From an uncultured Ruminococcus sp. (GTDB lineage: Bacteria > Bacillota > Clostridia > Oscillospirales > Ruminococcaceae), in contig CANRDT010000001.1 of the NCBI GenBank assembly GCA_947629455.1, positions 62,001 to 126,000 on the forward strand: DNA of 64,000 nt. The letters run 5' to 3'. Shown here piece after piece: positions 1 through 64,000 of this stretch. The notes under the pieces are model-generated. The model was given only the letters and a program-made list of their open reading frames with translations, searched no databases and was not told the origin of the DNA. A program made the translations under genes and the position numbers. Position 1 is the first letter of the stretch. Each line of letters starts with the position of its first letter.

Positions 1-1
1 T

Positions 2-187
2 ATTATCGACCTGATGGATACTGTCAAGGAAATTGACATTACCTACGACGCCGTTAAAGATAATCACAACGTTTATCTTAATGATCTTCGTCAGGACGTT
101 TGCGCGGCTTCAATGCCGACCGAGGGCATACTGCAAAATGCAGTAAACTCTGAAAAATGCTTTGTAGTACCCAAGGTAGTGGAATGA
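2..187 (+). CDS. gatC: Asp/Glu-tRNA amidotransferase subunit C, C-terminal part
   Basis: The left edge cuts this gene. The visible frame runs from base 2 to a TGA at 185-187 and encodes 61 residues ending in VVPKVVE. The run LRQDVCAASMPTEGILQNA matches the conserved C-terminal tail of GatC, which wraps around the GatA-GatB interface and stabilises the amidotransferase. It lies 27 nt upstream of gatA in the usual gatC-gatA-gatB order. It is too short for the ORF track. The N-terminal part and any promoter lie outside the window. Confidence 0.93.
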   Translation: MIDLMDTVKEIDITYDAVKDNHNVYLNDLRQDVCAASMPTEGILQNAVNSEKCFVVPKVVE

Positions 188-214
188 CGAACTGACAAAA
201 AGGAGTTGTGAACT

Positions 215-1663
215 ATGGACGTTTCTTCAATGAAAATAAGAGATATGCGCAAAGCGCTTGACAATAAGGAGATCTCGGCAAGAGAACTTGCGTCGGAGTA
301 TATCTCTAAAATAAAAGAATATGACGGCGATCTGAAATGCTATATTACCCTTGCCGAGGAGCAGGCTTATGAGCAGGCTGATTCGGCACAGGAGATCATC
401 AACGGCGGAAATTCAAAGCCGCTGACGGGTATCCCCCTTGCTATCAAGGACAATATCTGCACTATAGGCGTAAAAACTACCTGCGCGTCAAGAATGCTTG
501 AGAATTTCATTCCCCCATATAACGCAACCGTTATGGAAAAACTCGATTCGCAGAATATAGTTATGCTCGGAAAAACTTCTATGGACGAGTTTGCTATGGG
601 CGGTTCGACTCAGACTTCCGCTTTTGCAAAAACGAAAAATCCCTACAACAAGGAGTGCGTTCCGGGAGGTTCTTCGGGCGGTTCGGCGGCAGCGGTCTCG
701 GCAGGACTTTGCGCAGCCGCTCTCGGTTCGGATACGGGCGGCTCGATCAGACAGCCGTCATCTTTCTGCGGCGTTACGGGAATGAAACCTACCTACGGCA
801 GAGTTTCAAGATACGGACTTGTGGCTTTCGCGTCTTCGCTCGATCAGATAGGTCCTATAGGCAGGGACAGCCGCGACTGCGCGGTGATACTCAACGCTAT
901 ATGCGGCTACGATCCTCACGACGGCACAAGCGAAAAAGTCCCCACAGAAGATTTTTCCGCAAAGATCGGTCAGCCTGTAAAGGGTATGAAGATCGCGCTG
1001 CCCAAGGAATTTTTCGCCGACGGCATAAACGATGACGTGCGCAATGCGGTACTCAGAGCCGCAGATACTTATAAGGCAATGGGCGCGGAAATAATCGAAT
1101 GCAGTATGCCGTCCCTTAAATATGCAGTGCCTGCTTACTATCTGCTTGCCTGCGCCGAGGCAGCCTCAAATCTTTCGCGCTATGACGGTATCAAATACGG
1201 TCACCGCGCCGAGAAAGCGGACAGCTATGAAGATCTTGTGGTCAAATCGAGAACTCAGGGATTCGGCGACGAGGTTAAAAGACGTATACTTCTGGGAAAT
1301 TATGCTCTTTCCAGCGGATATTACGACGCATATTACAGAAAAGCGCTCGCTCTCAGGCAGCTTATCCGCGAGGAATACGCCGCTATATTTGAAAAGTGCG
1401 ACGTGATCGTTACCCCTACCGCTCCTACGGCAGCTTATACTCCGGAAATGACGTCCGATCCCGTCCAGATGTATCAGGCGGACATCTGCACCGTTACCGT
1501 GAATATCGCCGGACTGCCTGCCGTTTCCACCACCTGCGGCTACGACAATGACGGTATGCCTATCGGTATGTCGGTCATCGGCAGAAAATTTGACGAATCT
1601 ACCGTTCTGCAGGTTTCCGACGCCTTTGAGCGCGACTTTACGCCGATAGCTCCCAAGCTTTGA
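215..1663 (+). CDS. gatA: Asp-tRNA(Asn)/Glu-tRNA(Gln) amidotransferase subunit A
   Basis: GatA is the glutaminase subunit of the GatCAB complex. It frees ammonia from glutamine, and the ammonia is channelled to GatB for amidation of Asp-tRNA(Asn) and/or Glu-tRNA(Gln). The amidase-signature Ser-cis-Ser-Lys triad is intact: Lys78 in PLAIKDN, Ser153 in GGSSGGSAAAVSAG and Ser177 in SDTGGSIRQP. At 482 residues it has the family's normal length. The ATG at 215 follows AAGGAG at a good distance. It sits between gatC and the gatB-aspS fusion, with 15 nt to the latter, so the three are probably one transcript. Confidence 0.97.
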   Translation: MDVSSMKIRDMRKALDNKEISARELASEYISKIKEYDGDLKCYITLAEEQAYEQADSAQEIINGGNSKPLTGIPLAIKDNICTIGVKTTCASRMLENFIPPYNATVMEKLDSQNIVMLGKTSMDEFAMGGSTQTSAFAKTKNPYNKECVPGGSSGGSAAAVSAGLCAAALGSDTGGSIRQPSSFCGVTGMKPTYGRVSRYGLVAFASSLDQIGPIGRDSRDCAVILNAICGYDPHDGTSEKVPTEDFSAKIGQPVKGMKIALPKEFFADGINDDVRNAVLRAADTYKAMGAEIIECSMPSLKYAVPAYYLLACAEAASNLSRYDGIKYGHRAEKADSYEDLVVKSRTQGFGDEVKRRILLGNYALSSGYYDAYYRKALALRQLIREEYAAIFEKCDVIVTPTAPTAAYTPEMTSDPVQMYQADICTVTVNIAGLPAVSTTCGYDNDGMPIGMSVIGRKFDESTVLQVSDAFERDFTPIAPKL

Positions 1664-1678
1664 TCAGGAGGTCTGAAT

Positions 1679-4552
1679 ATGGAAAACAAATACATCACTG
1701 TTATCGGACTTGAAATACACGCGGAGCTGCTTACCAGATCTAAAGTGTTCTGCACCTGCTCCGCAGAATTCGGCGGCGACCAGAATACAAGGTGCTGCCC
1801 CGTTTGTACGGGTATGCCGGGAACTCTTCCGGTCATCAACCAGACAGCGGTCGAATATGCAGTAAAGGCAGGATTTGCGCTTAACTGCAATATCAATAAA
1901 TTTTCGGTGTTTGACAGAAAGAACTATTTCTATCCCGATCTTCCCAAGGCTTACCAGATCTCGCAGCTTGAAAGACCGCTCTGCATTGACGGTCTTGTGC
2001 CTATCGAGGTAAACGGCGTTAAGAAAAATATCCGCATAAACCGCATACACCTCGAGGAGGACGCAGGCAAGCTTATCCACGATGATTTCAACGGCGTATC
2101 TCTTGCCGACTATAACCGCTGCGGTATCCCCCTTATCGAAATAGTTACCGAGCCGGATATTTCTTCAGCGGAAGAGGCTATGGCATTTGTCGAACAGATC
2201 TCGCTGCTTTTGCAGTATGCCGGAGTATGCGACTGCAAAATGGAACAGGGCTCTTTGCGCTGCGACGTAAATATCTCCCTTATGAAACCGGACGACAAGG
2301 AATTTGGTACACGCGCGGAGATAAAGAATATAAACTCCATAAAATCGGTCGGCAGAGCGATAAAGTACGAGGAAAGACGTCAGGCTTTGCTGCTTGACGC
2401 AGGAAAGAGAGTTGTGCAGGAAACAAGGCGTTATGACGCAAACAGAGATACTACCAAGTCTATGCGTTCCAAAGAAAACGCTCACGACTACAGATATTTC
2501 CCCGAACCCGATATTTTGCAGGTGAACTTTACCGATGAGCAGCTTGATGAAATAAAGGCAAAGCTCCCCGAACTTCCGAACAGAAGGATAGCGAGGTATG
2601 TCAGCGAATACGGTCTGTCCGAGGTAGACGCAAAGATACTCATACAGTCGAAGATAATTTCCGATTTCTTTAACGACGCGGTCGCGGCATATGCAAGTCC
2701 TAAGTCGATAGCGTCCTTTATACTCACCGAATTTATGCGGCGTGTGAATTTAGGGGAGATCGACCCTGCCGATCTGACATTTACTCCGCAGGATTTTGCC
2801 CGTCTGGTGCAGATGTCGGATACTGACGTGATCTCCAAGAACGCGGCAAAAGCGGTGTTCCGCGAAATGGTCGAAAAGGGCGGCAAGCCTGACGATATAG
2901 CGAAAGCAAACGGATTTGTCATCACCGTTGATACTCAAAAGGTAAACTCCGAGATAGACCGTATCTTATCGGAAAATAAGGCGCAGGCGGAACAGTACGC
3001 CAACGGCGAGACCAAGGTATTCGGCTTTCTTATGGGACAGTGTACCAAGGCTCTCAAAGGCGCGGCTACTCCGAAGGTCATAAAAGAAACGCTCGAATCA
3101 AAGCTCAGTGCGCTTTCGGCAGGAAAGACCGAGCAGTCGGGGGTTGATACTGATAATACCGCTGAAATGGACACATCGTCGCTCAGCAGATATGTAAATG
3201 ATGATAAGTATATCCCCGGGCAGGACGGCAAGCTGCTGATGATCGGTACCGATAAGCTGAAAAAAGAATTTTCCCTTGAAGAGGCAAAGAACAGCATAGG
3301 CAGTGAGATCGCGTTTGAAGGCTGCGTTCACAGGGTAAGGAAAATGGGCAGCATTTCATTTGTCGTTCTCAGGACTGCTTTCAACGTTATCCAGACCGTT
3401 TATGTTCCCGACAAATGCAGCGACAGTATCGATGGACTGCGTGAGGGCTATTATGTATGGGTAAAGGGTACCGTTAAGGAAAATCCGCGCGATTTCTGCG
3501 GTATCGAGATAGAGCTTTCACAGATAAAGCTTATATCAACGCCTGCTGCGGAATATCCTCTCAAACTGTCACAGGGCAAGCTCAACTGCACCATAGACGT
3601 AAACCTTGACAACCGATCCGTTTCGCTCAGGAATCCCTATGAAAAGGCGATATTCAAACTACAGGAGGGTATCGTTCACGGTATGCATAAGTTTATGCAC
3701 GAGAATGATTTTACCGAGATCCATACCCCCAAGATAGTTGCACAGGGCGCGGAAGGCGGCGCGAACATCTTCCGTCTGGACTATTTCCAGAAATCGGCGT
3801 TCCTCAACCAGTCGCCGCAGTTCTACAAACAGGCTGCTATCGCTTTCTTTGACAGGGTATATGAGATCGCTCCTGTTTACAGGGCGGAAAAGCACGCAAC
3901 GTCGCGTCATATAAACGAATATATCGGTCTTGATTTTGAAATGGGCTATATTGACAGTATGTATGACGTTATGGCGATGGAGACCGCAATGCTCAGGTCG
4001 ATAATGGAGTATATCAGGGAAAATTATCAGAATGAGATAAAAATACTCGACGCGGATATTCCCGAGATAACAGAAATACCCTCTATAAAGTTCTGCGACG
4101 CTATCGAGCTGCTCAGGGGAGGAGAGGGCAACGGAAAGAAGTTCGATCTCGATCCCGAGGACGAAGTAAAGCTTTGCGAATACTCCAAGGAGAAATACGG
4201 CTGCGACTTTATTTTCGTAACGCATTTCCCGTCGTCAAAACCGCCGTTCTATGCCATGAATTCAAGGGAAGACCCGAGAGAGGCGTATAAATTCGATCTG
4301 CTTTTCAGAGGACTTGAAATAACTTCGGGCGGTCAGCGTATCCACGATTATGACGAGCAGGTAGCGAAAATGAAAGCACAGGGACTCGATCCCGATGATT
4401 TCAAGAGCTATCTTGAATCCCACAAGTACGGACTTCCTCCTCACGGCGGTCTTGGTATCGGTCTGGAGCGTCTGCTTATGAAATTGCTCAGAAAGAATAA
4501 TATCCGCGAAACTTCAATGTTCCCGAGAGATATAAACAGGCTCATACCCTGA
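1679..4552 (+). CDS. gatB: GatB fused to an archaeal-type aspartyl-tRNA synthetase
   Basis: One uninterrupted 957-codon frame joins two enzymes. Residues 1-476 are a complete GatB: GLEIHAELLT, the Cys cluster C25/C27/C40/C43, NRCGIPLIEIVTEPD, YRYFPEPD, and a C-terminal YqeY-like tail ending near LESKLSAL. Residues 477-525 are a polar linker. Residues about 525-957 are a full-length class IIb AspRS of archaeal/eukaryal type: an N-terminal OB fold, LNQSPQFYKQ, motif 2 (YRAEKHATSRHINEY), TSGGQRIHDY and motif 3 (GGLGIGLERLLMKLL). GatB normally ends near 475-480 residues, so both halves are whole. The start is ATG after CAGGAGG. No convincing ribosome site precedes the internal Met codons at 3167 or 3239, so separate translation of the synthetase seems unlikely. 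The product could charge tRNA with Asp and pass it to its own amidotransferase domain. The domain assignment is firm; the physiological role is inferred. Confidence 0.95.
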   Translation: MENKYITVIGLEIHAELLTRSKVFCTCSAEFGGDQNTRCCPVCTGMPGTLPVINQTAVEYAVKAGFALNCNINKFSVFDRKNYFYPDLPKAYQISQLERPLCIDGLVPIEVNGVKKNIRINRIHLEEDAGKLIHDDFNGVSLADYNRCGIPLIEIVTEPDISSAEEAMAFVEQISLLLQYAGVCDCKMEQGSLRCDVNISLMKPDDKEFGTRAEIKNINSIKSVGRAIKYEERRQALLLDAGKRVVQETRRYDANRDTTKSMRSKENAHDYRYFPEPDILQVNFTDEQLDEIKAKLPELPNRRIARYVSEYGLSEVDAKILIQSKIISDFFNDAVAAYASPKSIASFILTEFMRRVNLGEIDPADLTFTPQDFARLVQMSDTDVISKNAAKAVFREMVEKGGKPDDIAKANGFVITVDTQKVNSEIDRILSENKAQAEQYANGETKVFGFLMGQCTKALKGAATPKVIKETLESKLSALSAGKTEQSGVDTDNTAEMDTSSLSRYVNDDKYIPGQDGKLLMIGTDKLKKEFSLEEAKNSIGSEIAFEGCVHRVRKMGSISFVVLRTAFNVIQTVYVPDKCSDSIDGLREGYYVWVKGTVKENPRDFCGIEIELSQIKLISTPAAEYPLKLSQGKLNCTIDVNLDNRSVSLRNPYEKAIFKLQEGIVHGMHKFMHENDFTEIHTPKIVAQGAEGGANIFRLDYFQKSAFLNQSPQFYKQAAIAFFDRVYEIAPVYRAEKHATSRHINEYIGLDFEMGYIDSMYDVMAMETAMLRSIMEYIRENYQNEIKILDADIPEITEIPSIKFCDAIELLRGGEGNGKKFDLDPEDEVKLCEYSKEKYGCDFIFVTHFPSSKPPFYAMNSREDPREAYKFDLLFRGLEITSGGQRIHDYDEQVAKMKAQGLDPDDFKSYLESHKYGLPPHGGLGIGLERLLMKLLRKNNIRETSMFPRDINRLIP

Positions 4553-4563
4553 CGGAAAAATAC

Positions 4564-4593
4564 ACAGCTGCCTATCAACGGCGGCTGTTTTTT
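4564..4593 (+). terminator. Intrinsic terminator after gatB-aspS
   Basis: A 9-bp stem (ACAGCTGCC / GGCGGCTGT, with one T-G pair) and a 7-nt loop are followed by a run of T. It lies 12 nt after the stop codon and closes the gatCAB transcript. Confidence 0.8.
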
Positions 4594-4675
4594 CTATGCG
4601 CAGATCATCATAGAACACTTCCGTAAAAAATATATATTAAATAGAGGACAACGATATTTTACGGAGGTTTATAAA

Positions 4676-5929
4676 ATGAGGATATTTTTATGTATTATGG
4701 CGATAGTTATCACCTTCTGCTCCTGCGCACAGAATAGCCGTAAAGCAATATCGCTTGGCAGGATATCTCCGCCGCCGAGCAAGGGGGAGTTTTCTTATCC
4801 CGCGGAGGACGGCGGCAAGGTTTTCGGAAAATATCAGCCGATAAACTTCGATATACAAAAAGCCGTGTGGATATCCTATCTCGATCTGGGGGAAATGCTT
4901 GAAGGTCACAGTGAAGATACTTTTAAAGACCGATTTTCCGTCGCCTGCGAGAACATTTCCGCTCTCGGCTGCAATACCGTTTATGTCCATGTGCGTGCAT
5001 TCGGCGACGCCTACTACGATTCCGAACTGTTTCCTTGGGCGGACGCTGTTTCGCACGGCGGCGAACCTGATTTCGACCCACTTGAAATTATGGTGGATAT
5101 TGCGCATGAAAACGGTCTTTCTTTTCACGCGTGGATAAATCCTCTGCGCTGCGACAGTGCGGAAAAGCTTGAAAAAGCTGCCGGATACCCGATCGGAAAA
5201 TGGCTCTCCCGGCCGCAGGAATATCCTGAGTATCTCGTCTATGTACCCGATACCAAAAGATACTGGCTTGATCCTGCGGTGGAGGAAGTGAGAGAGCTGA
5301 TAGGGCAGGGCGCTGCGGAGATAGTCCAAAAGTACGAGGTGGACGGTATACATCTTGACGATTACTTTTATCCCACCGATTCGGAGGATTTTGACAGCCT
5401 TACCTATGCGGCAGCGCAGACGCAGCTTTCTCTGAAAGATTGGCGGCTTGAAAACTGTTCTCTTATGGTGAGAAATATCTATGACAGCGTTAAGGAGATA
5501 AACACGCAGGTGCAGGTCGGAATATCTCCGCAGGGTAATATAGAAAATAATTACAGTAAAATGTATGCCGATGTAAAACGCTGGTGTGCGCAAGAGGGTT
5601 ATGCGGATTATATCGCGCCGCAGCTTTATTACGGTTACGGCGATCCTGTCAAGCCTTTTGAAAGTACACTTGACGAATGGCTTTCTCTCGATTATGCCGA
5701 CAGCGTTTCTCTCATCGTCGGACTTGCTCCGTATAAGGCTTTGCAGGAGGAGGAATTTATAAACGACACGGGAATAATCGCAAGGCAGATAAGGGACTGT
5801 CTTGAAAAAGATAACTGTAAAGGCGTTGCACTTTATAATTATATCAATCTTTTCGCGCCCGATTCACCGAGAATGGAGCAGGAAAGAAAGCTCATCTGCG
5901 AAAAATTATCACAAGGGGAGCAGACGTAA
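4676..5929 (+). CDS. Lipoprotein, glycosyl hydrolase-like family 10 (DUF187/GHL10)
   Basis: A 417-residue secreted protein. The N-terminus has a short hydrophobic signal with a Cys-rich lipobox-like end (TFCSCAQ), suggesting lipid anchoring to the outer face of the membrane. The body matches the GHL10 TIM-barrel family: KAVWISYLDL near the start, NTVYVHVRAFGDAYYDS, FHAWINPLR, VDGIHLDDYFYP with paired acidic residues, and VGISPQGN. Family members are thought to act on cell-wall or other glycans, but few substrates are proven. ATG follows ACGGAGG. It is monocistronic: a terminator lies upstream and the nfnA promoter downstream. Confidence 0.85.
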   Translation: MRIFLCIMAIVITFCSCAQNSRKAISLGRISPPPSKGEFSYPAEDGGKVFGKYQPINFDIQKAVWISYLDLGEMLEGHSEDTFKDRFSVACENISALGCNTVYVHVRAFGDAYYDSELFPWADAVSHGGEPDFDPLEIMVDIAHENGLSFHAWINPLRCDSAEKLEKAAGYPIGKWLSRPQEYPEYLVYVPDTKRYWLDPAVEEVRELIGQGAAEIVQKYEVDGIHLDDYFYPTDSEDFDSLTYAAAQTQLSLKDWRLENCSLMVRNIYDSVKEINTQVQVGISPQGNIENNYSKMYADVKRWCAQEGYADYIAPQLYYGYGDPVKPFESTLDEWLSLDYADSVSLIVGLAPYKALQEEEFINDTGIIARQIRDCLEKDNCKGVALYNYINLFAPDSPRMEQERKLICEKLSQGEQT

Positions 5930-5982
5930 GCTCAGATCGTAAGACTTTACAGAAAATGTTTTTGTTTTTTTTCATATAAGTA

Positions 5983-6011
5983 TTGAAAAATTTTGCGGAA
6001 TGTTGTATAAT
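5983..6011 (+). promoter_or_regulatory. Sigma-A promoter of nfnAB
   Basis: TTGAAA (5983-5988), a 17-bp spacer, then a perfect TATAAT (6006-6011). Transcription would start near 6018, downstream of the ATG at 6014 used in the ORF track, which rules that start out. Confidence 0.85.
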
Positions 6012-6064
6012 TAATGCGTGGGTGTTTATTTTTAATTATGATAATTTATTTGGGAGGGTTTACG

Positions 6065-6898
6065 TTGTATAAAATCGTCAGAAGAAAGCAGCTTAACGAG
6101 CAGGTCGTTCTTATGGAGATAGAGGCTCCCTACATAGCTGCAAAGGCGGAGGCAGGACAGTTCATTATATACCGCGTTGATGAAAAGGGGGAAAGAGTTC
6201 CGCTCACCATTGCCGATCACGACAGGCAGAAAGGTACTATCACCATAATTTTTCAGGTTATCGGCGGCTCTACCATGAACCTTGCCGCGCTGAAAGAGGG
6301 GGACAGTATTCTCGATGTTGCAGGTCCTCTCGGCGTGGCTACCGAATATGAAGAAGGCATAAAAAAAGTAGCAGTTGTCGGCGGAGGAGTCGGCTGCGCC
6401 ATTGCTTATCCGCAGGCGAAAAAACTGTACGGTATGGGCGTTGACGTCGATCTTATAGCAGGATTCCGCAGTAAGGATATTATTATTCTCGAAGACGAAA
6501 TGAAAGCCGTCAGCTCACGGCTGCATATTTGCACCGATGACGGTTCTTACGGTTACAAGGGATTCGTCACCGATAAGCTGAAAGAGCTTATCGAGGGCGG
6601 CAGCAAATTTGACGAGGTCATCGCCATTGGTCCCGTCCCAATGATGAAATTTGTATGTAAAGTCACTGAGCCTTACGGCATAAAGACCATAGTTTCGCTC
6701 AATCCTATTATGGTAGACGGAACGGGAATGTGCGGCGGCTGCCGCGTCACCGTGGGCGGCAAGATCAGATACGCTTGCGTGGACGGTCCCGACTTTGACG
6801 GTCATCAGGTGGATTTTGACGAGCTTATGAAACGCAACGGTACATACAGAAATTATGAATCCGCTCACGTTTGCAGACTTACGGGAGGTGTCAGATAA
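6065..6898 (+). CDS. nfnA: NADH-dependent ferredoxin:NADP+ oxidoreductase, small subunit (NfnA-type)
   Basis: FAD/NAD-binding subunit of the electron-bifurcating NfnAB complex, or of the closely related sulfide dehydrogenase/DHOD electron-transfer family. The protein shows an FAD-binding beta-barrel (GQFIIYRV), an NAD fold (VAVVGGGVGCAIAYPQAK) and a C-terminal [2Fe-2S] site (MCGGCRVTVGGKIRYAC). I choose TTG at 6065 as the start. GGGAGGG precedes it at the right distance, homologues begin MYKIV, and the promoter's start point falls after the 6014 ATG. The stop overlaps the nfnB start (TAATG), so translation is probably coupled. Confidence 0.9.
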   Translation: MYKIVRRKQLNEQVVLMEIEAPYIAAKAEAGQFIIYRVDEKGERVPLTIADHDRQKGTITIIFQVIGGSTMNLAALKEGDSILDVAGPLGVATEYEEGIKKVAVVGGGVGCAIAYPQAKKLYGMGVDVDLIAGFRSKDIIILEDEMKAVSSRLHICTDDGSYGYKGFVTDKLKELIEGGSKFDEVIAIGPVPMMKFVCKVTEPYGIKTIVSLNPIMVDGTGMCGGCRVTVGGKIRYACVDGPDFDGHQVDFDELMKRNGTYRNYESAHVCRLTGGVR

Positions 6899-8280
6899 TG
6901 GCTAATATGAGTATGACAAAAACTCCGATCGCGGAGCAGGATCCCAAGGTCAGAGCGAGAAATTTCAAGGAGGTTACTCTCGGTTACACTGCCGAACAGG
7001 CGGTGGAAGAGGCGAAGAGGTGCCTTAACTGTAAGCACAGACCATGTATGAGCGGCTGTCCCGTGAGCGTAAGGATACCCGAATTTATCGCTCAGGTAGC
7101 CGAAGGAAATTTTGAAGAGGCATACAAGATCATAAAGGATACCAACGCGCTGCCTGCCGTATGCGGAAGAGTATGTCCGCAGGAAAATCAGTGCGAGGGC
7201 AAGTGCGTCCGCGGTATCAAGGGTGAACCCGTCGGTATCGGCAGACTTGAAAGATTCTGCGCCGATTATATGGCGGACAAGCCGATGAATATCGAAAAGC
7301 CCGAGCCTAACGGTCATAAAGTCGCCGTCGTGGGAGCAGGTCCTTCGAGCCTTACGGCTGCCGGAGATCTTGCAAAACTCGGTTATGACGTGACCGTCTA
7401 CGAGGCTTTCCACACCGCAGGCGGCGTGCTTATGTACGGTATTCCCGAGTTCAGACTTCCCAAGTCTATCGTTCAGCACGAGATCGACAATCTTACCGCT
7501 ATGGGTGTTAAGATAATGACGAATATGGTCATCGGAAAGGTCCTTTCGATCGACGAGCTTATAGAAATGGGCAATGAGGCGATATTTATCGGCTCGGGCG
7601 CAGGACTTCCGAGATTTATGGGAATTGAAGGCGAGGGACTTGTGGGTGTTTATTCCGCAAACGAGTATCTCACGCGTATCAATCTTATGAAAGCTTACCT
7701 GGAGGATTACGATACTCCGATAATGAAGTCGGAAAATGTCGCAGTCGTCGGCGGCGGAAACGTGGCTATGGATGCCGCGCGTTCGGCAATGCGTCTCGGC
7801 GCGAAGAAAGTGTATGTTGTTTACCGCCGTTCTATGGACGAGCTGCCTGCCCGTAAGGAAGAAGTCCACCACGCTCAGGAGGAGGGCATAGAGTTTCTGG
7901 TGCTTAACAACCCCGTTCGTATCATCGGCGATGAAAACGGCAGAGTATGCGCTATGGAATGTGTAAAAATGGAACTCGGCGAACCCGACGCAAGCGGCAG
8001 AAGACGTCCTGTCGAGATAAAAGGCTCCGAATTTACTCTTGAAATTGATACCGCGATAATGTCTATCGGTACATCACCAAATCCGCTTATAAGAAGTACT
8101 ACTCCGGGACTTTCGGCAAATGATCACGGTTGTCTTATCGTTGACGAAAACGAGTCCACCACCAAAGAGGGCGTTTACGCGGGCGGCGATGCCGTTACGG
8201 GCGCTGCGACCGTTATTCTGGCAATGGGAGCAGGAAAGAGAGCCGCTGCGGCGATCGACAAGTATATCAAAAGTAAATAA
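6898..8280 (+). CDS. nfnB: NADPH-dependent ferredoxin oxidoreductase, large subunit (NfnB/GltA type)
   Basis: A 460-residue flavoprotein of the glutamate synthase small-subunit family. The N-terminus has two Cys clusters for [4Fe-4S] centres (CLNCKHRPCMSGCP and CGRVCPQENQCEGKC). Two dinucleotide folds follow (VAVVGAGPSSLTAAGDLAKLG for FAD; VAVVGGGNVAMDAARSA for NADPH). With NfnA it would couple NADH and ferredoxin oxidation to NADP+ reduction, typical of strict anaerobes. GltA-type annotations without a GltB partner usually mean NfnB. The start is the ATG at 6898, behind GGGAGGTG and overlapping the nfnA stop, not the upstream codon of the ORF track. Confidence 0.92.
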   Translation: MANMSMTKTPIAEQDPKVRARNFKEVTLGYTAEQAVEEAKRCLNCKHRPCMSGCPVSVRIPEFIAQVAEGNFEEAYKIIKDTNALPAVCGRVCPQENQCEGKCVRGIKGEPVGIGRLERFCADYMADKPMNIEKPEPNGHKVAVVGAGPSSLTAAGDLAKLGYDVTVYEAFHTAGGVLMYGIPEFRLPKSIVQHEIDNLTAMGVKIMTNMVIGKVLSIDELIEMGNEAIFIGSGAGLPRFMGIEGEGLVGVYSANEYLTRINLMKAYLEDYDTPIMKSENVAVVGGGNVAMDAARSAMRLGAKKVYVVYRRSMDELPARKEEVHHAQEEGIEFLVLNNPVRIIGDENGRVCAMECVKMELGEPDASGRRRPVEIKGSEFTLEIDTAIMSIGTSPNPLIRSTTPGLSANDHGCLIVDENESTTKEGVYAGGDAVTGAATVILAMGAGKRAAAAIDKYIKSK

Positions 8281-8315
8281 TCTGCGTATATAGTGAAAAT
8301 AAATTATGAATGTCA

Positions 8316-8344
8316 TTGAAAATGTCGGGACTATCTGTTATAAT
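8316..8344 (+). promoter_or_regulatory. Sigma-A promoter of yajC
   Basis: TTGAAA (8316-8321), 17-bp spacer, TATAAT (8339-8344). The leader to the yajC ATG is about 25 nt and carries GGAGG. Confidence 0.85.
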
Positions 8345-8375
8345 ACTTAAATATACTGATCATGGAGGCTTATAA

Positions 8376-8702
8376 ATGAACATTTTTTCAACGATCGCGA
8401 TAATGGTCAATAACAATCAGATGTCGGGAGCGGATATGCTTTTGACATTCCTTCCGCTGATAATCGTGGTAATATTTTTCTACTTCTTTATTATACGTCC
8501 GCAGAAAAAGCAGGAGAAAAAGGACGCTCAGATGAGAGAGAATCTCGAGATAGGCGACGAGGTCATCACAAACGGCGGAATAGTCGGCATAGTATTTTCG
8601 ATCAAGGACGATACGGTAGTTATCGAGACCGGCGGCGACCGCAGCAAGATACGCGTAAAGAAATGGGCTATCGCAAAAGTGGAGACCATTAAGGACGAAT
8701 GA
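8376..8702 (+). CDS. yajC: Preprotein translocase subunit YajC
   Basis: A 108-residue membrane protein with one N-terminal transmembrane helix (about residues 18-38, LLTFLPLIIVVIFFYFFIIRP). A basic segment and the conserved EIGDEVITNGGIVGIV core follow. YajC associates with SecDF-YidC at the Sec translocon. It has its own promoter and a terminator directly downstream. In many Clostridia it lies, as here, just upstream of a TIGR04086 protein and the SCIFF genes. Confidence 0.95.
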   Translation: MNIFSTIAIMVNNNQMSGADMLLTFLPLIIVVIFFYFFIIRPQKKQEKKDAQMRENLEIGDEVITNGGIVGIVFSIKDDTVVIETGGDRSKIRVKKWAIAKVETIKDE

Positions 8703-8713
8703 AAAGATAATTT

Positions 8714-8742
8714 AAACGCTGTCATACGGCAGCGTTTTTTTT
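8714..8742 (+). terminator. Intrinsic terminator after yajC
   Basis: Stem AACGCTG/CAGCGTT with an 8-nt loop, followed by eight T residues. Confidence 0.88.
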
Positions 8743-8831
8743 GCGCCTTTCGGAATATTCTCAAGGGTCTGACAGTATATTTTTACTAAGGGGAAAATAC
8801 ATCTTCCTTAAATGTAACGGAGGGCGAAAAT

Positions 8832-9236
8832 ATGGCGAGAACAAGAAAACCAAACAGTCTGCGCGGTTCGGCTGTCAGCTGTACGTTTATCTCCGCATTA
8901 GCCGGACTTGGCGTGATATTTGCGCTGATCCTGCTTTTTGCGTATCTTATTACTAAAATTGATCTTTCGGATACGATCATTTCGGTACTCACATCAGCGG
9001 CATTGTGCGTCGGTGCATACACGGGAGGACTTATCAGCGCAAAGAAACGGCGCAAGAACGGTCTGCTTATGGGTATACTCTGCGGAGTATTTATGTTTTT
9101 TATAATCTTTATCATCAGCAGCTTTTTCGCGCAGACAGCCGCAGGCTTTTCAGGCTCGTCAAAGCTCGTTATGACGCTCATCTTTGCCGCTGTCGGGGGA
9201 GTGGTCGGCGTAAATTCCAAAAACAACAGATATTAG
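8832..9236 (+). CDS. TIGR04086 family membrane protein
   Basis: A 134-residue integral membrane protein with four predicted hydrophobic helices: roughly residues 17-42, 51-68, 78-98 and 108-126. Its arrangement and its place between yajC and the SCIFF genes fit the TIGR04086 family, common in Clostridia and of unknown function. The start is ATG after ACGGAGGGC. I saw no catalytic motif. The basic KKRRKNG loop in the middle is probably cytoplasmic. Confidence 0.8.
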   Translation: MARTRKPNSLRGSAVSCTFISALAGLGVIFALILLFAYLITKIDLSDTIISVLTSAALCVGAYTGGLISAKKRRKNGLLMGILCGVFMFFIIFIISSFFAQTAAGFSGSSKLVMTLIFAAVGGVVGVNSKNNRY

Positions 9237-9308
9237 CTTTAAATTTGCACAATTATAAGAATATTTATACCTTGTTAAATGAAAATTAATAATTTTACCG
9301 TCCGAGTA

Positions 9309-9317
9309 TGGTATAAT
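9309..9317 (+). promoter_or_regulatory. Extended -10 promoter of scfA
   Basis: TGG immediately followed by TATAAT (9312-9317) forms an extended -10 element. No good -35 lies 17 bp upstream. The leader to scfA is about 40 nt and includes GGAGG. Confidence 0.65.
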
Positions 9318-9362
9318 TACATTAATTAGAATAATGATCAAATATTACGGAGGAATGTAATT

Positions 9363-9506
9363 ATGAAACATATCAAAACTATCAACAAGGCTAACCTTAA
9401 AAAGACTGCCGAAAAGGGCGGCTGCGGCAAGTGTCAGGCATCCTGTCAGTCCGCGTGCAAAACTTCCTGCACCGTTGCTAACCAGAAATGTGAGAAAGAC
9501 GCATAA
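9363..9506 (+). CDS. scfA: SCIFF ranthipeptide precursor (six Cys in forty-five)
   Basis: A 47-codon gene absent from the ORF track. It starts MKHIKTINKANLKKTAEKGG and has six Cys at residues 21, 24, 28, 32, 36 and 43, the spacing of SCIFF peptides. The core GGCGKCQASCQSACKTSC is nearly invariant in Clostridia. The maturase ScfB joins Cys sulfurs to the gamma or other non-alpha carbons of partner residues, giving a ranthipeptide. The start is ATG behind ACGGAGG. A strong terminator hairpin separates it from scfB, so the precursor should be made in excess of the enzyme. Its function in the cell is not established; signalling roles have been proposed for relatives. Confidence 0.95.
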   Translation: MKHIKTINKANLKKTAEKGGCGKCQASCQSACKTSCTVANQKCEKDA

Positions 9507-9527
9507 TTCCTTATCCTGAACTGATAC

Positions 9528-9562
9528 ATAAAGGGACATTGGCTTATGTCCCTTTATTTTTT
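9528..9562 (+). terminator. Strong hairpin with T run between scfA and scfB
   Basis: A perfect 12-bp stem (ATAAAGGGACAT / ATGTCCCTTTAT) with a 6-nt loop and a T tract. It lies 21 nt after the scfA stop and 27 nt before the scfB start. It probably stops most transcripts after scfA and lets a fraction read through to the maturase gene. Confidence 0.92.
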
Positions 9563-9588
9563 AGAAAAGGATATAAAGGAGTAATTTT

Positions 9589-10959
9589 ATGATACATAAA
9601 TTCAAATTAAGAGATCACAATATTCTGCTTGACGTCAACAGCGGAGGGGTACATATTATAGACGATATTACCTACGATCTGCTCGATCATATAAAACCGC
9701 CGTTTGATGATAAATGTCCGCAGGGGGTCATTGAGGAGCTTTCAAAGAATTATCCCGTAGGGGATATAGAGGAATGTTACGGCGAGATAAAAGAGCTTTA
9801 TGATGAAAAGCTGCTATTTACTGAGGACGATTATGAACGCTTTGCGCTGACTTCCGTAGCCTCTCCCATAAAGGCGATGTGCCTGCATATCGCCCACGAC
9901 TGCAATCTTAGGTGCGAATACTGTTTTGCATCTACCGGAGATTTCGGAAAAGGAAGAAAGCTTATGACCTTTGAAACGGGCAGAAAAGCTATTGACTTCC
10001 TTATTAAGCGTTCCGCGGCGAGAAAGTTTCTGGAGCTTGACTTTTTCGGCGGCGAACCTCTTATGAATTTTGATGTAGTAAAGCAGATAGTCGAATATGC
10101 ACGCTCGAGAGAAAAAGAATGCGGCAAGACTTTCCGCTTTACCATAACGACAAACGGAATGCTGCTCGATGATGATAAGATAGATTTTATCAACCGCGAA
10201 ATGTCGAACGTTGTGCTTTCGATAGACGGAAGAAAAGAAGTCAACGACCGTATGAGAAAGCGTGTCAGCGGCAGCGGCAGCTATGACCGTATAGTCGAAA
10301 GATTTAAAAGATTTGTACCTGTCAGAGGGGATAAGGACTATTACGTCAGAGGAACATATACCAAATATAACCTCGATTTCTCAAACGACGTGATGCATCT
10401 GTACGATCTCGGTTTCGATCAGATCTCCGTTGAGCCTGTTATGGCTGAACCGACCGAGCCTTATGCCATTACCGAGGAGGATCTCGACACTATCTTCAAG
10501 GAATATGAGATCCTTTTGGATAAGATACTGAAAGTAAGAGAGCAGGGAGGACATATAAATTTCTTCCACTTTATGCTCGATCTCGATCAGGGTCCCTGCG
10601 CTATCAAGCGTCTGCGCGGCTGCGGCTGCGGAAACGAGTATGTTGCGGTCACTCCCGACGGCGATATATATCCCTGTCATCAGTTTGTAGGTATCGAAGA
10701 ATATAAAATGGGCAATCTTGACGAAGGCACTTTTAATGAGGATATAAAAAACGAGTTTGCGGCGACCCATGTATATTCCAAACCGGAATGCCGCAGCTGC
10801 TGGGCGAAATTCTATTGCAGCGGCGGCTGTAACGCAAATAATTATATTTATGCGGGCGATATACACAACGCGCACAAGCTTTCATGCAGTATACAGAAAA
10901 AGCGGCTGGAATGTGCGATAATGATGCAGGCTCTCAAGCTTATGGATACCGAGGAGTAG
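9589..10959 (+). CDS. scfB: Radical SAM SCIFF peptide maturase
   Basis: A 456-residue radical SAM enzyme that forms the thioether cross-links in ScfA. The N-terminus (residues 1-85) is a PqqD-like precursor-recognition domain (IHKFKLRDHNILLDVNSGG). The SAM cluster motif CNLRCEYC has Cys105, 109 and 112. FFGGEPLMNF and TTNGMLL follow in the barrel. The C-terminal SPASM region has two auxiliary iron-sulfur sites (CAIKRLRGCGCG, DIYPCHQF, CRSCWAKFYCSGGC). ATG follows AAAGGAG. It lies 83 nt after scfA, across the hairpin. In many Clostridia secD/secF follow; here an ABC ATPase gene does. Confidence 0.96.
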   Translation: MIHKFKLRDHNILLDVNSGGVHIIDDITYDLLDHIKPPFDDKCPQGVIEELSKNYPVGDIEECYGEIKELYDEKLLFTEDDYERFALTSVASPIKAMCLHIAHDCNLRCEYCFASTGDFGKGRKLMTFETGRKAIDFLIKRSAARKFLELDFFGGEPLMNFDVVKQIVEYARSREKECGKTFRFTITTNGMLLDDDKIDFINREMSNVVLSIDGRKEVNDRMRKRVSGSGSYDRIVERFKRFVPVRGDKDYYVRGTYTKYNLDFSNDVMHLYDLGFDQISVEPVMAEPTEPYAITEEDLDTIFKEYEILLDKILKVREQGGHINFFHFMLDLDQGPCAIKRLRGCGCGNEYVAVTPDGDIYPCHQFVGIEEYKMGNLDEGTFNEDIKNEFAATHVYSKPECRSCWAKFYCSGGCNANNYIYAGDIHNAHKLSCSIQKKRLECAIMMQALKLMDTEE

Positions 10960-11052
10960 GGGCTTTGCAAGTCGATAATATGACCACGCAGATGGGCATA
11001 TAAACAATATAAACAAAACGTATGGAGTCAGAAAAAATAAGGAGGAAACAAT

Positions 11053-11694
11053 ATGGCAGAAATAATCAATGTAAAGGATCTCGATCTTACGCTGACGAAA
11101 ACGCAGATACTTAAAAACATAAACGTCAGCTTTCAGGAGGGAAAGATCCACGGTCTTATCGGAAGAAACGGTTCGGGAAAAACCATGCTTATGAAGTGCA
11201 TATGCGGCTTTATCAAACCGACTTCCGGAGAAATAACCGTTGACGGAAAACGCGTTGGCAAGGACGTGGACTTTCCGCAGGATATGGGGATAATAATCGA
11301 AACACCGGGATTTATCCCATATTATTCGGGCTACAAGAACTTAAAGCTGCTTGCCGGACTTAACAACAAGATCGGCAAAGAAGAGATCAGAAAAAGTATG
11401 CAGCAGGTCGGACTCGACCCCGATCTTAAACGTCATGTGCGCAAGTATTCCCTTGGTATGCGTCAGCGTCTGGGACTTGCTCAGGCGATAATGGAAGACC
11501 CGAAGATACTTATTCTTGACGAGCCGTTCAACGGTCTTGACAAGGAGGGCGTAGCGGAAATGAGAGAATACCTTATTTCTTTCAGGGAACGCGGCAAGAC
11601 GATACTTATCTGCTCGCATTCTTCCGAGGATATATCCGTTCTGTGTGAGACCGTTCACGAAATGGACAAGGGCGTTATAGAACGCATAAGCTGA
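11053..11694 (+). CDS. ABC transporter ATP-binding protein without a visible permease
   Basis: A 213-residue stand-alone ATPase. Walker A is GRNGSGKT (residues about 37-44), the signature is SLGMRQRLG, Walker B is ILILDEPFNGLD, and the switch His is in CSHSSED. It resembles the BcrA/peptide-export class. The start is ATG behind AAGGAGG, 93 nt after scfB, with a bidirectional terminator after the stop. No membrane partner lies on either side, so the permease must be encoded elsewhere, or the protein serves another role. The position suggests, but does not prove, a link to the SCIFF product. Confidence 0.88.
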   Translation: MAEIINVKDLDLTLTKTQILKNINVSFQEGKIHGLIGRNGSGKTMLMKCICGFIKPTSGEITVDGKRVGKDVDFPQDMGIIIETPGFIPYYSGYKNLKLLAGLNNKIGKEEIRKSMQQVGLDPDLKRHVRKYSLGMRQRLGLAQAIMEDPKILILDEPFNGLDKEGVAEMREYLISFRERGKTILICSHSSEDISVLCETVHEMDKGVIERIS

Positions 11695-11706
11695 AAATAA
11701 TAAAGC

Positions 11707-11742
11707 AAAAGCCGACATCTCTTTGGAGGTATCGGCTTTTTT
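11707..11742. terminator. Bidirectional terminator between the ABC ATPase and the transglutaminase gene
   Basis: Stem AAAAGCCGA/TCGGCTTTT, extended by ATCTC/GAGGT across a mismatch, with T runs on both strands. It serves two converging genes. Confidence 0.85.
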
Positions 11743-11758
11743 GTGTTTACATCTAATA

Positions 11759-14560
11759 TCAGTACAGATTATATACCCACGTCGCCGTGAATCTTCCTGC
11801 GGCGGACAGCCTGTTAAAGACTACATTTTCAGACAGACGTTCAAGAGCCTTGCGGCAGGCGTCCGATTCGTCGTCGGTCAGTTGTTTTCCGCTCAGGAAC
11901 GCCTCTACAGCCGAATTGGTGACAAGCATAATATCCTCCTCGGAGATATTTATGCCTTTTTCATTGCATTGCTTTATAAGCTCCTCGGCAGCCTGCAGGT
12001 CGGTTATGTTTTGTCTGCTCGAAACCGAAAGGAGCGACAGATATTTCAGATAATATTTGTAGATCGACTTGACCGCCTCGCTGTTGTCTGCGTTTTCTAT
12101 GCTTTTTTTCATTGCGGCAAGTGCGCTCTTACGGCGTATAATAACTACTGCCGCGATCACCAACAATCCTGCCGCATATGCAAGCGCGGTATAGACCGCA
12201 GTATTTTTGAATGTTGTGCCATAACCGCCAGAGCCGCCCGAATTGCCTTTGCCGCCCGAAGCGCCTGAACCTCCTCCTGAGCCTGCCGAAGTCGCTGCGT
12301 GTGCCGACGGTCGGGAGGAACTGTCGCTTTCACTTACGGACGAAGTATCCGTATCGGAAGATACACTGCTGCTGTCTGTATCGGATACGCTGCTCTCGCC
12401 GGACTCTGAGCTGCCAAAGCCGCTCTCTGAGGTATTGTGCGAAGAATCTTCATTAGGCGCAGCGGAAGAGGAGTTATCGTCCGAAATGTGAGATGAATCG
12501 TCCGCCGCCGCGCTCTGAGGGTGCAGCTCTCTGTCGGTAAGATTCGGATTTGCGTTATTGTAGCCGGGAGTAAATTCGCAGGGTACCCAGCCGACGTTTT
12601 CTATAAATATTTCACACCATGCGTGTGCGGCTCTGTCGCTAACCGTGGCAGTGCCGTAGCTGCTGTTTATGTCGTGGACGAACTGCGAGGGCTGGACCAC
12701 ATACCCCTCGACAAATCTTGCAGGGTAGCCGAACATACGCATAAGCATTACTCCGGCGGAGGCGAAATAGGAGCAGTAGCCCTCTTTCTGCTCGGTGAGG
12801 AAATAGTCGATGAAATCTTCGCCTGACGGAGTTTTTCCCGGCGAAAGATCATAGGTGTAATTGTCGGAAAAATAGTCCGAGACCGCGCTGATTATCTCCG
12901 AGGGGTCGGAAACTTCGGAGTAATCCGATACGGAATAGCCGAGGTAGTTGTCGGCGATATTGTCAAACGCCTCATCGAGCGCGTCAGAACGCTCGTATTT
13001 CATATAGTTTTCTCTTACAAAATCGGTGTAAAGACCTTTATAATTGACGTGGAAAGTATAACCGTTGCCTGCAAGAGCGGAGATAATGCCGTTCCACGAC
13101 GGCGACAGCCATTCGATATCGCGGTAGGTGAGCTTGTATTCTTTCTTGCGCAGAGAAACATACGATTCCGGCTGCGGCAGCATACGATCGTCGCCGCTGT
13201 TTGAATCGCTGGAATAGTATGTCATATACGGCGCATAGACGAATTTTTTGCTTGCGCCTACTACCTTTACTTCGATAGTGCTGTCCTCGATAGAAAGACC
13301 GTCCTGCAAAGCTCCTGACTCGATAACAAGATCGCTGAGTAGATAATTGTAATCCTGCGGACAGCAGCCGTTATCGGTAAATATCTTTAATCTTTCGTCG
13401 CTGCCGCTTACCTCCTCGAGCTCCGTCCAGCTGTTGTCGGTATAATTGCCTGCGACATAGCCGCGCAGATACATAACGGTTTGGGGAACTTTTGCAGATA
13501 CTTTCAGCGCAGTCGAGCCGTTAAAGCTGATACTGTCGGTGCGTCCGAGCAAGCCGCCGTTTATTCCGCCGACAGTTTTTACCTTGAAAATGTTAAGTCC
13601 GCCCTCATAATCCTCGAGCATATTTGAGATACTGTTCATTGAGAAGTTGCTGACCGCGTCGGAAATATCCGAGCGCATCTGCTTGAATTCCCTCGGCCTG
13701 ACAAATCCCGTCACGGAAGAAAATATCATAGCCGCCGAAAAGATAAGCACGCACAATATCGCCATTGCACGGGCGTAGGTGGCAAAGAAACGTTTCTTGA
13801 TCTTATCAGATGTAAGATAATATGCTGATCTGCGCCTGTGTATGGCAAAGGTGTTGTTTCTGCCGGCTTTATTGGTAGTATGGTTGATGATGTGGAGAGA
13901 AAGCACCATTATCCAGCAAATAACAAGCCCGATGATAGTCCACGAGCTTGTTTCCCAGCCCCAGTAAAGTCCAAGCTCCATAAAAGGAAAGGTTGCCACG
14001 AAAAGCAGCGGAAAATCTATCCTGAAAATGCATGAAAGACACACAAGAAGAGTAACGACAGTCGCCACGATGACCAGAAAGCAGCTTGCGCAGTAAAGCA
14101 GGTCTATCTCAGGGTCGGAGGCATACGCTGCAAGTTTTGAGCCTAACAGGGAATTGACCTGATCTGCGCGTCTTGTGTACCAGTCCACGATAACATAGAA
14201 TCCGACCCTGACGGCATTCAGAAACGGGATAAGTATCAGGATATGGATAGCAAGATATATCCAGCCGATAAGCCTTAGTATCCCTTTGCCGGCGAATATC
14301 AGAGTAAGCGCTGCGGCAAGCAATGTCGAAAAGATGAGCGGTTCTGACAAAAGCTCCGTACAGCCGAGAAACTGACATATCATACTCATCGTGCAGGTTA
14401 TCGAGATCAGTGAGATAAGTATCTGCACCGGCAGGAAATAATTACTGTTAAGCTTGTCTGCGGCTGAAAAAGCAATATCTCCTCCGATAGCTATCCCGTT
14501 GCCGCTGATTATACCGTCGTCGGTATATATTCTTTTATTCTTGATTTTTTTATTTTTCAT
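11759..14560 (-). CDS. Membrane-bound transglutaminase-like protein (TgpA type)
   Basis: A 933-residue protein. The first third holds a cluster of transmembrane helices. An extracytoplasmic region with a transglutaminase-like fold follows: Cys596 in EGYCSYFASAG and His646 in RAAHAWCEIF. Where many relatives have Asp, the third position appears to be Glu (VPCEFTPGY). Then come a Ser/Asp-rich and Gly-rich spacer, one more membrane helix (TALAYAAGLLVIAAVVIIRR) and a cytoplasmic C-terminal tail of DUF4129 type. It is the last gene of a moxR-DUF58-transglutaminase set, a widespread arrangement thought to act at the cell surface. The substrate is unknown. Confidence 0.87.
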   Translation of the reverse strand: MKNKKIKNKRIYTDDGIISGNGIAIGGDIAFSAADKLNSNYFLPVQILISLISITCTMSMICQFLGCTELLSEPLIFSTLLAAALTLIFAGKGILRLIGWIYLAIHILILIPFLNAVRVGFYVIVDWYTRRADQVNSLLGSKLAAYASDPEIDLLYCASCFLVIVATVVTLLVCLSCIFRIDFPLLFVATFPFMELGLYWGWETSSWTIIGLVICWIMVLSLHIINHTTNKAGRNNTFAIHRRRSAYYLTSDKIKKRFFATYARAMAILCVLIFSAAMIFSSVTGFVRPREFKQMRSDISDAVSNFSMNSISNMLEDYEGGLNIFKVKTVGGINGGLLGRTDSISFNGSTALKVSAKVPQTVMYLRGYVAGNYTDNSWTELEEVSGSDERLKIFTDNGCCPQDYNYLLSDLVIESGALQDGLSIEDSTIEVKVVGASKKFVYAPYMTYYSSDSNSGDDRMLPQPESYVSLRKKEYKLTYRDIEWLSPSWNGIISALAGNGYTFHVNYKGLYTDFVRENYMKYERSDALDEAFDNIADNYLGYSVSDYSEVSDPSEIISAVSDYFSDNYTYDLSPGKTPSGEDFIDYFLTEQKEGYCSYFASAGVMLMRMFGYPARFVEGYVVQPSQFVHDINSSYGTATVSDRAAHAWCEIFIENVGWVPCEFTPGYNNANPNLTDRELHPQSAAADDSSHISDDNSSSAAPNEDSSHNTSESGFGSSESGESSVSDTDSSSVSSDTDTSSVSESDSSSRPSAHAATSAGSGGGSGASGGKGNSGGSGGYGTTFKNTAVYTALAYAAGLLVIAAVVIIRRKSALAAMKKSIENADNSEAVKSIYKYYLKYLSLLSVSSRQNITDLQAAEELIKQCNEKGINISEEDIMLVTNSAVEAFLSGKQLTDDESDACRKALERLSENVVFNRLSAAGRFTATWVYNLY

Positions 14561-14578
14561 AATGCTGTCACCCAGGAT

Positions 14579-15772
14579 CTACAGGTATATATCCTGCATA
14601 CACTCCGCGATAGCGCCCGTCTGTACGGGTACTACCGAGCAGCGTTCATCAATTTCAAAAGGCATATCCGCATTCTTATCCGCAGAAAGAACGGTTATTC
14701 TCGGCGCACTGTTTATCTGAGGAAGCACCGCCGATTTTTTCTCGTCAAGCGACGCCGTTATTATCAGGATATGACCGTATTTTACACGTTCGTCCTCCGC
14801 CGCAAGACGATAGACTATGCTTTCTCCTCCGAGCGGAGTTTCAAGCAGGCGTGAGATCATAAGCGTATAATCTTCAATATCGCCGATCATTTCATGCTCC
14901 GCAGTCTGCATCTTTGGATCAAACCACACCGTCCTGTGCGGGCATTGATTTTCAAGCAATCTCATAGATACGGACGCCGCACATTCCATAATAAGATCAT
15001 AGCAGTCGGGAAGATCGGCGCCGCCGTTTTTCAAAGGTATATCGAGATCGACCGCGATAAGCACGGAATTTGCCACGGGCAGCGAATAATCCTTGACCAT
15101 AGTCTTATCCTGTTTCGCCGTAAGTTTCCAGTGTATGCGGCTTATCTTATCCCCCTCGACATACTCGTGTATATCAAATATTTCCGAGGGGTCGTCGCCT
15201 TTTTTCGTTTTGGAGTATACGTCCGTTTCAAGACCCATTTCCGAGTAATTCATAACGGGATTTTCAAGCTCGGTATAATCGGGAAAGACTGTTACCATAG
15301 TTTCAAGCTGCGGCGAGGTATCGTTTTTGAATTTCTTCGTCCTGAAAAACAGTTTAAGCATATCGTTTATACGGACGGATTCTATCCTCATCTTCAAAGC
15401 GCCGTAATGCTTTGAAGATACCGATACCGTAAGATACTGGACGTTTTTCGGAAACAGGGGAGTATTCACCGTGAAATACTCGGCTTTCTTATCCAGCCGC
15501 ATATAATAGGATATTTTTATCATACAGTTCGGAACGGGTATCCTCAGCGGATTTTCGATCTTTACAGTCACGCCCGTCTTGTCATACCGCCCTGCCGTCT
15601 GCACAGCCTGCACAAATCCGATCTTCAGTCTGCGCTTGCATAAGCTCAGCAGAACATTAAGCGCGACGGGCAGAAGGAGCATAAAGCTGAACAGATAAAA
15701 TGAAAAAACGCCCTCGTACAGAATATAAAAAAGCAGTGAAACGATCAGCAGAATAAAATAAAGTACCGCCAT
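14579..15772 (-). CDS. DUF58 domain protein
   Basis: A 397-residue protein with two N-terminal membrane helices (residues about 3-40) and a von Willebrand A-like DUF58 region. The family hallmark FDIHEYVEGDKISRIHWKLTAK is present. DUF58 proteins are encoded next to MoxR ATPases and TgpA-like proteins and probably form a MoxR-dependent module for maturing or assembling surface proteins. It lies 8 nt after moxR and 18 nt before the transglutaminase gene, so the three are one operon. Confidence 0.88.
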   Translation of the reverse strand: MAVLYFILLIVSLLFYILYEGVFSFYLFSFMLLLPVALNVLLSLCKRRLKIGFVQAVQTAGRYDKTGVTVKIENPLRIPVPNCMIKISYYMRLDKKAEYFTVNTPLFPKNVQYLTVSVSSKHYGALKMRIESVRINDMLKLFFRTKKFKNDTSPQLETMVTVFPDYTELENPVMNYSEMGLETDVYSKTKKGDDPSEIFDIHEYVEGDKISRIHWKLTAKQDKTMVKDYSLPVANSVLIAVDLDIPLKNGGADLPDCYDLIMECAASVSMRLLENQCPHRTVWFDPKMQTAEHEMIGDIEDYTLMISRLLETPLGGESIVYRLAAEDERVKYGHILIITASLDEKKSAVLPQINSAPRITVLSADKNADMPFEIDERCSVVPVQTGAIAECMQDIYL

Positions 15773-15780
15773 AGCCGCAC

Positions 15781-16749
15781 CTATTTTTTTATCTTTGGTA
15801 TCGAAACGGTATCAAGCACATTTTTCAGCACCTGAGTACTATCCATACCATTCACCTTTGCCTTGGGACTTAAAAGTATCCTGTGCGCCGAAACGTCGTA
15901 GAACGTATAGATAACATCGTCGGGAATGACATAGTCCCTGCCCTTCAGCATTGCGGTCGCCTTTGTCATTTTCAGCAAAGCGATCGCACCTCTCGGAGAA
16001 AGTCCAAGCTTTAAATACTGATCCTTTCTCGTCGCGTCGGCAAGTCTGGCTATGTATTCAAAGACCTCGGGCGCTACGAAAATATCCTCTATTATCCTCC
16101 TCGCCTCGATAAGCTCCGCCGCCGTCACGACAGGCTGTACGGTGTCTACCGTGACGCGGTTCTGTTTGGAGCGCAGCATTTCTATTTCGTTTTCCATACT
16201 CGGATAACCCATAGTGAGCCTTACTATAAATCTGTCCATCTGCGATTCGGGGAGCATCTGCGTTCCTATCGAACCGATAGGATTCTGCGTGGCGATCACT
16301 ATATAAGGGTCGGGCGTATTATACGTCTTGCCGTCAACGGTGACTTTGCCCTCCTCCATTACTTCAAGCAGCGCGGACTGCGTTTTTGAAGATGTCCTGT
16401 TTATCTCGTCCGCCAGAAAAAGGTTCGTCATAGCAGCGCCCTGCTTGTACTCAAAGTTACCCGTATCTTTATTTAGTACGGTAAATCCGGTCACGTCCGT
16501 AGGAAGTACGTCGGGAGTAAACTGTAAACGTTTATAGTCAAGTGATAAAGCCTTTGACAGCGCAAGAGCAAGAGTAGTTTTTCCCACGCCGGGAATATCC
16601 TCGATAAGTATATGCCCTCCTGCCAGAATAGCAAGAAGTACCTTTATGATTATTTCGTCCTTGCCGATAATGACTTTCTTGACTTCGTTGATAACGTCCT
16701 GCGACAATTTCAGGACATGGATCTGTTCATTCGTCAGATTGGTTGCCAT
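15781..16749 (-). CDS. MoxR family AAA+ ATPase
   Basis: A 322-residue AAA+ ATPase. Walker A is GVGKTTLA, Walker B is LFLADEINRT, and NPIGSIGTQMLPESQMDRF is the conserved MoxR sensor region. RGAIALLKMTKA lies in the lid domain. MoxR proteins act as chaperone-like remodellers for their DUF58/VWA partners. The start is ATG behind AAAGGAGATTG on the minus strand, with a promoter about 55 bp upstream. It opens the only multigene block that runs against local gene polarity in the left part of the window. Confidence 0.92.
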   Translation of the reverse strand: MATNLTNEQIHVLKLSQDVINEVKKVIIGKDEIIIKVLLAILAGGHILIEDIPGVGKTTLALALSKALSLDYKRLQFTPDVLPTDVTGFTVLNKDTGNFEYKQGAAMTNLFLADEINRTSSKTQSALLEVMEEGKVTVDGKTYNTPDPYIVIATQNPIGSIGTQMLPESQMDRFIVRLTMGYPSMENEIEMLRSKQNRVTVDTVQPVVTAAELIEARRIIEDIFVAPEVFEYIARLADATRKDQYLKLGLSPRGAIALLKMTKATAMLKGRDYVIPDDVIYTFYDVSAHRILLSPKAKVNGMDSTQVLKNVLDTVSIPKIKK

Positions 16750-16802
16750 TTCAATCTCCTTTGCTTTTTCTTTATTTGACGGCGCACACAGCCGCCTATA
16801 TT

Positions 16803-16831
16803 ATAATAACACACTTATTTATATTTTTCAA
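16803..16831 (-). promoter_or_regulatory. Promoter of the moxR operon
   Basis: Reading the minus strand, TTGAAA (16831-16826), a 17-bp spacer, then TATTAT (16808-16803). A TATAAT overlaps 3 bp further downstream. Confidence 0.6.
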
Positions 16832-16932
16832 GAGTTTTTGAAATAAACCCACGGAAATCAATATTATGAGAGTATTTTTTTCGGATAATTATAGTCCTTT
16901 GAAGCCGTAAGCTTTTTTTGCTATCTTCCTAC

Positions 16933-16985
16933 GCCGCAAGCGGCAGAGCCCCTCGACCCCGCCAGCCTTTTAAGGAAAAGGCTGG
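16933..16985. repeat. Two hairpins in the moxR-spoIIIAA intergenic region
   Basis: The gap from 16750 to 17213 holds no gene I can support. Inside it are a short GCCGC-AA-GCGGC palindrome (16933-16944) and a perfect 10-bp hairpin CCAGCCTTTT-AAGG-AAAAGGCTGG (16962-16985), followed by an A/T-rich stretch. The hairpin lies far from both flanking genes, which are divergent, so it is not an obvious terminator. It may be a dispersed intergenic repeat. Confidence 0.55.
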
Positions 16986-17146
16986 AGCGAAAACTTTTTA
17001 ATTTTCCCCCTACTTATCAACCAATTTGCGTATCGAAAATCAAAATGCAAAACAGCCGGACAAAAGCGTCACCGCATTTCGGCAAACGGTCGTTCTATAT
17101 TCTGATCTTTTATAATATCCCGACATCTTTTAAATTGCGCCGTCAG

Positions 17147-17175
17147 TAATATAAATGCCCGATACGGCATAGATA
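17147..17175 (+). promoter_or_regulatory. Possible sigma-E promoter of the spoIIIA operon
   Basis: TAATATA (17147-17153), 14-bp spacer, CATAGATA (17168-17175). The first box fits the sigma-E -35 consensus (KMATATT) at 6 of 7 positions; the second fits CATACAMT only at 5 of 8. In Bacillus the spoIIIA operon is sigma-E dependent. This is an inference from partial matches. Confidence 0.35.
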
Positions 17176-17213
17176 TGAAATATGGACAACGCTTGAAGAA
17201 AGGAAAACACAGC

Positions 17214-18158
17214 ATGGAAAAAACAATTGTAAAGCTTGAGTACTGCCTGCCGCTGCTTTCCGCAAAAATAAAAGACGCAGTAATGAATATTTCCGATATG
17301 GAGCGCATAAGAATACAGGAAATTCGCCTGCGGCTGAACAGATACCTTACCGCGGTGCTGTTCGGTAAGGAATATTTCGTCACGCCGTCTGGCAGACTTA
17401 TGAACGCTCCGACAGGTTCTGTGGAGATCGCCGCCGAGGATATAGAATTTACTTTCAGACAGGCTTTCCAGAACTCGATACACAGCTTTCACCGCGAAGT
17501 GACGCAGGGATTTATCACCTGCACAGGAGGGAACAGAGTGGGATTCTGCGGAACTGCCGTGCTTTCGCAGGACAGAGAACTTTCGGTGGAAAACGTAAAA
17601 TACATATCCTCCCTCAATATCCGCATAGCAAGAGAAGTTCGCGGCTGCAGCAGTGAAATATACGAAAGAGCCTTTTGCGAGGGTATCTCATCGCTTATCA
17701 TAGCAGGCGCGCCGGCAAGCGGAAAGACGACCGTACTGAGAGATCTTTGCAGCAGGCTCGGTGCAAGATACAGAATATCCCTTATTGACGAAAGAAACGA
17801 ACTTTCTGCCACGGTAAACGGCAGAGCGGGGAGCGACGTAGGCATACTTACCGATGTGTTTGATTCATATTCAAGATACGACGGCATAATGACCGCTGTC
17901 AGAGTGATGTCGCCCGAAATACTCGTATGCGACGAAATAGGCTCAAAAGATGATCTTAAAGCGCTTGAATACGCCCTTAACTCGGGAGTAAAGCTGATAG
18001 TTACCTGTCACGCTCCCGATATTGCACAGCTTAAAAAGCGCACGGTGATCTCACGGCTGATAAAATCGGGCGCATTTGACAATGCGGTATTTCTCGGCAC
18101 GGGATCAATGTGCGGACGTATGACTTCTTTCTATCGGCTGGGTGATAAGAATGATTAA
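17214..18158 (+). CDS. spoIIIAA: Stage III sporulation protein AA
   Basis: A 314-residue ATPase of the SpoIIIA-SpoIIQ channel that links mother cell and forespore. It resembles secretion ATPases, with Walker A in IAGAPASGKTTVLRDL and Walker B in ILVCDEIGSKDD. The start should be ATG at 17214, with AAGGAAAA about 8 nt upstream. The ORF-track start at 17175 has no ribosome site and overlaps a candidate -10 box. It is the first of eight spoIIIA genes, and its stop overlaps spoIIIAB. Confidence 0.95.
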   Translation: MEKTIVKLEYCLPLLSAKIKDAVMNISDMERIRIQEIRLRLNRYLTAVLFGKEYFVTPSGRLMNAPTGSVEIAAEDIEFTFRQAFQNSIHSFHREVTQGFITCTGGNRVGFCGTAVLSQDRELSVENVKYISSLNIRIAREVRGCSSEIYERAFCEGISSLIIAGAPASGKTTVLRDLCSRLGARYRISLIDERNELSATVNGRAGSDVGILTDVFDSYSRYDGIMTAVRVMSPEILVCDEIGSKDDLKALEYALNSGVKLIVTCHAPDIAQLKKRTVISRLIKSGAFDNAVFLGTGSMCGRMTSFYRLGDKND

Positions 18159-18642
18159 ATTTGCAGGACTTGCAGCGCTGATATTGTCGTGCAGTCTTAT
18201 GGGATTTTCCGCTGCCGCCCGATGCCGAAAACACTGCGCGGCTCTTTCGGCAGTCACTGAAATGCTTGCACGCTGTCGGATAATGCTTAAATACAGCCTC
18301 TGCACGGTAGCGGAGCTTGTCGGTTCGCTTATGGACTGCCGACTGTTCAGGCTTATGGAGTTTGATATGCCTGCTGAAAAGTCGCAGCTGCCCGATACTC
18401 TTGCAGAGCGCGTAGGCAGCGGCGGACTTGTTCTTGACGAGGAGGAAAGAGAAAAGCTGAGGGAGTTTTTTTGCACTCTCGGCACTACCGATCTTGACGG
18501 ACAGCTTTCCTCGCTGGAATACTACAGCGCGTATTTTTCAGACAGGTATTCCGCCGTTGGGCAGGAAAGTCTGTCAAAGTGCAGGCTTTACAGATCTATG
18601 GGCATACTTGCAGGAGTGTTTGTAGCTGTTATTCTTATTTGA
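18151..18642 (+). CDS. spoIIIAB: Stage III sporulation protein AB
   Basis: A 163-residue membrane protein resembling type II secretion GspF fragments, part of the SpoIIIA channel in the mother-cell membrane. Hydrophobic helices lie at both ends (FAGLAALILSC and GILAGVFVAVILI). ATG at 18151 overlaps the spoIIIAA stop by 8 nt and follows GGGTGAT. The GTG at 18142 in the ORF track is less likely. Confidence 0.92.
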   Translation: MIKFAGLAALILSCSLMGFSAAARCRKHCAALSAVTEMLARCRIMLKYSLCTVAELVGSLMDCRLFRLMEFDMPAEKSQLPDTLAERVGSGGLVLDEEEREKLREFFCTLGTTDLDGQLSSLEYYSAYFSDRYSAVGQESLSKCRLYRSMGILAGVFVAVILI

Positions 18643-18653
18643 GGAGCGTCTGT

Positions 18654-18851
18654 ATGGAAGTTGACCTGATTTTCAAAATCGCGGCTATAGGGATAATCGT
18701 TGCCGTGCTGAATCAGCTGCTCAAAAGAGCCGAACGCGACGAGCAGGCGATGATGACTACTCTCGCGGGACTGATAGTAGTGCTTATGATGATAGTCAAC
18801 GAGATCGGCGACTTGTTTGAAACGATAAAAAGCGTATTCGGATTGTACTGA
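18654..18851 (+). CDS. spoIIIAC: Stage III sporulation protein AC
   Basis: A 65-residue protein with two membrane helices (FKIAAIGIIVAVLNQLL and TLAGLIVVLMMIVNEI), the normal SpoIIIAC size. ATG at 18654 follows GAGGAG. The ORF track begins 25 codons too early, inside spoIIIAB. The stop overlaps the spoIIIAD start (TGATG). Confidence 0.94.
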   Translation: MEVDLIFKIAAIGIIVAVLNQLLKRAERDEQAMMTTLAGLIVVLMMIVNEIGDLFETIKSVFGLY

Positions 18852-19237
18852 TGGATATTATTGCTATTGCCGCTATGTGTATAACCGCCTGCATTGCCTG
18901 CAAAGCAATAGAGCAGGGGAGCGGCGAAATTAAAACTGTTCTGACGATAGCGGCGGTTATTCTGGTCGGAGCAAAGGCTATCAGCGGATTTGGCGAGGTA
19001 AGCTCGGTCATTCGCGAGCTGTTTTTACAGGCTGAAATGGACGAGCAGTACCTCACTATAATTTTTAAGGGGATAGGTATTTGTTATGTTACTCAGCTTG
19101 CCTGCGACTGCTGCCGCGACTGCGGCGAAAATGCGCTTGCCACTCAGCTTGAACTTGCAGGAAAAGCCGCCATGATAATTATTTCACTGCCGCTTTTCAG
19201 AGCGGTTATAGGAATAGTCGAGGCTCTGCTCATATGA
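18851..19237 (+). CDS. spoIIIAD: Stage III sporulation protein AD
   Basis: A 128-residue membrane protein with several hydrophobic segments, related to SpoIIIAC. ITQ-like family features include QYLTIIFKGIGICYVTQLACDCC. It overlaps spoIIIAC at the start and spoIIIAE at the end, indicating coupled translation. It is part of the SpoIIIA transenvelope channel. Confidence 0.94.
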   Translation: MDIIAIAAMCITACIACKAIEQGSGEIKTVLTIAAVILVGAKAISGFGEVSSVIRELFLQAEMDEQYLTIIFKGIGICYVTQLACDCCRDCGENALATQLELAGKAAMIIISLPLFRAVIGIVEALLI

Positions 19238-20385
19238 AAAGGATATTTATTATCGTATTTATAATAGTTTCTGCGATATTTATGCCGTTAGCCGCCTTTG
19301 CCGAGGAGGAGTATGACGATCCCACGGAAAGCGAGGACTTTAAAAAGATCGCCGAGAGCGTCAACGAAGGCATATTATCGGGTACTGACGACGAGACAAA
19401 CGAGATACTTGAAGAAAACGGGATATCGGCGGACAATGCAGGCTCGGTGAACGGTATTTCGGTAATGTCGGTGCTTTCGGGGATATTTACTGCTTTTACG
19501 GACGCGCTTGCCCAGCCGGTAAGAATGCTTGGAAAAATAATAGCCATTGCGGTCCTCTGCGCCGTTACGGAAAGTCTTGTTGCCGACGGTTCGCAGACGG
19601 TGCGGCTGCTAAGGACTATCGGAGTGCTTTGCTCGATAACGGTCATATATGACAGCGTTTATTCCGGCTTTGAAATGGTATCGCGCAATCTCGACGGACT
19701 GACTACCTTTATGATGAGTTACATACCGATCTTTTCATCGGTCACTGCGGCAGGCGGAAATCTCATCTCGGGCGGCAGCTATTACGCGATAATGCTTGCT
19801 CTGTGCGAGCTGATCGCGATAGTTTCCAGCAAAATACTTATGCCGTTTTTAAGCGTCGTGCTTGCCATAACCGTAGTATCCGCCATAAATCCCGAACTAA
19901 GCTTTTGTGGAGCGGCTGATTCGATAAAAAAATGCGTTCAGTGGATACTCGGCGGTCTGATGACGGTCTTTACGGGACTTCTTACCGTGCAGAGCTTTAC
20001 GGGAGCGGCAACCGATTCCCTCACTTCGCGCACGCTTAAATTCGCCGCGTCAAGCTTTATCCCCATAATAGGCGGCGCAGTCTCCGAGGCTTATTCCGCC
20101 GTGTCAGACAGTATCGGGGTGATACGCTCAGGAGCAGGCGCAGTCGGTATTCTTATCGTCTGTATAATGGCATTAAGACCCATTGTGGTAATTCTTGCCA
20201 TTAAACTGGTGGTGTCTGTCGGCAGGATAATAAACGGAATGTTGGGGCTGAATGAAAACGCAGGCTTTCTTGACGGCGTGAACGCAGTGCTTTCTATCGG
20301 ACTGAGCGTTATCATCGCCTTCTCGATGATATTCATAATAGCGACCGCCGTGCTGATGATAACCGCCCTGCGTTACGGAATGTGA
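19234..20385 (+). CDS. spoIIIAE: Stage III sporulation protein AE
   Basis: A 383-residue polytopic membrane protein with an N-terminal signal-like helix (RIFIIVFIIVSAIFMPLAAFA), a polar acidic stretch and about seven further helices. SpoIIIAE is a conserved membrane component of the channel. The ATG overlaps the spoIIIAD stop by 4 nt. Length and gene order match the family. Confidence 0.94.
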   Translation: MKRIFIIVFIIVSAIFMPLAAFAEEEYDDPTESEDFKKIAESVNEGILSGTDDETNEILEENGISADNAGSVNGISVMSVLSGIFTAFTDALAQPVRMLGKIIAIAVLCAVTESLVADGSQTVRLLRTIGVLCSITVIYDSVYSGFEMVSRNLDGLTTFMMSYIPIFSSVTAAGGNLISGGSYYAIMLALCELIAIVSSKILMPFLSVVLAITVVSAINPELSFCGAADSIKKCVQWILGGLMTVFTGLLTVQSFTGAATDSLTSRTLKFAASSFIPIIGGAVSEAYSAVSDSIGVIRSGAGAVGILIVCIMALRPIVVILAIKLVVSVGRIINGMLGLNENAGFLDGVNAVLSIGLSVIIAFSMIFIIATAVLMITALRYGM

Positions 20386-20403
20386 AGTAAAATCGGAGGA
20401 CAT

Positions 20404-20898
20404 ATGGAACTGCTGAAAAGCGCTATACTTACCGCAAGCATAATAGGGATAATCAGTCTTATCGCCGATTTTGCCGCCCCGGGAGAGGCTCTGAAAAAAC
20501 AGCTGAAAACCATTATCACCATGATACTGATACTCGGCTTGTTCACGCCTTTTCTCGGCAGCGGATTCAGGATAAACCTTGACGGCGGCAGTGCGCTTTC
20601 TGATAATAACGTATTTAAGAAAATGGACGGCGACATTCAGGATTATTACATTTCGGACACGCAGGAAAATCTTGAAAGGGCGGTAAAGCAGGAACTTGAG
20701 CGTCAGGGCATAGAGGTTGAAAAAATAAGCATACATTGCAGCTTGGCTGAATATAATTCCATAGAAATAACAGAAACGGAGATAACCGTTGCGGCAGGAA
20801 CGGACACCGACTACGCCGCAGAAGCCGCTCAGTCGCTCCTGCCCGATGACTGCCGAATTATCGTAACGGAGGTGTCGGGTGATTCGCAGGAGTATTAA
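20404..20898 (+). CDS. spoIIIAF: Stage III sporulation protein AF
   Basis: A 164-residue protein with two N-terminal helices and a ring-building-like soluble domain after residue 70. The start is ATG behind ATCGGAGGACAT. The last 20 nt overlap spoIIIAG. Confidence 0.92.
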   Translation: MELLKSAILTASIIGIISLIADFAAPGEALKKQLKTIITMILILGLFTPFLGSGFRINLDGGSALSDNNVFKKMDGDIQDYYISDTQENLERAVKQELERQGIEVEKISIHCSLAEYNSIEITETEITVAAGTDTDYAAEAAQSLLPDDCRIIVTEVSGDSQEY

Positions 20899-21433
20899 AA
20901 ATTTCATAGAAAAGTTTACTTCTCTTGACAAAAAGACCGCCGTCATTCTTGTTATCGGACTTGTAGGAATATTCCTCATCGGTATCTCCGAGCTGCTGCC
21001 TGATAAAAAAACAGCGCAGGAGAAACCTGCGGCGGTTTCCGACGATCCCGTTACCGAGGACACCTTCGATTACAAACGTCAGGTCGAGAGAGAACTGAAA
21101 GAACTTCTCGAGCAGATAAGGGGAGTAGGAGAAGTCACCGTTATGGTGACGATAGAGGGAACTACCGAGTATGTTTACGCCGAGGAGCTGAATACCGAGT
21201 CGGACAAAGACGGCGAACGCGCGTCGCAAAGCTATGAGAACCGTATAGTTATGACGGGGAAGAACGGCGAGGAAAAAGCTCTGGTAAAACAGATAATCAG
21301 ACCAAAGATAAGCGGCGTGATAGTTGTATGCGAAGGAGGGGGAAACATTACTACGAACGAAAGAGTACTCAGAGCGGTATCGACAGCGCTCGATCTGCCG
21401 AGCAACAAGATCTGCGTGGAATGCAGAAAATAG
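20879..21433 (+). CDS. spoIIIAG: Stage III sporulation protein AG
   Basis: A 184-residue protein with one membrane helix (residues about 21-41, AVILVIGLVGIFLIGISELL) and an outer ring-building domain; RGVGEVTVMVTIEGTTEYVYA is typical. SpoIIIAG forms the large ring of the channel in Bacillus. The start is GTG at 20879, with GGAGGTG upstream, inside the end of spoIIIAF. Confidence 0.93.
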   Translation: MIRRSIKNFIEKFTSLDKKTAVILVIGLVGIFLIGISELLPDKKTAQEKPAAVSDDPVTEDTFDYKRQVERELKELLEQIRGVGEVTVMVTIEGTTEYVYAEELNTESDKDGERASQSYENRIVMTGKNGEEKALVKQIIRPKISGVIVVCEGGGNITTNERVLRAVSTALDLPSNKICVECRK

Positions 21434-21466
21434 AAATTTCAGGGTATACATAACGGAGGTATCACT

Positions 21467-22012
21467 ATGAAAAAACCAACAATGATAATCGGAAAGAAAC
21501 AGATAATCCTTGCGGGAATGACGCTCATACTCGGAGCGGCGATCTACATCAACTATGCGGTATCAGCCTCGGGCGGCGGAATAAAGACCACAGGAAAAAC
21601 AGACGCTAAGAGCGTCAATTACGGCGACGCGCAGCTTGTGAGCGGCGAAGAAACGTCAGGGGACGACTATTTCGCACAGGCAAGGATAGACAAAATGACC
21701 TCGAGAGATGAGGCGGTGCAGACTTTGCAGACTATTATGACGGGAGGGGACGCAACGGACGAAGAAAAGACCGTCGCCGCAGAGGACGCGGCAGTCGTAT
21801 CGGGACTTATCGAATCGGAAAGCAAGCTTGAAAACCTTATCAAGGCGGCAGGGTTTGAGGACTGCGTGGTCTATCTTGACGGAAAGACTGCAAATATCGT
21901 GGTGAAATCTCCCGAAGGACTTATAGACAGCGAGGCGGCGCAGATAAAGGATATCCTGTTGGGCGAGGTCGATGTGGCGAATGAGAATATACGCATATAC
22001 GACGTAGAATAA
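21467..22012 (+). CDS. spoIIIAH: Stage III sporulation protein AH
   Basis: A 181-residue protein with one membrane helix (IILAGMTLILGAAIYINYAV) and a C-terminal YscJ-like ring domain (LIKAAGFEDCVVYLDGKTANIVV). In Bacillus it pairs with SpoIIQ across the intermembrane space; SpoIIQ is not encoded in this window. ATG follows ACGGAGG. It is the last gene of the operon. Confidence 0.94.
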   Translation: MKKPTMIIGKKQIILAGMTLILGAAIYINYAVSASGGGIKTTGKTDAKSVNYGDAQLVSGEETSGDDYFAQARIDKMTSRDEAVQTLQTIMTGGDATDEEKTVAAEDAAVVSGLIESESKLENLIKAAGFEDCVVYLDGKTANIVVKSPEGLIDSEAAQIKDILLGEVDVANENIRIYDVE

Positions 22013-22031
22013 GAAAAATTTTCAGTGACAA

Positions 22032-22083
22032 GAGCCGGAGAGCAGTATACCGATACAATTGGTATGCGGCAGTTCTCCGGCTC
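22032..22083 (+). repeat. Long imperfect hairpin after spoIIIAH
   Basis: GAGCCGGAGA (22032-22041) pairs with TCTCCGGCTC (22074-22083), and inside it ATACC pairs with GGTAT. No T run follows, so it is either a weak terminator or an mRNA 3' stabiliser for the spoIIIA transcript. Confidence 0.6.
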
Positions 22084-22153
22084 GTTCGCTGTAAAGGCGG
22101 CAGGCTTGCATAGGGCAAATGTTAAAAATATCGGAAAAAATACTGAAAAACGG

Positions 22154-22182
22154 TTGTACTATCAATAAAAATGTGTTATAAT
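22154..22182 (+). promoter_or_regulatory. Sigma-A promoter of the asp23-recN operon
   Basis: TTGTAC (22154-22159), 17-bp spacer, TATAAT (22177-22182). It would give a leader of about 250 nt before asp23. Confidence 0.78.
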
Positions 22183-22218
22183 GTATTGTATATGAATATT
22201 TGTGATTTTTATGCGGTC

Positions 22219-22430
22219 TTATAAGCGCAGTCTGAAACACGGAAATCAATTTTGATTTCCTAAGAAGTCAGAACGCTGCGCTTTTAAGAAGTAAGAGGTA
22301 AGACAAGGATCGCCTGCGGCGCATATTTTAAAATATTATTCCGATTTGCAGACTTTTTTCTTACTTCTTGTTTCTAAAAATCTTGTTTTTTAAGATCGAT
22401 TTTGTTAAAATTGATTTCCATCGTCTGAAA
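22219..22430 (+). repeat. Nested inverted repeats in the asp23 leader
   Basis: No gene is visible between the promoter and asp23, but the transcribed leader is full of pairing segments. A perfect 20-bp palindrome GGAAATCAATTTTGATTTCC (22241-22260) lies inside an outer stem, TTATAAGCGCAG (22219-22230) with CTGCGCTTTTAA (22276-22287, one mismatch). AAGAAGTAAGA (22286-22296) pairs perfectly with TCTTACTTCTT (22359-22369). Two further short hairpins follow (ATCTT/AAGAT and ATTTT/AAAAT with flanks). The pattern suggests a structured 5' leader or a small non-coding repeat element. It does not match a riboswitch class I recognise. Confidence 0.6.
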
Positions 22431-22442
22431 GGAGGCTCTTTT

Positions 22443-22784
22443 ATGAGCGATGTTGAAAAGAAGATCGAACGTTCTCTTTATGTCAACCGCAAGGTGATAG
22501 AAAATATAATCGCAAACGCCGTCAGGGAGGCGGACGGAGCGGCAGGAATTGCTCCCGCGCCCTTTAATCCCCTGCGGCTGCTGGGTATAGGCAGTACGCG
22601 CAGAATATATATCGGCAAGACCGACGACGTTCTCACTGCCGATGTGGGAATTATCCTTTCAAGCGGCGCGAAAGCGGCTGTCACTGCCGAAAGGGTGCAG
22701 CAGTGTATTAAAAACGCCGTTCAGGAAACGCTCGGTATGACGATCGCAAGAGTGAACGTCGATATATGCGGCTGTGAGATCTGA
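22443..22784 (+). CDS. Asp23/Gls24 family protein
   Basis: A 113-residue protein of the Asp23/Gls24 (alkaline shock) family: KVIENIIANAVREADGAAGI at the start and a C-terminal V-KNAVQETLGMTIARVNVDI strand-helix unit. These proteins gather at the cell envelope and belong to the envelope stress response. ATG at 22443 follows GAAAGGAGG, so the ORF track's extra 25 residues are leader DNA. It is the first gene of a long operon with nusB next. Confidence 0.9.
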   Translation: MSDVEKKIERSLYVNRKVIENIIANAVREADGAAGIAPAPFNPLRLLGIGSTRRIYIGKTDDVLTADVGIILSSGAKAAVTAERVQQCIKNAVQETLGMTIARVNVDICGCEI

Positions 22785-22834
22785 AAAAAGATATAAAGAC
22801 CTGCTCTAAACGACAAAATGAAGGATGTGTTTTT

Positions 22835-23245
22835 GTGCCGTCAAGAAGACAAATAAGGGAAACCGTTTTTATTCTCACCTTTGAAATGCTTTTCCGCAGC
22901 GACAGTCCCGAAGAGATCATCGAAACCGCGCGCGAAACGGAATTGTTTGAAATAAACGACGAGATCTGTCAGGAAGTAAAGGCGATCGCCTGTAAAAGCA
23001 GTGAGCTTGACGGTATCGTTTCACGATTCAGCAGCAAACGCTCGGTAGACAGGATAGCAAAGGTCGATCTTGCTATACTGCGCGTTGCGATATACGAATC
23101 TCTCTATGACGATATGGTGCCTATAAACGCCGCTATCAGCGAGGCGGTCGCAATAGCAGAAAAATTCGCCTCTCCCAGGGACGTGGCGTTTATAAACGGC
23201 ATACTCGGCTCATTCTCACGCAGCGGAGAAGCGAAAAATGTGTAA
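22835..23245 (+). CDS. nusB: Transcription antitermination factor NusB
   Basis: A 136-residue helical RNA-binding protein that works with NusE/S10 in rRNA antitermination. Family features are SRRQIRETVFILTFEMLF, the VDRIAKVDLAILRVAIYE core and PINAAISEAVAIAEKF near the end. The start is GTG at 22835 with AAGGATG upstream. The last 8 nt overlap the next gene. Confidence 0.95.
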   Translation: MPSRRQIRETVFILTFEMLFRSDSPEEIIETARETELFEINDEICQEVKAIACKSSELDGIVSRFSSKRSVDRIAKVDLAILRVAIYESLYDDMVPINAAISEAVAIAEKFASPRDVAFINGILGSFSRSGEAKNV

Positions 23246-24182
23246 AGTCCTCGGTATTGACACGAGCAATTACACCACTTCGGCGGCTTTGCTCGATACG
23301 AATGATCTTACGGTAGTACACAGTAAAATGCCGCTGCCCGTCAGGTCGGGCGAAAAAGGTCTGCGTCAGTCGGATGCTGTTTTTCACCATGTAAGACAAC
23401 TGCCGCAGGTGCTTGGAAATTTGCTTGCGGACAGTATAGAAAAACCGTGCGCCGTCGGCGTTACTGTACGTCCGAGAGATCAGCAGGGGTCTTATATGCC
23501 TTGTTTTCTTGCAGGGGAGACCGTTGCCGATTCCATTGCCCTTGCGCTCGGTATCGCTGCTGAAAAGACCTCTCACCAGATGGGGCATATTTTAGCGGCT
23601 CTTTATGACTGTAATGCCCTTTACCTTGTCAAGGAAAAGAAAAGTTTTATCGCCTTTCACGTCAGCGGCGGAACGACTGATATGCTTCTCTGCACGCCGA
23701 GCGGAGACATCACACCGAATATAGAGCATATAGGCGGTTCGCTTGATCTGAAAGCCGGTCAGCTTATCGACAGAGTCGGCATAATGCTCGGGCTGGACTT
23801 TCCCTGCGGCGCACAGCTTGAAACGCTCGCCGTTCAGTCTACGGTGGATATTCATACCGCTCCGGTAATCAGAGGGCTGAGCTGCTGTCTGTCAGGTGTC
23901 GAGAATCAGTGCGCCGATCTGCTGAAAAAAGGCGCGCCGCGCGAATACATCGCAGGTTTCTGCATTGCAAACGTGTATGCCGCGCTCAGGGCAATGACCT
24001 CTGCCGCTCTGCAAAAATACGGCGATCTTCCGCTTATCTATGCAGGAGGAGTAATGTCCGATCGGATAATTGCCGATAAGTTATCCGAGGAATTTGGCGG
24101 CAAATTCGCATCTGCACAGTTTTCCTGCGACAATGCCGCAGGCGCGGCGGTATACTGCGCACTCAGAAAGGGTCTGATCTGA
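23238..24182 (+). CDS. TsaD/Kae1-like peptidase M22 family protein (second paralogue type)
   Basis: A 314-residue ASKHA-fold protein related to TsaD. It has MCKVLGIDTSNYTTSAALL at the start, the metal-ligand motif HQMGH and the phosphate-binding FHVSGGTTDMLL. It differs from canonical TsaD (MSILGIETSCDET), and in Clostridia a copy stands between nusB and xseA apart from the true tsaD. Whether it takes part in t6A synthesis is not known. ATG overlaps nusB; xseA follows after 1 nt. Confidence 0.85.
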   Translation: MCKVLGIDTSNYTTSAALLDTNDLTVVHSKMPLPVRSGEKGLRQSDAVFHHVRQLPQVLGNLLADSIEKPCAVGVTVRPRDQQGSYMPCFLAGETVADSIALALGIAAEKTSHQMGHILAALYDCNALYLVKEKKSFIAFHVSGGTTDMLLCTPSGDITPNIEHIGGSLDLKAGQLIDRVGIMLGLDFPCGAQLETLAVQSTVDIHTAPVIRGLSCCLSGVENQCADLLKKGAPREYIAGFCIANVYAALRAMTSAALQKYGDLPLIYAGGVMSDRIIADKLSEEFGGKFASAQFSCDNAAGAAVYCALRKGLI

Positions 24183-24183
24183 A

Positions 24184-25368
24184 ATGAGTTCTCTGCTGAC
24201 GGTTTCTCAGCTTAACACATATATACAATCAAGGCTCACGGGCGATCTGAAACTAAAGGGTCTGACTGTCAGAGGAGAGATCTCCGATTTCAGGCTTGTT
24301 CAGCGTTCGGGACATATTTATTTCAATCTCAAAGACGATACCGATTCCGTGCGCTGTGCAATGTTTTCATCGAACGCCGCGCGGCTGAAATTTATGCCCT
24401 GCGACGGTATGGGAGTACTTGTAACGGGAAATATAGACGTTTTCCGCCGTGACGGAGTTTATCAGATAATCGTTCTGGACATTCAGCCAATGGGCGCAGG
24501 CGCTTTGCATACCGGATTGGAGCAGATAAAGAAAAAGCTTGCTGAAAAAGGCGTTTTCGATACCTCTATCAAGAAGAAGATACCCGTTATCCCAAAGAAA
24601 ATAGCTATCGTGACTTCTCCGGGCGCCGCGGCTTTGCAGGATATACTCAATATCCTTTCGAGGAGATTTCCGCTTGTAGAGGCAGAAATATATCCCACAG
24701 CGGTGCAGGGGAGCGATGCGCCGAAGCAGATATGTCATGCTCTTGCTCTTGCAGATAAAAGCGGCGCAGATACGCTTATCCTTGCTCGCGGAGGCGGTTC
24801 GCTCGAAGACATTATGCCTTTTAACAGCGAATCGGTAGCAATGGCGATCTATAACTGCAATACTCCGCTTATTTCCGCAGTCGGTCACGAAACGGATACC
24901 ACTCTTTCTGACTATGCCGCCGATATGCGTGCGCCTACTCCGTCGGCCGCCGCCGAGTTGGCAGTACCGGATATAAAACAGTCTTTTTCTTCACTTGCTA
25001 AGTTGCGGTTTAGACTTGACTGCGCGGTCGGAGATTATCTCGATTCGGCTGAAAAGGCTATAGACGGCTGTATCAGGATATTAAAGAGCCGTTCGCCGCA
25101 AAAGAAGTTTGAAAACGAGGAAAAAACACTTTTTGCTCTGAGGGATAAGCTTGATCTGCTTATGAACGGCACGCTTGCGGCATATGACGGCAGGCTTGAC
25201 AGATATGCGGCTCAGCTTGCGGCGCTCAGTCCGTTCAACATTCTTGACAGGGGATATTCTATCACCACAAAAAGCGGTCAGGTGGTTTACTCGGCAGAAC
25301 AGCTTGAGTACGGCGACGAGATAGAAATACGTTTCAGGGACTCCTCGCGCAGGGCGTCCGTTTTATGA
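24184..25368 (+). CDS. xseA: Exodeoxyribonuclease VII large subunit
   Basis: A 394-residue catalytic subunit of ExoVII, which degrades single-stranded DNA. An N-terminal OB fold (LTVRGEISDFRLVQRSGHIYFNLKD) precedes the catalytic core with IAIVTSPGAAALQDI, ARGGGSLEDIMPFN and SAVGHETDTTLSDYAADMRAPTPSAAAE. A helical region follows, then a C-terminal LDRGYSITTKSG segment. It overlaps neither neighbour but is tightly packed, with xseB 15 nt downstream. Confidence 0.97.
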   Translation: MSSLLTVSQLNTYIQSRLTGDLKLKGLTVRGEISDFRLVQRSGHIYFNLKDDTDSVRCAMFSSNAARLKFMPCDGMGVLVTGNIDVFRRDGVYQIIVLDIQPMGAGALHTGLEQIKKKLAEKGVFDTSIKKKIPVIPKKIAIVTSPGAAALQDILNILSRRFPLVEAEIYPTAVQGSDAPKQICHALALADKSGADTLILARGGGSLEDIMPFNSESVAMAIYNCNTPLISAVGHETDTTLSDYAADMRAPTPSAAAELAVPDIKQSFSSLAKLRFRLDCAVGDYLDSAEKAIDGCIRILKSRSPQKKFENEEKTLFALRDKLDLLMNGTLAAYDGRLDRYAAQLAALSPFNILDRGYSITTKSGQVVYSAEQLEYGDEIEIRFRDSSRRASVL

Positions 25369-25383
25369 TAGGAGTTGTTTTTC

Positions 25384-25575
25384 TTGACATTTGAATCATC
25401 TATGATAAGACTTGAGGAAATAGTAAAACGTCTTGAAGAGGACAAGCTTTCTCTCGACGAGGCGCTTGAACTTTATAAAGAGGGCGTGGAGCTTTCCGTC
25501 AGCTGTAAAAAGCAGCTTGAAAATGCCAGACTTCAGGTAAAAACTTTTACGGAGGAGGACGCGGACAATGACTGA
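25384..25575 (+). CDS. xseB: Exodeoxyribonuclease VII small subunit
   Basis: A 63-residue helical protein, TFESSMIRLEEIVKRLEED followed by LSLDEALELYKEGVEL, the XseB hallmark. I choose TTG at 25384: ATAGGAG lies about 10 nt upstream and homologues begin at this point. The track start at 25375 directly touches the ribosome site. The stop overlaps ispA by 8 nt. Confidence 0.94.
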   Translation: MTFESSMIRLEEIVKRLEEDKLSLDEALELYKEGVELSVSCKKQLENARLQVKTFTEEDADND

Positions 25576-26458
25576 TGAAAATATGAGGATACTTAACGAT
25601 TATCAGAAGATGACGGAGGATACTCTGCGTTTGCTCACCTCACAGGAAATGCCGGGGCGCGAGATAATATGCGATGCGGTCAGATATTCTCTGCTTGCAG
25701 GCGGAAAAAGACTTCGTCCCGTGCTTATGCTGGAATTTTGCCGTATGTGCGGCGGCGACGTTGAAAACGCAGCCGTGATCGCCTGCACGGTCGAAATGAT
25801 ACACACCTTTTCACTTATACACGACGATCTGCCCTGTATGGATAACGACGATTTCCGCAGGGGAATGCCCTCCTGCCACAAGGCATATCCCGAAAATATC
25901 GCGCTGCTTGCAGGAGACGCTCTAAACACCATGGCTTTCGCAGTCATCGCAGATCAGGCTATGCAGGGCGTTATTGACGCGCGTACCGCGGTAATGCTCA
26001 TTTCCACCCTGGCGGAGGCTACGGGTATCGACGGAATGATCGGCGGTCAGGTGATAGACCTTCAATCCGAGGGCAAGGAATCAGATGTCGAACAGCTCAG
26101 TATTCTGCAATCCTATAAGACGGGTGCTCTTATCGGAGCGGCGTGCGTTATGGGAGTTATCCTTGCAGGAAAATACGATATGATACAAGCGGCAGGCGAA
26201 TATGCCATGGCTATCGGCAGAGCTTTCCAGATAATTGACGATATTCTTGACGTTACGGGAAATTTTGAGGAGCTCGGCAAGCCGATCGGCAGCGACGCGC
26301 AGCAGAATAAAAGTACCTTTGTTACCGCGCTCGGCATAGACGGCGCATATGACGAGGCGCGCAGGCTGACCACGGAGGCTCTTGAAATACTCGATAAATT
26401 TGACAATAACGGCTTTATGAAAGATCTTACGCTTTGGCTGCTTGACCGAAACGCCTGA
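25568..26458 (+). CDS. ispA: Polyprenyl (farnesyl) diphosphate synthase
   Basis: A 296-residue trans-prenyltransferase that condenses IPP with allylic diphosphates. The first Asp-rich motif is HDDLPCMDNDD and the second is DDILD; GGKRLRPVL and the KT-Q-like SYKTGALI region are present. The short side chain before the first motif fits farnesyl chain length. It sits directly upstream of dxs, so the operon covers both ends of isoprenoid supply. Confidence 0.95.
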   Translation: MTDENMRILNDYQKMTEDTLRLLTSQEMPGREIICDAVRYSLLAGGKRLRPVLMLEFCRMCGGDVENAAVIACTVEMIHTFSLIHDDLPCMDNDDFRRGMPSCHKAYPENIALLAGDALNTMAFAVIADQAMQGVIDARTAVMLISTLAEATGIDGMIGGQVIDLQSEGKESDVEQLSILQSYKTGALIGAACVMGVILAGKYDMIQAAGEYAMAIGRAFQIIDDILDVTGNFEELGKPIGSDAQQNKSTFVTALGIDGAYDEARRLTTEALEILDKFDNNGFMKDLTLWLLDRNA

Positions 26459-26479
26459 TTTGCTGGAGGAATTATAAAA

Positions 26480-28330
26480 ATGACGGATAACAAAAAGCCG
26501 GATCTTTATAAAATGGATCTTCCCGGCGATCTCAAAAAGCTTTCGCATCATCAGTGTATAGAACTTTGTGCGGATATACGAAAAATACTTATAGATACCG
26601 TTTCCGAAACGGGCGGTCATCTTGCGTCCAACCTCGGAACGGTAGAGCTTTCCATGGCGATACACCGCGTATTTGATTCTCCGAGAGATAAGATCGTCTG
26701 GGACGTGGGACATCAGGCATACACTCACAAGATACTCACGGGCAGGCTCGGCGAATTTCACACACTGCGCCGTGAGGGCGGTATTTCGGGGTTCTGCCGT
26801 CCGCAGGAATCCGAACATGACGCTTTTATCAGCGGTCACAGTTCAAATTCGGTCTCTGCGGCTTTGGGTATCGCGACCGCTATGAAACTTAACGGCGACG
26901 ATCACCACACTGTCGCGGTATTCGGCGACGGCGCGTTTACAGGCGGTCTTATCTATGAGGGTCTTAACAATGCGGGAAAAAGCGATACCAACCTTGTTAT
27001 CATTCTAAATCACAACGAAATGTCGATCTCGCGCAATGTCGGCAGCGTGGCTAAGTATCTTTCCACTCTCCGCACAAAGGAATCATACCTCAATACCAAA
27101 AACGCCGTTGAGAGAACGCTCGATAAGATACCGCTTGCAGGAAAACCGCTTATCAAAGTGATAAAGGGCTCAAAGAACGCCATAAAGAATGTCGTGCTGA
27201 ACAATTCAAGCACAATGTTTGAAGATCTCGGCTTTGCGTTTATCGGACCTATCGACGGTCACGATCTGGAAGCTCTGGAAAACGGTCTGCGCTCCGCAAA
27301 AATGCAGAACAAGCCCGTGTTTGTGTACGTCTGCACCGTAAAGGGCAAGGGTTATCCGCCTGCGGAACAGAATCCCGGCGAGTTCCACGGCATAGGCAAA
27401 TTCGAGATCGCCACGGGAAATCCCGATGTCGTACTTTCCGACAGCTTTTCTTCGGTATTCGGCAAGGAGCTTGTCGAGCTCGGGCGCGATAATAAGCGTA
27501 TCTGTGCCGTGACAGCCGCTATGAAATACGGCACCGGACTGCAATATTTCTCAAAGGCTTATCCCGAAAGATTTTTCGATGTGGGAATTGCGGAGGGGCA
27601 TGCCGTGACGTTCTGCGGCGGACTTGCCTCGATGGGAATGATACCCGTGTTCGCAGTGTATTCCACATTCCTCCAGCGCAGCTACGATCAGCTTATACAC
27701 GATCTTGCCATATGCAATACCCATGCCGTGATCGCAGTTGACAGAGCGGGAATAGTCGGCGACGACGGAGAAACTCATCAGGGTATCTTTGACGTGCCTT
27801 TTCTGACTTCCGTACCCAACACGACGATCTATTCCCCCTCCTGTTATGACGAGCTTAAACTTTGCCTGAGAAAATGCATAGATCAGCCGACGGGGATAGC
27901 GGCTCTGAGGTATCCGCGCGGCAACGACTGCTCGGACTTTGACGGCTCTTATATCAGCGATAATTATTATTACTCGGGCAGCGGAGGAGATACTCTGCTT
28001 ATCACCTACGGACGGCTGTTTTGCGATCTTCTGAAAACAAGGGATATGCTAAAAGAGCATGGCGTAAACGCCGACCTTCTTAAACCGGTGAAAATTTTCC
28101 CGATAGAGGACGAACTTATAGAAATAGTTTCAAAATACAAAAAGGTATTTTTCTTTGAGGAGAGCAGTCGCAGCGGTTCTCTTTGTGAGAAATATTCCGC
28201 TCTTTGCGGCAATGTGATATGCAGGGCGATAGACGGTTTTGTGCCTCACGGTTCGACCTCGTCGCTGCTCGATAAAGCCGGACTTTCTCCGCAGAAGATG
28301 ACCGATCTTGTTATGGAGCATATAATGTGA
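26480..28330 (+). CDS. dxs: 1-deoxy-D-xylulose-5-phosphate synthase
   Basis: A 616-residue thiamine-diphosphate enzyme that condenses pyruvate and glyceraldehyde 3-phosphate, the first step of the MEP isoprenoid pathway. It shows GGHLASNLGTVELSMAIH, the ThDP site GDGAFTGGLIYEGLNN, and the middle domain DRAGIVGDDGETHQGIFD. ATG follows GGAGG. The stop overlaps tlyA (TGATG). Confidence 0.97.
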   Translation: MTDNKKPDLYKMDLPGDLKKLSHHQCIELCADIRKILIDTVSETGGHLASNLGTVELSMAIHRVFDSPRDKIVWDVGHQAYTHKILTGRLGEFHTLRREGGISGFCRPQESEHDAFISGHSSNSVSAALGIATAMKLNGDDHHTVAVFGDGAFTGGLIYEGLNNAGKSDTNLVIILNHNEMSISRNVGSVAKYLSTLRTKESYLNTKNAVERTLDKIPLAGKPLIKVIKGSKNAIKNVVLNNSSTMFEDLGFAFIGPIDGHDLEALENGLRSAKMQNKPVFVYVCTVKGKGYPPAEQNPGEFHGIGKFEIATGNPDVVLSDSFSSVFGKELVELGRDNKRICAVTAAMKYGTGLQYFSKAYPERFFDVGIAEGHAVTFCGGLASMGMIPVFAVYSTFLQRSYDQLIHDLAICNTHAVIAVDRAGIVGDDGETHQGIFDVPFLTSVPNTTIYSPSCYDELKLCLRKCIDQPTGIAALRYPRGNDCSDFDGSYISDNYYYSGSGGDTLLITYGRLFCDLLKTRDMLKEHGVNADLLKPVKIFPIEDELIEIVSKYKKVFFFEESSRSGSLCEKYSALCGNVICRAIDGFVPHGSTSSLLDKAGLSPQKMTDLVMEHIM

Positions 28331-29127
28331 TGGGAACACGGCTCGATGTTTATCTTGTGAAAAACGGCTATTCTAAAAGCCGTGAAAGAGCAAAGGCGCT
28401 TATCTCCTCGGGAGCGGTCGCGGTCAACGGAAAAACGGCTGCAAAATGCTCCGCGGCAATTGACGACGGCGATTCAGTCACCCTTTCGGCGGAGGATATT
28501 CCGTATGTCGGCAGGGGAGCGCTAAAGCTTGAAAAAGCCTTTAATGAATTTTCGCTTGACGTTCGCGGTCTGGTATGCGCCGACATCGGTGCGTCTACCG
28601 GGGGATTTACTCAAATACTCCTTGACAGGGGAGCGAAAAAAGTATACGCCGTCGACGTGGGACATGACCAGCTCGATATTTCCCTGCGCTTTGACAAAAG
28701 GGTCGTCAACTGCGAGGGGGTAAACGTGAGGGAGCTTTCTTCGGAATTTTTTGACGAGCCGATAAGCTTTATGAGCGTCGATCTTTCGTTTATCTCGCTT
28801 AAAACGGTGATACCCGTACTTGCAGAGTGTACCGTGCAGGACGGGACTGTCGCCGCGCTAATAAAACCGCAGTTTGAGGCAGGAAAAAACGCGGTAGGCA
28901 AAAACGGGATAGTCAGGGATAAGAAAGTCCATATCCGTATTCTGGGCGAGCTTTGTATGATCTTTTCCAAAGAGGGATTTTCGCTGCGCGGACTGACATT
29001 CTCTCCCGTTAGGGGCGGCAGCGGAAATATAGAATATCTCGCACATCTGAAAAAATCGCCCGCTGCGCCGATCACCGCCGATATACGCGCTCTGGTCGAT
29101 TCCGCTTTTGATAGCTTTAAGGAGTGA
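28330..29127 (+). CDS. tlyA: TlyA family S4/FtsJ rRNA methyltransferase
   Basis: A 265-residue protein. The N-terminal S4 RNA-binding domain (TRLDVYLVKNGYSKSRERAKALI) precedes a Rossmann methyltransferase with VCADIGASTGGFTQILLDRGA. TlyA-type enzymes 2'-O-methylate rRNA; the exact target here cannot be read from sequence. ATG at 28330 overlaps the dxs stop; the track's GTG at 28327 adds only one residue. Confidence 0.92.
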   Translation: MGTRLDVYLVKNGYSKSRERAKALISSGAVAVNGKTAAKCSAAIDDGDSVTLSAEDIPYVGRGALKLEKAFNEFSLDVRGLVCADIGASTGGFTQILLDRGAKKVYAVDVGHDQLDISLRFDKRVVNCEGVNVRELSSEFFDEPISFMSVDLSFISLKTVIPVLAECTVQDGTVAALIKPQFEAGKNAVGKNGIVRDKKVHIRILGELCMIFSKEGFSLRGLTFSPVRGGSGNIEYLAHLKKSPAAPITADIRALVDSAFDSFKE

Positions 29128-29132
29128 TCTCT

Positions 29133-30011
29133 TTGAATATATATATATTTCCAAACCTTGACAAACAAAATTGCAGGGAATATACACGACAGACCTGTAA
29201 AATTTTAAAAAACGAAAATGCGCAGGTGTATATGGATAAAAAATACCGCGGCGATTTCGGCGATATTGAGCATATCATATTTCCGGACGAGCCGCAGTGC
29301 GCCTCCTCCTGCGATGTTATGATAGCTATAGGCGGCGACGGCACGATACTCAAATGCGCAGGTATAGCTATGGAGTGGGGCAAACCCATTCTCGGTATCA
29401 ACTGCGGACGGCTCGGATTTATGGCGTCTCTGGAGCACGATCAGCTGCATATGCTGTCGCAACTGTGCAGCGGCAATTACTCGGTAAGCCGAAGAATGAT
29501 GCTTAATATCCGCGTTATCTCCGCCGATAAGGAGACGGACAGGTGCGCCCTTAACGACGTAGTTATCTCAAAGACGCAGGACTGCAAGATCGCCGATTTT
29601 GAAGTATCCAAATCGGGGCAGATGATCTCCTCGCTCAGGGCGGACGGAGTTATCTTTTCCACTGCGACAGGCTCGACAGCGTATTCAATGTCGGCGGGCG
29701 GACCTATCATCGAGCCGCAGATGGAATGTATCGAGTTTACGCAGATCTGCCCTCATTCGCTCTTTGCGCGCTCTATGATACTTTTTCCCGATTTGCCCAT
29801 TCAGGTAAAATGTCACTGCAGCAGCGGAAAAGCGCTGGTAAACATTGACGGCAATCTTTTCGGCGAGGTATCGCAGAATGACAAGGTGCTTATCGGACGT
29901 TCGGAAAAATACATCGAGATAATAGACATTACAGGCGGCAGCTTTTTCAACTCGGTCAATGAAAAGCTGATGCAGCCGCTCAAGGATATTCCGGAGGGTA
30001 TAATCAAATAA
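29133..30011 (+). CDS. nadK: NAD kinase
   Basis: A 292-residue kinase that makes NADP+ from NAD+. The GGDGT motif is in MIAIGGDGTILKCA, followed by NDVVISK and DGVIFSTATGSTAYSMSAGG. I choose TTG at 29133, since AAGGAG lies 8 nt upstream. The track's GTG at 29124 lies within the ribosome site and overlaps the tlyA stop. Confidence 0.94.
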   Translation: MNIYIFPNLDKQNCREYTRQTCKILKNENAQVYMDKKYRGDFGDIEHIIFPDEPQCASSCDVMIAIGGDGTILKCAGIAMEWGKPILGINCGRLGFMASLEHDQLHMLSQLCSGNYSVSRRMMLNIRVISADKETDRCALNDVVISKTQDCKIADFEVSKSGQMISSLRADGVIFSTATGSTAYSMSAGGPIIEPQMECIEFTQICPHSLFARSMILFPDLPIQVKCHCSSGKALVNIDGNLFGEVSQNDKVLIGRSEKYIEIIDITGGSFFNSVNEKLMQPLKDIPEGIIK

Positions 30012-30012
30012 T

Positions 30013-30486
30013 ATGAAAAAACAGCGGCATGAACTTATACTGAAACTGATCGCGGAAAATAATATCGCAACGCAGGAACAGCTGCAAAGGCTGCTGCAAA
30101 GCAAGGGCTGTCAGGTGACTCAGGCGACGCTTTCAAGAGATATACGCGAGCTGTCGCTTGTGAAAACTCCTTCGTCGGACGGCGGTTACAGATACAGCGT
30201 ACCGGCTTTGCACGCCGATTTTTCCAATCAGGAGAAAAAAGCGTTATATAATTTCCTTACAGACGCGGTGATCTCGGCAGATCATGCCGCAAATATTGTC
30301 GCGGTAAAATGCCGCACCGGTATGGCACAGGCGGTATGCGCTCAGCTTGACGGAACAGGCATTGAAAATGTGGTCGGAACGATCGCAGGCGACGATACTA
30401 TTTTTATACTGATGCGCACCGAGAAATATGCCGCCGCGCTTGTCAGGGAGCTCGGCGCGGTCACTAAAAATAACGGGGAGCTTTAA
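30013..30486 (+). CDS. argR: Arginine repressor ArgR/AhrC
   Basis: A 157-residue transcription regulator. The N-terminal winged helix (QVTQATLSRDIRELSLVKT) binds ARG boxes, and the C-terminal domain (GTIAGDDTIFILMRT) forms the arginine-binding hexamer core. No arginine gene is in the window; placement between nadK and recN is typical of Firmicutes. Confidence 0.96.
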   Translation: MKKQRHELILKLIAENNIATQEQLQRLLQSKGCQVTQATLSRDIRELSLVKTPSSDGGYRYSVPALHADFSNQEKKALYNFLTDAVISADHAANIVAVKCRTGMAQAVCAQLDGTGIENVVGTIAGDDTIFILMRTEKYAAALVRELGAVTKNNGEL

Positions 30487-30487
30487 G

Positions 30488-32173
30488 ATGCTAAAGGAAT
30501 TGTATATTGAAAATCTTGCAGTTATCGAAAAAGCGAATATCGAGTTTACTCAGAATCTGAACGTGTTCACGGGCGAAACGGGCGCGGGTAAGTCTATACT
30601 TATAAACGGTATAAACGCCGTTCTGGGGCAGCGCGTCACAAAAGATATAGTCCGCACGGGGGCTGACAGGGCAGTCATCTCGGCGGTTTTCTGCGATCTG
30701 GGAGAACAGTCCCGTCAAAAGCTGGACGAGCTTGGTATCAGTACCGAGGAGGGACGGTTATACCTCACCCGTGAGGTAAGCTCCGACGGCGGAAGTATCG
30801 CGAGGATAAATTCACGCAGCGTGAACGTTTCAGTACTCAGGGAACTCGGAGAAACGCTGGTGAACATTCACGGTCAGCATGACAATCAGGTGCTGCTTTC
30901 GCCGGATATGCATATACATATCCTTGACGGATATGCCGACGCAGGCGAACTTTTGGAAGATTATCGGGTATCCTTCAGAGCGCTGCAGCAGACGGCGCGA
31001 AAAATAAATCAGCTTAATTCAGACGCAAACAAGAAAACCCTCAGAGTAAACGAACTGCGCGAGATCATTTCCGCCATAGAGTCGCTTGCCATTGAAGAGG
31101 GCGAGGATACGCGAGTTGAAGAGGAACTTGAGATAGCAAAAAATTCGGTGATACTCTCGGAGGCGGTCTATGCCGCGGAAAAGATCTTAAACGGCGACGA
31201 CGACAGCACGGGCGCGGTCGAAATGATCTCCGATGCCGCCGACAGGATAAACAGGTATACCGAGATAATGTCCGAGCTTGCGCCGCTGTCCGAAAGGCTT
31301 TCCTCGGCGCAGATAGAGCTTGCGGATATTGCTGCCGAGCTGTCCTCAATACTTGACGATCTCGATGTCGATCCTCAGCGGTATGATTATCTCAATCAGC
31401 GCAACGACGAATTAAGGCATATAAAAAAGAAATACGGTCCCGAGCTTAGCGACGTTGCCGATACTTTAAGACGCAGTGCAGAGGAGTTGGATACTCTTGA
31501 AAACAGCAGGATAAGTCTTGAAAAATTAAATGAAGAAAAAAACCGCCTGCTTGCGGAGGTTTCCAAGAAAGCCAAAAACCTTTCGCAGTTCAGGCACAGC
31601 GCGGCAAAACGTTTTATCAGTCAGGTCACGGCGGAGCTTGAATTTCTCAATATGCCCAACGTCACCATGGTGGTAGATCAGAAACCGGGCAAGCTCACCC
31701 AGAACGGTATGGATACTATAGAATTTCTTATCTCGGCAAATCCGGGAGAAGCTCCCAGACCTATCGCAAGGATAGCGTCGGGCGGTGAGCTTTCAAGGAT
31801 AATGCTTGCTCTCAAAAACGTTATCGCCGACAAGGACAGCATAGATACTCTTATCTTTGACGAAATAGATACCGGAGTAAGCGGCAGAGCGGCGCAGAAA
31901 ATAGGTATCAAGCTGCGGCAGATCTCCGGAATAAGACAGGTGCTGTGCGTAACTCATCTCGCGCAGATGGCGGTCATGGCGGACAATCATCTGCTTATTG
32001 AAAAGAACGTTTCAGACGGCAGGACGGTCACTACGGTAAGACCGCTCGACGCAGACGGCAGGGTATATGAGATAGCTCGCATTATGGGCGGAGAAAGTAT
32101 CACTCCGCTTTTGCTTGAAAATGCAAGGCAGCTTATTGACGAAGCTGCAAATACGGAAAAAACTGTTGACTAA
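30488..32173 (+). CDS. recN: DNA repair protein RecN
   Basis: A 561-residue SMC-like ATPase used in double-strand break repair. Walker A is GETGAGKSILI near residue 30, a central coiled coil spans roughly 160-370, and the C-terminal SGGELSRIMLALK plus LIFDEIDTGVSGRAA form the signature and Walker B. The start is ATG at 30488 (MLKELYIENLAV), one base after the argR stop. The track start lies inside argR. Its end overlaps the thyX promoter. Confidence 0.96.
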   Translation: MLKELYIENLAVIEKANIEFTQNLNVFTGETGAGKSILINGINAVLGQRVTKDIVRTGADRAVISAVFCDLGEQSRQKLDELGISTEEGRLYLTREVSSDGGSIARINSRSVNVSVLRELGETLVNIHGQHDNQVLLSPDMHIHILDGYADAGELLEDYRVSFRALQQTARKINQLNSDANKKTLRVNELREIISAIESLAIEEGEDTRVEEELEIAKNSVILSEAVYAAEKILNGDDDSTGAVEMISDAADRINRYTEIMSELAPLSERLSSAQIELADIAAELSSILDDLDVDPQRYDYLNQRNDELRHIKKKYGPELSDVADTLRRSAEELDTLENSRISLEKLNEEKNRLLAEVSKKAKNLSQFRHSAAKRFISQVTAELEFLNMPNVTMVVDQKPGKLTQNGMDTIEFLISANPGEAPRPIARIASGGELSRIMLALKNVIADKDSIDTLIFDEIDTGVSGRAAQKIGIKLRQISGIRQVLCVTHLAQMAVMADNHLLIEKNVSDGRTVTTVRPLDADGRVYEIARIMGGESITPLLLENARQLIDEAANTEKTVD

Positions 32174-32194
32174 TCCTCTCTAAAATGATATAAT
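32166..32194 (+). promoter_or_regulatory. Sigma-A promoter of thyX-tmk
   Basis: TTGACT (32166-32171), 17-bp spacer, TATAAT (32189-32194). The -35 lies in the recN stop region; the leader is about 60 nt. Confidence 0.85.
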
Positions 32195-32259
32195 ATTGAG
32201 GGGAATGTCCTGAATTTCTGGGACAACTCTTATAAAATCTGCTGTCAGGAGGTCAGAAT

Positions 32260-33024
32260 GTGAAAGTCATACTTATCTCGCATACGCCGCAGCCCGAAAA
32301 AACTATCGCGACAGCCGCAAAACTTTGCTATTCGGCAAGCGATATCGGTTCGCTGAGGGACGGTCTTACAGAGGAAAAGACGGAATCTTTTATTGAAATG
32401 CTCGCGTCCGTCGGTCACGAAAGCCCGATGGAACACGTTTCATTCACGTTTGGAATAGAGGGCATTTCAAGAGCCTGCTCACATCAGCTGGTGCGCCACA
32501 GGATAGCGTCCTACTCGCAGAAAAGCCAGCGATATGTCAATGAAAAAGGCTTTGAATTTATCACACCTCCCGAGATCGCAGATTGTGCGCCTGCAAAAGA
32601 GGAATTTGACAGGCAGATGCAGCTTATTGCGCAAAGTTACAATAAAATAGCGAATGTTCTTACCGAAAAGCATACGGCTGAACTTGAAAAGCAGGGTCTT
32701 TCTCACGAGGAGGCAGCCAAAAAAGCCGTTAAGACGGCATACGAGGATGCAAGATTCGTACTCCCAAACGCCTGCGAGACCAAGATAATCGTCACGATGA
32801 ACGTGAGATCGCTCTTTAATTTCTTTAAACACCGCTGCTGCAACAGAGCGCAGTGGGAGATAAGAGCCGTAGCTCAGGAAATGCTCAGACTCTGCAAAGA
32901 GACCGCGCCGCATATCTTTAAAAACGCAGGTCCTTCCTGCGTTATGACGGGCAAATGCCCCGAGGGGAAAATGTCCTGCGGAAAAATGGCGGAAGTTATA
33001 AACAGCTACAAAGGAACGAACTGA
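32260..33024 (+). CDS. thyX: Flavin-dependent thymidylate synthase ThyX
   Basis: A 254-residue FAD enzyme that makes dTMP from dUMP with methylenetetrahydrofolate. The ThyX motif is complete in RHRIASYSQKSQRYV. The start is GTG at 32260, behind an excellent AGGAGG. It is adjacent to tmk, so the pair makes dTDP from dUMP. fthC, a folate enzyme, is in the same gene run. Confidence 0.96.
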   Translation: MKVILISHTPQPEKTIATAAKLCYSASDIGSLRDGLTEEKTESFIEMLASVGHESPMEHVSFTFGIEGISRACSHQLVRHRIASYSQKSQRYVNEKGFEFITPPEIADCAPAKEEFDRQMQLIAQSYNKIANVLTEKHTAELEKQGLSHEEAAKKAVKTAYEDARFVLPNACETKIIVTMNVRSLFNFFKHRCCNRAQWEIRAVAQEMLRLCKETAPHIFKNAGPSCVMTGKCPEGKMSCGKMAEVINSYKGTN

Positions 33025-33684
33025 ATGGGCAGACTTATTGTTTTAGAGGGACTGGACGGCAGCGGAAAAAGCACGCAGTTTGAAAAGGCGGCGGCTTATC
33101 TTAAAAACAGCGGCGCTGACGTAAAAACTATCAGCTTTCCCGATTACGATCAGCCCTCCTCCGCGCTTGTCAAGATGTATCTTAACGGTGAATTTTCTCA
33201 TAACGCAAAGGACGTAAACGCATATGCTGCATCAAGCTTTTACGCGGTGGACAGATACGCAAGCTATAAGAAATTCTGGGAAAAAGATCACGCTGACGGT
33301 GCGCTCATACTTGCCGCAAGATATACGACGTCAAACTGCATATATCAGATGGTCAAGCTTGAAAAAAGCGGCTGGGACGAATATATCGACTGGCTTTGCG
33401 ATTATGAATATAACAGGCTCGGACTTCCGCAGCCCGATCTGGTGATTTTTCTCGATATGCCGATAGAGATCTCGCAAAAGCTGCTTTCGGGCAGATACGG
33501 CGGCGACGACAGCCGCAAGGACATTCACGAATCGGACGTTGCTTTCCTTAGAAACTGCCGCGACGCCGCGCTTTATGCCGCGCAGAAACTCGGCTGGAAG
33601 ATAATCAGCTGCAGCGACGGCGAAAACCCGCTGCCTGTGGAAGTCATTTCGGAAAAGATCATTTCGCTTATACGCAGCGAGTAA
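33025..33684 (+). CDS. tmk: Thymidylate kinase
   Basis: A 219-residue P-loop kinase (VLEGLDGSGKSTQFEKA) that phosphorylates dTMP. DRY-like VDRYASYK and a LID region with basic residues (SGRYGGDDSRKD) are present. It begins directly after the thyX stop and follows AAAGGA. The order thyX-tmk supports coordinated dTTP supply. Confidence 0.93.
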   Translation: MGRLIVLEGLDGSGKSTQFEKAAAYLKNSGADVKTISFPDYDQPSSALVKMYLNGEFSHNAKDVNAYAASSFYAVDRYASYKKFWEKDHADGALILAARYTTSNCIYQMVKLEKSGWDEYIDWLCDYEYNRLGLPQPDLVIFLDMPIEISQKLLSGRYGGDDSRKDIHESDVAFLRNCRDAALYAAQKLGWKIISCSDGENPLPVEVISEKIISLIRSE

Positions 33685-33729
33685 AATATTATCCCAAATC
33701 ATTTTGAAACGGAGCGGTAAAGTATACCT

Positions 33730-34638
33730 ATGTTTGATTTCAGAGAAATTGAGCTTGCAGACAGGGACTGGATATGTGAAAGACTGGCTGTCTCGGATTT
33801 CCGCGGCTGTGAGTATTCTTTTGCAAACAATACCGCATGGCGCAGACTGAACGATACGCTTATCACCCGATATAAAGATTTCTACATCTGCTGTTCTTTC
33901 TATGACGGAAAACCTGTTATTATTTTCCCGACAGGCGTAAAATGCGACGACAGCGGAAAGGAAAAATATATTTCGCTGTTTTGTGAACTGAAAAAATATG
34001 TCAACGATCAGGGATACCCTTTCTCGGTATGTTCGATAACCGATAGAGATCTTGGCTGGATAAAGGAATATTACGGTGACAGCATAATTTCCGTCACCTC
34101 CGACAGGGGAGTGTGCGACTATATTTACAGCGCGCGTTCGCTTATAGAACTTTCGGGAAAGAAATATCACGGAAAGAGAAACCATATAAAGCATTTTAAA
34201 GAGAGCGACTGGAGCTTTGAACCGCTGACGCAGGAGAATTTCGGCGAGTGTATAGCCTTTGCGGCTCAGAGCTATAACGACGCTAACGGTTATGACGACC
34301 ATTCGGCAGTCGTGGAACAGTTTGCGATAAATACATTTTTTAACAATTTCGATTATATGCGTCTTAAAGGCGGCATACTCAGAAGCGACGGCAGGCTCGT
34401 GGGATTCACTATCGGGGAAAAACTAAACTCCGATACCTTCGTCGTCCATATCGAAAAGGCTGACCAGACGGTGCAGGGAGCATATCCTACACTTTGCAAC
34501 GAATTTGCTAAAGCCTGCGCCGACGATTGCAGATATATAAACAGAGAAGAAGATCTCGGGATAGAGGGACTTCGCAAGTCAAAACTCTCCTATCACCCCG
34601 AATTTCTTCTTGAAAAATATACGGTATCTTTTAAATAG
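33730..34638 (+). CDS. DUF2156 domain protein
   Basis: A 302-residue soluble protein with the two GNAT-like lobes of DUF2156, related to the C-terminal part of phosphatidylglycerol lysyltransferases. It has no membrane segments. Family features include YIYSARSLIELSGKKYHGKRNHIKHFK in the middle and HIEKADQTVQGAYPTLCNEFAK near the end. The substrate is unknown; an aminoacyl- or acyl-transfer role is inferred from the fold. Confidence 0.85.
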   Translation: MFDFREIELADRDWICERLAVSDFRGCEYSFANNTAWRRLNDTLITRYKDFYICCSFYDGKPVIIFPTGVKCDDSGKEKYISLFCELKKYVNDQGYPFSVCSITDRDLGWIKEYYGDSIISVTSDRGVCDYIYSARSLIELSGKKYHGKRNHIKHFKESDWSFEPLTQENFGECIAFAAQSYNDANGYDDHSAVVEQFAINTFFNNFDYMRLKGGILRSDGRLVGFTIGEKLNSDTFVVHIEKADQTVQGAYPTLCNEFAKACADDCRYINREEDLGIEGLRKSKLSYHPEFLLEKYTVSFK

Positions 34639-34660
34639 TTTCCGCGAAAGGGATGTTGAT

Positions 34661-35203
34661 ATGATCTATGTATTTTTAGCCAATGGCTTTGAGGAAATGG
34701 AGGCTGTCGCGCCTATCGACATACTCCGCCGCGCAGGTGCGGAGGTGATAACCGTCGGAGTCGGTTCAAAGGAGATAACCGCCTCTCACGGCATAAAATT
34801 CATTACTGATATTACCATGGAGGAGATCAGGCTCAACAGCGATCTTGAAATGATAGTTCTGCCGGGAGGTATGCCGGGAGCAGATAACCTTGAGAACAAT
34901 CCCGAGGTGCAGGCGGCGATCGACTACTGCGCCGAGCAGGAGAAGTATATTGCCGCGATATGCGCCGCTCCGAAGATACTCGGTCATAAGGGACTTCTTG
35001 ACGGCAGATTCGCGACCTGTTTCCCGGGTTATGAAAATGACCTGAAAGGCGCGTTTGTCAAGCCTGAGCTTGTTATAACGGACGGCAGATATATTACCGC
35101 CAAGGGCGCGGGAGCAGCGGTCAGATTCGGGCTTGCTCTGGTGTCCGCACTGTTCGGCAAGGATAAAGCCGATTCGCTGGAAAGCTCTCTGCAATGCAGA
35201 TAA
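34661..35203 (+). CDS. DJ-1/PfpI family protein
   Basis: A 180-residue class I glutamine-amidotransferase-like protein of the DJ-1 type. The nucleophile elbow is YIAAICAAPKILG (Cys101), and the conserved early Glu is in NGFEEMEAV. Relatives act as deglycases, chaperones or thiazole-related proteins, and the activity cannot be fixed from sequence. ATG at 34661 follows AAAGGGATG; the ORF track begins 17 codons too early. It overlaps fthC by 10 nt. Confidence 0.9.
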   Translation: MIYVFLANGFEEMEAVAPIDILRRAGAEVITVGVGSKEITASHGIKFITDITMEEIRLNSDLEMIVLPGGMPGADNLENNPEVQAAIDYCAEQEKYIAAICAAPKILGHKGLLDGRFATCFPGYENDLKGAFVKPELVITDGRYITAKGAGAAVRFGLALVSALFGKDKADSLESSLQCR

Positions 35204-35766
35204 ACGATAAATCCGCGCTGCGGCGGTATTTCAGAGATGTGAGGAAAAATATGCCGCAGCAGGAAAGGGAAGAGCTCAGCCGCCGCATAGAGCGATCATT
35301 TCTTGACTCGTCACTGTATAAGAATACATCGGCGGTACTTATCTATGTTTCTTCCCCTATCGAAGTTGATACAAATGGTCTGATTGAAAACTGCTTTCGC
35401 GACGGTAAAAGAGTGCTTGTGCCGAGATGTCTGACCGGCGGAAACGTCATGGAGTTTTGCGAAATAGATTCTTTTGATATGCTCATAAGCGGCGCGTTCG
35501 GTATTTCAGAACCCGACAGCTCCGTAAAAGCCGCAGCGGAAATTCCCGATGATTCGGTGTGCGTTACGCCCGGACTTGCCTTTGACAAAAGCGGTCACAG
35601 ACTCGGTTTCGGCAAGGGGTTCTACGATCGTTTCTTGGCAGACTATAAAGGTATCGCGGCAGGTCTTTGCTATGAAAACGGTTTATGTGACTGCGTTTTT
35701 CACGAGGAACACGATATTGCGGTCGATATGCTTTTTACCGAAAAAGATGTCTATGTATTCGGATAA
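35194..35766 (+). CDS. fthC: 5-formyltetrahydrofolate cyclo-ligase
   Basis: A 190-residue enzyme converting 5-formyl-THF to 5,10-methenyl-THF with ATP. The family motif LGFGKGFYDRFL is present, together with an N-terminal basic region and VTPGLAFDKSGHR. It overlaps the DJ-1 gene and shares a gene run with thyX, a consumer of methylene-THF. Confidence 0.93.
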   Translation: MQINDKSALRRYFRDVRKNMPQQEREELSRRIERSFLDSSLYKNTSAVLIYVSSPIEVDTNGLIENCFRDGKRVLVPRCLTGGNVMEFCEIDSFDMLISGAFGISEPDSSVKAAAEIPDDSVCVTPGLAFDKSGHRLGFGKGFYDRFLADYKGIAAGLCYENGLCDCVFHEEHDIAVDMLFTEKDVYVFG

Positions 35767-35789
35767 CAATAAGAGAGGATGATAATTTT

Positions 35790-37310
35790 ATGGACGAAAA
35801 GGATTTCACTATTTCAGATATAAACGGAAATTCCGATAACGGAGAATCAGGCGTCAAGGATCTTCCTCCCGATCAGGATATTTCTTTCGGCGGAGCGGAC
35901 GGTAATGAAAAACCGGATATTTCGGGATTTTTTGAAAAAGAGGAGCAGGAGCGCACAAAGCAGGATAACGCGCAGGAGGATAGCAAAATATCCGATGAGC
36001 CTGCCCGGCCGCAGGAACAGGAAAACGCGGAAGTTATCCCCGAGCCTGCTATAAATGACAAGCCTGCGGAAAACATCGAAAAAGAGCCTGAAAAAACCGA
36101 TACAGATAAGCGCCGCAAAGAGGACAAGCCCCTGCCGCCGAAACAGACGGCAAAGAAACGTCCCGTACAGGATAAAAAGGTCAAAAAGAAAAAGAAGAAG
36201 AAAAGAAAAAATAAAAAGGGATTTAATAACTCGATTTTCGGCGGACTTATCCTTGTAACTATTATTCTTACCGTTTCGCTTGTCGCGGCGGTGGGAGGTA
36301 TTTCTCTGGGAATGGAGTACCTTGGTATAGGCAAGACCGAAAACGAAGTGACTTTTAATATTCCCAAAAACGCCACGACCGATGAGATCGCCGATATTCT
36401 CATCGACAATAAGATAATCGAAAACAAGTTCCTGTTTAAGGTAGCAATGAGGTTAAAACGTCCGCCTGTCATTTACCCCGGAACGATCACACTTCACCCC
36501 TCTATGGGATATGCCGGAGTTATCGACGAACTGGCAGTACAGAGAGAGACCTACGAAACGGTGACGGTGACTTTCCCGGAGGGTATAACCCTGCTCGAGG
36601 CTGCAAATCTCCTTCAGGAAAACAACGTCTGCACAGCGGAGGATTTCCTCTTTGAGTTTAACAAGCCTCAGGGATATGAATTTGAATCCAAGGTAGAAAC
36701 TAATTCCGATTCGTTCTACAGTATGGAGGGATTTTTCTTCCCCGATACATATAATTTCTATGTGAACGATTCGGCTTACAGCGTTACGGCTACGCTCAGG
36801 CAGCATTTCAATGACAAGATCACCGAGAGTATGTACGCAAAAATGAAAGAAAAACATCTTTCTCTCAGCGAAGTCATAACAATAGCGTCAATTGTCCAGT
36901 GGGAGGCAAATTCGGTCGAAGATATGCCGAAAGTCGCCTCCGTCTTTCTCAATCGTCTTGACGATCCCGATACTTTCCCGTCTTTACAGTCGGACGCTAC
37001 AAAGAACTATGTAGAAAAGGTCATCAAGTCGGTCGGCTCGGACGAGGCTTCGATAGCTCATTATACAGATTGCTACGATACTTATATATGCGAGGGACTT
37101 CCTGCCGGTCCGGTATGCAATCCCGGAATTGACGCGATCAACGCGGTGCTCGATCCCGATAAGACAGAGTACTATTACTTCTGTAACAATCTTGAAACAG
37201 GGAAAAGCTACTTTGCAAAAACTCTTGAAGAACATGAGAAAAATCTCGTCAAAGCCGGTCTGAAAAAAGCCGACGATAAAGACGATAATAAAGACAACGA
37301 TCAGGAGTAA
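35790..37310 (+). CDS. mltG: Endolytic murein transglycosylase MltG
   Basis: A 506-residue YceG-family enzyme that cuts nascent glycan strands. A long, charged cytoplasmic N-tail (about residues 1-145, rich in Glu, Asp, Lys and Pro, ending in an almost pure Lys/Arg run) precedes one membrane helix (GGLILVTIILTVSLVAAVGGI). A LysM-like part follows, then the catalytic domain with IVQWEAN (catalytic Glu) and GLPAGPVCNPGIDAINA. The N-tail is longer than in Escherichia coli. ATG follows AGAGGATG. Confidence 0.95.
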   Translation: MDEKDFTISDINGNSDNGESGVKDLPPDQDISFGGADGNEKPDISGFFEKEEQERTKQDNAQEDSKISDEPARPQEQENAEVIPEPAINDKPAENIEKEPEKTDTDKRRKEDKPLPPKQTAKKRPVQDKKVKKKKKKKRKNKKGFNNSIFGGLILVTIILTVSLVAAVGGISLGMEYLGIGKTENEVTFNIPKNATTDEIADILIDNKIIENKFLFKVAMRLKRPPVIYPGTITLHPSMGYAGVIDELAVQRETYETVTVTFPEGITLLEAANLLQENNVCTAEDFLFEFNKPQGYEFESKVETNSDSFYSMEGFFFPDTYNFYVNDSAYSVTATLRQHFNDKITESMYAKMKEKHLSLSEVITIASIVQWEANSVEDMPKVASVFLNRLDDPDTFPSLQSDATKNYVEKVIKSVGSDEASIAHYTDCYDTYICEGLPAGPVCNPGIDAINAVLDPDKTEYYYFCNNLETGKSYFAKTLEEHEKNLVKAGLKKADDKDDNKDNDQE

Positions 37311-37359
37311 AACATATCCGCAGCCTTTGCCGCGCGCTTGACGACAAAGATAGTAACCT

Positions 37360-37399
37360 ACAGCGTCTGTTATTTCACAAGCGAAGTGACAGACGCTGT
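37360..37399 (+). repeat. Hairpin between mltG and the U32 gene
   Basis: ACAGCGTCTG pairs with CAGACGCTGT, and an inner TCAC pairs with GTGA. It is strong and centred in the 137-nt gap, but no T run follows, so its function as a terminator is doubtful. Confidence 0.6.
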
Positions 37400-37447
37400 T
37401 GTGATGATACGATAAAAAATATAAACTTGCGAAAGGAATACTGCTCG

Positions 37448-38671
37448 ATGTCTGAAAGAAAAACAGAGATACTTTCTCCCGTGGGAGATATGGAAAGACT
37501 GTACGCCGCGCTCGATTTCGGGGCAGACGCCGTTTATCTCGGCTCAACGCGGTTCGGAATGAGGGCGCAGTCGGCTAAATTCGACTATGATTCTCTGAAA
37601 ATTGCCGCAGATGAAGTACATCGGCGCGGAAAAAGGATATACCTTACCTGCAACACGCTGCCGCACAATGACGAGATACAGTATCTTGAAGAATTTATCC
37701 TGCAAGCACAGTCGGCAGGAGTTGACGCTCTTATTGCCAACGATATAGGCGTTTTTTCTCTGATAAAGAAATATGCCCCCGATATGGAGATACACATTTC
37801 CACACAGGCAGGCATAGTAAACTATGTAACGGCAAACGAATTTTACAATATGGGCGCAAAGCGCGTAGTACTGGCAAGGGAGCTTTCTCTGGAGGAAATA
37901 GCGCAGATACGGGCAAAAACCCCGAAAGAGCTTGAAATAGAGGTATTTGTTCACGGCGCTATGTGCGTCAGCTTTTCGGGACGCTGTCTGCTTTCGCAGT
38001 ACCTTGTAGACCGTGACGCCAACCGCGGAGAATGTGCCCAGCCCTGCCGCTGGGGGTACTATCTTATGGAGGAAACGCGCCCCGGGCAGTATTTTCCCAT
38101 ATCCGAGGACGAAAAGGGAAGTTATATACTAAATGCCAAAGACCTGTGTATGATCGACCATATAGACAAGCTTGCCGAGGCAGGAGTGGACAGTTTCAAA
38201 ATAGAAGGCAGAGCAAAATCATCATACTATGTTTCCGTCATAACAAATGCATATCGTATGGCTATGGATATTTACAAGCACGATCCGCAGAATTTTGCAT
38301 TACCGCAGTGGATACGCGACGAGGTTTTCAAGGTCAGTCACAGACCCTACTGCACGGGATTTTTCTTTGGACACCCGAATGACTGCCAGTATTACGAAAG
38401 CAGCGGCTACATACGCAGCTACGATGTTGCCGCGACTGTGGAAAAATGCGAAAACGGCAGGATATACGGCGTTCTGAGGAATAAATTCAACAAGGGCGAC
38501 AAACTCGAGGCGCTCGCACCCGGAAAAAAGCCGCAGGAGCTTACCGCAGATATTATCTATGACGAACTGGACAATGAAATAGATACCGCAAATCACGCCA
38601 TGATGAAGTTTTCGCTCCCGTCGGATATCATACTTCCCAAAAATGCAGTCCTCAGAATAGAAAAACCGTAG
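37448..38671 (+). CDS. Peptidase U32 family protein
   Basis: A 407-residue protein of the U32 family (PrtC/YegQ/RlhA group). The U32 signature region is EIEVFVHGAMCVSFSGRCLLSQYL, followed by ANRGECAQPCRW with Cys residues likely to bind an iron-sulfur cluster. A C-terminal barrel-like end follows. Members named TrhP help hydroxylate tRNA wobble uridine, and others act on 23S rRNA, so protease activity is doubtful. ATG at 37448 follows AAAGGA. It ends 1 nt from the oppositely directed recombinase gene. Confidence 0.88.
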   Translation: MSERKTEILSPVGDMERLYAALDFGADAVYLGSTRFGMRAQSAKFDYDSLKIAADEVHRRGKRIYLTCNTLPHNDEIQYLEEFILQAQSAGVDALIANDIGVFSLIKKYAPDMEIHISTQAGIVNYVTANEFYNMGAKRVVLARELSLEEIAQIRAKTPKELEIEVFVHGAMCVSFSGRCLLSQYLVDRDANRGECAQPCRWGYYLMEETRPGQYFPISEDEKGSYILNAKDLCMIDHIDKLAEAGVDSFKIEGRAKSSYYVSVITNAYRMAMDIYKHDPQNFALPQWIRDEVFKVSHRPYCTGFFFGHPNDCQYYESSGYIRSYDVAATVEKCENGRIYGVLRNKFNKGDKLEALAPGKKPQELTADIIYDELDNEIDTANHAMMKFSLPSDIILPKNAVLRIEKP

Positions 38672-38672
38672 A

Positions 38673-39671
38673 TCATTCTTCCTCGGATTTTTTTATAAGA
38701 TCCGGATCTGAAAGCGGATTCGACTGTGCAGCCTCTTTAAGATTCTCACTTGAAAGATGAGTGTATATTTCGGTAGTGGCTATGCTTTTGTGTCCCAGAA
38801 TATCTTTCAGCACAAGAGTATCCACACCGCCGTGCTGATACATAAGTGTAGCCGCCGTATGCCTCAGCTTGTGAGTGGTTATTCCAAGATTCGACAATCC
38901 GGCTCTGGCAAGATTTTCCTCAACGATCTGCTGTACGCGACGTTTGTTTATACGCGTCTTATTTGCCGAAAGAAAAATAGCGTTTTTATCCTTAGCCGAT
39001 TCACTCGGACGATGGTTGTCTATATAATCGTCAAGAGCCTCGATAGTCGATTCATTCAGATAAACGATACGTTCTTTATTGCCTTTGCCAAGCAGTCTTA
39101 ACGTGTGATTTTCACGGCTGTAATCATTAAGATCGAGTCCGACAAGCTCACTCAGACGCATACCGCAGTTGAGAAACAGCAGAATTATACAATAATCGCG
39201 TTCCTTATATTTTGAGTCAATGCTTTGCAGAAGTTTAAGGCTGTCTTGCAGCGAAAGGAATTTAGGCAGTTTATTCTTTACATGCGGCAGCTCCAGATCG
39301 GCTATCGGATTTGAATCTATAAGCTTAGCTTTCTGATAAAGAAATATGTAGAATTGTTTTAGCGCGGAAGTTTTCCTTGCCCGCGTCGCCGTTTCATTTT
39401 TGCGTGTATCTTTAAGATAGCGAAGATAGACATATGCGTCATTGAGAGTGAACGACTCGACATATTCTATCGGAACGTCAGCGATCGTGATCTCATTCCA
39501 TTCGGTATCAGCCGGCACATCGCGGTGTTTGATCTTCAGGTATCTCAGAAACGTTCTTAGGTCGATGTAGTATGCCTCTTCGGTACGGTCTGCGCGGTCG
39601 CGGACTATTTTTATATTAGTCAGAAAATCCGTCAGATAATAGGGGCAATCGTCAATGTATTTTTGTTTCAT
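38673..39671 (-). CDS. Tyrosine recombinase, Xer family
   Basis: A 332-residue tyrosine recombinase with an N-terminal SAM-like DNA-binding domain and a complete catalytic set: Arg172 (GMRLSEL), Lys196 or 198 (GKGNKER), His267 and Arg270 (THKLRHTA), His294 (LGHKSIATT) and Tyr303 (IYTHLS). It stands alone among housekeeping genes, with no phage genes. Its promoter is nearly consensus, and the mRNA leader holds a 13-bp inverted repeat. The length and lone setting recall single-recombinase systems such as XerS, whose recombination site lies next to its gene. A dimer-resolution role is inferred; an invertase or transcription-linked role is possible. Confidence 0.9.
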   Translation of the reverse strand: MKQKYIDDCPYYLTDFLTNIKIVRDRADRTEEAYYIDLRTFLRYLKIKHRDVPADTEWNEITIADVPIEYVESFTLNDAYVYLRYLKDTRKNETATRARKTSALKQFYIFLYQKAKLIDSNPIADLELPHVKNKLPKFLSLQDSLKLLQSIDSKYKERDYCIILLFLNCGMRLSELVGLDLNDYSRENHTLRLLGKGNKERIVYLNESTIEALDDYIDNHRPSESAKDKNAIFLSANKTRINKRRVQQIVEENLARAGLSNLGITTHKLRHTAATLMYQHGGVDTLVLKDILGHKSIATTEIYTHLSSENLKEAAQSNPLSDPDLIKKSEEE

Positions 39672-39714
39672 AATATTCCGCCTTTCTTGCTTTCTTGCTT
39701 ATTTCACTTCCCTG

Positions 39715-39744
39715 AGTTTCACTAAATTTTTATTTAGTGAAACT
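39715..39744. repeat. Perfect 13-bp inverted repeat in the xer leader; candidate recombination site
   Basis: AGTTTCACTAAAT (39715-39727), TTTT, ATTTAGTGAAACT (39732-39744). Read as 11-8-11, each arm (AGTTTCACTAA) agrees with the XerD-side arm of the Bacillus dif site, as I recall it, at 8 of 11 positions. It lies about 10 nt downstream of the predicted transcription start and 44 bp upstream of the start codon. No T run follows on the minus strand, so it is not a terminator for yunB. Alternatives are an operator or an mRNA 5' stabilising hairpin. Confidence 0.6.
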
Positions 39745-39757
39745 TCCTGTCAATTTC

Positions 39758-39786
39758 AGTATATCACTTCTCTGGCGGGTTGTCAA
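39758..39786 (-). promoter_or_regulatory. Near-consensus sigma-A promoter of the xer gene
   Basis: Minus strand: TTGACA (39786-39781), 17-bp spacer, TATACT (39763-39758). A second TTGACA lies downstream at 39753-39748, next to the inverted repeat, but lacks a good -10. Confidence 0.88.
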
Positions 39787-39822
39787 GTATCCAAAGCAAC
39801 TTTTCTATATAAATATAAAAAA

Positions 39823-40461
39823 CTATGTAATATTCTCCCCCACCTTCTGAAGATACATATCAGGTATCTTGCCGACTATGATCGTTTCCGCTATCATCAG
39901 TTCGTCACTGACAACTATTTTTTCGGTATCGGTCGGCATAATGACCGAGATCTCCACCGTGACTATAATGCTCAGCTTATGTATCGTCTGATTTATCCCT
40001 GCCGACATAAACTGACTGTTTATTTCCGTATCGACCGAACCGACCTGATAAACGCCGAGTTCTATGTCAGCGCCCCTACCGCTTAACAGCGTGATACCCG
40101 ATAAAGTTCCGAGCGGCACGGAAAATTCTGTGTTTTCTATATCGGATAAAGATCTGTTTACCTCCTCTTTCACTCTGTTCTGCAAAATATTTACAACTGC
40201 TGTATTCGTTTCTGCCGAACATATATTTCCGTTTGCGTCACGATAGATATTCACATAATCATTCCGATCGGTATCAATTTCCTTTTTTACTGCGGCTGTA
40301 ATTATTTCAGTCGCTGTCTCTCTGCCTTTGTATTGACAGATCTCGGAAATATGCTGCGATAACTGCTGCTGGATTATAATAAGCAATACCGCAAGGATAA
40401 TTACTATTATCAACAGGATATATGAAAATTTGCAGGCTTTTGACGCTCTGTACTTGCTCAT
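39823..40461 (-). CDS. yunB: Sporulation protein YunB
   Basis: A 212-residue protein with one N-terminal membrane helix (FSYILLIIVIILAVLLIII) and a YunB extracytoplasmic domain (SVPLGTLSGITLLSGRGADIELGVYQVGSVDTEINSQF). In Bacillus, yunB is mother-cell expressed and needed for full sporulation. ATG at 40461 has GGGGTGAT upstream; the track's start is 11 codons earlier without support. Confidence 0.9.
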   Translation of the reverse strand: MSKYRASKACKFSYILLIIVIILAVLLIIIQQQLSQHISEICQYKGRETATEIITAAVKKEIDTDRNDYVNIYRDANGNICSAETNTAVVNILQNRVKEEVNRSLSDIENTEFSVPLGTLSGITLLSGRGADIELGVYQVGSVDTEINSQFMSAGINQTIHKLSIIVTVEISVIMPTDTEKIVVSDELMIAETIIVGKIPDMYLQKVGENIT

Positions 40462-40521
40462 ATCTATCACCCCTTTTGATTTTATAATACTCAAAAAGGG
40501 CTTATTTTGTTAATATAATAT

Positions 40522-40560
40522 AAAAAAGGCATAGCAAATTTAAACTCGCTATGCCTTTAA
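40522..40560 (-). terminator. Intrinsic terminator of the transketolase operon
   Basis: Minus strand stem AAAGGCATAGC/GCTATGCCTTT, 12-nt loop, then TTTTTT. It lies about 35 nt after the tktB stop. Confidence 0.9.
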
Positions 40561-40595
40561 ATTGTATTATTGTATTATTTTATTATTCTGCTTTA

Positions 40596-41543
40596 TTACT
40601 TAGCTGCAACGGCGGCTTTAACAGTGCCGATAATATTTTCGGCAGACAAACCAAATTCCTTTAGGAGCTGGACTGCCGGACCGGAATGACCGAATACGTC
40701 GTTTACACCGATCCTTATGACCTTTGTAGGCTGTTTTTCACAAAGGACTTCACTTACCGCCGAACCAAGTCCGCCGATAATGCTATGCTCTTCGACCGTT
40801 ACCACAAGTCCGGTCTTTGCGGCGCTCTTTACGATAAGCTCGGAATCTATCGGCTTGATAGTGTGAATATTGATAACGTCAGCCTCAATTCCCTGCTCTG
40901 CCAACGCTTTTCCCGCCTCGATAGCCTCAGCGACCATAAGCCCTGTCGCTATGATAGTAACGTCCTTTCCGCTGCGCAGCTGAATACCCTTGCCAAGCTC
41001 AAACTTGTATGTCGACTTGTCATTGAAAACAGGCACTGCAAGACGTCCGAATCTCATATAAACAGGTCCGTTATGCAAAATTGCAGCCTCGACCGCGGCT
41101 TTGGTCTCAACATCGTCGGCAGGATTGATAATAGTCATACCGGGAATGGTGCGCATAAGAGCAATATCTTCGTTGCACTGATGAGTTGCGCCGTCCTCGC
41201 CTACTGAAATACCTGCATGAGTCGCACCGATCTTGACATTAAGATGAGGATAACCTATCGAATTTCTCACGATCTCAAAAGCGCGTCCCGATGCGAACAT
41301 AGCGAAAGTTGAGGCAAAAGGTATCTTGCCCGTCGTCGCCATACCTGCGGCAACGCCCATCATATTAGCTTCTGCAATACCGCAGTCAAAAAATCTGTCG
41401 GGAAATTTTTTCTTAAAGATACCGGTCTTTGTAGCCGCGGCAAGGTCGGCGTCCAGAACATAAAGATTTTCATATTTATCGCCCAATTCGGCAAGAGCCT
41501 CGCCGTAGCTCTCTCTTGTAGCCTTTTTTATTACGTCTGCCAT
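40596..41543 (-). CDS. Transketolase, C-terminal subunit
   Basis: A 315-residue half of a split transketolase carrying the pyrimidine-binding and C-terminal domains (FDCGIAEANMMGVAAGMA, GATHQCNEDIALMRTIPG, VVTVEEHSIIGGLGSAV). It acts with the N-terminal subunit encoded 3 nt upstream to move two-carbon units in the non-oxidative pentose phosphate pathway. ATG follows GGAGGG at the end of the partner gene. Confidence 0.93.
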   Translation of the reverse strand: MADVIKKATRESYGEALAELGDKYENLYVLDADLAAATKTGIFKKKFPDRFFDCGIAEANMMGVAAGMATTGKIPFASTFAMFASGRAFEIVRNSIGYPHLNVKIGATHAGISVGEDGATHQCNEDIALMRTIPGMTIINPADDVETKAAVEAAILHNGPVYMRFGRLAVPVFNDKSTYKFELGKGIQLRSGKDVTIIATGLMVAEAIEAGKALAEQGIEADVINIHTIKPIDSELIVKSAAKTGLVVTVEEHSIIGGLGSAVSEVLCEKQPTKVIRIGVNDVFGHSGPAVQLLKEFGLSAENIIGTVKAAVAAK

Positions 41544-41546
41544 TGA

Positions 41547-42386
41547 TCAGCCCTCCAGTTCCTTTAATCTTGCGTTAAGTTCGGCAACAGCCTGTTCGTA
41601 CTGCTCTGCATTAGGAGCTGCGCCGTGCCACGATACGTTGTCCTCCATAAAAGAAACGCCTTTGCCCTTGATACTCTTCTGGATTATCACAACAGGCTGA
41701 CTGGAAATGCACTCCGCCTCATTGAAAGCTTTTTCAAGGTTATCAAAATCATGCGCCTCGATCTCGATAGCGTGCCAGCCGAACGCCTCAAATTTTTCCT
41801 TTATCGGATAAGGCGACATAACGTCCTTGACTCTGCCGTCAATCTGCAAACCGTTATTGTCAACGATCGCTACCAAATTATCAAGCTGATAATGAGCCGC
41901 AAACATTGCAGCCTCCCATACCTGACCTTCCTGTATCTCGCCGTCGCCGAGTATCGTATAGACTTTATAGGTATCGGACGAGATCTTAGCAGACAAAGCC
42001 ATTCCGCAGGCGGCGGATATTCCCTGTCCGAGCGAGCCTGAGGACATATCTACACCGGGGATACTTATACAGGGGTGTCCCTGAAGCAGAGCGCCGATAT
42101 GCCTGAGATTTTTAAGCTCGGACTTATCGAAAAAGCCTTTTTCCGCAAGCACCGAATAGAGCGCGGGAGCGGTGTGTCCCTTTGACAGCACCAATCTGTC
42201 TCTCTGAGGTTCGTCGGGAGAATTCGGATAAACATTCATTCTGCAAAAATAAAGATAAGTCAGCAGATCGGCTATAGAAAGCGAACCGCCCGGGTGACCG
42301 GATTTAGCGTTGAAAACGCCCTCAAGGATACCCAGACGTACCTTGCAGGCTGTGATCTCAAGCTGTTTCTTGATTGTTGCGTCCAT
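41547..42386 (-). CDS. Transketolase, N-terminal subunit
   Basis: A 279-residue ThDP-binding half of the split transketolase: SGHPGGSLSIADLLTYLYF, SSGSLGQGISAACGMA, and the GDGEIQEGQVWEAAMFA ThDP motif. It is made with the C-terminal half, as in many Clostridia. ATG follows TTGGAGG. Confidence 0.94.
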   Translation of the reverse strand: MDATIKKQLEITACKVRLGILEGVFNAKSGHPGGSLSIADLLTYLYFCRMNVYPNSPDEPQRDRLVLSKGHTAPALYSVLAEKGFFDKSELKNLRHIGALLQGHPCISIPGVDMSSGSLGQGISAACGMALSAKISSDTYKVYTILGDGEIQEGQVWEAAMFAAHYQLDNLVAIVDNNGLQIDGRVKDVMSPYPIKEKFEAFGWHAIEIEAHDFDNLEKAFNEAECISSQPVVIIQKSIKGKGVSFMEDNVSWHGAAPNAEQYEQAVAELNARLKELEG

Positions 42387-42409
42387 ATAAAAACCTCCAA
42401 AAAATTATT

Positions 42410-43222
42410 TTATAGCTGAGAATATATGTGATCTATCACCGCCGCGACTGCGTCCTCCTCGCAGGAAACGTCAAGGACGATATCGGCGGCAGCCTTGGCA
42501 TCGTCGGTGGCGTTTGACGGGCAAATACCGACGTCCGCATATCTCAGCATTTCAATATCGTTGTTATAGTCCCCTACCGCTACAAAAGTGTAGTCCTCCA
42601 TCGAGCAGGCTTTGCGCATTATTGCAAGCGCAGAGCCTTTTGATATGTTACGCGGGAGCATTTCATAATACCGCGGCGAGGAGACCACAAAGTCAATATC
42701 GGTATAATTTCTGCTTTCGACATATTTTATAAGCTCGCCTATATATTCAGGCTCGCGTGCGAAAAGCACCTTGTAAAGATGATCGGGGATCGTATCAGGC
42801 GTACACATAATAGGCGTTACCTTGCATATTTCACAATGCTGTCTTTCCATTTCGGTCATATTCGGAACGTACACGCCGTCAAGTATCAGAACTTCACAAC
42901 CCACTTCGGGATTATCGCGCAATATCTCTTTTGTAATGTCTTTTGCCTTGTCGGGCAGATACACGTCATATATCTGTTTTTTGTTATTTATATCATATAC
43001 CATACCGCCGTTGCACATTATCGCAGGACAGTTTACCACAACCGATTCAAAATACTGCTGCGACGCCTGCAAAGAACGTCCCGTGGCTATTGAAAATTTG
43101 CCGCCGTCTTTTATAAATCTGTCAACGGCAGCCAGATTCTTCTCGCTCGGTATCTTGCTCTCGGGGAGAAATGTTCCGTCCATATCGGTTATGAGCAGGA
43201 CTTTTTGTATATCTTCAAACAT
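42410..43222 (-). CDS. Cof-type HAD-IIB phosphatase
   Basis: A 270-residue HAD phosphatase with nucleophile motif LLITDMDGTFLP, a C2-type cap and FVAVGDYNNDIEMLRYADVG near the end. Likely substrates are sugar phosphates or flavin/PLP phosphates; sequence alone does not decide. It sits 23 nt upstream of the transketolase genes and may be co-transcribed. Confidence 0.9.
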   Translation of the reverse strand: MFEDIQKVLLITDMDGTFLPESKIPSEKNLAAVDRFIKDGGKFSIATGRSLQASQQYFESVVVNCPAIMCNGGMVYDINNKKQIYDVYLPDKAKDITKEILRDNPEVGCEVLILDGVYVPNMTEMERQHCEICKVTPIMCTPDTIPDHLYKVLFAREPEYIGELIKYVESRNYTDIDFVVSSPRYYEMLPRNISKGSALAIMRKACSMEDYTFVAVGDYNNDIEMLRYADVGICPSNATDDAKAAADIVLDVSCEEDAVAAVIDHIYSQL

Positions 43223-43233
43223 AAAAACAACCT

Positions 43234-44139
43234 CTATGATCTGAGTCTGTTGAGAATATCCACAAAATATTGCGGCAGTTCGCTGTCAAATTCCATATAT
43301 TCCCCATTAGGGTGAATAAAACCTATCTTCTTGGCGTGCAGGCACTGCCCTTCCAGTCCCTTAAACGCCTTGCCGTAAACGTCGTCGCCCAGAACGGGGT
43401 GACCGATATGTGCGCAGTGTACTCTGATCTGGTGCGTTCTTCCCGTTTCAAGGTTAAATTTCACGAGCGTATACTGTCCGAGTTCTTCAAGCACCTGATA
43501 ATGGGTGACCGCGTTTTTGGAGTTAAGCTCGGTCACGCACATCTTCTTGCGGTCGTACTTGCTCCTGCCGATCGGCGCGTCTACCGTACCTGTCAATTGC
43601 TTGAAACGTCCGCAACAAATTGCCTGATATTCGCGTGTAAAGCTATGTGCCTTTATCTGCTCTGCTAAAAAATTGTGAGCCGAATCGGTCTTTGCAACTA
43701 TCAGCAGACCGCTTGTATTCTTGTCGATACGGTGGACTATTCCCGGGCGGATAACTCCGTTAATGCTTGAAAGCCGACCGTCACAGTGATAAAGCAGCGC
43801 ATTGACAAGTGTTCCGTCGCTGTTTCCTGCCGCAGGGTGAACCACCATACCCTTTGGCTTATTTACCACAAGCAGCTGATCGTCCTCATAAACTATCGTT
43901 ATCGGGATATTCTGCGGCAAAACGTTAAGCGGCTCGGGTTCGGGAAGTGTTATCTCTGCCTTTTCCCCGCCGCGCAGCCTGTAATTTTTAGCCGCAGGCT
44001 TGCCGTCTATCGTGACCGCGCCTTCATCAATAAGCTTTTGCAGCATATTTCTGGACATTTCCGGCATAAGCGAACATATCCATTTGTCAAGCCGTTCGCC
44101 TTTGCAGGACTCCTCCGCGCAAATTTCAACCTTCTCCAT
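43234..44139 (-). CDS. rluD: RluA family pseudouridine synthase (RluD type)
   Basis: A 301-residue enzyme. The N-terminal S4 domain (ERLDKWICSLMPEMSRNMLQKLI) precedes the catalytic domain with RPGIVHRIDKNTSGLLIVAKT, whose Asp is catalytic. YCCxF-like ICCGRF and GRTHQIRVH also fit. RluD-type enzymes modify helix 69 of 23S rRNA. It overlaps lspA by 14 nt, the common lspA-rluD pairing. Confidence 0.94.
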   Translation of the reverse strand: MEKVEICAEESCKGERLDKWICSLMPEMSRNMLQKLIDEGAVTIDGKPAAKNYRLRGGEKAEITLPEPEPLNVLPQNIPITIVYEDDQLLVVNKPKGMVVHPAAGNSDGTLVNALLYHCDGRLSSINGVIRPGIVHRIDKNTSGLLIVAKTDSAHNFLAEQIKAHSFTREYQAICCGRFKQLTGTVDAPIGRSKYDRKKMCVTELNSKNAVTHYQVLEELGQYTLVKFNLETGRTHQIRVHCAHIGHPVLGDDVYGKAFKGLEGQCLHAKKIGFIHPNGEYMEFDSELPQYFVDILNRLRS

Positions 44140-44656
44140 TTTGTTCCTCTTTATCCGTCTGCGTATCTTGTGCTGCGGTATCCGCTTTCTTTTTTGAAAC
44201 GCTGTCCGAGAATATCACCCAGATACAGAAGATCACAGCGCCGATAACGACGCATATATCCGCCAGATTGAATACAGGAAAATCTATCGGCTCGAAGAGG
44301 ATATAATCCACGACCTTTCCGCTGCGTACACGGTCAATAAGATTGCCAAGCCCTCCCGAAACAATGAGTGAAAGAGAGATAAGCTGCAATTTGCTGTCCT
44401 TGCGCTTTAAGAAAATATATATCAGTGCGCCGATTATGACCACCGTAGGCAGACCGATGAGAAACCACGTCTTTCCCGACATCATACTCCACGCTGCGCC
44501 GTCGTTGGTGATATAAGTAAGACTGAAAATATCCCTGCCGCCAATGCGGATAACTTTAACTATTTCTGCAAACGGTATCTTTTTCACCACCAGAAATTTC
44601 AAAAGCTGATCCGCCGCAGTCAGCAGAACAATAATAATCAATGAAACAACAAACAT
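44126..44656 (-). CDS. lspA: Lipoprotein signal peptidase (signal peptidase II)
   Basis: A 176-residue polytopic protease with four membrane helices. It cuts lipoprotein signal peptides before the lipid-modified Cys. The two catalytic Asp residues are in GGLGNLIDRVRSGKVVDYI and FNLADICVVIG, and NDGAAWSM is also conserved. A charged Gln/Asp-rich C-tail extends beyond the family core. It would process lipoproteins such as the GHL10 protein in this window. Confidence 0.95.
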   Translation of the reverse strand: MFVVSLIIIVLLTAADQLLKFLVVKKIPFAEIVKVIRIGGRDIFSLTYITNDGAAWSMMSGKTWFLIGLPTVVIIGALIYIFLKRKDSKLQLISLSLIVSGGLGNLIDRVRSGKVVDYILFEPIDFPVFNLADICVVIGAVIFCIWVIFSDSVSKKKADTAAQDTQTDKEEQNGEG

Positions 44657-44683
44657 ACTGCTCCTTGGTCAGAACGCCGACTA

Positions 44684-44724
44684 ATGCCGATGATCGGCAG
44701 GAAGCTCTCCTCAGAGAGCCTCCG
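44684..44724 (-). repeat. Two stem-loops between ileS and lspA
   Basis: Minus strand: GGAGGCTCTC-TGAG-GAGAGCTTCC, then TGCCGA-TCA-TCGGCA. No T runs follow. They fill the 79-nt gap and may protect or process the ileS-lspA transcript. Confidence 0.5.
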
Positions 44725-44735
44725 TCAGCCATATA

Positions 44736-47528
44736 TCATTCAATAGTATTACAGCACCTGCTGCAAAGGGTTGGATGCTGCTCATTTTTGCCGACAGAAT
44801 CGGAATATGTCCAGCATCTCTCGCATTTTTCACCGACCGCTTTGGTCACGGTGAAAGAAACGCCCTCCAGATCGCCCTTAAATTCGCCGTTTTCACTGCC
44901 TTTGAGTACTTCTACTCTCGAAACGATAAGCAGTGAGGGCAGCTGCTGCGCGATCGCCGCGATCTCGTCGAACTTGTCGTCCGCATAGATATGCATATCC
45001 GATTCGAGCGACGCGCCTATGACCTTTTCAGTCCTCTTCAATTCAAGAGCCTTCTTTGCGTCCTCTCGGATAGCCGATATAAGCTCCCACTTCTTCGTAA
45101 ACGTTTCATCGGCGGTAAGACCGCTCTTCTGCGGCATATCGCTAAGGAAAATGCTCTCCGCGTTGTCGGAATCCGCATGAGGGAGATAACTCCAGATCTC
45201 GTCGGCAGTAAATGAAAGAATCGGCGCGACAAGTCTTGCAATAGCGGACAGCACTCTGTAGATAACAGTCTGAGCGGCGCGGCGTTCAACGGAATCCGCT
45301 TTCTCGCAGTAAAGTCTGTCTTTGAGAATATCCAGATAGAAATTAGACATATCTATAACGCAGAAATTGTGTATCGCATGGAACACGATGTGGTAATCAA
45401 ACGCCTCATAAGCCGCATTTACACGGTCTATAAGATCGTCGAGCCTGAGCAGCGCCCACTTATCAATTTCAAGCAGCTGATCGTCTGATACTGCGTCCTT
45501 GTTTATATCAAAGCCGCCCTTGTTGGTAAGATTTCCCAAAATAAATCTTGCCGTATTGCGTATTTTCTTATATGCGTCAGAAAGCTGTGCAAGTATCTCT
45601 TTGGAGATCCTTATATCGGAATGATAATCGGAGGAGGCTACCCACAGTCTGAGTATATCCGCGCCGTATTTGTCATTTATCTCCTTAGGCTCGATACCGT
45701 TTCCGAGCGACTTGTGCATAACACGTCCCTGACCGTCTACCGTCCAGCCGTGAGTGCAGACATTTCTGTAAGGCGCGTGACCTGTGCAGACTACCGAGGT
45801 GAGCAGCGAGGACTGGAACCAACCTCTGTACTGATCCGCTCCTTCCAGATACAGATCGGCAGGCGAGGACAGACCTTCCCTTTCGTCCAGAACGGCAGTA
45901 TGAGTAACGCCGCTGTCGAACCAGACGTCCATAATATCAGTCTCTTTGGTAAATTCTCCGCAGCCGCATTCGCATTTAACGCTTTCGGGGATAAAGTCTG
46001 ACAGCTCGTGAGTATACCACGCGTCAGAGCCCTCTTTTCTGAAAAGTTCCGATATAGCGTCGATAGTTTCTTCTGTAACGACAGGCTTTCCGCAGTCCTT
46101 GCAGTAGATTATCGGAATAGGCACGCCCCACGTTCTCTGACGGGAGATACACCAGTCGGAACGGTCGCGCACCATACCTTTGATACGTTCTTCTCCCCAA
46201 GCAGGTATCCACTTGACTTCTTCGATAGCTTTTATAGCGTCCTCTTTAAAATCGTTTATTGAGCAGAACCACTGTTCCGTTGCTCTAAACAATATAGGCG
46301 ACTTACATCTCCAGCAGTGAGGATACTGGTGGACTATCTTTTCCGTAGCGAACATAGCGCCCGTATCCACAAGATACTGCGCGATCACCTTGTTAGCCTC
46401 ATCTGTGGAAAGACCTGCAAATCTTCCCGATTCCTCGGTAAGCACGCCCTTGCCGTCAACGCCGACAACTATGCCGATGTCGTCATAATTCTTGCACACC
46501 TCAAAGTCGTCAACGCCGTATCCCGGAGCAGTGTGAACGCAGCCGGTACCGCTCTCGAGAGTAACGTGAGAACCTATGATAATTGGCGAAGTGCGCTCCA
46601 TAAACGGGTGCCATGTAACGCAGCCTTCCAACTCGGCTCCTGTGAATTTACCGACGGTCTCATATTCGGTTATACCCGCTTTGCTCATAGTTTCAGGCAC
46701 AAGATATTCAGCCATTACATAATTTTCGCCGTTTGCTTTGACAATGGTATAATCATAATCGGGACCAAGGCAGATAGCCAGATTGCCCGGAAGAGTCCAA
46801 GTCGTGGTCGTCCAGATAACGAAATAGGTCTTTTCAAGGTCTATACCGAGAGCCGTGAACAGACCTTTATCGTCCGTCACCTTGAATTTTACATAGATAG
46901 AATAGCAGGGATCGTCCGAATACTCTATCTCGGCTTCCGCAAGCGCGGTCTGACATTCGGGACACCAATAAACAGGTTTAAGACCCTTGTAGATATAACC
47001 CTTCTTCGCCATTTCGCCGAATACCTTTACCTGTCTTGCCTCAAATTCCGGCTTGAGGGTAAGATAAGGATCGTCAAAATCGCCAAGAACGCCAAGACGC
47101 TTGAACTGCTCCTTCTGATTCTCGACATAGGTAAGAGCAAATTCGCGGCAGTGCTTTCTCAGCTCTATCGGAGTTATTGCGCCTTTATCAACGCCGATCG
47201 ACTTCAAAGCCCTTAGTTCGATCGGCAGACCGTGAGTATCCCAGCCGGGAACATAGGGCGAATAACAGCCGCTCATATTCTTATACTTGACGATAATATC
47301 TTTCAGTACTTTATTAAGCGCAGTGCCGAGATGTATATCGCCGTTTGCATACGGAGGTCCGTCATGGAGAATGTATGACGGCTTGCCGGCGTTCTTTTCG
47401 ATCATCTTGTAATAAAGGCGGCTATCGTCCCATTTTTTCAGCATATCGGGTTCTTTCTTAGGCAGATTGCCCCTCATGGGGAAATCTGTTTCAGGCAGAT
47501 TCAGTGTCTTGTTATAATCTTGTGCCAT
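44736..47528 (-). CDS. ileS: Isoleucyl-tRNA synthetase
   Basis: A 930-residue class I synthetase. The HIGH motif appears as GPPYANGDIHLGTALNK and the KMSKS loop as GRVMHKSLGNG. An editing domain lies between, and a C-terminal zinc site (CERCWTYSDSVG...LCSRC) follows. It starts 17 nt after divIVA, leaving no room for a private T-box leader. The order divIVA-ileS-lspA-rluD is common in Firmicutes. Confidence 0.97.
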   Translation of the reverse strand: MAQDYNKTLNLPETDFPMRGNLPKKEPDMLKKWDDSRLYYKMIEKNAGKPSYILHDGPPYANGDIHLGTALNKVLKDIIVKYKNMSGCYSPYVPGWDTHGLPIELRALKSIGVDKGAITPIELRKHCREFALTYVENQKEQFKRLGVLGDFDDPYLTLKPEFEARQVKVFGEMAKKGYIYKGLKPVYWCPECQTALAEAEIEYSDDPCYSIYVKFKVTDDKGLFTALGIDLEKTYFVIWTTTTWTLPGNLAICLGPDYDYTIVKANGENYVMAEYLVPETMSKAGITEYETVGKFTGAELEGCVTWHPFMERTSPIIIGSHVTLESGTGCVHTAPGYGVDDFEVCKNYDDIGIVVGVDGKGVLTEESGRFAGLSTDEANKVIAQYLVDTGAMFATEKIVHQYPHCWRCKSPILFRATEQWFCSINDFKEDAIKAIEEVKWIPAWGEERIKGMVRDRSDWCISRQRTWGVPIPIIYCKDCGKPVVTEETIDAISELFRKEGSDAWYTHELSDFIPESVKCECGCGEFTKETDIMDVWFDSGVTHTAVLDEREGLSSPADLYLEGADQYRGWFQSSLLTSVVCTGHAPYRNVCTHGWTVDGQGRVMHKSLGNGIEPKEINDKYGADILRLWVASSDYHSDIRISKEILAQLSDAYKKIRNTARFILGNLTNKGGFDINKDAVSDDQLLEIDKWALLRLDDLIDRVNAAYEAFDYHIVFHAIHNFCVIDMSNFYLDILKDRLYCEKADSVERRAAQTVIYRVLSAIARLVAPILSFTADEIWSYLPHADSDNAESIFLSDMPQKSGLTADETFTKKWELISAIREDAKKALELKRTEKVIGASLESDMHIYADDKFDEIAAIAQQLPSLLIVSRVEVLKGSENGEFKGDLEGVSFTVTKAVGEKCERCWTYSDSVGKNEQHPTLCSRCCNTIE

Positions 47529-47545
47529 TGGTATTCTCCTAACAA

Positions 47546-48286
47546 TTAATTATTTTTGCCAAATTTAAGGTCGTTGAGATTTTCTTTCGGAATAACGGGT
47601 TCAAAAGAGCCTGTGTTAAGCACTTTCTGGATATGTTCCTCCCTCGTTTCGGCAGCGGTCTGTTCTTCGGCAGTATCTTCCGCGGCAGATTCTTCAGACT
47701 GATCTTCCAAAACAGGAGCAGCCTCCTCTTCTTCTTCGATCTCAAATTCGGGAATATCCATTATAAGATGCAGCTGCTTGTTGTAAAGCTCCACAAGCTT
47801 TGCCTTGAACACGGTGACTTCCTTTTTAAGTTCCTCATATTTTGCGGATTCCTCGTCATAGGAATTTCTTATCGCGCTGATCTTCTGCTCGGTGACTTCC
47901 GTATTTTCCTTGATCAGCTGAGCGCATTTCTCTTTATGTTCGCGGATAATTCTCTCACATTCGGCAGCGCTCTGTTCCGAAAGCCGTACCTGCTCGGATT
48001 TTGCGGATTCGATCATATCTCTTGCCTGAGCCTTTGCCTCATTGACGGTCTTTGCCGCCTCTTTCTGAGCCATTATCATAGCGTTCTTGATCGCGTCCTC
48101 GTCGTCGCGGTACTCGTTTATTTTCTCGACCAGCTTGACGATCTTTTCTTCGCTTTCTTCATTAGCGGCAGTAAGCTCCTCAACAGCCTTAGCCACATCG
48201 TCAAGAAAAGCTCTTACCTCATCTGGATCGTAGCCGTTTCTCGCTGTGCCGAAAGTCTTACCCTTTATATTTGCCGATGTTATCAT
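47546..48286 (-). CDS. divIVA: DivIVA domain protein
   Basis: A 246-residue protein with the DivIVA N-terminus (TSANIKGKTFGTARNGYDPDEVRAFLDDVAKAVEEL), which binds curved membrane. A long coiled coil spans about residues 38-155 and an acidic, Ala/Glu-rich tail follows. It helps place division or polar factors and is encoded with sepF and ylmH. Confidence 0.93.
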   Translation of the reverse strand: MITSANIKGKTFGTARNGYDPDEVRAFLDDVAKAVEELTAANEESEEKIVKLVEKINEYRDDEDAIKNAMIMAQKEAAKTVNEAKAQARDMIESAKSEQVRLSEQSAAECERIIREHKEKCAQLIKENTEVTEQKISAIRNSYDEESAKYEELKKEVTVFKAKLVELYNKQLHLIMDIPEFEIEEEEEAAPVLEDQSEESAAEDTAEEQTAAETREEHIQKVLNTGSFEPVIPKENLNDLKFGKNN

Positions 48287-48297
48287 AGCAATGCCTC

Positions 48298-49077
48298 CTA
48301 AATATATTTTTTGACAGTTATATGTATCCGCTCTTTCCTGCTCGTGCCGCCTGTTTCGGCGAGCAGAAATTTACCGTATCCGCGGGCGGAAAAAACGTCC
48401 CCCACAGAAAGCGTGCGGTCTGCGGAATATAGCGTGATATGATTTACCTCCACGCCCTTGCTTTTAATAAGCGCGGAAGTCTTTTCACGGGAGAGTCCCA
48501 GCGCCATAGACATAACGCAGTCGATACGCAGCGATGCGACCGTGCCTTTGATTTCCCTGAATTTTGTTCGGGAATTTGCAATGACCTCATCGTCCGCGCC
48601 CGAAAACGCCTTGACGCCGACTCTGCCGATCTTTTCAACAGAGCTTATCTCCGTAATTATTGTATTGTAAGCAAATACCAACGCCTTTCCCGAGGATACA
48701 AGAATATCCCCTACTGTTTCTCTTGCGACACGCCGCGACATAATGCAGCCGAGAATATCCCTGTGACTGAGAGTATCCGCTTTGCGAAAAGTAAAAGTCA
48801 CCGCGCCTGTCGGATAGCTGCGGTCATCGCTAAAGGGCGGAAATATCCCCAGAACGGTGCGCTCCGCTCCATCATATCCGCCGAAAAAACCATAGTCCTC
48901 ACAGCCGTATGCCGCCAAGACCTTTTCGCATATCGTCCGCTGACGTTCATCGAGAAAAAACGAAAACTTAGCACAGTACTGCGAGCGGACCGAATCAATG
49001 CGGTCGATCGTCCGTTTAACGAGCAATCTGTCGTCATCGCTCAGTTCTCCGAGAAAGGAAAGGTCGCTCCTGCTCAT
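48298..49077 (-). CDS. YlmH family S4-domain RNA-binding protein
   Basis: A 259-residue protein with a YlmH N-terminal domain (KRTIDRIDSVRSQYCAKFSFFLDERQ) and a C-terminal S4 domain (RIDCVMSMALGLSREKTSALIKSKGVEVN). YlmH relatives bind ribosomes stalled or split with nascent chains in Bacillus. The ATG overlaps the sepF stop (TGATG). Confidence 0.9.
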   Translation of the reverse strand: MSRSDLSFLGELSDDDRLLVKRTIDRIDSVRSQYCAKFSFFLDERQRTICEKVLAAYGCEDYGFFGGYDGAERTVLGIFPPFSDDRSYPTGAVTFTFRKADTLSHRDILGCIMSRRVARETVGDILVSSGKALVFAYNTIITEISSVEKIGRVGVKAFSGADDEVIANSRTKFREIKGTVASLRIDCVMSMALGLSREKTSALIKSKGVEVNHITLYSADRTLSVGDVFSARGYGKFLLAETGGTSRKERIHITVKKYI

Positions 49078-49535
49078 CAGAAGCTGTAGCCGTTATTTTC
49101 AAGCTCGCTCATAAGATCGACGCCTGAGAAACCTACATTCTTTGGCATAATGGCAAAAGTTTTCTGAGCCATCATCTTAATGTCAGCCTGATTTGCATAC
49201 GCAACGCCCGAAAGAAAATCAAGTATCCTCTTTGCGTCGTCGCTCTTGACCGTTTCAAGGTTGAGCAGAACGGTCTTTTGTTCATTTATGTCATTACCGA
49301 TCGACTTGACCTCGGAAAAATCACTTGGTCTTGCAAGTACGATCTGCAAAGTCGTAGTCGCTTCGATCTTTACTTCGCGGTTGGGTGCAGCCGATACAGC
49401 TGCGGACTGCTTTGGCGTCGGTGCGGCAGTTTCTCTCTTATCGTCATACCCTGCGCCGTATTCCTCGTCCTGTTCGATCTCATCCTCGCCGAGAAAAATA
49501 CTTTTGATACCCTGTAAAACGCTCATTAGATTCAA
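49077..49535 (-). CDS. sepF: Cell division protein SepF
   Basis: A 152-residue protein with an N-terminal membrane-binding amphipathic segment (MNLMSVLQGIKSIFL), an acidic linker and the SepF core (VLLNLETVKSDDAKRILDFLSGVAYA). It anchors FtsZ and bundles its filaments. It overlaps yggS by 4 nt and ylmH by 1 nt. Confidence 0.95.
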   Translation of the reverse strand: MNLMSVLQGIKSIFLGEDEIEQDEEYGAGYDDKRETAAPTPKQSAAVSAAPNREVKIEATTTLQIVLARPSDFSEVKSIGNDINEQKTVLLNLETVKSDDAKRILDFLSGVAYANQADIKMMAQKTFAIMPKNVGFSGVDLMSELENNGYSF

Positions 49536-50251
49536 ACCTCCAAATATTTTCTTGCTCCGAAGAGCTTTGTTCCTATTCTGACAAGACCGGAACCATGCTT
49601 TACAGCCAGTTCATAATCTCCCGACATACCCATGGAAAGCAGTTCCATCTGTATGCCGCCGATATTTTTTTCTTTTACTTCAAGAAAGATCTCGTGCATA
49701 CGCGCAAAAACGTCCTCGCCCGAACCGATCGGCGGTATCGCCATAAGTCCCCTGACTGAAACGTTTTCAAGCATAGAAATATCTTCAAGCAGCGGCAGGA
49801 GTTCCTGCGGACTTACACCGCTTTTTGATTCCTCCGCGCCGATATTTACCTCAACGAGAATATCCATACGCTTATTATGAGCAACGGCAAGCCTGTTGAT
49901 CTCGCCTGCAAGCTTTGCGCTGTCCACCGACTGTATCATATCAACGCTGTCTATGATATACTTCACCTTGTTGGTCTGGAGATGTCCTATCATATGGACG
50001 GCGGCGGAAGGGTCATACTGCTCCTTCTTTGAAAGATACTCCTGCACGCGGTTTTCACCAAGAAGATCTATTCCCTGCGCTATGGCAAAGTTGACCTTCT
50101 CGGGAGGTACGGTCTTTGTGACCGCCATGATCTGTACTTTGTCCTCAGCCGAACGGTATTTTGCACGGGCGTTCTCTACGTTATAGAGAATTTCCTTATA
50201 ATTTTCGGCTATATATTGAAATTCAGGACGATCCGTTACTGTCTGACACAT
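49532..50251 (-). CDS. YggS family PLP-binding protein
   Basis: A 239-residue PLP homeostasis protein (PLPBP). The PLP-Lys region is VQIMAVTKTVPPEKV, then LGENRVQEYLSKKE, and MSGDYELAVKHGSGLVRIGTKLFGAR closes the barrel. It sits upstream of sepF, as in most Firmicutes. The annotated start overlaps the upstream gene by 29 nt and has only a distant ribosome site, so the true start could be slightly downstream. Confidence 0.92.
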   Translation of the reverse strand: MCQTVTDRPEFQYIAENYKEILYNVENARAKYRSAEDKVQIMAVTKTVPPEKVNFAIAQGIDLLGENRVQEYLSKKEQYDPSAAVHMIGHLQTNKVKYIIDSVDMIQSVDSAKLAGEINRLAVAHNKRMDILVEVNIGAEESKSGVSPQELLPLLEDISMLENVSVRGLMAIPPIGSGEDVFARMHEIFLEVKEKNIGGIQMELLSMGMSGDYELAVKHGSGLVRIGTKLFGARKYLEV

Positions 50252-51440
50252 CTTTATTTAAAACCACCTCCAGCAGTATCTGGTCGTAGAGCAGAAGATA
50301 ATCTTCGTCCGACGTGTTTTTTGAGATCACAAAATCGTCGCCCTCATAGATAACATCTATCTTCTTGAATGTTATCTCATTTCCGAGAATGACGTAAACG
50401 CCTTTCTGCTCGCCCTGAAAGCGTATCGCCTTACGGGGGACCTTTATGCCTTTATACTCTTCAAATATCAGCTCCGCAGACTGTACCCGTGAGCTTACCA
50501 TAACGTCGTCAAGACGGTCGCATTTAAATACGACTATGCATTTACCCGATTCTGACGCAGGTCTTACCGACTCGACAAGAACGTCGTACACCTGATTGGA
50601 GGAGCTGAACATCAGACTGAGGGAATTGCCCTCCGCTATCCGTTTGTCCTCGTCAAGTACTCCCACGATACTGCACGAATAATCGTCAAACATTTTTCCG
50701 ATAGCGCCGCTCGGTATGCTGCGCTGCGATTCTCCCGAAACTATGCTCTCGATCTCGCTCTGAGTAATATCCGCCAGCGAATCGGTGCTGAGAACGTCCT
50801 CATAGCCGTCGCAGTAGGAAACAAAATACCCCGTATCGGTCGAACTGATCGTGTCGATATGTTCAGCCCTTGTACTGAGAGCGTCCACCTCGCTTTGCAG
50901 CTGCGCTATCCTGTCGCTGTAGCCGTCCGACATATTGGTAATGATATTATAGATATTCATCACCAGCGACATATCGTCCTTGACTTCCTCAAGAGCGCCG
51001 TAATCGCCGCTAAGCGACGCGGTGAGCAGACTGTGATATTCGCTGTCGATCTTTTTCTGGAGTATATCCGGCTGCACATAATCCGTAGTGCCGGGATTCT
51101 GCGCCCTTTCAAGATCGGCTATCTCGTCTGAAAGCTTTTGCGCCTTTTTCTTTGCCGCGATAGCGTCCACCGAGGAATAGACTTCCGCGATCGGACTGTC
51201 TACGGAGATCTTGCTGCCGTCAGGATAAAGATAATCGAGCGCGCCGTTTCCCGAATAGGTGATAACGCGTTCATCGCGGACGATAACGCCTTTAAACGGG
51301 ATATTTTCATTTATATCGCAAAGCACTGCCTCTTCGGTATCATGCTTGTCGTGAAGTCTGTAATATACCTGACTACCTATAGTCGTAAGGATAAGGATCG
51401 ATACAACACCTACTAAGATCTTTGTAGTAAGCGAATTCAT
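50223..51440 (-). CDS. HlyD-like efflux adaptor family protein
   Basis: A 405-residue protein with one N-terminal membrane helix (KILVGVVSILILTTIGSQVYY), a barrel-sandwich part (FKGVIVRDERVITYSGNGALDYLYPDG), a long coiled coil (about residues 85-190) and a C-terminal beta-barrel region. It resembles HlyD/RND adaptor proteins found upstream of yggS-sepF in Clostridia. No transporter is beside it, so its role may be in the division zone rather than in export. Confidence 0.82.
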   Translation of the reverse strand: MNSLTTKILVGVVSILILTTIGSQVYYRLHDKHDTEEAVLCDINENIPFKGVIVRDERVITYSGNGALDYLYPDGSKISVDSPIAEVYSSVDAIAAKKKAQKLSDEIADLERAQNPGTTDYVQPDILQKKIDSEYHSLLTASLSGDYGALEEVKDDMSLVMNIYNIITNMSDGYSDRIAQLQSEVDALSTRAEHIDTISSTDTGYFVSYCDGYEDVLSTDSLADITQSEIESIVSGESQRSIPSGAIGKMFDDYSCSIVGVLDEDKRIAEGNSLSLMFSSSNQVYDVLVESVRPASESGKCIVVFKCDRLDDVMVSSRVQSAELIFEEYKGIKVPRKAIRFQGEQKGVYVILGNEITFKKIDVIYEGDDFVISKNTSDEDYLLLYDQILLEVVLNKDVSDSNGSS

Positions 51441-51450
51441 TCAGATCACC

Positions 51451-51690
51451 TTACTCGTTCTGGGAAGCCGCGTCCATTATATTAATAGGTCTGACGGGTG
51501 CTATGGTGGAAATGGCGTGCTTGTACACCACGTTCTGTTTGCCCTCGCAGTCAAGGATAACGATATAGCTGTCAAAGCCTTTCACGATACCCTTGAACTG
51601 ATAGCCGTTCATAAGAAAGATAGTTACCGCGACTTTCTCCTTTCTCGCCTGATTAAGGAAAACGTCCTGCAAATTAATGATCTTATTCAT
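51451..51690 (-). CDS. hfq: RNA chaperone Hfq
   Basis: A 79-residue Sm-like protein: [37 protein letters not shown] (Sm1) and [11 protein letters not shown] (Sm2). It has only a short C-terminal tail, as usual in Gram-positives. ATG at 51690 has AAGGAG upstream; the track's GTG at 51699 is inside that ribosome site. It follows miaA, the common hfq neighbour. Confidence 0.96.
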
Positions 51691-51776
51691 AACCAACACT
51701 CCTTTATATTTTTACACAAGAGATCACATAACGAAAATGTTCCGGATATCCGTTCGGAATACGAATGTATTATCCG

Positions 51777-52739
51777 TCAACTTATATTATAACATAAAAT
51801 TTCAGATTTGGCTATAATATTTTTTACTTTTTCAAGAAAATTTTCATATTCGCCAATTTCATCGGCATAAACCCAGTTAATTCCGTCAACTCGCCTAAAC
51901 CAAGTCAGCTGCCGCTTGGCGTATCGCCTTGTTTCCTGCTTAATTTTTTCAATGCAGGCGTCAAGATCGTGAGTATCTCCCCTGATATACGGCACAAGCT
52001 CCTTATATCCGATCGCCTGATTAGCCGTTGCAGGGGTATGTTGAAAGTAAAAATCCCTCACCTCGTCAAGCAGACCGTTTTCCACCATCTGATCTACCCT
52101 GCGGTTTATGCGGTCGTATAGCACCTGACGATCTTTGAATCCTATTGCGATGATACAGCTTTTATAATTGCTTTCCTGCCCTGCGGCGTTTTGCTTATAC
52201 CGTGAAAAGGGTATGCCCGTCTGCTCCCAGACCTCCAGCGCCCTTATCACTCGCGTAACATTATTTTCGTGTATCGCCGCCGCAGAATCGGGATCGATTT
52301 CTTTAAGTCTTAGCCAGAGAGCGTTTTTGCCCTCGCTCTCGGCGAAACGCGATAGCCTTTCCCTTATCTCGCCGCCGGGGGAGCTTTCGTCAAACCTCAC
52401 ATTATTGATAAGCGAACTGATATACAGTCCCGTTCCTCCGCAAAGTATCGGCATTTTTGATCGGCTGTAAATATCTTCGATACACTTCCCTGCCAGTTTT
52501 ACATATTCAGCCACGGAAAAGGGCTTTTCAGGCGGCGCGAAATCTATGAGATGATGCCTGACGCCCTGCATTTCCTCTTCGGTCGGTTTAGCCGTGGCGA
52601 TATTCAGTCCCTGATAGATCTGCATTGAATCCGCCGATACCACTTCCCCTTTGCAATGCTTTGCAATACTGACGGCAAGCTTGGTTTTGCCTGACGCGGT
52701 AGGTCCTGCGATCACGATCAAAGGTATTTTTGTATCCAT
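51777..52739 (-). CDS. miaA: tRNA dimethylallyltransferase
   Basis: A 320-residue enzyme that adds the dimethylallyl group to A37 of tRNAs reading U-starting codons. P-loop is IAGPTASGKTKLA; SADSMQIYQGLNIATAKP, LCGGTGLYI and RRYAKRQLTWFRR are family motifs. MiaB, which finishes the ms2i6A modification, is encoded in the same gene run. Confidence 0.96.
   Translation of the reverse strand: MDTKIPLIVIAGPTASGKTKLAVSIAKHCKGEVVSADSMQIYQGLNIATAKPTEEEMQGVRHHLIDFAPPEKPFSVAEYVKLAGKCIEDIYSRSKMPILCGGTGLYISSLINNVRFDESSPGGEIRERLSRFAESEGKNALWLRLKEIDPDSAAAIHENNVTRVIRALEVWEQTGIPFSRYKQNAAGQESNYKSCIIAIGFKDRQVLYDRINRRVDQMVENGLLDEVRDFYFQHTPATANQAIGYKELVPYIRGDTHDLDACIEKIKQETRRYAKRQLTWFRRVDGINWVYADEIGEYENFLEKVKNIIAKSEILCYNIS
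51786..51794 (-). promoter_or_regulatory. Possible extended -10 promoter of hfq
   Basis: Minus strand TGT directly before TATAAT, inside the end of miaA. No clear -35. hfq may also be read from the miaB promoter. Confidence 0.4.
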
Positions 52740-52752
52740 ACTCTCTCCGATC

Positions 52753-54804
52753 TCAGACTATCCGCCTGAACTGCTTTTCAATATCCTTTTTTGAAAGGCG
52801 CACCATAACGGGTCTGCCGTGCGGACAATATCTCACGTCGTCGCGGTCCCAGATCATATTCACCAACGCCTGCAGCTCGACAAGACTTGAATCGTCGTTT
52901 GCTTTTATCGCCGCCTTGCACGCGACGGAATGATAAAGCTCGTCAAATATTTCAAGCTGCGGATTATGTTTACATTCCAGAAAATTCCTTGCAAGCTGTG
53001 AAACTATATCGCTCGGGTTTTCATCTCCAAGTATTATGGGAACGCCCTTGACCGCGACCGTCGGAGCAAGATCGGGTTCAATATCAAAACCAAGTACCGC
53101 CGCCTTGTCAACGTTCTGCGCGAGCGCGTCATACTCGTCATATGAAAGCAACACGGGCACAGGCTCGAGAAACATCTGCGATTCAAGTTCGTCGGCGTTG
53201 TTCTTTATCTTTTCAAAAATATATCTTTCGTGGGAGGCGTGTTTGTCAAAAAGCAGCATATCCTCCCCCTGCTGGGCTACGATATACGTCTTGAAAAGCT
53301 CGCCGATGACAACGGGTTCCTGCGGCTGCTCGGTTTCCTTGTCCTCCTCGACTACCTGTGTACGCCGTTCAAAGCTCTGCTGCGAAATAAACTGAAAATC
53401 GGCGATTTCCTCCATTATCTGCTGAGTAACTGCCGAATCGTCGACCTTCTCCCTGTCATTGCCCTTGTCCGAACATTCACTTCCGTCAGTATCGTAAACG
53501 GCGGTCTGAGCAGTATCCTCAGCCTTTTGGGAAGTATCGGCATCGGGAGAAGCAGCATTAACATTCACATTTTCTTTCGCCTTGGCGACTGCGGCAGTAT
53601 CCGTATCATCATCGGCAGTATTTTCTTTTACATTGTCAGGCTCTTTGCGCAAAGGCGCAGCCGCTTTCTTTTGGGGAGGTGAAAGCTTTTCGGGTCTAAT
53701 TTCATCAGTCTGCGCCGTGACCGAAAACTTCATCTGCTTGTCCCTGACGGGAGGAGCAGCCCGATAATCCTGACCGGAAAGAGCCGTCCTGCTCATATCG
53801 AGTTCAACGGGTGTATCCAGTTTCATAAGCGCGTTCCTGACGGCGAAATAAATCGCCTCATATATTACTTTATCGTCGGAAAATCTGACTTCTATCTTAG
53901 TCGGATGGACGTTTACGTCAACGATACCCGGCAAAGTTTCCACGCCGATAACGCAAGCCGGAAATCTGCCCGTCATTATACAGTTGCGGTAAGCCTCTTC
54001 GACCGCGCCGCAGCAGGTCATCGACCGTATGTATCTGCCGTTTACGAAAAAGTTCTGAAACTTGCGGTTATTTTTTGCCGAAAGCGGCTTGACGGTATAT
54101 CCGAAAACGTGTACGCCGTTCCATGTGTGTTCTACCGGTATAAGAGAAGATGCAAAATCCCTGCCGAATACCGAATAGACAGCGGAATAAAGTCTGCCGT
54201 CCCCTGCGGTAAGCAGCTCGACTTTGTTATCTCTTATGAATTTAAAGGAGATCTCAGGGTGGGAAAGCGCGATCTTCGTCACCAGTCCCGAAACGCTGTT
54301 CCCCTCTGAGGTATCTTTTTTAAGAAATTTCAGTCTTGCCGGAACGTTGTAGAACAAGTCGCGTACCACAAAAGTAGTACCGTCGGGACAGCCCGAGCTT
54401 TCGTTCAGCTTTTCCTCTCCGCCCTCTATGACATAGTGCGTGCCGTAGGCGTCCTCCCTGATCTTAGTGAGCAGTTCGACTTTCGCCACCGCACAGACGG
54501 ACGCGAGAGCCTCTCCGCGAAATCCTAGAGTTAGTATACCGCCGAGATCAGATGCGGAAGATATTTTGCTTGTAGCGTGGCGCAAAAACGCCTTGGGAAC
54601 GTCTTGCCTTGAAATGCCGTAGCCGTTATCCGATACGCGCATATACGTCCGACCGCCGTTTTTTATCTCAACGGTAATGACGTTCGCGCCTGCGTCTATG
54701 GAATTTTCCAGCAGTTCCTTTATCACCGACGCCGGACGGTCGATAACCTCTCCGGCTGCGATAAGTTCGGATATTTCTTTGCTCAGTACATTGATATGTG
54801 CCAT
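52753..54804 (-). CDS. mutL: DNA mismatch repair protein MutL
   Basis: A 683-residue protein. The N-terminal GHKL ATPase (ELLENSIDAGA, RVSDNGYGI, FRGEALAS) is followed by a variable acidic linker and the C-terminal dimerisation domain. That domain has the endonuclease motif in the form DKHASHERYIFE, and CPHGRPVMV near the end, so this is a nicking-type MutL, as expected where MutH is absent. It is transcribed after mutS. Confidence 0.97.
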   Translation of the reverse strand: MAHINVLSKEISELIAAGEVIDRPASVIKELLENSIDAGANVITVEIKNGGRTYMRVSDNGYGISRQDVPKAFLRHATSKISSASDLGGILTLGFRGEALASVCAVAKVELLTKIREDAYGTHYVIEGGEEKLNESSGCPDGTTFVVRDLFYNVPARLKFLKKDTSEGNSVSGLVTKIALSHPEISFKFIRDNKVELLTAGDGRLYSAVYSVFGRDFASSLIPVEHTWNGVHVFGYTVKPLSAKNNRKFQNFFVNGRYIRSMTCCGAVEEAYRNCIMTGRFPACVIGVETLPGIVDVNVHPTKIEVRFSDDKVIYEAIYFAVRNALMKLDTPVELDMSRTALSGQDYRAAPPVRDKQMKFSVTAQTDEIRPEKLSPPQKKAAAPLRKEPDNVKENTADDDTDTAAVAKAKENVNVNAASPDADTSQKAEDTAQTAVYDTDGSECSDKGNDREKVDDSAVTQQIMEEIADFQFISQQSFERRTQVVEEDKETEQPQEPVVIGELFKTYIVAQQGEDMLLFDKHASHERYIFEKIKNNADELESQMFLEPVPVLLSYDEYDALAQNVDKAAVLGFDIEPDLAPTVAVKGVPIILGDENPSDIVSQLARNFLECKHNPQLEIFDELYHSVACKAAIKANDDSSLVELQALVNMIWDRDDVRYCPHGRPVMVRLSKKDIEKQFRRIV

Positions 54805-54834
54805 TGACCTTACCGTCCAAAAAATGATTTTACG

Positions 54835-57450
54835 TCAGACATATCTGACAAGTTCTTTTACAAAATCGCGCAGTTCCTCGTCGTTGAGCTCATCGACATT
54901 CGTCTTTCTCAGTTTTTCGCTGATTATGCCGTCGCTTATCTTTTCAAACGAAATCTGATCGGCGTCCGCCGACTCCAATGCGATACGCGCCTTGCGATCC
55001 TCGCTTTCAAGCTCTTCAAGCAGCGTCCTCGCCCGGGAAATTATTTTCGGAGGAAGTCCGGCAAGCTTTGCGACTTCGATCCCGTAGCTTTGGTCTATAC
55101 CGCCGGGAACGATCTTCCTTAAAAATTTTATGCTGTCGCCGCTGCGCTTTACCGCTACTGAAAAATTCTTAACTCCGTCAAGTTCGTTTTCAAGACTTAT
55201 AAGCTCGTGATAATGTGTCGCGAACAATGTCTTACAGCCGAGCGACCTCGACGTTGAGATATATTCCGTCACCGCTCTCGCTATGCTTATACCGTCAAAT
55301 GTCGAAGTTCCGCGCCCAACCTCGTCAAGAATGATAAGGCTCTGCTTTGTCGCGTGTCTGACAATATCTGCGACCTCGCTCATCTCCACCATAAAAGTCG
55401 ACTGCCCTGCCGTCAGATCGTCCGACGCGCCGATACGGGTAAATATCTGATCGACTACCGAGATCTTTGCATAATCCGCAGGCACAAAGCTGCCAATCTG
55501 CGCCATAAGCGTTATAAGCGCCACCTGACGCATATATGTGGATTTTCCCGACATATTCGGACCTGTTATGATCGCCATTCTGTTCTCGGTAAGATCGAGA
55601 TATGTATCGTTTGGCACGAACACTTCGTCCTGCTGCATAAGCTCGACTACCGGGTGTCTGCCGCTGCGTATATCTATAATGCCGTCAATGGCGATCTGAG
55701 GTTTGGAATAATTATTCTTAACAGCGACTGAGGCAAGCGAACACAGCACGTCCGTTTCGGCTGCCGCTGCGGCGGTTTTCTGGACAAGTCTAAGCTGAGT
55801 GGCGACAAAGTCCCTTATCTCGGTAAATATCTCCTGCTCGAGAGTAAGTACCTTTTCGCTTGCTCCGAGTATGGTATTTTCGGCGGTTTTCAACTCGTCG
55901 GTAATAAATCTTTCGGAATTTGCAAGCGTCTGCTTTCTGACATAATTATCGGGAACAAGCTGATAGTAGGACTTAGTGACTTCGATACAATAACCGAAAA
56001 GTCTGGTGTTTATGATACGCAGATTTTTTATTCCCGTCTTTTCGCGTTCCCTTGCGGCAATGTCCTCTATAATATCCTTACCGCCCGAGATGATATTTCT
56101 CAGCCCGTCAAGCTGTTCGTTGAAACCGTCGCGGATAACGCCGCCGTCCTTGACATTTACGGGAGGCTCGTCCACGATCGCGTTTTCTATAAGATTGGAA
56201 ATAGCCTCGAGAGTAGAAATATTGCCGTTGAGAGAAACGAGCAGCTTTGAATTAAATCCCGAGAGCAGTTCTTTGAGCATCGGCAGTTTGAGCGCGGTAA
56301 GAGAAAGAGATTTCAGATCTCTCGGACTTGCCGTTTTGTACATCACTCTCGTCATAAGTCTTTCAAGGTCGTAAACTCCCGAAAGAGTTTCTTCGAGTTC
56401 TCCCAGCTCCACGGGAGCGTTGACAAGCTGTTCCACCGCGTTCAGACGGTCGATTATTTTCGAGGGATTTGTCAGCGGCTGTTCAAGCCATGCTTTCAAC
56501 ATTCTTCTGCCCATCGAAGTCTTTGTGCGGTCAAGCACCCACAGCAAAGAACCCTTCTTTTCCTTATTGCGCAGCGTTTCGATAAGCTCCAGATTCCTGC
56601 GCGCGGTAAATCCGATAGTCATTATCGGGTCGGCGTCATGGCGCGTTATAGAGGAAAATCTTCCGACAAGAGCCTTCTGCGTTGTATGAATGTACGCAAA
56701 AAGTCCGCATACCGCAAAAGCCGACGGCTGCTGCGCGTCTATATTCAGATCGTCAAAGCTGTCCGCACCGAACTGCTTGAGTACTTCGTCGGTATGTATC
56801 TCGGGCGAAAAATCATCGGCGTCCAACAGCTGCACCGCCGCGGATAATCTCTGTCTGACAAATCCCGCAACTTCTCTTAACGAAAGAAATTCGTCGTTAA
56901 TAAGTATCTCCACAGGAGAAAATCTCGATAATTCGTTGATCGCGCTGTCGGTCATATCCTTTCCCGAAAATTCAAACAGATGAGCCTCACCCGTTGAAAT
57001 ATCCGCAATGCACATAGCCGCCTGTCTGCCCTTTACATAAAAAGAACAAATGTAGTTATTTGAGGACTCGTCCAGCATACTGCTCTCGATAAGCGTACCC
57101 GGAGTCACAACGCGTATTACATCTCTCGGAACAAGTCCCTTGCAGGTCGCAGGATCGACGGTCTGTTCACAGATCGCCACCATATGTCCGAGCTCGACGA
57201 GCTTTTTAAGATACTGGTCGCAGGCATGGTAAGGCACTCCGCACATCGGAGCGCTCTTGCCGTTGCCGCAGTCCTTTTCGGTAAGAGTGAGTTTCAGCTC
57301 TTTTGAAACGGTTATCGCGTCGTCAAAGAACATTTCATAAAAGTCTCCCACACGATAAAAAAGTATATGCTTATTATATTTTGACTTGGTGTCGACGTAC
57401 TGCTGCATCATCGGTGAAAGCTCTTTGACGTCAATATCCTTCAACAGCAA
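54835..57450 (-). CDS. mutS: DNA mismatch repair protein MutS
   Basis: An 871-residue mismatch sensor. The Phe-X-Glu mismatch probe is in RVGDFYEMFFDDA. Walker A is GPNMSGKSTYMRQ, and the LILDEVGRGTSTFDG and ATHYHEL motifs follow. The start appears to be TTG at 57450 with AAGGAGTGAC upstream. It lies 30 nt before mutL. Confidence 0.97.
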   Translation of the reverse strand: MLLKDIDVKELSPMMQQYVDTKSKYNKHILFYRVGDFYEMFFDDAITVSKELKLTLTEKDCGNGKSAPMCGVPYHACDQYLKKLVELGHMVAICEQTVDPATCKGLVPRDVIRVVTPGTLIESSMLDESSNNYICSFYVKGRQAAMCIADISTGEAHLFEFSGKDMTDSAINELSRFSPVEILINDEFLSLREVAGFVRQRLSAAVQLLDADDFSPEIHTDEVLKQFGADSFDDLNIDAQQPSAFAVCGLFAYIHTTQKALVGRFSSITRHDADPIMTIGFTARRNLELIETLRNKEKKGSLLWVLDRTKTSMGRRMLKAWLEQPLTNPSKIIDRLNAVEQLVNAPVELGELEETLSGVYDLERLMTRVMYKTASPRDLKSLSLTALKLPMLKELLSGFNSKLLVSLNGNISTLEAISNLIENAIVDEPPVNVKDGGVIRDGFNEQLDGLRNIISGGKDIIEDIAAREREKTGIKNLRIINTRLFGYCIEVTKSYYQLVPDNYVRKQTLANSERFITDELKTAENTILGASEKVLTLEQEIFTEIRDFVATQLRLVQKTAAAAAETDVLCSLASVAVKNNYSKPQIAIDGIIDIRSGRHPVVELMQQDEVFVPNDTYLDLTENRMAIITGPNMSGKSTYMRQVALITLMAQIGSFVPADYAKISVVDQIFTRIGASDDLTAGQSTFMVEMSEVADIVRHATKQSLIILDEVGRGTSTFDGISIARAVTEYISTSRSLGCKTLFATHYHELISLENELDGVKNFSVAVKRSGDSIKFLRKIVPGGIDQSYGIEVAKLAGLPPKIISRARTLLEELESEDRKARIALESADADQISFEKISDGIISEKLRKTNVDELNDEELRDFVKELVRYV

Positions 57451-57493
57451 CTGTTGTCACTCCTTTTTTGCTTATTTTCCGTTATTTTAAGTA

Positions 57494-57904
57494 TCAGTGA
57501 CAGCCTGCACAGGTAGCACAGCTTCCGCTGCAATTATGCGGCGGCTCTTCCGCACAGGCCATAGGGTCTTCGCCGTTTGCGGCAACGGAAATGATATAAT
57601 TTACCGATGCAAGCAGTTTGTCAAGTTCGTCTTTTGCGTCGTTATATGCTATCATTGTGGGCATTGCCATTATCTCGTCATAAAGCTCCTTGATACTGTC
57701 GTCAAGAGCGGTCATTTTTTTTGCGTCCTTTTCGGGCTTCTGCATTTCCTGATTGAGCTGCATTCTGAGCAGATTAAATTCGCCGATCTTGTTCTGAAGT
57801 GCGGTATCGGTATCGCTCGACTTTGAAGTTTCATAGAATTTCTTGTATCTTTCATCTTCCTGAATAGCCGCGCCAAGCGCTCTTGCCTGTTCGATAACGT
57901 TCAT
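57494..57904 (-). CDS. YlbF family regulator with a Cys-rich tail
   Basis: A 136-residue helical protein of the YlbF/YmcA family (ALGAAIQEDERYKKFYETSK). The C-terminus carries five Cys and a final His in the last 20 residues (CAEEPPHNCSGSCATCAGCH), apt for an iron-sulfur or zinc site. In Bacillus the YlbF-YmcA-YaaT complex binds [4Fe-4S] clusters and affects RNase Y and sporulation. It lies between miaB and mutS. Confidence 0.88.
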   Translation of the reverse strand: MNVIEQARALGAAIQEDERYKKFYETSKSSDTDTALQNKIGEFNLLRMQLNQEMQKPEKDAKKMTALDDSIKELYDEIMAMPTMIAYNDAKDELDKLLASVNYIISVAANGEDPMACAEEPPHNCSGSCATCAGCH

Positions 57905-57965
57905 AATATATTAACTCCTTAAAAATATAAAATATATAGCTCCCGCCGTTCTGACGGCAGGGAAT

Positions 57966-59378
57966 TTACTTTACTATTTCGCCCTCCAGCGCCCAGTTTC
58001 TCGCGCAGGTGATCTTTACATCAACAAATCTGCCGACGTCCTGCTCGCCGCCGCTGAAATTAACGATTATATTCTCATAGCTTTTGCCTGTAAGCGTTCC
58101 GTCCGTCTTGCCTGCACCGTCCGCAAGAACTCGCAGCGTTTTCCCGACATATCTTGAAAGCCATTCCTGCGAGGTCTCACGCTGTTCAAGCAGCAGCTCA
58201 CGCAGCCACTGTCCCTTTTCGCTGTCGGGTATATTATCCTCAAATTCCGCCGCTTTGGTACCGGTGCGCTTTGAGTAGACAAACGAATAGATATTATCAT
58301 ACCTGACTTTCCTGATAAGCTCCTTTGTCATACAAAATTCCTCATAGCTCTCTCCCGGGAAACCGACAATAATATCAGTGGTGAATGAAAATTCCTTATC
58401 TCTGCCGCGTGCGTAGTCGACTATTTTCATATAATCGTTTACGGTGTAGCGGCGGTTCATAGCTTTCAGTATCCTGTCCGAGCCTGCCTGCACAGGAAGA
58501 TGAAGATGAGTACAGATCTTATCGCAGTCAATGATAGTATCTATTAGTTCCCTGCCTGCGTCCTTGGGGTGCGAGCTCATAAACCTTACCCAGAAATCCC
58601 CGTCTATTTCATTGATCTTCCTTAGCAGTCCGGCAAAGCCGTAGCTGTAGGAATTGACGTTCTGACCGAGAAGTGTGATCTCCTTATACCCCGAGGCGAC
58701 AAGCCCTTTGACCTCTTCTATAACGGCTTCGGGAGTGCGGCTGCGTTCCCTGCCGCGCACATAAGGCACTATACAATATGTACAGAAATTATTGCAGCCG
58801 TACATTATCGGAACGAACGCCTTTACCTTATCCCTGCGCATTTGCACAAGATCCTCGTGTATGGTCGTATCGCTGTCCGAGAGGTCAAAAACTCTTTCTT
58901 TCCTGTTGTCAAGTCTGCCAGAGATCACCTTCCAGAGCATATCATATATCCGATCAGTTACAAATGTACCGAATACGAGATCGACATAACGAAAAGAGTT
59001 TTTTATCCTGTCCGCCGCGCACTGCTGCTGCGCCATACAGCCGCATACGCCGATCACCAACTGCGGATCGTTTTCTTTGAGTTTCTTATATCTGCCAAGA
59101 ATACCGTATACGCGGTCCTCGGCATTTTCCCTTACGGCGCAGGTGTTTAGGATAATAAGACGGGCTTTTTCAGGCTCATCGGTAAATCCGAACCCTGCCT
59201 TTGCAAGCTTTCCCATAAGCTTTTCACCGTCGGAAACATTCTGCTGACAGCCGAAGGAATGAACATAAGCAAGCATGGGACTGCCCGTGGACATCTCATA
59301 TGCCGCAGTGTATTCGAGCAGACGGCGCAAGGACTCGCCGTTATTACTATCTTTTGCCATATTATCATCAAATGCCAT
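57966..59378 (-). CDS. miaB: tRNA-2-methylthio-N6-dimethylallyladenosine synthase
   Basis: A 470-residue radical SAM methylthiotransferase. The N-terminal MTTase domain has HSFGCQQNVSDGEKL, NTCAVRENAEDR and VCGCMAQQ. The radical SAM motif is CNNFCTYCIVPYVRGRERSR, and a TRAM domain ends the protein. It adds the methylthio group after MiaA. ATG at 59378 (MAFDDN) has GGGGCGG upstream. The ORF-track start at 59444 lies upstream of the predicted transcription start and is rejected. Confidence 0.95.
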   Translation of the reverse strand: MAFDDNMAKDSNNGESLRRLLEYTAAYEMSTGSPMLAYVHSFGCQQNVSDGEKLMGKLAKAGFGFTDEPEKARLIILNTCAVRENAEDRVYGILGRYKKLKENDPQLVIGVCGCMAQQQCAADRIKNSFRYVDLVFGTFVTDRIYDMLWKVISGRLDNRKERVFDLSDSDTTIHEDLVQMRRDKVKAFVPIMYGCNNFCTYCIVPYVRGRERSRTPEAVIEEVKGLVASGYKEITLLGQNVNSYSYGFAGLLRKINEIDGDFWVRFMSSHPKDAGRELIDTIIDCDKICTHLHLPVQAGSDRILKAMNRRYTVNDYMKIVDYARGRDKEFSFTTDIIVGFPGESYEEFCMTKELIRKVRYDNIYSFVYSKRTGTKAAEFEDNIPDSEKGQWLRELLLEQRETSQEWLSRYVGKTLRVLADGAGKTDGTLTGKSYENIIVNFSGGEQDVGRFVDVKITCARNWALEGEIVK

Positions 59379-59432
59379 AAGCCGCCCCATTCCCCTGCAT
59401 TTCAGATTATAATACATAAATATACATTTTAT

Positions 59433-59461
59433 ATTATATACCATTTCGTCAGTTTTGTCAA
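59433..59461 (-). promoter_or_regulatory. Consensus sigma-A promoter of miaB
   Basis: Minus strand TTGACA (59461-59456), 17-bp spacer, TATAAT (59438-59433): both boxes perfect. It may drive miaB-ylbF-mutS-mutL-miaA-hfq and beyond. Confidence 0.92.
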
Positions 59462-59547
59462 TAGCGGCGAAAAACGGAACACAAAAATCAAAATTCTTAA
59501 CTTTTGAAAGTGTTCCCCTTCTTGTGGAAATTATAGACTGTTTTTGA

Positions 59548-59580
59548 TGTATCTTCTCCGCCGCTTGGGGAGAAGATACA
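59548..59580. repeat. Perfect 12-bp inverted repeat
   Basis: TGTATCTTCTCC (59548-59559), 9-nt loop, GGAGAAGATACA (59569-59580). It lies in a non-coding gap between the miaB promoter and the hydrolase terminator. Confidence 0.75.
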
Positions 59581-59589
59581 CATTAAATT

Positions 59590-59620
59590 ATTTTTCCTCC
59601 GCCGCAGGCGGAGGAAAAAT
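59590..59620. repeat. Perfect 14-bp inverted repeat
   Basis: ATTTTTCCTCCGCC (59590-59603), GCA, GGCGGAGGAAAAAT (59607-59620). It shares a CCGCCGC core with the hairpin 10 bp to its left. It has A/T ends, so it could act as a weak bidirectional terminator, yet the hydrolase gene already has its own terminator. Confidence 0.75.
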
Positions 59621-59706
59621 AACCCAAAAGTCAACCTTAACAAGTAAATATATAAAAATGCTTACACAAAATTTAAAATTGATTTACTTGAAAATGCAAA
59701 AATTAG

Positions 59707-59740
59707 CAAAACGGCAGACCGCCGATAAGCGATCTGCCTT
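59707..59740 (-). terminator. Terminator of the SleB-like hydrolase gene
   Basis: Minus strand GGCAGATCGC/GCGGTCTGCC stem, then GTTTT. It lies directly after the stop codon. Confidence 0.72.
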
Positions 59741-59753
59741 AAATGCCGATTTC

Positions 59754-60938
59754 TCAGCCCCAGTATGACGTCCAGATGTTAAAATAACCCCAAGGTATCT
59801 TAAAGCTGTACTTTATCCTCTTGTCGCTGCTCTTGTAGCTGCGATTACACCAATAGTACACGCCGTAGTCGTTTGCTATGCCGTTAAGCGTAGTTTTGCC
59901 GTAAACCGCGCCGTATACCGCCGTTTTTACCCTGTCGGTAACTCTTGCATAGGTCGCGCCGTCGCGTCTCAGTCCGGCGTCTGACATAAATCCGCCGCTT
60001 TTATAGATAACGTCTTGTATAGTGTTGTATTTTCTGTAGAAAGAAGCCCAGGTGGAATTTTTCGAGTATTTTGCCTGCGCATATCTGTTGACTACACAGT
60101 CCGAAACATACACTATCGGCTTATCCCACGTACTGCCCGACATCTGCCCCACTTCGTGGTAAACTATACGGCACATAGCCTCCCAGCCCGCTTTGTCAAA
60201 ATTTATCCTGGCAGTCTTTAAAGTCTGTACGCCCGAAAAGCTGCCGTATGTACTTCCGTTCACACCTCTTACCTTGAAAGAATACTCCGTGTTTCTTGAA
60301 AGACCTGAAACCGTGCAACTCAGCTCGGTCGTGGTCTTGTACGCCGTCCATGTCTTATATTTTCCGCCTTTTATGTAGAGCTGATATTTCTTTGCGTTTT
60401 TGGCTGCGTTCCACCTTACGATAAGTGTAGATGTCTGCTTGTTATAAGGATGAGTCGTGCCGTTTGTATATTTTACCGCCGACTTCATTTTCGGTGTAGC
60501 AGGTTTTGCCGCCGTTGTAGTTTTCTTTGCTGTAGTAGTTGTCTTTGCCGTGGTAACGGCAGATTTTGCGGCAACTGCCTTTGTCGTAGTCTTATTTGCC
60601 GCAGTTGTCTGAGCTGCAGTCGTCTTTTTGGTTGTAGTCTTTTTGGCGGTGGTAGTCTGTTTTGCAGTCGTGGTTTTTTTAGCCGTGGTAGTTTTCTTGG
60701 AAGTCGTTGTCTTTTTGGAAGTCGTTACCTTTGCCGAACCGCCGTAAGAAGTAAACTCGCCGTTTACCACATATACCTGCGAAGACTGCTGCGCCGCGCC
60801 GTCTGTAGGGAAAGCCTCGTTATCCGAAAGCTTTGCGCCCGTAAATGCCGCCGCAGAAATACATATCGCCGCAGCGGACAGGAGCGACGCCGCCTTTATC
60901 CTATTTTGTGAAAATAATTCTCTGAGTTTGCTGTTCAT
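59754..60938 (-). CDS. Secreted SleB-like cell wall hydrolase with FN3 domain
   Basis: A 394-residue exported protein. A signal segment (RIKAASLLSAAAICISAAAFTG) is followed by a low-complexity Lys/Thr linker of about 75 residues, built from KKTTTAKKTTT-like units. Next comes a fibronectin type III domain (TSTLIVRWNAAKNAKKYQLYIKG...YSFKVRGVNGSTYG). The C-terminal Hydrolase_2/SleB-type domain has MCRIVYHEVGQ, VSDCVVNRYA and YWCNRSYKSSDKRI. SleB-type enzymes cut cortex or wall peptidoglycan. I prefer ATG at 60938, but GTG at 60983 cannot be excluded. A consensus promoter lies about 190 nt upstream. Confidence 0.85.
   Translation of the reverse strand: MNSKLRELFSQNRIKAASLLSAAAICISAAAFTGAKLSDNEAFPTDGAAQQSSQVYVVNGEFTSYGGSAKVTTSKKTTTSKKTTTAKKTTTAKQTTTAKKTTTKKTTAAQTTAANKTTTKAVAAKSAVTTAKTTTTAKKTTTAAKPATPKMKSAVKYTNGTTHPYNKQTSTLIVRWNAAKNAKKYQLYIKGGKYKTWTAYKTTTELSCTVSGLSRNTEYSFKVRGVNGSTYGSFSGVQTLKTARINFDKAGWEAMCRIVYHEVGQMSGSTWDKPIVYVSDCVVNRYAQAKYSKNSTWASFYRKYNTIQDVIYKSGGFMSDAGLRRDGATYARVTDRVKTAVYGAVYGKTTLNGIANDYGVYYWCNRSYKSSDKRIKYSFKIPWGYFNIWTSYWG
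60488..60728 (-). repeat. Degenerate tandem repeat encoding a Lys/Thr linker
   Basis: Units of about 18-21 nt encode KKTTTAKKTTTAK-like repeats inside the hydrolase gene. Such tracts can change length by slippage without a frame shift when units are lost in threes. Confidence 0.7.
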
Positions 60939-61136
60939 TAATATCCGACGTGATAGTCCGCGCTGTGCGGACCGCCGTTTCACACCCTTTCATTTTCTGT
61001 GATGTCATCTGCAAAACCGAACAGCTTTGCAGTCTTGAAATGCCAATATCATTTCTATTTATAACATCATCAAATTATTACTTTTGCTGTAACCTTTGCG
61101 CTTAAAAGTTACAAATTAATTACAAAGTGTATTGTT

Positions 61137-61165
61137 ATTGTAACACACCTAAGAAGATTTGTCAA
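61137..61165 (-). promoter_or_regulatory. Sigma-A promoter of the SleB-like hydrolase
   Basis: Minus strand TTGACA (61165-61160), 17-bp spacer, TACAAT (61142-61137). The leader is about 190 nt and contains a CTGCAAA/TTTGCAG hairpin; I recognise no riboswitch in it. The rest of the gap to 61473 is AT-rich with no gene seen. Confidence 0.82.
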
Positions 61166-61473
61166 GTCTTTTTCTGAATTTTTTTCGCGAATATGCTGAT
61201 TTTAAGGCGATTTTACGAATGAATGTAATAATATTAAACTGTCGGACATAGAATTTATTGACGAGCAAACGGTAACAAATCGTAATTTTTAGTGCCTTAT
61301 GCACTAAAACTCCCCATATGACAAATAATATTTATATAACACTACAAAATTGAGTTTTTTACATAAAATCACTGCCGTTTTTACGCAAAACAGCTTTGAA
61401 AATGCGGTTTTTTTACCCGAAAAATTACAGATATTAATGACAAATAATGATATAAACAATGCGAAAGGAGGAT

Positions 61474-62418
61474 ATGTCCCGATCGGGGCATGATCATAAA
61501 ATGAACAGATACCTTCCCGAGGGCAAGCTGATAGGTACGCTCTCAAACAAAAATTATCTCAGGAGCAATCAGGGTATGGCGGAGGCTTACGCCGCAGGGA
61601 CAATACTCGAGGCGCAGGCTGTGCTGTGCAACGGCAGCCACGATCTTATCGTCGATCTCCCTGCCGGACGGGGAATAATCCCGAGAGAAGAGGGCGCTAT
61701 AGGCATTGCCGAGGGCACGACAAGGGATATAGCTCTTTTATCCAAAGTAAACAAGCCCGTCTGCTTTAAAATAATAGATATGCGCAGCTCGGAGGAAGGT
61801 ACGCAGTATATTCTTTCAAGGCGGCGCGCTCAGGAAGAATGCCGCGACAACTACATAAGCCGTCTGACAAGCGGAGACGTTATCACCGCACGCGTGACGC
61901 ACCTTGAACCGTTCGGCTGTTTTGTAGATATAGGCTGCGGCATACCCTCGCTTATTCCGATAGACGCAATATCCGTATCCAGAATAGCACATCCGAACGA
62001 CCGTTTTTACAACGGACAGGATATTTTTGCGGTAATAAAAAGCATAGAGGACGGCAGGATATGTCTGTCGCACAAAGAGCTGCTCGGCAGTTGGGAAGAG
62101 AACGCCATGAAATTTTCTGCCGGTGAAACGGTCGGCGGAATAGTCCGTTCGGTAGAAAGTTACGGTATCTTCATCGAGCTTGCGCCGAATCTTGCCGGAC
62201 TTGCCGAACCGAAGGAAAACGTCATTCCCGGGCAGGCGGCAAGCGTTTACATAAAAGCGCTCATACCCGAAAAAATGAAAGTAAAACTCATAATCGTAGA
62301 CGTATTTGAAAACGCAAGATTCCCCTCGAAGTTCAGTTATTTTATTGATTCGGGGCATATTGACAGGTGGGTATATTCCACTCCTCAGTCGGGGAAAAAC
62401 ATATTTACCGAGTTCTGA
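61474..62418 (+). CDS. S1 RNA-binding domain protein
   Basis: A 314-residue protein with two S1 domains. The first is at about residues 115-190 (GDVITARVTHLEPFGCFVDIGCG) and the second at about 200-265 (GETVGGIVRSVESYGIFIELAPNLAGL). The N-terminal 110 residues are another beta-rich part (IVDLPAGRGIIPREEGA). It resembles S1-like proteins of Oscillospiraceae, too short for ribosomal S1. The ATG at 61474 lies close to AAAGGAGG, while the track's ATG at 61459 precedes it. It is the only + strand gene in the right-hand block. Confidence 0.82.
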   Translation: MSRSGHDHKMNRYLPEGKLIGTLSNKNYLRSNQGMAEAYAAGTILEAQAVLCNGSHDLIVDLPAGRGIIPREEGAIGIAEGTTRDIALLSKVNKPVCFKIIDMRSSEEGTQYILSRRRAQEECRDNYISRLTSGDVITARVTHLEPFGCFVDIGCGIPSLIPIDAISVSRIAHPNDRFYNGQDIFAVIKSIEDGRICLSHKELLGSWEENAMKFSAGETVGGIVRSVESYGIFIELAPNLAGLAEPKENVIPGQAASVYIKALIPEKMKVKLIIVDVFENARFPSKFSYFIDSGHIDRWVYSTPQSGKNIFTEF

Positions 62419-62420
62419 CA

Positions 62421-62456
62421 TAAAAACGGCTCCGTAAGCGTTCGGAGCCGTTATTT
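62421..62456. terminator. Bidirectional terminator between the S1 protein gene and rarA
   Basis: Perfect 10-bp stem AACGGCTCCG/CGGAGCCGTT with T runs on both strands. Confidence 0.92.
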
Positions 62457-62479
62457 TCGTTGTTTTTTATTTGACTTTA

Positions 62480-63745
62480 TTATTTCCCCTTGATCTTCTG
62501 CCAGTATGCTTTTGCAAGCTGTTCCGTTTTATTTTCGCCGTACTCGTAATAAACACGGTCTTTCAGAGTATCGGGAAGATACTGCTGACTTACCCAATGA
62601 TTCGGGAAATTATGGGGATAGAGATAATGCTGCCCCTTAATCTCCGCGCCATCGCCGTCAAGATGTTTATTCTGCAAATGTCTCGGGAAATCCATTGCAC
62701 CGCCGCCGCGTACGTCATCGAGAGCGGAATCCACCGCCATTATAACGCTGTTGGATTTCGGCGCGGTAGCAAGCAGCAGAACGGCTTCGGCAAGGGGCAG
62801 TCTTGCCTCGGGCAGACCAAGCTGCATTGCGCTGTCAACGCAGGCTTTGGTAATGGCGGCAGCCTGCGGATATGCAAGCCCCACGTCCTCGGAGGCTATC
62901 ACAAGCAGCCGTCTTGACAAAGAGATTATATCCCCTGCCTCGATAAGCCGCGCCGCGTAATGTATCGCCGCGTCGGGGTCTGAACCCCTTATCGACTTTT
63001 GCAGGGCGGAGAGAATATCATAATGCTGATCTCCGTCGCGGTCATAGTGCATATTGCTGCGCTGTGTCAGCAGTCTGACATTATCCATAGTGACCGTAAG
63101 TACTTCGCCGTCGTTGTCCGCAGACAGGGTACAAAGCTCCACCGTGTTTATGGATTTTCTTACGTCACCGCCGCAGCCCTTGGCTATATGCTCGCAAACG
63201 CCGCTTTCGAGTCTGAGCCGCAGTCCGAGCTCGTCGGCGCAGAGTTGAAAAGCGCGCTTTATGGCAGGAATGATCTCGGCAGGTGTGAGCGGCTTGAATT
63301 CAAATACGGTCGAGCGGCTGATAATGGCGTTATATACATAAAAATACGGATTCTCGGTAGTAGAGGAAATAAGCGTTATCTTGCCGTTTTCTATATATTC
63401 GAGCAGCGACTGCTGTTGTTTTTTATTCAGATACTGTATCTCGTCAAGATAAAGAAGTATGCCGTTTATTCCGCTGAGAGTATCTGTTTCCGCAACGATC
63501 TGCTTTATATCGGCGATAGATGCGGAAGTGCCGTTGAGCTTATGCATGGTCATATTGGCATTTTCCGCAATTATACGGGCAACGGTGGTTTTTCCTATAC
63601 CGGCAGAGCCGTAAAATATCATATTCGGTATACGTCCGCTTTCAATAATGCGGCGCAGAGGTTTGCCATCTCCGAGCAGATGAGACTGCCCTGCAACATC
63701 GTCAAGAGTCCTCGGACGTATTCTTTCAGCGAGCGGCACTGACAT
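62480..63745 (-). CDS. rarA: Replication-associated recombination protein A (RarA/MgsA)
   Basis: A 421-residue AAA+ clamp-loader-like ATPase that acts at stalled forks. It shows PLAERIRPRTLDDVAGQSHLLG, Walker A GSAGIGKTTVARI, LYLDEIQYLNKKQQ and SRCR-like ISRSTVFEFKPL. The C-terminal tetramerisation part ends with YLPDTLKDRVYYE. ATG at 63745 has AAAGGA upstream; the track start (GTG) lies in that site. Confidence 0.95.
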   Translation of the reverse strand: MSVPLAERIRPRTLDDVAGQSHLLGDGKPLRRIIESGRIPNMIFYGSAGIGKTTVARIIAENANMTMHKLNGTSASIADIKQIVAETDTLSGINGILLYLDEIQYLNKKQQQSLLEYIENGKITLISSTTENPYFYVYNAIISRSTVFEFKPLTPAEIIPAIKRAFQLCADELGLRLRLESGVCEHIAKGCGGDVRKSINTVELCTLSADNDGEVLTVTMDNVRLLTQRSNMHYDRDGDQHYDILSALQKSIRGSDPDAAIHYAARLIEAGDIISLSRRLLVIASEDVGLAYPQAAAITKACVDSAMQLGLPEARLPLAEAVLLLATAPKSNSVIMAVDSALDDVRGGGAMDFPRHLQNKHLDGDGAEIKGQHYLYPHNFPNHWVSQQYLPDTLKDRVYYEYGENKTEQLAKAYWQKIKGK

Positions 63746-63759
63746 CGCAGTTCTTCCTT

Positions 63760-63999
63760 TCACTCAAAAATGTTCTGTATATCCGGCAGTCTGCGCTCAT
63801 ACGCCTTGCTGTTTATTTTTTTCAGAAAATAAGTCCTTGCCACAAGCACGGCGTCACGGCACTTGGTGTTTTCCATTCCCACGCAGATAGGATATATGAT
63901 AAACTGACAGGGAGAAATTTTCATAACGATATGATTTGAACATTCAAAAGTCCCCCTGACGATAGAATCAGAGGTTATAAACCTCCACAGATCGCCGTA
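63760..63999 (-). CDS. C-terminal end of an unrecognised protein
   Basis: An open frame from the right edge to a TGA at 63760-63762 gives 79 residues ending LPDIQNIFE. It has SDSIVRGTFECSN and PICVGMENTKCRDAVLVAR. The stop lies 14 nt before the rarA start, so both are probably co-transcribed. I do not recognise the family, and the N-terminal part is outside the window. Confidence 0.65.
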   Translation of the reverse strand, partial: YGDLWRFITSDSIVRGTFECSNHIVMKISPCQFIIYPICVGMENTKCRDAVLVARTYFLKKINSKAYERRLPDIQNIFE

Positions 64000-64000
64000 G

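Follow-up and report, generated by a model that had tools for sequence, protein, structure and literature searches.

A symmetrical dif-like site beside a lone Xer recombinase gene at the replication terminus of Clostridia

A tyrosine recombinase gene with an inverted repeat in its leader raises the question of whether the repeat controls the gene or is the site on which the recombinase acts. The window, a 64,000-nucleotide stretch of DNA from an uncultured Ruminococcus sp., contains such a pair. A preliminary description suggested a distinct single-recombinase dif system, and this suggestion gains support from the symmetry, single copy and terminus position of the site and from the separate clade of the protein, while the homotetramer is inferred and not shown. 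We give a probability of roughly 0.85 that the 28-bp core of the repeat is the chromosomal dif site and is resolved by a homotetramer of the Xer protein from the adjacent gene, with the recombination, binding and FtsK control being inferred.

The product of the 332-aa ORF matches Pfam Phage_integrase at 131.6 bits. Its six catalytic residues, R172, K196, H267, R270, H294 and Y303, are all present as first claimed and invariant in the 22 orthologues compared. The NCBIfam cut-offs for XerC, XerD, XerS and XerA are reached by neither this protein nor its nine relatives among the ten scanned. It scores 207.5 against 335 bits and 199 against 330 bits with TIGR02224 and TIGR02225 (XerC and XerD), 133 against 267 bits with the XerS model (relatives, 138–159) and 191 against 220 bits with the XerA model (relatives, at most 209.6).

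In a maximum-likelihood tree, the recombinase forms a separate clade (98/89) outside the XerC+XerD clade (97/90), inside which the XerD proteins of Clostridia and E. coli cluster together. The branches are long, so the tree, which includes no XerS, XerH or XerA sequences, is to be read with caution. We use the working name Xer335 for this Clostridia clade after the protein length. An AlphaFold model of the recombinase has a mean pLDDT of 85, and its fold matches in the PDB are XerA as the best, then an integron integrase and XerH. A PDB chain labelled RaiA, 9i5v_14, scores 85 bits against the recombinase; it may be misnamed or a fusion.

The leader contains a perfect 30-bp inverted repeat, AGTTTCACTAAAT-TTTT-ATTTAGTGAAACT, at 39715–39744. 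It lies 43 bp before the ATG and is preceded by a promoter-like site agreeing with the consensus at 11 of 12 positions, so the placement between promoter and start codon was described correctly. No such repeat is expected by chance in the window (expectation, 0), and it is single in the 2.04-Mb genome even when up to three mismatches are allowed. The features of the locus are collected in Table 1.

Table 1. Features of the recombinase locus in window coordinates
Feature	Position	Strand	Basis
Lone Xer-type tyrosine recombinase gene, 332 aa	38673..39671	-	domain matches, tree, invariant catalytic residues
dif-like symmetrical 28-bp site, 11-6-11, GTTTCACTAAA TTTTTA TTTAGTGAAAC	39716..39743	.	single copy; conserved, arms covary
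Left 11-bp arm, recombinase-binding role inferred	39716..39726	+	register from 49 sites
Central 6 bp, TTTTTA	39727..39732	+	register from 49 sites
Right 11-bp arm, binding inferred, reverse complement of left arm	39733..39743	-	register from 49 sites
Promoter-like site of recombinase gene, TTGACA-17-TATACT, extended -10	39758..39786	-	consensus match only
Replication-terminus signature	36000..42000	.	GC skew + to -, gene strand switch

Conservation upstream of orthologues had been set as a test, and the site meets it with its symmetry kept through compensating arm changes. We compared 50 loci of the same family, which were selected either solely on a protein match or for not matching the first pattern, with the palindrome disregarded. 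An 11-6-11 palindrome lies near the gene in 39 of them, and 5 of the remaining 11 have the site elsewhere in the genome. With 10 sites from the wider class added to the 39, the arms covary strongly: 526 of 539 arm positions are complementary in the 49 sites, against a mean of 384 and a maximum of 414 after shuffling. The arm variants are ATTTCGCTAAA, GTTTCACTAAA, ACCGCACTAAA, ATTGCACCAAA, ATTTCGCAAAA, ACCGCGTGAAA and TCCGCACGAAA in the family and ATTATACAAAA, ATTCAACGAAA, ATTTCGGGAAA and TAGTCACAAAA beyond it.

The inner AA of the arms is invariant across the 49 sites. The 6-bp centre begins with T and ends with A in 42 of them, and its inner four bases are variable and asymmetric. This shared centre rules out the 11-8-11 register in which the repeat had been read. 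The claimed resemblance to the XerD arm at 8 of 11 positions holds only in that register, by eye and against the B. subtilis arm; in the conserved register, the mirrored arms of the window site have just 6–7 of 11 positions identical to known XerD arms. One relative's site (L012:1434–1461), TGTGCGCATAA TAAAAA TTATGTGAACA, has arms close to those of classical dif, sharing 9 of 11 positions with the right arm from B. subtilis, and, judged from its sequence, is possibly an intermediate.

Several copies of the repeat would have spoken against a dif site. Besides being single in the window's genome, the site occurs once in 39 of the 44 family genomes having the main pattern. Extra copies are seen in G013, G018, G029 and G079. 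The genes scanned between the two G029 sites look like ordinary chromosomal genes, so use of the site by a mobile element is not shown there. Contigs end within about 150 bp of the site in four assemblies (G002, end of C11; G060, start of C6; G079, start of C24; G093, start of C3), which hints at repeated DNA or at elements inserted at dif in those strains.

The association extends beyond the family. Among 20 clade genes outside it, 8 have a diverged but symmetrical palindrome directly beside the gene and 3 more have one within a few kb. Among the matches listed for species genomes, the site is beside the gene in Faecalibacterium, Gemmiger, Ruminococcus, several Clostridium and Inconstantimicrobium. 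The 11-6-11 palindrome was not found within 10 kb of the recombinase gene in G120, G209, G147, G188, G254, G292 and G196, although the gene is opposite dnaA in G120, G209 and G188. No Xer gene is close to the matches in C. beijerinckii HUN142 (L098), Halobacillus, Pedobacter and others, which are likely chance or other repeats.

The site marks the replication terminus. In the window, the genes lie on the + strand up to 38671 and on the - strand from 38673, and the GC skew is +0.059 over the 10 kb preceding the site and -0.108 over the 10 kb following it. Of 20 further sites, 19 show a drop in skew across the site (sign test, 2e-5), and at 14 the skew turns strictly from + to -, as it does at 6 of 25 control midpoints. 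The angle between dnaA and the site (or the gene, if no site is seen) is 151–196 degrees in the 11 chromosomes that have both on one contig. These positions are not fully independent because the gene order is partly inherited.

Displaced sites separate the site from the leader. G062 has xer on one contig and the site on another, with the skew switch coinciding with the site, and the G175 site is located downstream of its gene. Thus, the terminus retains the site and not the leader. In G035, no terminus switch is seen in the skew about the displaced site. The G062 recombinase is present as two tandem paralogues (C56:6801–9608; L220).

A canonical dif with xerC and xerD elsewhere would have refuted a single-recombinase system, and neither was found. 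The window's assembly is a 2.04-Mb draft of 54 contigs and 86% complete. No second Xer partner, XerC or XerD, was found in it, its remaining Xer-like proteins being weak and partial matches of 24–39% identity. At this completeness the XerD absence could be chance, but XerD was not found either in the same-genus genome G071, which is 96% complete. A B. subtilis-type dif pattern with up to three mismatches does not occur in G000, and across 20 genomes (G000 and 19 others) it is no more frequent than a reversed control; the canonical dif reading was dropped since it matches only at the control level.

The recombinase clade is present in 129 of 195 Clostridia genomes (E <= 1e-60), nearly always once. 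XerD exceeds its cut-off in 61 of the 195 and XerC in none, but the XerC cut-off is strict and is passed by only 2 of 14 control genomes; the top XerC-model scores in Clostridia belong to the XerD proteins. About 50 (~52) of the 129 have no XerD-level match, as counted from two tables. In the window's family, an XerD orthologue is found in five genomes, near the site or xer in four of them, and is absent from most, so XerD appears mostly lost there. All 11 genomes examined for FtsK, including the window's, encode it with its gamma domain.

Could the palindrome instead be just an operator for xer transcription, bound by the recombinase or another dimeric repressor? The window site does lie directly downstream of a good promoter match and close to the ATG, and in most orthologues the site is 40–540 bp upstream of xer. 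However, two ORFs separate the site from the gene in G071, the G175 site follows the gene, and the site 11 kb from xer in G011 retains its sequence, as does that on another contig in G062. Nor does an operator explain the single-copy placement at the terminus. We reject it as the only function, given that sites moved away from xer retain their sequence and that the one in G062 is still at the terminus, and regard it as very unlikely. An RNA hairpin is rejected as well, some sites being far away from any leader.

The XerC role could also have been taken over by this protein in a two-recombinase system, paired on a symmetrical dif with an XerD that was missed in the incomplete assembly. XerD and this recombinase coexist in many Clostridia, and XerD is encoded near the recombinase in five genomes. 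But the site is just as symmetrical in the absence of XerD as in its presence. No XerD-level match is found in the roughly 50 genomes counted above, and G071 and most of the family lack XerD. Moreover, the two arms of a heterotetramer site are expected to differ, as they do in E. coli and B. subtilis. We thus judge such pairing to be unlikely, while XerD could take part where it is kept, in the five family genomes and many other Clostridia. The neighboring XerD orthologues, within a few kb of the recombinase or site, are in G033, G060, G085, G099 (L374, L350, L377, L375) and G276 (L308).

Tyrosine recombinases of mobile elements often adjoin their attachment site, and the same palindrome is on some phage contigs, so the repeat might be the attachment site of such an element, with the Xer-like protein as its integrase. 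Yet one gene and mostly one site are found per genome, their terminus position is constant across the class, and no element genes surround the site in the window. This origin is hardly credible.

The preferred reading is the dif site with a single recombinase. Both arms are alike, so one recombinase is able to bind both halves. The adjacent gene would encode the only Xer recombinase of the bacterium, and two subunits would occupy each of two sister dif sites to form the homotetramer. Recombination of the sister sites at the terminus would then split a dimeric chromosome into two monomers. One Xer and a symmetrical site recur together at the terminus across Clostridia; hence, fused chromosomes are probably separated there by one enzyme and not by XerC/XerD.

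In Cre/loxP, an asymmetric centre gives the site its polarity. The 6-bp centre here, T-nnnn-A, is the sole asymmetric element and may likewise set the site polarity and the order of strand exchange. FtsK retains the gamma domain that contacts XerD and is the probable agent of site pairing and activation. This FtsK control is an inference, as are binding, cleavage and action as a homotetramer. The leader position may add autoregulation of xer, which was also suggested before and cannot be excluded, yet it gives no explanation for the sites away from xer.

As to Clostridia in general, we lean only slightly toward a rule. An unnamed Xer lineage would act alone on a symmetrical dif with co-evolving arms, XerC being gone and XerD being repurposed or repeatedly lost. 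Where it is kept, XerD may have another job, for example in SMC unloading at the terminus.

The single-recombinase systems in reviews are XerS, XerH and XerA (PMC5357621). XerS/difSL of Streptococcus and Lactococcus is similar in having one recombinase, a gene adjoining the site at the terminus, a Firmicutes host and FtsK involvement (PMC5357621, PMC2958812). However, the arms of the 31-bp difSL are imperfect and unequal and flank an 11-bp centre (PMC5357621), whereas the Clostridia site has 28 bp with a 6-bp centre and near-perfect symmetry, and the Clostridia protein falls far below the XerS cut-off. XerH/difH of Campylobacter and Helicobacter also uses a single recombinase and XerH structures are among the best fold matches, but it is epsilon-proteobacterial and the XerH similarity is low (70 bits).

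Archaeal XerA/dif shares the single recombinase and a 28-bp 11-6-11 site, near the gene in Sulfolobales (PMC2958812, PMC5357621). XerA is the best fold match, but none of the ten members passes its model, and dif in archaea does not as a rule lie opposite the origin (PMC5357621), unlike the Clostridia site. The dif of XerC/XerD (CodV/RipX) is likewise a 28-bp 11-6-11 site at the terminus served by the FtsK gamma domain, but has two recombinases and two unlike arms; the Clostridia protein is outside their clade and canonical dif is at background. No account of a Clostridia single-recombinase system was found in the open literature, subscription papers being outside the search.

XerS, XerH and XerA are exceptions in few groups, while the Clostridia system would span Ruminococcus, Faecalibacterium, Gemmiger, Anaerotruncus and parts of Clostridium, which are among the most abundant gut bacteria. 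Firmicutes were scanned with a B. subtilis profile in the broad 2011 prediction of dif sites, which did not succeed for C. perfringens and C. beijerinckii, an outcome attributed to AT-richness (PMC3025954). A symmetrical dif is an alternative possible reason, those species being outside this analysis. If the class-wide rule is true, published Clostridia dif predictions made from the B. subtilis site need revision.

The symmetrical site can be a simple terminus marker for metagenome-assembled Clostridia. With a homotetrameric Xer acting on a natural dif of almost perfect symmetry, it would also become testable how the strand-exchange order is imposed by FtsK when subunits and arms are identical.

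The viral occurrences of the palindrome take the form TTTCGCTAAA-N6-TTTAGCGAAA on 15 viral contigs (including L265, L267 and L271–L275), 13 of which have no Xer gene in the stretch examined. They may be phages borrowing the host recombinase. The sites of L267 and L273 are identical, as are those of L272 and L275 with one being the reverse complement of the other. In L265 and L272, the site is within about 1 kb of the terminase large subunit gene.
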